Source of the DNA: a virus | Length of the DNA stretch: 25,366 nt | Reading direction: 5' to 3' (one strand) | IMG/VR virus record: IMGVR_UViG_3300009180_000202 | Span: 1-25,366 of that record | Shown: positions 1 through 25,366 of the stretch, one piece after another | Numbering within the stretch: the first letter of the stretch is position 1 | Layout: each line of letters starts with the position of its first letter | Position numbers and translations under genes: made by a program | Notes under the pieces: generated by a model | Database searches by the model: none | Told to the model about the DNA's origin: nothing | The model's input: only the letters and a program-made list of their open reading frames with translations

Positions 1-2067
1 ACCAACGGCAGCGGGCTGAGTCCCGATTTTGCCAATCTGGGCGTTCTGCATTTGCTGCATTTGGAAGATATATTGTGAATGATACTTTTCGAGACGACCC
101 TTGAAGGCTTCGTCTTGCTGCAACCGCTGCATAACGTCTGGCTGCTGGGCGTATTGGGTGATAACTTGCAACGCGATTTGCGCCCCATTTGGACGGGCTG
201 GCATTTCAATAGCGGACGAGATTTTTGTAAGGTCATCGGTCACTTGTTTAACAACCTGTTGCTGTGCTTGCTCGGCAGGCTGCAAAATAGCGTCTGCAAC
301 CATTGGGTCAATGGCTGCGGCAGCCATGTCCAAGAGAGCATCCACATTAATGCGACCATTCTTGTCGAGCTGCAATAATGAAACCAACTGATTAAGCTTC
401 GCTTCTTGCGTTTCTGGGTCAGTGTTAAGCACATCGAAATTAATCATAATATCGAAGTCCTCATCTGGGTTGCCCTTATCAAACTTCTGCGGGTCAGGAA
501 CACCTGTTACACGGAACCAGACACTATCAGGGCCAAAGCGTTGATAGCACTTGAAAGACATCTTGATGACATCCCGCACATGGCCCAAGAACTTGTCCAC
601 AAAGAACTGCTGCTTGATAGACGACAAAGGATTAGTTGGGTCTAAGCCAACAAGATTATCAGCCGTCTTGAGCTGAGTATTCTCCATCTCTACAGAACCC
701 GGATTGTATTGCGGGATAGGCCCAAACTGGAACTCACCAGCACGGCGATAGGGAACATAACGCCCCGGCCCCCAATCTTTAGGTTCATTACCAACAGGAT
801 GCAGCACAGGAGGCAACGTAGCCATGCTGTTGCGGTCAATGCGGCTATCGCGTTCTACTTTTACTTGCCATTGAATACCACGCAATAAATCAGAGACATT
901 CTGCGTATCGTAGAGACGCTTGCTGTTCTCAAAGAGACGAGTAACAACAACAGGATAATCTTCGTATCCATTCATCAACTCAAATTTGGCATAAGCAGGC
1001 ACATTCTGCGCCTCTTTTTTGCGGTCTAAGTCACGATGAAATACAGTGCAATAGATACCTTCCGAGTTATCTTCCTTATCAATTAAACGCTGATAGCCAT
1101 ACACAACTTCAATGAGTTCATTGGCCTCATAAATCTGAGTGGTGAAGCCATAGTTGCGGCGACCATTAAGTTCTGTTTCAATCGCGTTCACTTTTACGCC
1201 GCGATAATGCTCAATAACATAATCCACCCATTCTTTATCCCAGCCTTCTGTACCTACTTTATTCTGAAGCTCTTGAGCCGTGTAATATGTGCGCCAGAAG
1301 CAATAAGGAGCGCGTTGTGGGTCTGTAACGTAGGATGGAAAGAAGAAATCTCCATCAGGACTAAGTGTTTTGACTAGAGGACAGTCAATCAGTCGGCGTA
1401 CAACTGGAATCTCGGCCACACCTTTCTTGCGGAGTTCATTCAAGGCACGCTTGGCACGTTTATCAGACACTTGAGGGTAGACAGAGCGCAACATCTCAAT
1501 GAGCTGGTCGTCAGCGGTTCCCTCTAGCACAGCTTTGGCTAATTGCGGGTCGGCTTGAGCTAGTTGCGCTAAGTCTAATTTTTGTAAGTAGGTGCTATTC
1601 TCGCGTTGCCAGCCTACATAGGTGATGAGAACGCCACGTTCCAACAGATAGTTGGCGGCCAGTTCCATCTCTTTCTTAAAACGAGGAATATAAGAACTCA
1701 CCATCCATTTAAGGAAACTACTTACAACCTTGGAACGCCCAATGTCAGTAACCTCAACAGGATAGGCGCGGATATTTGCGCGAGACATGGACGAGATAAA
1801 CATTGAGACATAGGCATTGATACGCTCATCAATAACATGAGCCTCTGTATCAGCAGCACCCTCCCAAGGAAACGCATCAGCCCCGTGCTTGCGTAGGTCG
1901 CGGCTCTTGCCCGGCCAATAATTACGGCGGTCATCATAGCTGCTGCGGCAAGTGTCAAAGAAGCTACTTAGCTCATTAACTGTCTGCTCATACGCAGAGC
2001 GCAGCACTGTAATGTCTGGCTCTTTGCTGGCGTATGTAAGGGCTTCTTGTGTATCGTTATTATCCAT
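1..2067 (-). CDS. Portal protein, C-terminus beyond the left edge
   Basis: This minus-strand reading frame opens at ATG 2067 and stays open to base 1, giving 689 visible residues and no stop. The portal forms the dodecameric ring at one capsid vertex through which DNA is packaged and ejected. The early segment reads RRNYWPGKSRDLRK, then DAFPWEGAADTEAHVIDERI, a W-P-G...F-P-W-E-G-A-x-D pattern I associate with portal proteins of podovirus-like phages. The middle is mixed alpha/beta. The last visible 100 residues are Gln/Ala-rich (for example VMQRLQQDEAFKGRLEKY), as in the helical barrel or crown of long portals. It lies directly downstream of both terminase genes and two small genes, the usual packaging order. 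Its start overlaps the stop of the 76-aa gene by 8 nt, and no Shine-Dalgarno is visible. Family assignment rests on motif, size and position; the true end is unseen. Confidence 0.85.
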   Translation of the reverse strand, partial: MDNNDTQEALTYASKEPDITVLRSAYEQTVNELSSFFDTCRSSYDDRRNYWPGKSRDLRKHGADAFPWEGAADTEAHVIDERINAYVSMFISSMSRANIRAYPVEVTDIGRSKVVSSFLKWMVSSYIPRFKKEMELAANYLLERGVLITYVGWQRENSTYLQKLDLAQLAQADPQLAKAVLEGTADDQLIEMLRSVYPQVSDKRAKRALNELRKKGVAEIPVVRRLIDCPLVKTLSPDGDFFFPSYVTDPQRAPYCFWRTYYTAQELQNKVGTEGWDKEWVDYVIEHYRGVKVNAIETELNGRRNYGFTTQIYEANELIEVVYGYQRLIDKEDNSEGIYCTVFHRDLDRKKEAQNVPAYAKFELMNGYEDYPVVVTRLFENSKRLYDTQNVSDLLRGIQWQVKVERDSRIDRNSMATLPPVLHPVGNEPKDWGPGRYVPYRRAGEFQFGPIPQYNPGSVEMENTQLKTADNLVGLDPTNPLSSIKQQFFVDKFLGHVRDVIKMSFKCYQRFGPDSVWFRVTGVPDPQKFDKGNPDEDFDIMINFDVLNTDPETQEAKLNQLVSLLQLDKNGRINVDALLDMAAAAIDPMVADAILQPAEQAQQQVVKQVTDDLTKISSAIEMPARPNGAQIALQVITQYAQQPDVMQRLQQDEAFKGRLEKYHSQYIFQMQQMQNAQIGKIGTQPAAVG

Positions 2068-2290
2068 TTAATTGTCGGGTTCTAATATCGGAAAGAATTG
2101 TGTGGGAATATCCTTTATACACCCCAATTTTATCAGCCAGAGAACCGGGAGGAATTGGGCGAGGGTCAGCCGTAAGTAATTTACACAGCACTTCAAAGCC
2201 AAGGAGTCTATCTACTTGCTCTGCAATCCAATCGGGATTATTAGTTATATCCCGTGAGGAGCGCATGGCGATAGGTTGTTCCAGTGGCAT
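2060..2290 (-). CDS. 76-aa protein between IF2-N-like protein and portal, unknown function
   Basis: This is a small reading frame on the late minus strand, 76 aa from ATG 2290 or 68 aa from ATG 2266. Its stop overlaps the portal start by 8 nt, and its beginning overlaps the end of the upstream 128-aa gene by 50 nt (or 26 nt with the later start). The sequence has a helical first half (NPDWIAEQVDRLLGFEVLCK) and a Pro-rich hinge (ADPRPIPPGS). There is no signal peptide or membrane segment. No Shine-Dalgarno is clear at either start, so the start is undecided. It fills the otherwise empty gap between two genes in a tightly packed operon, which argues that it is real. I recognise no family; a small packaging or head-assembly accessory role is only a guess from position. 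Confidence 0.6.
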   Translation of the reverse strand: MPLEQPIAMRSSRDITNNPDWIAEQVDRLLGFEVLCKLLTADPRPIPPGSLADKIGVYKGYSHTILSDIRTRQLNG

Positions 2291-2627
2291 CAGTGATAGC
2301 GTGAATTGGAATACGCTTATTCAACAGTTTACCACGCAAGCGGCGTGGGATGGCTACAGGCTTTTTGCCGCCAATCCCTACAATCTCACAATACACCCAA
2401 TTAGGATTCTTGGCACTAGATAGCACCATGCCCACAAATTGATTTGGCACAGCCAACGGGATGTCAATGGCTAGACGAATCTTGGCAATGCCAGCATCGT
2501 TAAACCATGTGTTCTTACCAACGCCCTTGTAATCTGTCTCGTCGAGCTTATTGGTTTTCAATAGCATCAACTCATTAACAGATACGTTTAGTTCCTTAGC
2601 CAAGTCTGTGATACGAATAGCACTCAT
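2241..2627 (-). CDS. 128-aa protein with IF2-N-like N-terminal helical domain
   Basis: The start is well supported: an AAAGGAGG Shine-Dalgarno lies in the last codons of the terminase gene, and the ATG follows the terminase stop with no gap. Residues 3-20 (IRITDLAKELNVSVNELM) closely resemble the N-terminal helical domain of translation initiation factor IF2, a small fold that binds nucleic acid or protein. The rest is a beta-rich basic segment, with PRRLRGKLLNKRIPI near residue 95. The gene sits between the large terminase and the portal, where phages often carry a small head-to-tail or packaging accessory gene. A DNA-binding helper in packaging is one reading; a host-translation modulator borrowing an IF2-N fold is another. 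The domain resemblance is seen in the sequence; the function is inference. Confidence 0.7.
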   Translation of the reverse strand: MSAIRITDLAKELNVSVNELMLLKTNKLDETDYKGVGKNTWFNDAGIAKIRLAIDIPLAVPNQFVGMVLSSAKNPNWVYCEIVGIGGKKPVAIPRRLRGKLLNKRIPIHAITDATGTTYRHALLTGYN

Positions 2628-4232
2628 TTAATAGCCTCCTTTAATTTTTTGTACATCATACTTATTTTCCTTAACAAATTGGATTCCATCAATGGCAGCG
2701 TAACGACAACAATCGATTGGGTCTTTCCACGCTTCGTCTGGGCCACCTTCGGCTGTGTATTCTTGGAACGCTTGGATAATGTTTTGACAACGGTTGGAGA
2801 CATAAAGGTGTGGGCGATTAACGCCGTCGATAGCTGTCTTGCGGTTATACGCCATCTTGCTTTGTAAGGCTTGGATGCCGTCCTCAATATCAAGTCCGGG
2901 CGCAGGCACAAACGTCAGGCCAGCCATAGATAAGTCTTCAATAATGGATGAAGCACCGTCCTGCCCTTGATACTTGGCCGCACCTAAACGTGGGTCAATT
3001 AGCCGTTCAAAAATATTTTCTTTTCCATCAGACTCTAGGGTAGTGATGAGGTTCACATAGTCCTTAATACCATAGCCAAGTCCTTTGCTTCCTTCTCCAC
3101 TACTCCACTTGCCGCCATGCCACTTAGCCCAATCACCAACGCTAACGTCAGGCCATTCACGATAGATGTAATACGTCTCTGTCTCATCTACAGCTATCCA
3201 GCACATGAACCAGTTCTTGCGGCCAGCAGGGTCTAGCACCATATACCTAGTGACGTTTGTTCTAGGAATTTTTTCGTGGGCAATGACATTTACATCCGTA
3301 CTAAAATTAGGGAACTGACAGCTAAAGCTCTTGGTAGGAATACCATACGCACGGCATAAGATTTCTTCCTCTGGCCTGTTAGCTAAGTCTTTGGCGATAC
3401 GGTCATAGCCGCCAAAGGGATTGTCCTTTGTATGAAAGTAGATGACAGCGGCATTACGATTCTTTGAATGTTGGATAGTGCTTACAAGTCTTCCACCAAG
3501 AAGTTCCGCTGGTTTACTTTCCACTGTTGTAGCCCCACCAATGTAATCACGCACTACCTCCGTGTACCCATCAATAGGAGTGAACGTCACAATCATCTTA
3601 GCATTGCGGGTAGCCAAACGGAATCTAAGGGTGTTAAGAAGGTCTGGCCCAATCAAGTATTCGTCGCACCATGCCCCAATGTTCATCACCTTAGCATCCC
3701 TGCATCCCAGCTCCGCACCTTCTAGGATGGTGTCGTTGTTCAAATACTGGGCATAGGTTTTAAAAATTATTTGCGACAAGCTGTTAGGCAGAATCAAACT
3801 CCCTTTGCTAAAGCCGTTCTTTCTGGTGTAGCTAACATTCTCCTCAGCTCCCAGCATCTTCTTCTTATATTCTTCTGGCAGAGAGTCATAGATAGCACTC
3901 TGCTGTTGGCGAATAGATACGTCTGCGTTCTGGCTAAAGCACATGATGACGCTACCATGATTCTCAATAGCCGCTTGCACTACAGCCCTAGCAGCGTAAC
4001 TTGTTTTACCAGAACGATTACCTCCGCTAATTAATATCTCTGTGAACTTAGATAGTTGTTCATCAGCCTGTTTCCAATGCGGCAATACAAAGCCATAGCG
4101 ATAGGGGTCACGCTCGCTATTGGCAATAGACGAATGATATATCTCCCACAGTTCCACCAGCTTGCTTGGCTCCATCTTCGCCATTTCCTCTGGCGTGGGT
4201 GGGCATAACACTGGATGAGATTTCCACTTCAT
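2628..4232 (-). CDS. terL: Terminase large subunit (packaging ATPase and nuclease)
   Basis: This is the motor that pumps DNA through the portal and cuts concatemers. The 534 aa are typical for the family. The ATPase domain shows a Walker A motif GGNRSGKT (about residues 70-77), a Walker B-like stretch ending in WCDEY (D190-E191 as the acid pair) and a coupling-type motif TFTPIDG (about 216-222). The C-terminal RNase H-like nuclease half begins at RYMVLDPAG (first catalytic Asp about 334), with further acidic motifs RLIDPRLG and WKDPIDCCRYAA. The start codon overlaps the small-terminase stop as ATGA, so the two are translationally coupled. The downstream gene's Shine-Dalgarno is embedded in its last codons. 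All catalytic motifs look intact. Confidence 0.95.
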   Translation of the reverse strand: MKWKSHPVLCPPTPEEMAKMEPSKLVELWEIYHSSIANSERDPYRYGFVLPHWKQADEQLSKFTEILISGGNRSGKTSYAARAVVQAAIENHGSVIMCFSQNADVSIRQQQSAIYDSLPEEYKKKMLGAEENVSYTRKNGFSKGSLILPNSLSQIIFKTYAQYLNNDTILEGAELGCRDAKVMNIGAWCDEYLIGPDLLNTLRFRLATRNAKMIVTFTPIDGYTEVVRDYIGGATTVESKPAELLGGRLVSTIQHSKNRNAAVIYFHTKDNPFGGYDRIAKDLANRPEEEILCRAYGIPTKSFSCQFPNFSTDVNVIAHEKIPRTNVTRYMVLDPAGRKNWFMCWIAVDETETYYIYREWPDVSVGDWAKWHGGKWSSGEGSKGLGYGIKDYVNLITTLESDGKENIFERLIDPRLGAAKYQGQDGASSIIEDLSMAGLTFVPAPGLDIEDGIQALQSKMAYNRKTAIDGVNRPHLYVSNRCQNIIQAFQEYTAEGGPDEAWKDPIDCCRYAAIDGIQFVKENKYDVQKIKGGY

Positions 4233-4762
4233 GCGGCGTTATCTGGCGGCAACACAAAGCTCTCCACAGGAATAGCATCCTTAACCAAAGAAGCCTTAGC
4301 AGCATTGATTGCGGCAATAGCATCTTCTAGGGAAGGCCTCCCAGACCTATGTTCCACTACCACCTTAGCTTCTCCTAAGCTCTGTAAGGCTTTATCCATA
4401 GCAATACCATACGGCAATACCAAGTCTCGGATGTTCACTTTTTTCATTGCCTCCTCATCATTCGCTAACATCTCAGCCTTCTGAGCAATCAGTAGGCGCA
4501 TCTTCTCTGCTATCTCAAACCCATCTGCTGCAAGCTGTTGCCTACGAACGTCCATAGCCACTTCATTGCGGGCTTTCAAACTACTAATGGCATTAAAGGA
4601 CAATCCTGTTTCTTTGCGTATCTCCTCAAACGTCCATCCCTGACATAGCCTCTCTAACGCCAACACAGCCTCTTTAGGACGTTTTGATTCTGTAAGCGCA
4701 CCATTCCCCCCATGCGCCGCCACACTCGCCGCTATTACAGGTAGAACGTATTCCTTATCCAT
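4229..4762 (-). CDS. terS: Probable terminase small subunit
   Basis: This 177-aa protein is encoded immediately upstream of the large terminase with a 4-nt ATGA overlap. Residues about 39-66 (CQGWTFEEIRKETGLSFN and following) form a helix-turn-helix of the type small terminases use to recognise the packaging site. A long helical segment after it (residues about 68-115) would serve oligomerisation, and the C-terminus is a flexible tail ending PPDNAA. Small terminases are poorly conserved, so the assignment depends mainly on position, size and the HTH. It is the first gene of the minus-strand packaging operon; its upstream side is the divergent control region. A stand-alone transcription regulator is the main alternative, less likely given the coupling to the large subunit. 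Confidence 0.8.
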   Translation of the reverse strand: MDKEYVLPVIAASVAAHGGNGALTESKRPKEAVLALERLCQGWTFEEIRKETGLSFNAISSLKARNEVAMDVRRQQLAADGFEIAEKMRLLIAQKAEMLANDEEAMKKVNIRDLVLPYGIAMDKALQSLGEAKVVVEHRSGRPSLEDAIAAINAAKASLVKDAIPVESFVLPPDNAA

Positions 4763-4768
4763 TGCCTA

Positions 4769-4797
4769 ACCCTATCCCCATCAAACATCTATGTCAA
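4769..4797 (-). promoter_or_regulatory. Candidate promoter for the packaging operon
   Basis: On the minus strand a perfect TTGACA (4797-4792) is followed after 17 nt by TAGGGT (4774-4769), a poor -10 match. Transcription would begin almost at the small-terminase ATG (4762), giving a leaderless or nearly leaderless message. The -35 match and spacing are seen directly; promoter activity is inference, and late phage genes may use a phage-specific factor instead. Confidence 0.3.
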
Positions 4798-4841
4798 GCT
4801 TTTTGCGGCACCCATACCACCTATAAGCAGTGTCCCTAAGA

Positions 4842-4859
4842 GTAGTATCATAGTACTAC
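4842..4859. repeat. Inverted repeat GTAGTA-N6-TACTAC, possible operator
   Basis: Six perfectly complementary bases flank a 6-nt centre. On the minus strand the centre and its edge read TATGAT, five of six matches to a -10 box. A repressor-type operator overlapping a minus-strand promoter is possible, but no good -35 lies at the right spacing. The TAGTACTA core also occurs inside genes near 15688 and 16328, where coding constraint may explain it. Confidence 0.35.
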
Positions 4860-4995
4860 CATGAAGTAGGTATCATTTCGGTGAGTGCAACGATATGTTC
4901 CTTACAGCACTGGCTAGCAGCGGGTAGGTCATATTGCAATTTTTTTTAAGGGGCAGTGGATGAATCCCAATCACTCGAACCCAGCAGCCTGCCAA

Positions 4996-5010
4996 CCCCC
5001 TCCCCCCCCC
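4996..5010. repeat. C5-T-C9 homopolymer tract
   Basis: The plus strand has CCCCC, T, then nine C; the minus strand therefore carries a G9 run directly beside a hairpin. It is in non-coding DNA, so length changes would act on transcription or structure rather than reading frame. A homopolymer this long can also be a sequencing or assembly length error. Confidence 0.8.
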
Positions 5011-5035
5011 TATTGCTGAGATTGCGTCTCAATAG
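5010..5035. repeat. Hairpin next to the C/G tract
   Basis: CTATT-GCT-GAGA (5010-5021) pairs with TCTCAATAG (5027-5035) over nine base pairs with a 3-nt bulge and a 5-nt loop. On the minus strand the G9 run follows the hairpin immediately. There is no T-tract on either side, so it does not look like an intrinsic terminator; a regulatory or origin-associated structure is possible. Confidence 0.4.
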
Positions 5036-5094
5036 CAGGCATTAGAATGATTCCAGATAGTGTAAAAATCTGTTGTAAGTTGTTGGTAATCGAA

Positions 5095-5123
5095 ACAGGC
5101 CAAAATGCAATACAGGCCAAATG
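5095..5123. repeat. Tandem direct repeats ACAGGCCAAA(A)TG
   Basis: Two copies, 5095-5107 and 5112-5123, differ by one A and are offset by 17 bp, so they lie on nearly opposite faces of the helix rather than in phase. A related AAGGCCAAG lies at about 5227-5235. They may be protein-binding sites or iteron-like elements. Confidence 0.4.
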
Positions 5124-5360
5124 ACAGGGTGGTCCGTATCTAGACAGCCACCGCAACAGGAGGCCACCAATTGCAGCAGGATGGCTGGCAATAGGCCTTT
5201 CCATTATTGCAAATCAGCTGACAATTAAGGCCAAGCGATAACGGTTATATATATATAGCAGCGCGCAGGCGACTTTGTCTTGGTAGGGAAAAGGGATTCC
5301 CACCGCTGATTCGACTGCCTGCCTGTCTGCTGTCTGCCACCACAGCACAGCCTGTTTTCT

Positions 5361-5480
5361 GGTGATGGCGCTCCTCTCACTTTGTCTGCCTGCTGCTGCT
5401 TTCATTCTCTGGTGATTTGGTGGCCGCCGAAGTTTTTTCAGAGAGGAAAAAATATAGTGTTGACTCGGTGATTGGTGGCC
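5361..5480. repeat. Three GGTGAT-type repeats upstream of the AAA+ cassette
   Basis: GGTGATGGCG at 5361, GGTGATTTGGTGGCC at 5411-5425 and GGTGATTGGTGGCC at 5467-5480 are spaced 50 and 56 bp apart. The first two are preceded by TCT and the third by CTC. The last two match over 14 bases with a single-base length difference. The third copy lies inside the spacer of the candidate plus-strand promoter (5460-5487), where a bound regulator would block or guide polymerase. Confidence 0.45.
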
Positions 5481-5487
5481 CTAGATT
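5460..5487 (+). promoter_or_regulatory. Candidate promoter for the AAA+/VWA cassette
   Basis: TTGACT (5460-5465) matches the -35 consensus in five of six positions; TAGATT (5482-5487) matches the -10 in four of six, with a 16-nt spacer. Predicted transcription would start about 45 nt upstream of ATG 5541. The in-frame TTG at 5472 lies inside this promoter, which is a further reason to prefer ATG 5541 as the start of the first gene. Confidence 0.4.
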
Positions 5488-5540
5488 CGCAGCAGCGAAG
5501 CGACAACCGCCGAGCAAAAGTTAGAAAAATAAAAACACAA

Positions 5541-6569
5541 ATGAAAGTCTCACTCGAAAAGTTAATGTCGCAGCGCGTTCGCGTGCTGCTGGTCGGTTCG
5601 CCTGCGCTGGCGAAAACAGCGCGCATCCAATCAGCAGCAGACGCTGCTGGTTATAAGCTGGTGGTCATTCGCCTCTCGCTGTGCGAGCGCGTTGATCTTG
5701 GCGGCTGCTTAGTTCCAGACGTAGCGGCTGGCATCACTCGCCAGCTGCCACTCGCGCTGTTGAAATATCTGCAAACCACCACCGATAAAGTTGTCGTGCT
5801 GCTGGATGATCTGGGCCAAGCGCCGACTGATGTGCAGGCAGCTGCTATGAGTCTGTTCGACGCTGGTTTTCTTTCGCCTTCTGTCTTGATCTGGGGAGCG
5901 ACGAACAGGCCAGCAGACAAGGCTGGATGCGTTGGCCTCTGCGAGCCACTGCGCTCACGTTTCGACCTCGCCTTTGCCATGCCAACGCCAGAAGTCGGCG
6001 AAGTGGCTGGCGGGCCTGTGATGCTCTCCACTTGGCGTGAGGAGGTGGATGGCTGGTGCAACTGGGCGGCTGCGAAAGAATATGCCGCCGAGATCGTCGC
6101 ATGGCACGCTGCCACCGTTGGCCGCACGCTGTATCAATGGAAGCCAATGGCCGACCCTGCTGCGAGGATGCCAGATTTTCGCTCGTGGGAGGTGGTTGCG
6201 AAATTATGGGAGGCTGGCCTGCGCGATTTGCAGACGGTCAGCGCCGCCATTGGTAAGCCAGCCGCAAGCGAGTTTTTGGCCTTCGCTGCGCTCGCCGATC
6301 AGCTTCCAACGCCAGCGCAAATCTGGCTCGACCCAGACGGCGCTCATGTCCCCACTGAGGCAGCCGCGCAATACCTCATTGCATCCATGCTGGCTCGCGC
6401 TGTGGAACCAAAGTTCGCTCGCCAGCTTGTCGTCTACTTCTCTCGCCTGCCTCGCGTGCAAGCTGCCTTCTGCGCTCGCGCAGCTTTCAAGCGCCTCGGC
6501 GCTAAGTTAGCTGGCTCGGCTGAGTGGCAACAGTGGTTCTTGGCTAACTCTGCTCTTTTCTCATCATAA
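5541..6569 (+). CDS. MoxR/CobS-like AAA+ ATPase
   Basis: From ATG 5541 the protein is 342 aa; the frame extends up to a TTG at 5472, but that lies within a candidate promoter and adds a non-conserved Lys/Arg-rich leader. AAA+ ATPases of this class form hexamers that remodel partner proteins through a VWA-domain adaptor. Visible motifs are a variant Walker A, GSPALAKT (residues 19-26), Walker B VVVLLDDL (84-91), sensor 1 in WGATNRP (N122) and an arginine-finger region EPLRSRF (R138/R140). The Walker A has Ala-Leu-Ala where the usual loop has Gly residues, but K25-T26 are kept. It is followed at 18 nt by a DUF3150-like gene and then a VWA/metallopeptidase gene, the usual MoxR-VWA pairing. GC content and codon choice are far higher in G/C than in the replication genes downstream. 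Confidence 0.85.
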   Translation: MKVSLEKLMSQRVRVLLVGSPALAKTARIQSAADAAGYKLVVIRLSLCERVDLGGCLVPDVAAGITRQLPLALLKYLQTTTDKVVVLLDDLGQAPTDVQAAAMSLFDAGFLSPSVLIWGATNRPADKAGCVGLCEPLRSRFDLAFAMPTPEVGEVAGGPVMLSTWREEVDGWCNWAAAKEYAAEIVAWHAATVGRTLYQWKPMADPAARMPDFRSWEVVAKLWEAGLRDLQTVSAAIGKPAASEFLAFAALADQLPTPAQIWLDPDGAHVPTEAAAQYLIASMLARAVEPKFARQLVVYFSRLPRVQAAFCARAAFKRLGAKLAGSAEWQQWFLANSALFSS

Positions 6570-6587
6570 TCTAAAACATACAATACC

Positions 6588-7382
6588 ATGTCGTCATCAA
6601 ATACATTATCAACTCGCGCAGTGATTGCGCTTTTCAAAACTGGCGCTTGGCGCGCTGTCAAAACTCACGCCAGCGAATCGCAGCAGGAGAATGCACGCCA
6701 TGGCCTTACTGATGAGGCCAAGGTTCAGGTTCGCATCTGCTCTCATCCCGCATTGGCTGAAATCACTAAGCTGCACGCTGAGGCACGCGCTGCTCATTAT
6801 CGGCTTTCTCTGCCAGCGACTGATGATGGCCTTCGCCTTCTGGCTGGCAAGCGCCAGCTTGAACACTCTGATGTGATGGCTGGCTTCGCTGCGCGCCACC
6901 TCGCGCTTGTGGCCGACTTCTGCGCTGCCTATGAAGCAGAGCGCGCATCTGCTCCATTGCGGCTCAATGGCCTCTACATTGCAGCGCAATGGCCGTCTGC
7001 GAGCGAGGTTCGGGCGCGCTTTGGCTTCTCGTCGCGTTATTTGCCTGTGCCAGTCTTGGGGCAGTGGGAGGAGTGGCTCGCGGAAAGCGCCGAAAAAGCA
7101 GAAGGCGAACTCAAGGAGCGGCTCGCTGACGCTGTAACAAAGCTGGCTCACAAGCTGGCCGACCCGAAGGCCATCTTCAGAGATTCACTTCTGGGTAATC
7201 TGGCCGACATTTGCGCGCTCGCTGGCGACCTAAACTTGCGCGACGACCCGACCATATCGGCGCTCGCCACGCAAGCTGCCAGCCTGTGCGCTGTGCCAGC
7301 CGAGCAGCTGCGCGAGAGCGCCACGCTGCGCGCTTCCACAGCCAGCCGCGCCTCTGCCATTTGCTCCATGTTTAAACTCTAA
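6588..7382 (+). CDS. DUF3150-like protein, middle gene of the AAA+/VWA cassette
   Basis: This 264-aa, Ala-rich, largely helical protein has no signal peptide. The stretch from about residue 63 (LHAEARAAHYRLSLPATDDG, then RLLAGKR) to about residue 160 (WPSASEVRARFGF, then RYLPVP and a Trp-rich piece) matches my memory of the DUF3150 pattern: an ARxxHYxxxLPxxDDGxRLL block, a helical middle, then a YPSxxExRxRF/xxLPxP block. Proteins of that kind are found between CobS-like ATPases and CobT-like VWA proteins in phages and plasmids, exactly as here. No catalytic motif is visible; an adaptor or substrate-binding role for the ATPase is inference. The ATG at 6588 follows an AT-rich leader without Shine-Dalgarno. 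The family name is from memory; order and motifs are seen. Confidence 0.6.
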   Translation: MSSSNTLSTRAVIALFKTGAWRAVKTHASESQQENARHGLTDEAKVQVRICSHPALAEITKLHAEARAAHYRLSLPATDDGLRLLAGKRQLEHSDVMAGFAARHLALVADFCAAYEAERASAPLRLNGLYIAAQWPSASEVRARFGFSSRYLPVPVLGQWEEWLAESAEKAEGELKERLADAVTKLAHKLADPKAIFRDSLLGNLADICALAGDLNLRDDPTISALATQAASLCAVPAEQLRESATLRASTASRASAICSMFKL

Positions 7383-7386
7383 TCCA

Positions 7387-8577
7387 ATGACCACTCCAAT
7401 CTCAATTGATCGCGCTCGTGACTGGGCGCTGCGCTCGCCCCACGCTGTGTTTTACGGTGTGCTGGCCTCGAATCTCGCTGACGTAATGGACGACACCATC
7501 GCCACAGCCTGCACAGACGGAAAGGTCATCAGGTGGTCGCCAAAGTTCGTCGCCTCGCTCACGGAGGAGGAGATTCGCTTCGTGCTGCTGCACGAGACGC
7601 TACACTGCGCGCAAGGCCATTTCTGGCGCTTGCCTGCCAACAAGGATGGCAACATCGCTGGAGATTATGCAATCAATGCCACGCTCGCCAAGGTCGCGGG
7701 AATTAAAGCGCCAGCAGGCGCGCTTCTTGACGCGAAATTTGCAGACATGGCCGAGGAGGAAATCTTGGCCTCGCTTGCAAAGCCTGAGCCAGAGGATGAG
7801 CAAGGCCAGCCGAATGACGACAAAGGCCAAGGCCAAGGCGAAGGCGAAGGCCAAGGCGAGCCACAGCAAGGCCAAGGCGAGCCAGACGCTGGCGGCTGTG
7901 GTGGTTTCTGTGAAGCAGCGCCAGAAGCGCCAGAGGCGAAGCAGACGCTCGCCGAAAAGTGGCAGGGGGCCATCATGCAAGCCGACTTCGTTGCCAAATC
8001 CACAGGCGCTGGCAGCGCGCCAGCTGATATGCAGCGCCTCATTGACGCTGCTCGCGTCACCGCGCCAGACTGGAAGCAGGAAATGGCTGACTTTGTAAAG
8101 TCGGCTGTGAGTCAGCGCAATGACTGGTCGCGCTCGGCTCGCAGGATGGCGACCGCTCCATGCATTTATCCGCGCAGGCGCGCCGACCAAATCGGCCAGA
8201 TTGTTTTCGTGCGCGATACGTCTGGCAGTGTTGATGGCGCTGTGCTTAATGCGTTCAACGCCTTAATTGAGTCAGCAATGGCAGACACGAGCTGCTCTGC
8301 AATCGTCCTTGATGCTGACGCTAGCGTTCGCGCTGAATATCGGCTGTCTGCTGGTGACGCTGTGCCAGCTACTGCCAAGGGTGGCGGTGGCACAGCCTTT
8401 CAGCCATCATTTGAGCGCATCGCTGGCATCATTGAGGCTGGCGAGGCAGTGGCTGGCGTTGTCTATATGACAGACTTAGAAGGCCCACAGGCTGGCGCTT
8501 GTGATGTTCCTACGCTGTGGCTTTGCACCACCGACAACGTGGCCGACTTTGGCCGAACTGTGAGGGTGAGGCTGTAG
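7387..8577 (+). CDS. HExxH metallopeptidase-like plus VWA domain protein (DUF2201/CobT-like)
   Basis: This 396-aa protein has three parts. The N-terminal domain carries VLLHETLHCAQGHF, an HExxH zinc site (H69, E70, H73), followed by GDYAIN (about 92-97) as in the putative metallopeptidase domain of DUF2201 proteins. Residues about 133-180 are an acidic, Gln/Gly/Glu-rich linker encoded by near-perfect GGCCAA/GGCGAA repeats. The C-terminal VWA-like domain begins at about 270 with FVRDTSGSVDG, an intact DxSxS metal-ion site (D277, S279, S281), then GGGGTAF and MTDLEG for the remaining MIDAS positions. CobT/DUF2201-type VWA proteins work with MoxR/CobS AAA+ ATPases, and such an ATPase is two genes upstream. 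Whether it cleaves protein, chelates metal or only scaffolds is unknown. The gene ends just before a strong hairpin. Confidence 0.85.
   Translation: MTTPISIDRARDWALRSPHAVFYGVLASNLADVMDDTIATACTDGKVIRWSPKFVASLTEEEIRFVLLHETLHCAQGHFWRLPANKDGNIAGDYAINATLAKVAGIKAPAGALLDAKFADMAEEEILASLAKPEPEDEQGQPNDDKGQGQGEGEGQGEPQQGQGEPDAGGCGGFCEAAPEAPEAKQTLAEKWQGAIMQADFVAKSTGAGSAPADMQRLIDAARVTAPDWKQEMADFVKSAVSQRNDWSRSARRMATAPCIYPRRRADQIGQIVFVRDTSGSVDGAVLNAFNALIESAMADTSCSAIVLDADASVRAEYRLSAGDAVPATAKGGGGTAFQPSFERIAGIIEAGEAVAGVVYMTDLEGPQAGACDVPTLWLCTTDNVADFGRTVRVRL
7823..7885. repeat. Short tandem GGCCAA/GGCGAA repeats within the VWA gene
   Basis: A run of in-frame hexamers encodes alternating Gly-Gln and Gly-Glu in the linker between the peptidase-like and VWA domains. 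Units keep the reading frame, so expansion or contraction would change linker length without frameshift. Confidence 0.75.
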
Positions 8578-8593
8578 GCCATTGGCAGACATG

Positions 8594-8619
8594 GCAGGCC
8601 AGCGCCTTTGCTGGCCTGC
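8594..8619 (+). terminator. Strong hairpin after the VWA gene, probable terminator or 3' stabiliser
   Basis: GCAGGCCAGC (8594-8603) pairs perfectly with GCTGGCCTGC (8610-8619) across a 6-nt loop (GCCTTT), starting 16 nt after the VWA stop codon. A CTTTTTCTT tract begins about 10 nt past the stem, further away than in a classical intrinsic terminator. It separates the GC-rich cassette from the small genes and argues against any protein start upstream of it. Confidence 0.55.
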
Positions 8620-8652
8620 TCCTTTCGGCTTTTTCTTACCAGAAGGCCAAGA

Positions 8653-8666
8653 GGAGCAGCTGCTCC
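8653..8666. repeat. Perfect 14-bp palindrome upstream of ATG 8672
   Basis: GGAGCAGCTGCTCC is perfectly self-complementary and ends 5 nt before the ATG of the 70-aa gene. It could be a dimeric-repressor operator or an RNA structure that hides the GAGGAG sequence just upstream of the start. Confidence 0.45.
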
Positions 8667-8671
8667 ATTTT

Positions 8672-8884
8672 ATGAAAAAATACATACACGATCCGCTCGT
8701 GCGCGCTACACTGCGCGCACAGGCCAAGACATCAGTGGGGAGGCTCGCCTCCTTGCTTGCCACAGAGGCGCGTTGGAGCCGCAAGGCCACCATCGCACGC
8801 AATCAACTCGCCAAGGCGCGCAAATCAATTGCGCGGCTGGCTCAAGACATGGCGGCCAAGCTGTTAAAGGAGGAACTCCAATGA
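8672..8884 (+). CDS. 70-aa basic helical protein, unknown function
   Basis: Starting at ATG 8672 gives MKKYIHDPLVRATLRAQ and then a continuous Arg/Lys/Ala-rich helix to LLKEELQ. The frame can be extended to ATG 8591 or TTG 8582, but those starts would put the terminator-like hairpin (8594-8619) and the palindrome (8653-8666) inside the coding region and add a hydrophobic Pro/Phe-rich leader unlike the rest, so I prefer 8672. The strongly basic, helical composition suggests nucleic-acid or membrane binding, without a recognisable family. Its last codons contain the AAAGGAGG Shine-Dalgarno of the next gene, which overlaps it by ATGA, so the two form a coupled pair. It is GC-rich like the cassette before it. 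Confidence 0.6.
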   Translation: MKKYIHDPLVRATLRAQAKTSVGRLASLLATEARWSRKATIARNQLAKARKSIARLAQDMAAKLLKEELQ

Positions 8885-9471
8885 TCTACAATAAAGAACT
8901 ATTCGACGAACTAGAAAAGCTCGGCTGGCCTGCTAACATCAAGCTGACCAATGGAAGCACTGATCTGTATAGCTTTCATCATTCTACGCACAAACTGTGC
9001 GTTCAGCCAATAGATGCTAAAGGGCCAAATCCAAAGCCAGACAATGGCACGCGCTGCACGATGCACTGCACGCATTATGACGCTAAAGGAGAGCATAAGA
9101 TAAAGCCCATCCGCATTGACATGGCGAAAAGACATTGGCGAAAACATCTAATAGCTGCGTATACGGTGATGGTGATGCACTTGCAACAGGTGAATGATAT
9201 TCATTCAGAGCGAGATAATCGCATCAAACAGATGCAGCAAAAGAAGAAGGATGAGTATACGGCCTTCTGCGCTCCGCTTGGCGTAGAAGCCAGCGAATTT
9301 GCAAAAGCGTTCAGACATTCATATTCAGACAAAGATGGATATTGCTCGCTCCATAGCACAGTTAGTTACAGCTTATCAAATACAGAAGAAAAATGCGCGT
9401 TGCTTTTCAAGTATCTAAAAGATAATGATTGGCTTGGCTTTATTGATTTCACAACTCCAACGACCTACTGA
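8881..9471 (+). CDS. 196-aa protein of unknown function
   Basis: ATG 8881 has a strong upstream AAAGGAGG and overlaps the preceding stop by ATGA, so the start is secure even though the frame is open further upstream. The protein is soluble and mixed: an acidic N-terminal helix (ELFDELEKLGWP), a Cys/His-rich middle (TRCTMHCTHYDAKGEHK, residues about 57-73), a long helix with MQQKKKDEY near residue 120, and an aromatic C-terminus. The spacing of C59, C63 and H65 could hold a metal, but no zinc-finger pattern is complete. Base composition drops to AT-rich across this gene, marking the passage from the GC-rich cassette to the early genes. I recognise no family and infer no function. Confidence 0.7.
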   Translation: MIYNKELFDELEKLGWPANIKLTNGSTDLYSFHHSTHKLCVQPIDAKGPNPKPDNGTRCTMHCTHYDAKGEHKIKPIRIDMAKRHWRKHLIAAYTVMVMHLQQVNDIHSERDNRIKQMQQKKKDEYTAFCAPLGVEASEFAKAFRHSYSDKDGYCSLHSTVSYSLSNTEEKCALLFKYLKDNDWLGFIDFTTPTTY

Positions 9472-9472
9472 C

Positions 9473-9577
9473 ATGACAACAATCTATAACATAACCATAG
9501 GACTTGCTTCATTGGCATGGCTTATTGTCTGCATTGCCATTGTGCCAGAAATGTTCAAACGCAATGACGATGAATAA
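9473..9577 (+). CDS. 34-aa single-pass membrane microprotein
   Basis: A 34-codon frame starts one base after the preceding gene's stop. It encodes MTTIYNITIGLASLAWLIVC, then IAIVPEMFKRNDDE. Residues about 6-24 are a clean hydrophobic helix followed by a charged KRNDDE tail, the topology of a small inner-membrane protein with its C-terminus in the cytoplasm. The next gene starts inside its last codons. Such tiny membrane proteins in phage early regions often act as lysis regulators, superinfection-exclusion factors or host-membrane toxins; none of these can be chosen from sequence. The main doubt is simply its length. Confidence 0.55.
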   Translation: MTTIYNITIGLASLAWLIVCIAIVPEMFKRNDDE

Positions 9578-9800
9578 CCCAAACCGATCAGGGCCAAAGG
9601 TGGGGCCAGAAGGCAAGCGCATGAAAATGAAAAGCCGCCCATATCTGGAGCCATCCACACAACGTATATTAAGTTTATGGAAAGACCTATACGGTATTTC
9701 ACACGGCAAAGCTATTGATTATGCTATTGCTTTTGCAAGTGCTAACGTGCAATTTAAGATGCCAATAAAGAACAATCAAACAACACCACAACATGGCTAA
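9570..9800 (+). CDS. Small basic protein with a possible ribbon-helix-helix fold
   Basis: The protein is 76 aa from ATG 9570; ATG 9564, two codons earlier, is equally possible. After a Gly/Lys/Arg-rich start, the segment RPYLEPSTQRILSLWKDLYG followed by SHGKAIDYAIAFA has the pattern of a ribbon-helix-helix DNA-binding domain: a short beta strand, a helix with Leu/Trp spacing, a Gly turn, then Ser and a second helix (compare the common turn G-x-S-x-x-x-A-I). If so, it would bind DNA as a dimer and regulate early genes. It overlaps the genes on both sides by 8 nt, which fits the compact early operon. No Shine-Dalgarno. The fold assignment is moderate at best. Confidence 0.6.
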   Translation: MNNPNRSGPKVGPEGKRMKMKSRPYLEPSTQRILSLWKDLYGISHGKAIDYAIAFASANVQFKMPIKNNQTTPQHG

Positions 9801-10017
9801 CATATTAGATCTAGCAGAAGAATTCATTGAGTCCAAAATGTGCATTGCGCGGGATTCAAAAAGCCTAATCCAATGGGGATTAAAAAACGGACTCGTGAAA
9901 GCCGCAGCTCCATCTAAAGGCACAAACTACAACTGGGAGCTATCTCGTCGCATAAAGCGTTTAGAGGCCGATAAACTAAAACATCAAAATAGGATTAAGC
10001 AGCTATTATCAAAATGA
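9793..10017 (+). CDS. 74-aa early protein, unknown function
   Basis: ATG 9793 overlaps the previous stop by 8 nt, and the stop overlaps the next start as ATGA. The N-terminal half (LAEEFIESKMCIARDSKSL, then IQWGLKNGLVKA) has helix-turn-helix-like spacing, with a Ser-rich turn and a Gly-Leu helix. The C-terminus is a basic coiled-coil-like helix (RRIKRLEADKLKHQNRIKQ). Together this resembles small phage DNA-binding regulators with a dimerising tail, but no family is recognised. Confidence 0.65.
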   Translation: MANILDLAEEFIESKMCIARDSKSLIQWGLKNGLVKAAAPSKGTNYNWELSRRIKRLEADKLKHQNRIKQLLSK

Positions 10018-10244
10018 GAAAAATAATCACATTAAAAAACGGGGGAGCAGTCATCGACATTTCCCCTCTAACAGACATTGATTTTGCTATCATTTATCAT
10101 GGCAGGGAATGTCTGATCTTAGAAAATATGCTTGACGGAGAGTTCGAGGGTTATTACAATCCAAACATCAAGCTGAAACAGAGCAGTGAAACAAAAACAA
10201 GCTGCAAGAAAAAACAGCTTAAGGCAAAAACCATTAAGAAATAA
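10014..10244 (+). CDS. 76-aa early protein with Lys-rich tail, unknown function
   Basis: It is translationally coupled to the upstream gene by an ATGA overlap. The first 55 residues are a beta-rich small domain (MRKIITLKNGGAVIDISPL and following), and the last 25 are a lysine/serine/threonine tail (SETKTSCKKKQLKAKTIKK) that is probably disordered and could bind nucleic acid. No known motif and no membrane segment. It belongs to the run of small AT-rich genes whose products probably act on the host early in infection, judged from position only. Confidence 0.65.
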   Translation: MRKIITLKNGGAVIDISPLTDIDFAIIYHGRECLILENMLDGEFEGYYNPNIKLKQSSETKTSCKKKQLKAKTIKK

Positions 10245-10248
10245 TTAG

Positions 10249-10449
10249 ATGAAAACAAAAATACAATACGTCATCCAAGAAGCATCCAAAAGCCCACATG
10301 GAATCAATTATTACGACTGTCCTGATCTTGCTATATTCACCAACGAACAGCAGGCTTTAAGGACACTGCTTTCTTTAGAGAAGGCTGATAGTAGTTTCCG
10401 CTACCGTTTGGTAAAACGAGTTGAGACGATTGAAAAGGAGGCCGTATGA
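10249..10449 (+). CDS. 66-aa conserved-looking early protein, unknown function
   Basis: The gene starts 4 nt after the previous stop and overlaps the next start as ATGA. The sequence, with TKIQYVIQEASKSP at the start, IFTNEQQALRTLLSLEKAD in the middle and YRLVKRVETIEKEAV at the end, has the look of a small phage family I have seen with a YRLVKR ending, but I cannot name it. The predicted fold is alpha/beta. Its last codons carry the AAAGGAGG ribosome site for the following gene. Confidence 0.65.
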   Translation: MKTKIQYVIQEASKSPHGINYYDCPDLAIFTNEQQALRTLLSLEKADSSFRYRLVKRVETIEKEAV

Positions 10450-10670
10450 GAATCTACGCATGGAAAGCGGAAGATTTATTTGATAAAGATATAGAGTATG
10501 CAGACGTTGAAATGATTGATTCTATGAGTGATCTAAAAAAACAGATTGCGCGTTTATGTGTAAACCCAGATACGGTAAAAATAGTTAAGATTGGAGATTT
10601 TAATTTGTGCGAATGGGAAGCGCAAAGCGGTCATAACTCTAAATGGAAAAGATTTAATATAAAGTCATGA
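10446..10670 (+). CDS. 74-aa early protein, unknown function
   Basis: A strong Shine-Dalgarno (AAAGGAGG) inside the previous gene and an ATGA overlap define ATG 10446. The product is acidic at the start (AEDLFDKDIEYADVEMID), then has a helix (SDLKKQIARLCVNPDTVKIV) and a Trp/Ser/Lys end. The alpha/beta pattern suggests a small globular domain. No motif or family is recognised. It ends with an ATGA overlap into the nuclease-like gene. Confidence 0.65.
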   Translation: MRIYAWKAEDLFDKDIEYADVEMIDSMSDLKKQIARLCVNPDTVKIVKIGDFNLCEWEAQSGHNSKWKRFNIKS

Positions 10671-11134
10671 ACCTAGACTGCAACACACCTAATGGTAGGA
10701 TATACATAAACCACGCCTACGATGTAATGGATAGGGTGGCACAGAAGTTTAGAGCCAAGGCTGTCTTTACGGATGATGATGGCATTGCAGACATTGACGC
10801 TTTGTTTACACGCGATAACAAGTTAGTGGCTATTGCGGAGATTAAAAGTAGGAATCTATCTAAAGAAAAACTGGAGGCATTTGGTTCTTATCTGATAACA
10901 CAAGATAAGATCGAAAGAGGGATTGCGCTATCTGTGGCATTACAAGTTCCATATTTTGTCATGGTAAAACTGATTGCCAGCGACATCATTGCCATGTGGA
11001 AAATCACTGACAATCATGGGATGATTGAGTGCAAAAGTTATTGCGAAGTTACAACAACTAAAGCCACCTGTAATGGTGGAGAAGCAAACAGATTAAACGC
11101 TTTTCTTGCTATAGATAACTGTATTTATATATGA
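10667..11134 (+). CDS. Putative PD-(D/E)XK nuclease, small
   Basis: The protein is 155 aa. The core ADIDALFTRDNKLVAIAEIK (residues 41-60) shows the D-(about 14)-E-x-K spacing of the PD-(D/E)XK nuclease fold, with D44 (or D42), E58 and K60 as candidate catalytic residues. An N-terminal helix (YDVMDRVAQKFRAK) and a following helix (EKLEAFGSYLITQDK) fit the expected alpha-beta-beta-beta-alpha order. Small enzymes of this type act as Holliday-junction resolvases, restriction-like endonucleases or host-DNA nucleases. It lies between small unknown genes and the Nmad1-like gene, coupled at both ends by ATGA overlaps. The active-site pattern is seen; substrate is unknown. Confidence 0.6.
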   Translation: MNLDCNTPNGRIYINHAYDVMDRVAQKFRAKAVFTDDDGIADIDALFTRDNKLVAIAEIKSRNLSKEKLEAFGSYLITQDKIERGIALSVALQVPYFVMVKLIASDIIAMWKITDNHGMIECKSYCEVTTTKATCNGGEANRLNAFLAIDNCIYI

Positions 11135-11610
11135 ACATAACACTAGAAAACACGCGCTGGCTTGGAACTGGAGACACTATTCGCTCCACAGATTACATCG
11201 CTATGCAAGACGACGAAAACCAATATGATTTCATTGCCGTTGGAGGGGAATACGACGGCCATATTCTGGACGGTACAGAGGAATATGAGTTTAGGAGGCT
11301 CAATGTCCAAGACCCTGTAGACCTGTTGTGCATTGAGTACGACATCCAAACGGAAATGGGGCGAGCAGCATTGATTATTGCTCTGGAAAACGTAGCAACG
11401 CTTGATCGTAAGCAACGTGATTACGGATCACGCAATATTTCCGAGTTTGGTGAAATAGGTATTCTCATGCGTGTATGGGATAAAATTTGCCGTCTCAAAA
11501 ATTTAATGGGAAAAGAAAACCCTAAGAATGAATCTATAGATGATTCATGGCTTGACATGGCTAATTACGCCATCATCGCTATTTTAGTTCGCAGGGGAAT
11601 TTGGAAATAA
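11131..11610 (+). CDS. Nmad1-like (nucleotide modification associated) domain protein
   Basis: The C-terminal half (about residues 85-159) reads LDRKQRDYGS, GEIGILMRVWDKICRLKNLM, then ESIDDSWLDMANYAIIAIL. This matches the Nmad1/DUF1599 pattern: K-x-x-D-Y-G, R-x-x-D-K-x-x-R-L and E-S-x-x-D-x-x-D-x-A-N-Y-A. That all-helical fold resembles MazG/dUTPase-type nucleotide pyrophosphohydrolases and is found in phages with modified nucleotide metabolism. The N-terminal 80 residues (DYIAMQDDENQYDFIAVGGE) form a separate beta-rich domain I do not recognise, so the protein looks like a fusion. A role in trimming the dNTP pool or supporting DNA modification is inference. A 42-nt gap follows before the SSB-like gene. 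Confidence 0.7.
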   Translation: MNITLENTRWLGTGDTIRSTDYIAMQDDENQYDFIAVGGEYDGHILDGTEEYEFRRLNVQDPVDLLCIEYDIQTEMGRAALIIALENVATLDRKQRDYGSRNISEFGEIGILMRVWDKICRLKNLMGKENPKNESIDDSWLDMANYAIIAILVRRGIWK

Positions 11611-11652
11611 CTCCAAACCCTGTTATACGTTAGTCAAAAACATAATAAGTAT

Positions 11653-12258
11653 ATGAGTCTAGAAAATGCAATCAATACTCCCGCTGGCGAGTATATCAAG
11701 GGTGGCTTTGCTGCCACAGTTCAAATGCCACAAACTAAAGCGATGAAATCTGGAAAATCATTCTGGGTTTGCACGCTTGCAGATGGAGCGTTCCGTTCGG
11801 ACGCTACTTCTTTCACGCATGATTTCGCAAAATACAATGGGCAGCGTGTCCATTTTTCTGGCATGGGATTAAAGCGCGGTGATGATTACAACGGCACAGC
11901 CAAAATCACCATTGGTGATAAGGCTGTATGGAAAAGCTTGGGCGCTGGGGATGAGGCCGCCGAGTCTCATTCAGAAGCTACGCAAGCGTTTCCTACTACA
12001 GTGACACGATCTGCACCTCGTCCATATATCCCATCTGCAAATGCTCCTCGCGTTGAGGGCATGGCTGTAGGTAATGCGCTTACAAACGCAACCAGCCTTG
12101 CAATCGCTGGAAAAATCCAATCGGAAGCTATTGAAAGTTTCCTGTTCCATACGGCTAGCAAGTATTTGCGTACAGCTAACAAGTTGCTTGCTGGTGAATT
12201 GTCGCCATCTAATATCTTAGAGGCAAAAGAAGTTGGCACAGACGAAGTGCCGTTCTAA
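11653..12258 (+). CDS. SSB-like single-stranded DNA-binding protein
   Basis: The 201-aa protein ends in GTDEVPF, very close to the DDIPF-type acidic tip by which bacterial and phage single-stranded DNA-binding proteins recruit partners. Residues about 10-95 are beta-rich (GGFAATVQMPQTKAMKSGKS, then FWVCTLADGAF and VHFSGMGLKRG), consistent with an OB fold with aromatic base-stacking positions; a disordered Ser/Thr/Pro linker follows. It is encoded just upstream of the exonuclease and DnaB-like helicase, where it would coat unwound DNA. A 46-nt helical segment (IQSEAIESFLFHTASKYLR) before the tail is unusual for plain SSBs and may drive oligomerisation. A perfect hairpin sits right after the stop codon. 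No Shine-Dalgarno. Confidence 0.7.
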   Translation: MSLENAINTPAGEYIKGGFAATVQMPQTKAMKSGKSFWVCTLADGAFRSDATSFTHDFAKYNGQRVHFSGMGLKRGDDYNGTAKITIGDKAVWKSLGAGDEAAESHSEATQAFPTTVTRSAPRPYIPSANAPRVEGMAVGNALTNATSLAIAGKIQSEAIESFLFHTASKYLRTANKLLAGELSPSNILEAKEVGTDEVPF

Positions 12259-12263
12259 TTATC

Positions 12264-12294
12264 AAGCAGGGATGGGTAATCCACATCCCTGCTT
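12264..12294 (+). terminator. Perfect 11-bp hairpin after the SSB-like gene
   Basis: AAGCAGGGATG (12264-12274) pairs fully with CATCCCTGCTT (12284-12294) across a 9-nt loop, 5 nt after the stop codon. The 3' side is CCCTTTCC rather than a clean T-run, so partial termination or 3'-end protection of an abundant SSB message is more likely than full termination, especially since replication genes continue downstream. Confidence 0.55.
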
Positions 12295-12316
12295 CCCTTT
12301 CCTAAATATAAATACA

Positions 12317-13156
12317 ATGAGCAACGAATCTGGAGGACATTGGTACACGCTTGAGGGAAAAGCCGCCCACACGCAAGTGACTAAAACGAAGGGTGCAAAG
12401 CCCACGCGCCCAACAACGCTTGCAGACGCTAAACGACTTGGTCTGTTGCCTAGCGTCTCCGCTTACACTAGGATGCTGGCCGCCCCATATCTGGAGCGAT
12501 ATAAAATGCTGGAGGTAGCTAAGGCGTGTTACGCTTGCCCACCGTCTGGCGACGAAAGCTACGACGACTACGCTCGTCATATTCTGGAGAAAAGCGGCAA
12601 GGACGGCTCTGGTGCGGCAGAGGTGGGTACGCAAGTTCATGCGGCTCTCGACCTGTATTTTACCGACCCAATACGATACAATTCTTATCCACTTATTTTC
12701 CTTCAAGATGGTACTGTAGCACCAGCCGATTCGTTTGTATTGCCTGCGGTATCTAAGATTAAAAGCATGGGGTTGAAAGTGGAAACGACCGAGAGCATCT
12801 TGGTAAATCCTGCTTATGGATATGCTGGAACCACTGACATGGTGTTTACGCATAAAAATTTATGCGGCATCCTAGACTTCAAAACCAAGAGAACTAAACA
12901 AGATGAGCCTGTGATTGCTGGAGATACACACGCCATGCAGATCGCTGCCTATCATGCAGCTTATTGGGGTGCAGATGACGGCGAGCCTATCGGAGTCAAT
13001 GCGGTGGGCTACAATGTTTACATCAGCACCACAGAAATAGGCCGTGTTGAGGTGGTGGAGTATTCAAGAGAAGAACTGGTTGAGGCATGGCAAGCGTTCA
13101 AGAGTTGTTTAACCCTGTACAGATACATAAAGAAATTTGACCCACGAAAGAAATGA
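12317..13156 (+). CDS. Cas4/RecB-like PD-(D/E)XK exonuclease
   Basis: From ATG 12317 the protein is 279 aa; the open frame reaches back to 12233, but that would run through the preceding hairpin. Motifs in order are GTQVHAALDLYF (H108), ESILVNPAYGYAGTTDMVF (E159 and D174), GILDFKTKRTK (D187, K189) and HAMQIAAYHAAYWG (Q208-x3-Y212). This is the full RecB/Cas4-family nuclease signature. Two cysteines at 71 and 74 (ACYAC) could contribute to an iron-sulphur site, though the C-terminal cysteine cluster of Cas4 is not seen. Phage homologues provide the recombination exonuclease that resects ends beside an SSB or annealing protein. The stop overlaps the helicase start by ATGA. Confidence 0.85.
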   Translation: MSNESGGHWYTLEGKAAHTQVTKTKGAKPTRPTTLADAKRLGLLPSVSAYTRMLAAPYLERYKMLEVAKACYACPPSGDESYDDYARHILEKSGKDGSGAAEVGTQVHAALDLYFTDPIRYNSYPLIFLQDGTVAPADSFVLPAVSKIKSMGLKVETTESILVNPAYGYAGTTDMVFTHKNLCGILDFKTKRTKQDEPVIAGDTHAMQIAAYHAAYWGADDGEPIGVNAVGYNVYISTTEIGRVEVVEYSREELVEAWQAFKSCLTLYRYIKKFDPRKK

Positions 13157-14406
13157 ATTACGAACAAACATTTATTGGCTCCTGTTTACAAGACGGAGCT
13201 TATGTAGACTTAGCAATCCAAGACGGCCTTGTGCCAGCTTGTTTTACCACAGACGACCGCAGGGATATTTGGATGGCCCTGCTTGGCAATAGAACAGAGG
13301 GCAGGCAAACAGACACAACAGGTATTTTTATGCAGATGGGTACTAAATGCCCTTCTGAGGAGCTGTTTGCTTGTGAAGCGGCGGCCCCCACAACGGCTTA
13401 TGCTAAGAAGTGCCTAAAAACCATCATTGAGGCTTATGGAATAGCCCTTATTAAGCCAGCTTTGAAGGGTGTTTTAGAGAAGATTGACAAGGGGCTAGAC
13501 TATGACGCTGTAAAATCGTCTGTAGATGCCCTAGAATCCATTTTAAGGCCATCTGTCAGTACAGATGTCTCAATGCCCCAAGTTGTGGATGAGGCCGCAT
13601 TATGGGCAACCCAACAATGTTCTGGCAATGTTCCTGTGGAAACTGTTGTTACGCTTGGACTTAAGACATTTGATGCTCTGGCAAGTCCCATTCAAGAGCA
13701 TGAGTATGTTGTTGTAGGTGCTAGAACATCAACAGGTAAGAGCAGTTTCATGGCTCAAGTGGCAGGCCACAATCTCAAGAGGGGCTTAAAGGTGGCCTAT
13801 TTTACGCTAGAAACCAGCAGCAAGAGCCTTGTATTGCAAATTGCCGCACAACGAGCTGGGGTGAACCTCCGCAATCTTCGTGATGAGTTTGAGCCACAGC
13901 AGGCTAAGTTTCAGCAAGAATTAGCACACTTGAGAACTCAACCGTTGCTGGTGTTTGACCGTGACTTAACGCTAGATAAGATTGAGGCACGTTGCCGCTT
14001 ATTAGCCACATCGTTCAAACCCAACCTTGTGATTATTGATTATTTGGGGCTTATCAAGGTGAAGGCTGATGGGGCTTATGAACGCATGAGTGCATTGAGC
14101 AAGGCCATGATTCCGTTGAAGAAAACATTAGGCTGTACGCTGATGGTGGCGGCACAACTCAATCGCGGCAACGAACGTGAGGACAGACCACCCACACGCA
14201 CAGACTTTCGTGATACAGGCAGCATTGAAGAAGATGCGCACAGAGTGCTTGCAATTCACCGCCCTTCAAAAGATGATAGCGGAGAACCACAGGGGCTAGA
14301 TCGCTCCAGTTTTCAAACCGAACTTTATCAACTCAAACTTAGAGATGGCCCATTGGCACAAGGACGTTGCCAATTCCAAGCAAAATATACACGATTTGTA
14401 GAATAA
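13153..14406 (+). CDS. DnaB-like replicative helicase
   Basis: The protein is 417 aa, close to the usual 400-470 of phage DnaB-type helicases. A short DnaB-type N-terminal helical domain (about 1-135) contains NYEQTFIGSCLQDGAYVDLA. The RecA-like motor carries Walker A GARTSTGKS (189-197), catalytic E220 in YFTLETSS, Walker B LVIIDYLG (292-299), the Q-motif VAAQLNRG (332-339) and the H4 segment DFRDTGSIEEDAHRVLAIHR (351-370). It would form a hexamer and unwind DNA 5' to 3' at the fork. No separate primase domain is fused, and no helicase loader is recognisable nearby. It is coupled to the exonuclease upstream and followed at 7 nt by a tRNA gene, so the mRNA probably contains both. Confidence 0.92.
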   Translation: MNYEQTFIGSCLQDGAYVDLAIQDGLVPACFTTDDRRDIWMALLGNRTEGRQTDTTGIFMQMGTKCPSEELFACEAAAPTTAYAKKCLKTIIEAYGIALIKPALKGVLEKIDKGLDYDAVKSSVDALESILRPSVSTDVSMPQVVDEAALWATQQCSGNVPVETVVTLGLKTFDALASPIQEHEYVVVGARTSTGKSSFMAQVAGHNLKRGLKVAYFTLETSSKSLVLQIAAQRAGVNLRNLRDEFEPQQAKFQQELAHLRTQPLLVFDRDLTLDKIEARCRLLATSFKPNLVIIDYLGLIKVKADGAYERMSALSKAMIPLKKTLGCTLMVAAQLNRGNEREDRPPTRTDFRDTGSIEEDAHRVLAIHRPSKDDSGEPQGLDRSSFQTELYQLKLRDGPLAQGRCQFQAKYTRFVE

Positions 14407-14413
14407 TACTCTT

Positions 14414-14488
14414 GCCTTTGTAGCTCAGTGGTAGAGCATCTGTTTTGTAAACAGGCGGTCGCAGGTTCAAATCCCGCCAAAGGCTCCA
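14414..14488 (+). tRNA. tRNA-Thr, anticodon TGT, CCA encoded
   Basis: The cloverleaf is complete: acceptor stem GCCTTTG (14414-14420) with CAAAGGC (14478-14484), discriminator T and encoded CCA (14486-14488). The D-arm is GCTC/GAGC, the anticodon stem TCTGT/ACAGG with loop TTTGTAA, and the anticodon TGT (14446-14448), reading ACA. The T-arm has loop TTCAAAT, but its stem (GCAGG/CCCGC) contains one A-C mismatch. It begins 7 nt after the helicase stop and is probably processed from the replication mRNA. It could supplement the host pool for ACA codons used by the AT-rich phage genes. Confidence 0.93.
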
Positions 14489-14501
14489 ACTTAATAAAAA
14501 T

Positions 14502-14702
14502 ATGAAAGACAATATGCAGAATGTTTATCCACTAATAGAAAACGGCCAAATCAATTACGCCAGAGCATACGGCGTATTGTCTGGCTTGTTTATTGCCCTA
14601 GAAATGGGGACATACACTAAAGAACAAGCCATTGAACAATACAACGAAATCTGGCATTTGATTAACAACCAAGAAGAAAGTGAAAGCATTTCTCGCAATT
14701 AA
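14502..14702 (+). CDS. 66-aa helical protein, unknown function
   Basis: The gene starts 14 nt after the tRNA at an ATG with an AT-rich leader and no Shine-Dalgarno. The sequence begins MKDNMQNVYPLIENGQINYA, continues with VLSGLFIALEMGTYTKEQA and ends in an Asn/Glu/Ser-rich stretch. It is wholly helical, with a moderately hydrophobic central helix too polar to be a clear membrane segment. No family recognised. Immediately after it, a 23-codon GTG frame (14680-14751) encodes an acidic tail in another phase; I do not call it as a gene. Confidence 0.6.
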   Translation: MKDNMQNVYPLIENGQINYARAYGVLSGLFIALEMGTYTKEQAIEQYNEIWHLINNQEESESISRN

Positions 14703-14752
14703 AGGGCCAGACGAGGACGAAGACGAAGAAGAAAATCCAATAGAAACATAAT

Positions 14753-14971
14753 ATGTATTACACAGAACTTAGAATCCAGAACGAACAATATCAAAGCCGT
14801 GTAGACGCAGCATGGGAAAACCGTGTGCGTGCAGAATCAGCATCTCGATTGTTCAATCACGGCCCAACCAATTTATCGCTCCACTCAAACCCAATTCAAC
14901 AATCGTTGGATGCTCGGAATCTTGTGGGGAAAGTGCAGAGCGATTCTATTTCACAGGAGGCCAGCAAATGA
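14753..14971 (+). CDS. 72-aa protein, unknown function
   Basis: ATG 14753 opens a frame whose stop overlaps the next start as ATGA. The first half is a charged helix (TELRIQNEQYQSRVDAAWEN) and the second is Asn/Ser/Gln-rich and probably flexible (HGPTNLSLHSNPIQQSLDAR). No motif is visible. It carries the AGGAGG ribosome site for the following coiled-coil gene in its last codons. Confidence 0.6.
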   Translation: MYYTELRIQNEQYQSRVDAAWENRVRAESASRLFNHGPTNLSLHSNPIQQSLDARNLVGKVQSDSISQEASK

Positions 14972-15177
14972 GTACTGCCGATGATTTTACTGTGTTTCGC
15001 AGGGTTGCTGGAGATAAAATTGCGGAACTTACTGAACGCGCCGAGAAAGCAGAGCGCGAGCTTGCCGCTAAGGATAAAGAGCTTGCCGACCTACGCGCCG
15101 AGCGTTTGCGTAATGAAACCTTCTGGCTTGGGTTTCTGCAAGACGAACTGGCGGCACAACAGAAAGCCAACAAATGA
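14968..15177 (+). CDS. 69-aa coiled-coil protein, unknown function
   Basis: ATG 14968 has a strong CAGGAGG upstream and an ATGA overlap with the preceding gene, so it is preferred over the longer frame beginning at 14812. Residues about 15-50 (AGDKIAELTERAEKAEREL and AAKDKELADLRAERLR) are a textbook heptad coiled coil rich in Glu, Lys, Ala and Leu. The C-terminus has TFWLGFLQDELAAQQ. It probably dimerises; partner unknown. The stop overlaps the HNH gene start as ATGA. Confidence 0.7.
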   Translation: MSTADDFTVFRRVAGDKIAELTERAEKAERELAAKDKELADLRAERLRNETFWLGFLQDELAAQQKANK

Positions 15178-15446
15178 AACGAACACCATTAAAACGAATC
15201 TCTAAGAAAAGACAAAATGCGCTCACCATTTATCGGAAACTTAAAAAAGAATATATTCTTGAACACGACACTTGTGAGGTGCGTGGATGTTCTCATCCTG
15301 CTTGTGATATTCACCATCGTTTATCCCTTGGTCGCGGCGGTGGTTTTCTTGAGCCAACTAATTTTATGGCTATATGCCGTTTACATCACATCCAAATCCA
15401 TAACAATCCTCGCTGGGCGGAAGCTGAACATTACTTATTAAAATAA
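15174..15446 (+). CDS. HNH endonuclease, small
   Basis: In this 90-aa protein the zinc/ββα-metal layout is visible: C34 and C39, then C44 with DIHH (H47, H48), GRGG, N63 and ICRLHH (C68, H71, H72), with H76 after it. H47-H48, N63 and H72 are the candidate catalytic H-N-H residues, and the cysteines bind a structural zinc. The N-terminus is Lys/Arg-rich (TPLKRISKKRQNALTIYRKL) for DNA contact. Free-standing phage HNH proteins of this size are either homing-type nickases or packaging/recombination nucleases. Its position in the replication block, coupled by ATGA to the coiled-coil gene, favours a role in phage DNA processing over a selfish insertion. Confidence 0.8.
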   Translation: MKRTPLKRISKKRQNALTIYRKLKKEYILEHDTCEVRGCSHPACDIHHRLSLGRGGGFLEPTNFMAICRLHHIQIHNNPRWAEAEHYLLK

Positions 15447-15450
15447 TTCT

Positions 15451-15648
15451 ATGAATACAACAGACATCAACACAATCGTTAGCTCATACGTCGATATGCT
15501 CAAAGATGGGCAAATTGACCTCCAAGACGCTTATGAGAACGGCGACCACAAAACTTATTTCTCTGCTATTGAGCGTCACTTGAAGCTCACAGAGGCTATC
15601 GACACAGGCTTAATGGCTACGCAAAAGATTAAAGCTCTTAGCGAATGA
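15451..15648 (+). CDS. 65-aa helical protein, unknown function
   Basis: The gene starts 4 nt after the HNH stop and overlaps the SWIM gene start as ATGA. The sequence is helical and acidic: INTIVSSYVDMLKDGQIDLQ, DAYENGDHKTYFSAIERHL and then KLTEAIDTGLMATQKIKAL. The repeated helix-turn-helix-like spacing suggests a small helical bundle. No catalytic motif and no membrane segment are seen. Function not inferred. Confidence 0.65.
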   Translation: MNTTDINTIVSSYVDMLKDGQIDLQDAYENGDHKTYFSAIERHLKLTEAIDTGLMATQKIKALSE

Positions 15649-15923
15649 AGGTTGAGTTTACAGGAGACAAGGGCTGTTATTTCGTGGATAGTACTGATAG
15701 TACTACGAGGCACAAAGTGGATATTCTAGCCCTGCGCGGAAAGGATATGCGCTGCAACGGCCAATGTTCCTGTAGAGATTTTGAGACTAGATGTTCTCCT
15801 GAGTGGGCTAAAAGCGGCACTATAGTAGAGCGTGATGAACCTAATTACACACGCTGTAAGCACATCACGGCTGTTATCTACGCTATAGGGAATAGGTACG
15901 CAGACCACATGAGCATCCAATGA
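15645..15923 (+). CDS. Small SWIM zinc-finger protein
   Basis: The 92-aa protein contains CSCRDFETRC followed by RCKHITAVIYA. The spacing is C41-x-C43-(27)-C71-x-H73, the signature of a SWIM zinc finger (C-x-C-xn-C-x-H), which binds DNA or protein in recombination factors, helicases and transposases. The remainder is a short beta-rich N-terminal piece and a C-terminal helix. SWIM domains are usually part of large proteins; a 92-aa stand-alone form in a phage replication block is uncommon. It overlaps the genes on both sides by ATGA and lies beside an HNH protein and an exonuclease, consistent with a recombination or junction-binding accessory. The motif is seen; the role is inference. Confidence 0.7.
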   Translation: MKVEFTGDKGCYFVDSTDSTTRHKVDILALRGKDMRCNGQCSCRDFETRCSPEWAKSGTIVERDEPNYTRCKHITAVIYAIGNRYADHMSIQ

Positions 15924-16279
15924 AGCCACCTAAAACTCATTGCAATGGCACATGGACTACCGCCAGATTCTTTGGGTTTATACGCTCCGCGCTACGCAGA
16001 ACATGGACTCGTTGGCCTGAGCAATATCGGGCTAGGCATATGGCTCGCCGCCCATACAAGGGCAAGAACAAGCTCCAGAAGTGGGAGTTTCTATGCGCCG
16101 AGTGTCAAGAGTGGTTTATGGCTAAGAACACTCAAGTACATCATAAAATAGAGTGTGGTACGCTCAAAAACTTTAATGACATAGCTGGATTCACTGAGCG
16201 TCTACTATGTCCAGCAGAAGATTTAATGGTACTTTGTAAGAAGTGCCACCAACAGAAACATCACCCAAAAGTTAAATGA
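15920..16279 (+). CDS. HNH endonuclease, Arg/Trp-rich N-terminus
   Basis: The protein is 119 aa from ATG 15920 (ATGA overlap). An internal ATG at 16040 would remove the first 40 residues, but the N-terminal block TWTTARFFGFIRSALRRTWT, then RWPEQY, is a conserved-looking feature of a phage HNH family, so the long form is preferred. The nuclease part has C59-x2-C62, VHH (H74, H75), an aromatic/acidic linker with FNDIAGF, then DLMVLCKKCHQQKHH (C106, C109, H110, H114). It is more divergent from classic HNH than the 15174 gene. Two HNH proteins within 1.1 kb suggest distinct substrates or steps. It probably acts in DNA junction or end processing. Confidence 0.75.
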   Translation: MKPPKTHCNGTWTTARFFGFIRSALRRTWTRWPEQYRARHMARRPYKGKNKLQKWEFLCAECQEWFMAKNTQVHHKIECGTLKNFNDIAGFTERLLCPAEDLMVLCKKCHQQKHHPKVK

Positions 16280-17049
16280 CACATACACTAAAACGCTTAT
16301 TCTGGGACATAGAGACATCCCCTAACGTAGTACTATCATGGCGCGTAGGCTACGACCTAAACATTGCACAAGACAACATCATCAAGGAACGAGCCATCAT
16401 CTGTATTGGGTATAAATGGGAGCATGAAAACAAATCTTATATCTTAACATGGGATAAGAACCAATGCGACAAAGCCATGCTTAAGAAGTTTCTGGAAGTG
16501 GCTGCCGAAGCTGATGAGATGGTGGCGCACAACGGAGACAAGTTTGACATTAAGTGGTTTAAGACCCGCTGCATCTTTCACGACCTTCCATTTGAACCCT
16601 ATAAGACAGTGGATACGCTCAAGTGGGCTAGAAGCCAATTCCTATTCAACTCTAATAAGATGGACTATTTGGCTAGGTACTTAGGCTTAGGGGCCAAGAT
16701 TAAAACAGAATTTGGGCTATGGAAGGACATTTGTCTACACAACAGTCCAAAGGCCATGAAGTTGATGACAGACTACTGTAAACACGACGTAGTGATACTA
16801 GAGAAGGTGTGGAAGCGTCTATCTGACCTTATGGCTGCCAAGACCCATGCTGGCGTAATGCTGGGGCATGAGAGATGGACTTGCCCGCATGATGGTAGCC
16901 GAAACATCATCACCTATGGCACATCTATCTCGGCCAAGGGAACCAAGAGCTACAAGATGAAATGCAAGGACTGCGGCCATTACTACAGCATCACGGAGAG
17001 CGTGCATAGCGAGTATGTAGCCTACAAAGCGGAGAAGAAGAAAAAATGA
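16276..17049 (+). CDS. DnaQ/RNase H-like 3'-5' exonuclease with C-terminal zinc ribbon
   Basis: The protein is 257 aa. The DEDD exonuclease motifs are present: FWDIETSP (D11, E13), AHNGDKFDIKWF (D91), and YCKHDVVILEK (D171, with H170 before it). This is the RNase H-like predicted exonuclease class related to family-B polymerase proofreading domains. A second module (about 200-240) has TCPHDGSRN and MKCKDCGHYYS, giving a C203/H205 and C230/C233/H235 zinc ribbon. No polymerase domain is attached or found nearby, so it may be a stand-alone proofreader, a repair or recombination exonuclease, or an RNA/DNA end trimmer. The C-terminus ends in AEKKKK, encoded by an A-rich stretch that overlaps the next start codon. 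Confidence 0.85.
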   Translation: MTHTLKRLFWDIETSPNVVLSWRVGYDLNIAQDNIIKERAIICIGYKWEHENKSYILTWDKNQCDKAMLKKFLEVAAEADEMVAHNGDKFDIKWFKTRCIFHDLPFEPYKTVDTLKWARSQFLFNSNKMDYLARYLGLGAKIKTEFGLWKDICLHNSPKAMKLMTDYCKHDVVILEKVWKRLSDLMAAKTHAGVMLGHERWTCPHDGSRNIITYGTSISAKGTKSYKMKCKDCGHYYSITESVHSEYVAYKAEKKKK

Positions 17050-17201
17050 ACGGCAAAGGAGACAGACCACGCCCTGTAGACCTAGAGAAGTATGCGGCTA
17101 ATTATGATGCCATCTTTAGAAAACCAACACTTAAACCAGAAAAAGTTAATACTTGTTTCAGTCCCGGAAGACTCTATTCACTTTTTAAGAAGAAAAAATG
17201 A
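17035..17201 (+). repeat. Duplicated A-rich stop/start motif
   Basis: The 15-mer AAGAAGAAAAAATGA occurs exactly twice, at 17035-17049 and 17187-17201. Each copy encodes a C-terminal Lys run and holds a stop and the next gene's start in the same ATGA. The A6 runs could permit transcriptional slippage or ribosomal frameshifting into the following gene. Confidence 0.7.
17046..17201 (+). CDS. 51-aa basic protein, unknown function
   Basis: This small frame is flanked by ATGA overlaps at both ends. It encodes NGKGDRPRPVDLEKYAANYD and ends PGRLYSLFKKKK. The strongly basic C-terminus suggests nucleic-acid binding. Ribosomes leaving the exonuclease stop would re-initiate here. No family recognised; support comes from gap-filling and coupling rather than from homology. 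Confidence 0.5.
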   Translation: MNGKGDRPRPVDLEKYAANYDAIFRKPTLKPEKVNTCFSPGRLYSLFKKKK

Positions 17202-17308
17202 CAACAGAAACCGACAAACTCAAAGCCATTATTAATGCTGTAAAAGCTTATCCGTACATTCCACGCGGATTACTTGAACTTATTGAACAAATGGAGAAAA
17301 CACCATGA
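17198..17308 (+). CDS. 36-aa microprotein, unknown function
   Basis: The frame starts within the stop of the 51-aa gene (ATGA) and ends within the start of the 186-aa gene (ATGA). It encodes MTTETDKLKAIINAVKAYPY followed by IPRGLLELIEQMEKTP, an amphipathic helix pair with no membrane segment. Its exact fit between two coupled genes supports it as a real microprotein; function is unknown. Confidence 0.5.
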   Translation: MTTETDKLKAIINAVKAYPYIPRGLLELIEQMEKTP

Positions 17309-17865
17309 GCGACCTAAATCTGCATAATTTCTACGACACTAATAACAATAGCATAGAACAGCTTAAATCCATAGGCTTTCCTGTAGTGGCTCCTTGGTGG
17401 TCTGACACTCTAAAGATTACGTCTGGATGCAAGGACTTCACTGTCCTCGCAGAGCATATTTGGGGCGGCCAAGAGGACTGTGTAGACATTAACAACAAAG
17501 CCAGCATCATCACTGTGCATTGCGATGCTTGGCATCCTCAAGGCAAGTATCTTGCCACAATCAAAGGAGGATCGCGTTGCATCAATTTACACGGCAACGT
17601 AATGTCACACGGCTCTGAGGTGGACGTAGATATTGGAAATTGGAGCGACCAAAGCGATGAACCAACCAAGGAAGTTGTTCTTGGCCTTTACAGCAAGACA
17701 GGAAAACCTATTGTAGTGCGGGTGTTAAATGGCACAACACCAATTTTTATTACAGAAACAGGGCCATACGTCTATGCGTTTCCTAAGCCTGACACTTGGT
17801 ATCACAAGTGCTGCGTATGGATGTTTCTTACCAGTTTGCGGTTGTGGAAGAAACTGGCTAAATAG
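17305..17865 (+). CDS. 186-aa protein, possibly beta-solenoid, unknown function
   Basis: This is the last gene of the plus-strand block, coupled by ATGA to the microprotein. The middle shows repeating short beta strands with Asn/Gly turns (HIWGGQEDCVDINNKASIIT, then VMSHGSEVDVDIGNWSDQSD), as in small beta-solenoid or jelly-roll proteins. The C-terminal 20 residues (CCVWMFLTSLRLWKK) are amphipathic to hydrophobic and could contact membrane. No signal peptide. I do not recognise the family. The stop codon directly abuts the stop of the convergent virion gene (TAGCTA at 17863-17868), leaving no room for a terminator, so late transcription may read antisense into this gene and early transcription into the virion gene. 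Confidence 0.65.
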   Translation: MSDLNLHNFYDTNNNSIEQLKSIGFPVVAPWWSDTLKITSGCKDFTVLAEHIWGGQEDCVDINNKASIITVHCDAWHPQGKYLATIKGGSRCINLHGNVMSHGSEVDVDIGNWSDQSDEPTKEVVLGLYSKTGKPIVVRVLNGTTPIFITETGPYVYAFPKPDTWYHKCCVWMFLTSLRLWKKLAK

Positions 17866-20712
17866 CTATTGTTTATTAACCTGCTGGTCGTCAGAGTCTT
17901 GTTGTAATGCAAGCTTTACAGCAATAGCATTGACTGGACTCGTTGAGATAAACTTATCAATTCCATATCCAGCAGCCGCAAATTTTGGGGCTGTGTTTGG
18001 ATTGAGGTATAGCGTGTGCAACATATTATAACGCTTATCTTTTATCATTTCTAAAACCTGACCCAATGAGCCATACCCAGAAATATCGCCAACTGTGCCT
18101 ATTTTCCCTCTTATTTGGTCAGTGACTCCTTTTGATGCAGAACCACCAGATAACAAAAATCGTCTATCAACAATCTTCTGCATAGGGTCAATAAAGTTTT
18201 GTCTTAACAGCTTCATTGAATCCTCTCCAACGATAGCTTCAAACGTCTTTAGTTTACGTTGAGCATCTGGATTATTGCTGCCAAAAAAGTCTACAATCTT
18301 GTTAATATTTGCGCGATTATTTGCACCATCAGCGGCAGACCCAAAATCCTGCATAATACCATTGAGAGTGCCGCGCTTAAGTATCTCTGCATCTGCACTC
18401 CTGCCTTTTGCTCGTAATGCAGTCATAAGGCCAGATGCTGTCTCAGAATCAAGAGATTGTATTCTATCTATCCAATCACGATTGCCAGCAGGGTCACTAG
18501 AGAGTTTAACTCTTGTTCCATCCATGAAGACAACCAATGGGTCTTTAGATGCTGCTTCATAAGCATTAAATGCCTCGCGCTCTGTCATCTTAGCTTCTTT
18601 AGATAAACGCATAAGCCTAGCAGTTTTATTGCCTGCTTTTTGCGCCCCACCAGCAATTAAAAAATTTCTGACAGATTGGCGATATTCATGTCTAGCTAAA
18701 GAAACCCAAAGACCAAGTGTGTCAATCTCCTCAAGCAGTTTTGGAAACTCAGCAACAGTAATCCCATATTCTGATTTGGCTCCTAATTTTGCCAATAAAG
18801 AAATTTGGTCTGTAGAACCCATTCCAAGTCGACCGATAGGATAGCCCTTAGTGGCTAATGACTGCATATCGCTGCTTAATTGGTTAAAATCAATGGCACG
18901 AAAATCTGTAAATCCACTACCGCGACCAACCTTTGTAGCTGAATCAAGGAGTGCATGAGATACGCTTTCATGGACACTATTCCTAAACGCATCTGCTGCT
19001 TTTAAGGATTGAGCAGCACCGCCCGGTTTCATTTTATCAAATGTTCCGCCAATAATATTAGCATATGCCTCAAGTTCAGAAAGAACACCACTAGCTCCTT
19101 GACGTTGAATAAGGCTAACTAAACCAGTGATATCACCATCAGAAATTAAATCCATTGCGCCTGTCTTGCGTGCATGGAATTCAGCGGCTGCCGCAGATTG
19201 TGCAGTTTTATATTGTGCAAATTTAGCAGGATTCTTTGCAAGCATAAAAGCATCCGATGCTTCTCTAACTACATTATAATATTTTGCCGCCATTCTGTTA
19301 ACCGTAACAGGGTCAGAACCGGGTTTTGTTAATTTCTGGGCAAACTTCGCTTGCAATTCACGCATTCCTTCCCTTGGCAGAGTTGTTAATGGCGTTGCTC
19401 TATCTCCGCCAAACACTTCACGAATAACCTCTATCATCTCTTTGCGGCCAGCCGTATATTCAAAATCCTGTCCTTTGCCAGTTTTTGAATTAATTAGTTT
19501 TTCAATGCCACCAAAATTTACCACTGGATAATTTGGGCCAACATCTGCTCGATTATATAAATCATCAATGGCTGAACTTGTTGCACCTTTTGCTGCTTGT
19601 GCCGTTGCTCTTAAATTCTGCATACGAACACCTTCTGCAAGTTTGCCCAAGTCTGGCATACTGCCGCCTAGTTGGATATTAATAGCTCCTTGGTGAAGAA
19701 GTTTTGCTTTTTCAACCTCTAATGCTGCTCTCCTTGCTGCGCTAATAAGTTCTGGGGCATTTTCAGCATTCCTAGCCACAGCATCACGAACAGCACCCAT
19801 AGACTCCTGATAGGCTGCGTTTGCCGCCTTCCATGTATTTTGTGTTTCAGACAACTTGCCAACCATTGCGGTTAGGTCATCAGACAACGCCTTGCTGCTA
19901 CCCGCTTCTGGGAAGGCCGACATAATAGCTGAGCCAATGTTGGCGTCCATATTAACCAGATTTTCCCTAGCCAATACAGAACCATGGGCTATGCGTGCGG
20001 TTTCAAAACCAGTGTATTGTGGTTGAAGCTCAGATAATGTCACTGCGCCACCGAAACGAGACCCAGAAATTTTCTTTCTAGCTTCTTCTGCCGCAACTTG
20101 ACTTTGGCCGCGACTAGAAAGACCACTTGAAAATATTGATAACCCTGCTGGAATCACAAAGCGCATTAAATTACTTTGCTTGTCGTTCTCTGGGTCATTC
20201 TCCATGAAACGTGCTATTTCATTAGTTCCAATAGCCAGTGACGGATTAGCAGCCATCATAAAAGCTGCGCCACCCCTGCTTAAGAATGGGGTAGAACCAC
20301 GAACTGTAGCACCAGTAATTTTACGCAACGAAAGGTCTTTGCCTTCTAACAATTCAGCCGCACCTTCAGAAAGACCGCTTGTCCCTGCGTTTATCAATGA
20401 ACTTCTACCAAGCGCGGCAAGATATGCTGGAATACTGGCCAGCATTGTTGGAGGTGCTGTTGCTGCTGCTACGGCCAACGGAACACCGTAACGAATGCCA
20501 GTTGCGGCAGCACCAGCCATTTTCTCCATATTAATATCTTCCATTGGCAGACCTGTGCGGGGGTCTGCTAATCTGGGTTTAATTACGTCGCCACCAAGAT
20601 TGCGATTAAAGTTGTCTTTGTCGGACGGAGCAGGCAAGCCTTTGAATTTCAAAGATTCTTCAGCCAATTTCGCATCAGCAATAGCTAGGGCTTTCTGTTG
20701 TTCTAAAGTCAT
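17866..20712 (-). CDS. Large internal virion protein candidate (948 aa)
   Basis: The protein is 948 aa, Ala/Gly/Ser-rich and mostly helical. An N-terminal third has three weakly hydrophobic stretches: about 60-115 (GIRYGVPLAVAAATAPPTML), about 140-165 (FMMAANPSLAIGTNEIARF) and about 180-200 (LMRFVIPAGLSIFSSG). The rest is long polar helices with many short repeats of the AxxAA type. Size, composition and place at the end of the virion operon fit an ejection/internal core protein of the podovirus type that enters the cell envelope with the DNA. No transglycosylase or peptidase motif is visible. The start follows the upstream virion gene's stop with a 1-nt gap, so they are one unit. Direct homology cannot be checked here. 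Confidence 0.7.
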   Translation of the reverse strand: MTLEQQKALAIADAKLAEESLKFKGLPAPSDKDNFNRNLGGDVIKPRLADPRTGLPMEDINMEKMAGAAATGIRYGVPLAVAAATAPPTMLASIPAYLAALGRSSLINAGTSGLSEGAAELLEGKDLSLRKITGATVRGSTPFLSRGGAAFMMAANPSLAIGTNEIARFMENDPENDKQSNLMRFVIPAGLSIFSSGLSSRGQSQVAAEEARKKISGSRFGGAVTLSELQPQYTGFETARIAHGSVLARENLVNMDANIGSAIMSAFPEAGSSKALSDDLTAMVGKLSETQNTWKAANAAYQESMGAVRDAVARNAENAPELISAARRAALEVEKAKLLHQGAINIQLGGSMPDLGKLAEGVRMQNLRATAQAAKGATSSAIDDLYNRADVGPNYPVVNFGGIEKLINSKTGKGQDFEYTAGRKEMIEVIREVFGGDRATPLTTLPREGMRELQAKFAQKLTKPGSDPVTVNRMAAKYYNVVREASDAFMLAKNPAKFAQYKTAQSAAAAEFHARKTGAMDLISDGDITGLVSLIQRQGASGVLSELEAYANIIGGTFDKMKPGGAAQSLKAADAFRNSVHESVSHALLDSATKVGRGSGFTDFRAIDFNQLSSDMQSLATKGYPIGRLGMGSTDQISLLAKLGAKSEYGITVAEFPKLLEEIDTLGLWVSLARHEYRQSVRNFLIAGGAQKAGNKTARLMRLSKEAKMTEREAFNAYEAASKDPLVVFMDGTRVKLSSDPAGNRDWIDRIQSLDSETASGLMTALRAKGRSADAEILKRGTLNGIMQDFGSAADGANNRANINKIVDFFGSNNPDAQRKLKTFEAIVGEDSMKLLRQNFIDPMQKIVDRRFLLSGGSASKGVTDQIRGKIGTVGDISGYGSLGQVLEMIKDKRYNMLHTLYLNPNTAPKFAAAGYGIDKFISTSPVNAIAVKLALQQDSDDQQVNKQ

Positions 20713-20713
20713 T

Positions 20714-22138
20714 TTATTTGGATTCTGGGAAAAGAGCTTTAGCTTCTGGTGTCATAACAGACCATTGCTGTGAAGTAACACCCTCTGGCGGGATAGCACT
20801 AAAATCAGGCATCATTGCACCCATATCAAATAATTTTTTATATGCACCACTTGCATTGTTTTTCTTAAATTTTTTAATTGCCCGCATCTGAATATCTCGT
20901 CGAATCTGAGTGAGTCGTTGCAGTGTTTCTGGTGTAAAATCTTTTGTTCCAGTAAATGACTGTCTTAAAAACTCGCGTTCTGCTGGTGTATCCATTCCCT
21001 TAGCTCCAATACCAAGTGCGCTAATCATCGGAAATACGTCAGAACCCAATAGAGACTCAAGGAGTTGTGTATTAGACACTGTCTTACCAGCTTTTATATC
21101 ATTAGAAAATTGCGCTCTTAATCTATTAGCGTTCTGGATATACTCTGCGCCAATACCAGTGGTAATGTTACCTGATTTAATTAACCCTTGGATTTCGTCT
21201 AGTTTGGCAATAGCTTCAGGAGCATCTTTTGCAGCTCTGTATTCACCTAACATATCCTGACCAAGGCCCTCTCCTACAACTTTTTCAAGGGCGCTTCCAC
21301 CCATATTGATTACGGTCTGCGCCCTGCCTGCTTGTGCAGCTTGGAATTGATAATTAGAATCTTCAGTTGGAGTTGGTAATCTTCCTGTTTCTGCTATGTG
21401 TTTGGTTCTTAAACCTTGATATATGTCAACATACTGTGTTGGTTGTTTAGCAACTGGGTTTAATTTACCAAAAGCCGTAGCATCTGCAAGAGTACCTTGA
21501 GAACCAGCCAATCCAGTTTGAGCCTTAACATGAGCAAGATTAGCAAAATATGAAGCCACTTTTTCATTAACATTATATCCAGCGGCGCGGATAGCTTCCA
21601 ATGGGTCTTTTACTTTACCAGCAGCTATAGCAGCTAATCCAACACCAATAGATTCTTGTGCTACACGAGTCTGTTCTTGGTCGTTTCTAGCAGCTACTAA
21701 ATTAAGGTTTCGCAATGCTACCTCTGGTGCTTTCTGAACCCTATCCTCTAAAGCTGATATTTCAGCATATCCAGATTTTAATGTTCCTATAGAACCGCCA
21801 CCCCATTTAGGCACAGCTGCTTTATATTTCTCATATTCTTCTTTGCTAACTGGCGCAACTCCGCCAAATTCTTCTGGATGTTCAGCAAATCTTTGCATAG
21901 CCGCACCAATGCGAGTCATTTTGCTTTCAATACCAGTAGAATACATATCTCTTTCTTCTTTCTTTTTAGTATATTCTTGAATTCCTTTTCCAACCTCTTG
22001 CCCAAGATTAGCCAAGCCCTGCCCAATCATTTGGCTGCCTTGTGCGGCCATCTGTGCGCCAGCCAATGACCCCCTAAGAATAGGGCTGTAGTCGATTGCG
22101 CCGAGCTGTGGGTTAATGCCTTGTCCAAAAGTTGCCAT
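20714..22138 (-). CDS. Internal virion protein candidate (474 aa)
   Basis: The 474-aa, predominantly helical protein has an N-terminal Gly/Gln/Ala-rich segment (LAGAQMAAQGSQMIGQGLAN), a Lys/Glu coiled-coil-like stretch (GIQEYTKKKEERD), and a C-terminal region TGIGAEYIQNANRLRAQFSN followed by TPAEREFLRQSFTGTKDFTP, which resembles structural proteins seen in many podovirus-like environmental phages. It is upstream of the 948-aa gene with a 1-nt gap and downstream of the 301-aa gene. The probable role is in the internal core or the tail-channel complex that moves DNA into the cell. No enzymatic motif. Start ATG 22138 has no Shine-Dalgarno, like most late genes here. Confidence 0.65.
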   Translation of the reverse strand: MATFGQGINPQLGAIDYSPILRGSLAGAQMAAQGSQMIGQGLANLGQEVGKGIQEYTKKKEERDMYSTGIESKMTRIGAAMQRFAEHPEEFGGVAPVSKEEYEKYKAAVPKWGGGSIGTLKSGYAEISALEDRVQKAPEVALRNLNLVAARNDQEQTRVAQESIGVGLAAIAAGKVKDPLEAIRAAGYNVNEKVASYFANLAHVKAQTGLAGSQGTLADATAFGKLNPVAKQPTQYVDIYQGLRTKHIAETGRLPTPTEDSNYQFQAAQAGRAQTVINMGGSALEKVVGEGLGQDMLGEYRAAKDAPEAIAKLDEIQGLIKSGNITTGIGAEYIQNANRLRAQFSNDIKAGKTVSNTQLLESLLGSDVFPMISALGIGAKGMDTPAEREFLRQSFTGTKDFTPETLQRLTQIRRDIQMRAIKKFKKNNASGAYKKLFDMGAMMPDFSAIPPEGVTSQQWSVMTPEAKALFPESK

Positions 22139-22177
22139 GTTATGTTAGATTAAGTTGGTTTTAGGTGCGGCAAATTA

Positions 22178-23083
22178 TTAGCCAAACAATCCTTTAATGC
22201 CGCCGCCGCCGATAGCACTACCAAGACCACCAAGCGCACCACCAATCATAGCACCACGGGCCTGTGCCTGCGCTCCCGCAAAACCAGCCTGTGAGCCATA
22301 GATGTTGGCGTTGTAATTGCTCAGATTGGCGTTCTGGCCCAAGGCCAAGTTAATACCCGCATTAGGGTCAAATAGCTGCGGCCCTTGCTGACCAGCCATA
22401 CCTTGAGCAAATTGTGTCTGCGCCATGCCTAATTGCGCCGCATTTGACGGCCTGCCAAGGATGGCTTGGAAAGGGTCAGCCGAGGTCATACGATTGGCGT
22501 TAAACGCCATTTGCGCGGCATTTACGGCCTCTTGACGACGTTGCCCCATAGCAGCCTCACGATTCATTATCTCAGCTGCTATTGTAGACGTATCGCCTAC
22601 GCGCCCACGCGCCTGCCCGTACAGGCGAGCCTGCTGTTCAGCATTACGTTGAGCCTCTGGGGATAGACGACCAGCCGCCCCAGCACTCTGTAGGGCATAT
22701 TGATTCATGCCTTGCAGCAAGGCTTTCTGATAGGGGTCAGCGTTACGCAGGGCTTCTGTGGCTCTGCCGCCGTATTGTTCTACGTCTGCAATGTCCCGCA
22801 TCCTCTGCTGAGAGAGAGCGTCCATCTGCATCTGATTGGCTTGCTGGGTAGCTTGGGCGTTAAGATCTAGCACACCCTTTTGGCCGCCGCCGCCCATTAA
22901 ATATGTATTTAGGTCAGCTAGGTTAAGTGCCGCATACTGAGGACGATACATCTGCTCGCTCTGCAATATCTGATTCTGCAAGGCTGGGTCAGCCATGCTC
23001 CGCATATAATCGAGCGCAGACTTGCCGGGGTCGATAGGAGTGGGGGCTGCTGGAGCCTGTGGCATTGAAACTTTAGAACCCAT
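22178..23083 (-). CDS. Gln/Ala/Gly-rich virion protein candidate (301 aa)
   Basis: The 301 aa are dominated by Ala, Gln, Met and Gly. Starting MGSKVSMPQAPAAPTPIDPG, the protein has long Gln/Met helices (TQQANQMQMDALSQQRMRD), an Asn/Gln-rich centre, and ends in a glycine-zipper-like hydrophobic tail (MIGGALGGLGSAIGGGG). The tail could insert in membrane. This layout fits the small internal/ejection proteins that accompany larger core proteins, located just upstream of two of them. The MGS start and Pro/Gln composition resemble the neighbouring 124-aa protein, suggesting related domains. No catalytic motif is seen. A 39-nt AT-rich gap separates it from the 474-aa gene. Confidence 0.65.
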   Translation of the reverse strand: MGSKVSMPQAPAAPTPIDPGKSALDYMRSMADPALQNQILQSEQMYRPQYAALNLADLNTYLMGGGGQKGVLDLNAQATQQANQMQMDALSQQRMRDIADVEQYGGRATEALRNADPYQKALLQGMNQYALQSAGAAGRLSPEAQRNAEQQARLYGQARGRVGDTSTIAAEIMNREAAMGQRRQEAVNAAQMAFNANRMTSADPFQAILGRPSNAAQLGMAQTQFAQGMAGQQGPQLFDPNAGINLALGQNANLSNYNANIYGSQAGFAGAQAQARGAMIGGALGGLGSAIGGGGIKGLFG

Positions 23084-23101
23084 GATAGATAGTATTAAAT
23101 G

Positions 23102-23476
23102 TTAGTAGAGAACGGTTTTATTTGCATGGGCAACACCATATGGATTCTGCTGCATAGGCTGCTGTGCATAGCCGCCATATCCAGCTACAGGTTGCTGTTG
23201 AATCTGTGGCACTTGATAATTGGGGACAGCTTGGGGAACTTCATAGCTTTGTGCGGGAGGCATGGATTGCTCATATCCCTGCGCCACTTGCCCGCCGCCA
23301 TACCCCTGCATTTGGGGATTATTCATAGCAACACCATTAGGCATCATATGCGACCCATATTGTGGAGAATACATCCCAGAAAAACCTGTCTGCTGGTCTT
23401 GCTGCTGCATAGGAGCCATTTGCGGCATCTGCATCTGACCCATAGATTGTTGCTGTGGAAATGTATTAGAACCCAT
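23102..23476 (-). CDS. Low-complexity Gln/Met/Pro/Gly/Tyr protein (124 aa)
   Basis: Almost the entire protein is low-complexity: MGQMQMPQMAPMQQQDQQTG near the start and VPQIQQQPVAGYGGYAQQPM near the end. The Gln, Met, Pro, Gly and Tyr content is extreme and gives no folded domain, resembling prion-like or phase-separating sequences. It begins MGSN like the following 301-aa protein (MGSK), so the two may share an origin. It is upstream of the internal virion protein genes and overlaps the 111-aa gene by 11 nt. A flexible virion linker, adhesive or assembly protein is possible. The frame is intact with a clear start and stop, though such composition makes gene prediction less certain. Confidence 0.6.
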   Translation of the reverse strand: MGSNTFPQQQSMGQMQMPQMAPMQQQDQQTGFSGMYSPQYGSHMMPNGVAMNNPQMQGYGGGQVAQGYEQSMPPAQSYEVPQAVPNYQVPQIQQQPVAGYGGYAQQPMQQNPYGVAHANKTVLY

Positions 23477-23801
23477 GATTTAACCTATGTTGGAGTTTGT
23501 AGAAATCGTAGAAACGAGGAGTAGGCTTGCCTTTAAAATCTCTGCGCCAACCAATTCTGGCAAAAGGGAAGGGAATCTTGCTGTACATAATGCTAAGGGC
23601 ATTAGGCCCAACGCATAGCTCAATCCACCAAGCATCCGCATCTTGCGGTTCCACCCATTCCTCGTATCTTTCAACCAAGCACGGCCTTGCAAGAGCAAGC
23701 ATTGTAGGCTCAGAATAACAGAAGCCTCGCTCCAAATATATGCCATGAAGCCGAGGAAAGTCTGGGCCGTATAGAGCGATTGCATCTTGGATGGCTCCCA
23801 T
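23466..23801 (-). CDS. 111-aa soluble protein, unknown function
   Basis: The start ATG at 23801 overlaps the stop of the upstream fibre-like gene (TAATG), and the end overlaps the 124-aa gene by 11 nt. The fold looks alpha/beta: AIQDAIALYGPDFPRLHGIY at the start, WWIELCVGPNALSI, then a basic aromatic end PRFYDFYKLQHRL. GIYLERGFCYSEPTMLALAR bears a slight resemblance to an acyltransferase-type element but is too short for that fold. It is embedded in the tail/internal-protein block, so a small structural or fibre-assembly role is possible. No firm family. Confidence 0.6.
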   Translation of the reverse strand: MGAIQDAIALYGPDFPRLHGIYLERGFCYSEPTMLALARPCLVERYEEWVEPQDADAWWIELCVGPNALSIMYSKIPFPFARIGWRRDFKGKPTPRFYDFYKLQHRLNHGF

Positions 23802-24445
23802 TAGGTAGCAATAAGCCCGTGAGTACGAAGTTTGGCTAAAAGGCTATTAATAGTTGTTTGCAATGCCGCATAATCAGAGGCATACGTTCCAGAGAGAGAT
23901 ACATTAGCTTCGGCCAATGCTTGCGACCCTACTACTCTAGTGCCGCCAGATTGATATTCTGGGGCATTAATAGATGTAGCTGCCGTAAAGAATCCAGAAA
24001 ATACCGCTTTAGTTGAAGGGAACACTGTGTCGCCATTGCCAGCCCCAGCGTTCTGATAGGCTGTAGACACCATGATGGTTTTGCCTGTTGTGTCTGTTTT
24101 ATCTACCATTGTGAGGTAGTATTGGGCAGGAGATGCGCCTAATGTTGCCGCCGACACCGTAATGGCCGCTGAAGCATTAGTGATAGCTACGCCAGCCCCA
24201 GCCGTTAATGTAGCCTTGGTGAAGCCTGTGCCATTGCCAATGAATAGTTGGCCGTTTGTGCCTGTCTCTAGCTTGGCTGCTGTAATGCCAGCATCCTTGA
24301 CGCTAATAGCACCAGAATTAAGGTAGGTAGTGATTGTGTCCACAGCACCAGAAGCAAAAATGGAGCTATTAACAGCGGCATTAAGATTGGTGGCTGTTAC
24401 TTGGTCACCATTTACGAATGTATTACCTGTAGTTAGAACGGCCAT
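23801..24445 (-). CDS. Tail-fibre-like protein (214 aa)
   Basis: The protein is 214 aa, rich in Thr, Ala, Ser, Gly and Asn. Motifs such as GQLFIGNGTGFTKATLTAGA and VAITNASAAITVSAATLG are those of trimeric phage fibre shafts, where short beta strands alternate with Gly/Asn turns. The opening NTFVNGDQVTATNLNAAVNS is a common N-terminal entry of phage fibre and fibre-attachment proteins. The C-terminal helix-like ALQTTINSLLAKLRTHGL may be a short trimerising stalk. It lies downstream of the larger fibre gene that runs off the right edge and could be a secondary fibre or its partner. No enzymatic depolymerase motif. Start ATG 24445 lies 17 nt from the fibre stop. Confidence 0.7.
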   Translation of the reverse strand: MAVLTTGNTFVNGDQVTATNLNAAVNSSIFASGAVDTITTYLNSGAISVKDAGITAAKLETGTNGQLFIGNGTGFTKATLTAGAGVAITNASAAITVSAATLGASPAQYYLTMVDKTDTTGKTIMVSTAYQNAGAGNGDTVFPSTKAVFSGFFTAATSINAPEYQSGGTRVVGSQALAEANVSLSGTYASDYAALQTTINSLLAKLRTHGLIAT

Positions 24446-24462
24446 AGGGGTAGTATATCAGA

Positions 24463-25366
24463 TTAGAAGGTTGTGCGAGTGGCGTATGCAACATTAGTGT
24501 TGCCTGTGCCAGAGTAAGTTGTGGCTCCCAAGCTAGAATCTATCTGAACTGTCATGTTAGAGGAATATTCTATCTGTAAAGTGCTATTGTCTGAACCTGT
24601 GTTGGTAGCGGATATGCTGCCGCCATTAAGCTTAAAGATTTTGCCAACATTCCCAGTTACATCTGCACGATATTGAGCAACACCTACACCCTTAAATGCT
24701 AGGGCTGATAGGCAAATGCCTTTCTGTTCGGGGAGTGCCGCAACATAGGAATCTGTTCCGCTACCAATGACAATTCCGTTGCTACCAATACCATCAAAAG
24801 AAACGCTGGAAATAATAATGTTATCCCAGTTGTAGGGGCCAATTAGGATGCCGCGCCAACTTCCTTTTTTCACCCGCCCATTGGTAATAACAACATTATT
24901 TCCGCCCTTAGAATAGTATAAATCTGGCTGTGCTGTATATCCATAACCACCATCTTCAAAAGTTGCTGTGGTTGTAAGACTTCCACTATTAGTATTGGAC
25001 ATTGTAATTACAACGCGCATCCGATAGAGCGAGTCCGTAAACGTCATTGTTGTCCGATAGCCTACTCGTTGAAATAAATTGTAATTAGCTCCTGCCCAAC
25101 TGCCTGTAATACTGCTCCATGTTAAATGAGCTTGTACTTGTCCACCAGCACCACCACCTAGAGGAGTAAGATTAAACAGTGGAGCAACGCTATAACTTCC
25201 TGCCGCAACCACTGTGCCTCCAGTGATAATGCCGCCAGCCACAGTGATGTTAGCTTGGGCTGCGCCTGTAACAGCATTGCAAAGGAATGTGCCGTTAGTG
25301 TAGCCGCTGCCAGCACTATTAACATTTACATATGTCATTCCACCAACAAAAGTTGGCTGAGTGAGA
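24463..25366 (-). CDS. Tail fibre / tailspike with GSGY repeats and beta-helix, N-terminus beyond right edge
   Basis: The minus-strand frame stays open through the last base, so at least 300 residues are visible and the true start lies outside; ATG 25338 is only an internal Met, since the codons before it (encoding TQPTFVGG) continue in frame. The first visible part has VNSAGSGYTNGTF and ITVAGGIITGGTV, later YGYTAQPDLYYSKGG: a glycine-tyrosine repeat I know from fibre shafts of environmental phages. The centre (IIISSVSFDGIGSNGIVIGS) looks like rungs of a parallel beta-helix as in tailspikes. The C-terminus is Ser/Thr/Asn-rich (YSGTGNTNVAYATRTTF). It would bind the host surface receptor. No catalytic residues of a depolymerase can be assigned. 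Confidence 0.7.
   Translation of the reverse strand, partial: LTQPTFVGGMTYVNVNSAGSGYTNGTFLCNAVTGAAQANITVAGGIITGGTVVAAGSYSVAPLFNLTPLGGGAGGQVQAHLTWSSITGSWAGANYNLFQRVGYRTTMTFTDSLYRMRVVITMSNTNSGSLTTTATFEDGGYGYTAQPDLYYSKGGNNVVITNGRVKKGSWRGILIGPYNWDNIIISSVSFDGIGSNGIVIGSGTDSYVAALPEQKGICLSALAFKGVGVAQYRADVTGNVGKIFKLNGGSISATNTGSDNSTLQIEYSSNMTVQIDSSLGATTYSGTGNTNVAYATRTTF

Follow-up and report, generated by a model that had tools for sequence, protein, structure and literature searches.

A co-inherited module of a MoxR-type ATPase, a DUF3150-like protein and a zincin-VWA protein in phages, plasmids and integrated elements

Results

Gene content of the locus

The stretch of DNA analyzed here (the window) is a complete IMG/VR virus record of 25,366 bp, which is linear and possibly a genome fragment. 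From a divergence point at about 4.8–5.5 kb the terminase, the portal and other structural genes run leftward on the minus strand, and a non-structural block runs rightward on the plus strand. A first-pass annotation of the sequence had placed a three-gene cassette at 5541–8577 at the head of the plus-strand block, and this is what we find: three co-oriented genes, termed A, D and V in the following, with gaps of 18 nt between A and D and 4 nt between D and V, open the block (Table 1). There is a single, weak sigma70-like match at 5460–5487, and the region holds 6 promoter-like matches compared with 2.6 ± 1.9 in shuffled sequence.

Table 1. Position and properties of the cassette genes and of the two genes that follow them
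Feature	Coordinates	Strand	Description
A, MoxR/midasin-type AAA+ ATPase	5541–6569	+	342 aa; Walker A GSPALAKT, Walker B VVLLDD, sensor-1 N122, arginine R140
D, DUF3150-like protein	6588–7382	+	264 aa; long-helical with a small beta layer; putative adaptor or third subunit
V, zincin-VWA protein	7387–8577	+	396 aa; N-terminal selecase-like metallopeptidase domain, C-terminal VWA domain with full MIDAS
70-aa basic protein	8672–8884	+	Near-identical in L003; closest relatives only; cassette-like high GC
X4	8881–9471	+	196 aa; same place in nearly all clade members

The three cassette genes together with the gene of the 70-aa protein form a sharp compositional island in the window, their GC3 being 0.61–0.67 as against 0.31–0.48 in the remaining window genes that we sampled. 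In all clade relatives that we examined the GC content of the cassette likewise lies above that of its surroundings. Compared with the relative L003 the three cassette genes are under purifying selection (dN/dS 0.16, 0.08 and 0.15, respectively). Between the window and the relative L002 dS is 0.45 in V but 1.40 in the DnaB gene, a contrast in the sequences that hints at possible recombination at the cassette.

The ATPase

Window A is matched only weakly in Pfam (0.013) and falls into PHROG 1297 ("ATPase") at 2e-40. Searched against the PDB, the profile of the A family found midasin at 4e-47 and NorQ at 1.6e-10 and also matched CbbQ. Among 39 homologues of A, 30 matched the Pfam-type model AAA_5, 11 bpMoxR and 8 AAA_3, and inspection of the Walker A and B, sensor 1 and arginine motifs in these sequences revealed the motif set of the MoxR clade. 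Of the earlier description of A as MoxR/CobS-like the likeness to MoxR is supported; a CobS/CobT family match was not obtained. The Walker A sequence GSPALAKT, which had been described as a variant, is unlike the GxPGxGK[ST] that most relatives have, but retains the Lys and the Thr. An Ala before the Lys is found throughout the clade (GQPALAKT, GPPGCAKT, GPPGTAKT), and solved RavA structures, one of which is named as RavA with Mg-ADP, carry GPPGIAKS. The motif is thus ordinary for the MoxR type and not the sign of a dead ATPase.

The zincin-VWA protein

In the Pfam search that the first-pass annotation had proposed, V matched both DUF2201_N (7e-31, 108 bits, gathering score 23.2) and DUF2201 (4e-14, 53 bits, gathering score 26.4). 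The combination of a HETLH site with a VWA domain of intact MIDAS (DTSGS...T...D) in one protein is indeed present, and the key residues of both, namely H69, E70, H73, N89, D93 and N97 of the zincin site (HETLH being residues 69–73) and D277, S279, S281, T336 and D363 of the MIDAS, do not vary across 38 viral homologues. In a larger set of 173 V sequences a pattern count found the HExxH string to be absent in 8, including the plasmid members L017 and L018, and the exact string D[TSA]SGS to be absent in 24, of which 23 stem from bacterial contigs. Since a minority of the proteins has lost HExxH, proteolysis is evidently not needed everywhere.

Structure models of V and D were built on the window and viral-contig rows only. 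The model of V has a pLDDT of 87 and a pTM of 0.61, which leaves the arrangement of the domains unsure, and a low-confidence linker near residues 141–163. Its N-terminal part superimposes on the selecase of M. jannaschii (4qhi) with a TM score of 0.57 by target length and 2.3 Å over 77 alignment columns, and its C-terminal part aligns with VWA domains including those of the midasin MIDAS and of NorD. By E-value the fold matches of V are weak (0.002 at best), yet many of them have a Foldseek probability near 1. The label "HNH endonuclease" of PHROG 1314 does not fit V, as Pfam finds no HNH family in the protein and the model consists of a zincin and a VWA domain.

The DUF3150-like protein

Window D reaches 15.4 bits with PF11348 (E 0.012), which is below the gathering score of 24.9, and 7 of the 34 members of the D family match DUF3150 at E ≤ 0.001, the best at 1.7e-6. 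The model (pLDDT 93, pTM 0.83) matches a phage/viral protein named DUF3150 with a Foldseek E-value of 3e-15. Against the PDB it gave no match at E ≤ 0.001, the best being 0.14 with a TM score of 0.22. We also considered gp94 of Mycobacterium phage Dylan and gp25 of HVTV-1 as distant DUF3150 proteins. Here the fold matches to D (2e-3 and 0.03, respectively) and weak hmmsearch support in a 12-protein set are not backed by hhalign; Dylan gp94 adjoins an AAA gene, and the two proteins remain leads only.

Viral loci without DUF3150 offer a clue to the role of D. In 10 such loci we find a family of 236-aa proteins, typically encoded between A and V, which occurs in none of 53 D-bearing loci (Fisher p 9e-8 with kinship ignored, the loci belonging to only 4 groups). 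Profile comparison shows no similarity of this protein to DUF3150 and thus gives no support for a cryptic DUF3150 partner in the two-gene phages. Because it fills the third slot where D is missing, which we read as a swap of subunits, D is a candidate adaptor that may select the client or bridge.

Distribution, linkage and exchange

Among 50,697 records of cultivated phages 292 contain a relative of V; most of these are N4-like (N4 gp24/gp25) and some are jumbo phages. DUF3150 was detected in only four of the 50,697 records, namely in three Planktothrix/Synechococcus phages of 65,014 bp and in Tunturiibacter phage Tunturi_3, and most phage isolates therefore carry a two-gene version. Planktothrix phage Pra-JY27 is among the cultivated phages with DUF3150. 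The picture differs in uncultivated viruses and on bacterial contigs, where we found 405 and 452 V relatives, respectively, and examined the best 80 of each. The V probes with which both sets were retrieved came from DUF3150-bearing members, and the linkage fractions are for this reason upper estimates for the wider VWA family: A was present in all 40 viral loci whose two flanks each measure 5 kb or more and D also in 30 of them, always on the same strand, and the complete triad was present in 46 of the 51 bacterial loci with full flanks. The expectation that the three genes are consistent neighbours in other phages was hence borne out in uncultivated phages and extends to bacterial elements. 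In the D-bearing viral loci (again among the best 80 of 405) the gene order is ADV in 19, DAV in 8 and AVD in 3 cases; the set stays together while its order shuffles.

Among the best 80 of the 452 bacterial relatives at least 21 loci lie beside type IV secretion genes, in 18 a PRTRC ThiF gene is close by, and several have phage genes in common with proviruses. In addition 36 records of a plasmid collection contain D. The cassette had been called phage-borne, which is correct for the phages but too narrow, since it also occurs commonly on conjugative plasmids, PRTRC islands and prophages.

Calculated from 78 dereplicated loci, the Mantel r was 0.84 for A and V, 0.76 for D and V and 0.73 for A and D, with a permuted maximum of 0.18 in 1000 permutations; this sequence correlation shows co-inheritance of A, D and V, while physical contact is not proven by correlation alone. 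In the tree of V phage and cellular rows are mixed, with at least 17 label changes, 8–10 of which are forced by starred branches. We therefore conclude that the gene has repeatedly been exchanged between phages and cellular elements.

This distribution bears on the question whether the proteins act as a chaperone of virion assembly with peptidolytic processing of structural proteins. Such a role has been proposed for the MoxR/metallopeptidase-vWA pair of the group 2.2 jumbo phages (Iyer et al. 2021, PMC7824862), and a similar one without the peptidase is quoted for ATV, an archaeal virus, in the development of its tail (cited in PMC7824862 and PMC7911831). The record of the PA5oct ATPase bears the note "ESI-MS/MS", and the particles of phAPEC6 list the ATPase gp265, whose family identity is deduced from gene order only (it lies six genes away from that of thymidylate synthase, which is also the case in RaK2). 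The phAPEC6 particles, however, also include thymidylate synthase, which makes carry-over possible. Moreover, the triad is also common outside viruses, on conjugative plasmids and PRTRC islands, which do not form virions, and wherever a terminase family was clustered in the viral loci (12 cases) the terminase lies on the opposite strand, as in the window. We therefore regard virion assembly as an unlikely function. As conjugative plasmids carry the triad it would not be the general one, and we prefer a client outside the element.

Search for a client among the neighbours

The first-pass annotation had seen no obvious client in this genome. We clustered the neighbour families within 10 kb of the viral, plasmid and bacterial loci, discarding antisense-shadow clusters of the triad itself, and came to the same result for the relatives. 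Among 68 viral/plasmid groups A is found in 63 and D in 47, and the next-commonest real families, a family A DNA polymerase and an SNF2-type helicase, reach 16; within 10 kb no further neighbour occurs in more than 16 of these 68 groups or in more than 4 of 30 bacterial groups. In the absence of any other general neighbour family there is no detectable client that travels with the module.

A more local partner could be X4. Homologues are encoded in L002, L003, L004, L020–L024, L026, L029, L051 and the MAG contig L097, and a profile of the distant members finds the window group at E-values of 4e-12 to 7e-11. Outside the clade of the window no profile match was obtained, nor was there one in L025, and L019 ends before the site of X4. 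The protein matched no known family and is a candidate for an adaptor or a clade-specific client. In clade relatives X4 is followed by a primase gene.

This primase would suit a machine that remodels replication or recombination complexes of the element itself and could for instance load or recycle a helicase, primase or exonuclease. PolA, primase, DnaB, an SNF2-type helicase or a PD-(D/E)XK exonuclease is encoded on the same strand in the 10-kb flanks in 24 of 54 viral groups, an arrangement that fits a replication client equally well. No single replication family is general, however, the replication genes in plasmid and PRTRC contexts are other ones, and replication genes abound in early phage blocks in any case, so that we consider this reading rather doubtful.

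Even less can be said for cofactor or metal insertion, i.e. enzyme activation in the manner of CobS/CobT, Mg-chelatase or NorQ/NorD. The profile similarity of A to NorQ and CbbQ and the weak match of the VWA fold of V to NorD speak for it, but the CobS/CobT models of Pfam and NCBIfam matched none of the window proteins and no metalloenzyme or cofactor gene is general in the neighbourhoods. To our knowledge, none of the CobS/CobT, Mg-chelatase and NorQ/NorD systems has an added zincin domain. The cobalt or magnesium chelatase role raised in the first-pass annotation is thus without support from A, D or V, and the whole explanation appears highly improbable.

Discussion

The genes A, D and V constitute a module, here called ADV, of an AAA+ ATPase of the MoxR/midasin clade, a DUF3150-like protein and a zincin protein with a MIDAS-bearing VWA domain, which is co-inherited and has moved among phages, plasmids and integrated elements. 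In MoxR-VWA systems the VWA domain serves to capture the client peptide, and the remodelling is powered by the ATPase ring (Kaur et al. 2020, PMC7159879). The domain assignments and the intact motifs lend support to the earlier suggestion that ADV, too, may be a remodelling machine, and very probably it belongs to the class of MoxR/midasin-type rings that act through a zincin-VWA co-chaperone. By analogy with MoxR-VWA biology A would form the ring, dock V and pull on a client held through the MIDAS. D would select the client or act as a bridge, as the swap in the third slot suggests, and the conserved zincin site may cut or clip the client or a regulatory peptide.

The least certain step is the nature of the client, which we imagine to be a host complex of transcription, replication/repair or defence that might be remodelled early after entry. 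A host complex is likelier than an element-specific enzyme, since across dozens of divergent elements the module is not accompanied by a client gene of its own. Taken as a whole, a MoxR/midasin ring with a zincin-VWA co-chaperone, a DUF3150 adaptor and a client that is not encoded alongside and is probably a host complex is a tentative reading, to which we give slightly less than an even chance.

A special case overlapping with the host client is an anti-defence factor that disarms a host immune complex. Phages and conjugative plasmids face the same defences, share the module and have repeatedly exchanged it, and MoxR-vWA couples serve in bacterial conflict systems (PMC7159879). On the other hand we identified no known anti-defence gene linked to the module, and with PADLOC no family was matched except a weak DpdH (7e-4) by one DUF3150 member; neither NCBIfam nor PADLOC gave a usable name for the module proteins. 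Anti-defence is accordingly conceivable but not probable. We put forward in the same cautious spirit, as a speculation, that ADV could be an undescribed three-component ATP-driven protease or remodeller of phages and conjugative elements which, with an adaptor of unseen fold (DUF3150), acts upon entry to disarm or reprogram a conserved complex of the host.

That the module is so widespread among phages, plasmids and integrated elements, and stays a set although its order changes, indicates a function that various bacterial parasites all seem to need, and even in the model phage N4 the AAA/VWA pair is without assigned function or mislabelled as "HNH endonuclease". With D as candidate adaptor and the swap in the third slot the question of the client becomes testable, as the adaptor should decide the target.

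Comparison with known systems

The two-gene AAA/VWA core is already known from N4 gp24/gp25 and from jumbo phages (Iyer et al. 2021). As far as the open-access literature shows, the triad, its occurrence across phages, plasmids and islands, the model of D with no counterpart in the PDB and the third-slot swap have not been described before; we found there no account of DUF3150 as a third component, an absence that is weak evidence. N4 gp24/gp25 (Schitoviridae, PHROG 1297/1314) resembles ADV in the AAA and zincin-VWA families, in gene order and in strand, but has no adjoining DUF3150 gene and carries a canonical Walker A of the GxPGxGKS type and a DE Walker B. The pair of the group 2.2 jumbo phages also combines an AAA+ ATPase with a protein in which a metallopeptidase domain precedes the vWA domain (Iyer et al. 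2021, PMC7824862); there the two genes are proposed to serve virion assembly, whereas ADV has three genes, lies in the non-structural block and occurs on plasmids too.

RavA–ViaA is likewise a MoxR ATPase with a VWA partner and shares with window A the Ala before the Walker A Lys, but it has no DUF3150, and RavA with about 498 aa is longer than window A, which at 342 aa has neither the length nor the architecture of a RavA and no RavA family match in Pfam or NCBIfam. ViaA, as far as we know, is without a zincin domain. The target of NorQ–NorD and CbbQ–CbbO is a metalloenzyme or rubisco whose genes lie close by; the profile of A matches these ATPases at 1.6e-10 and down to 5e-9, and V has its weak VWA fold match to NorD, but ADV has no metalloenzyme or rubisco neighbour. 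Closest in having three parts are the ternary vWA-MoxR-VMAP systems (Kaur et al. 2020, PMC7159879), in which a MoxR-vWA couple is also joined by a third core protein. This third protein is VMAP there and DUF3150-like in ADV, with no VMAP among the Pfam matches of ADV, and whereas the ternary systems are conflict systems mainly of multicellular bacteria, ADV rides on mobile elements.

Annotation of the zincin-VWA protein

In PHROG 1314 and in many RefSeq phage records the zincin-VWA protein is called an "HNH endonuclease", gp25 of phage N4 being an example. A Pfam search of the zincin-VWA protein for an HNH domain found none, and its predicted structure consists of a zincin and a VWA domain. 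The label therefore looks like a propagated misannotation, as judged from the domain search and the structural model.

Gene neighbourhood of the triad

Almost every member of the window's clade carries, after the triad, the gene for X4, a 196-aa protein that belongs to no known family, and in several relatives the gene after X4 encodes a DNA primase. In L029 and L019 repetitive sequence encoding Gly-Tyr/Asp runs lies directly past the VWA gene.

In loci devoid of DUF3150 (L047, L053, L061-L063, L066, L067, L077-L079) the genes for the AAA and VWA proteins are accompanied by a 236-aa family. In the Corndog-type Mycobacterium phage Dylan, gp94, which possibly has a DUF3150-like fold, adjoins the AAA ATPase gp95. 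In Burkholderiales plasmids and Acidobacteria contigs (L106, L108, L110, L125, L163 and others) a PRTRC ThiF gene, belonging to another uncharacterised mobile-element system, is often found within 10 kb of the triad.

Coordinates of the features
Feature	Locus	Position	Remark	E-value
gp25	N4 (L006)	5965-7107	labelled HNH endonuclease	
gp94/gp95	Dylan (L178)	37933-40525		
Repetitive sequence	L029	11228-12357	Gly-Tyr/Asp coding	
Repetitive sequence	L019	4816-5133	Gly-Tyr/Asp coding	
X4	window	8881-9471	also in clade loci	
PDDEXK_14 nuclease	window	10667-11134	plus-strand block	1e-8
DUF1599 "nucleotide modification associated" protein	window	11131-11610	plus-strand block	7e-6
tRNA-Thr (TGT)	window	14414-14488	plus-strand block	
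Small protein	window	15645-15923	SWIM-like CxC...CxH motif	

The window also encodes a small protein with a SWIM-like motif; some bacterial MoxR-VWA operons are accompanied by SWIM proteins.
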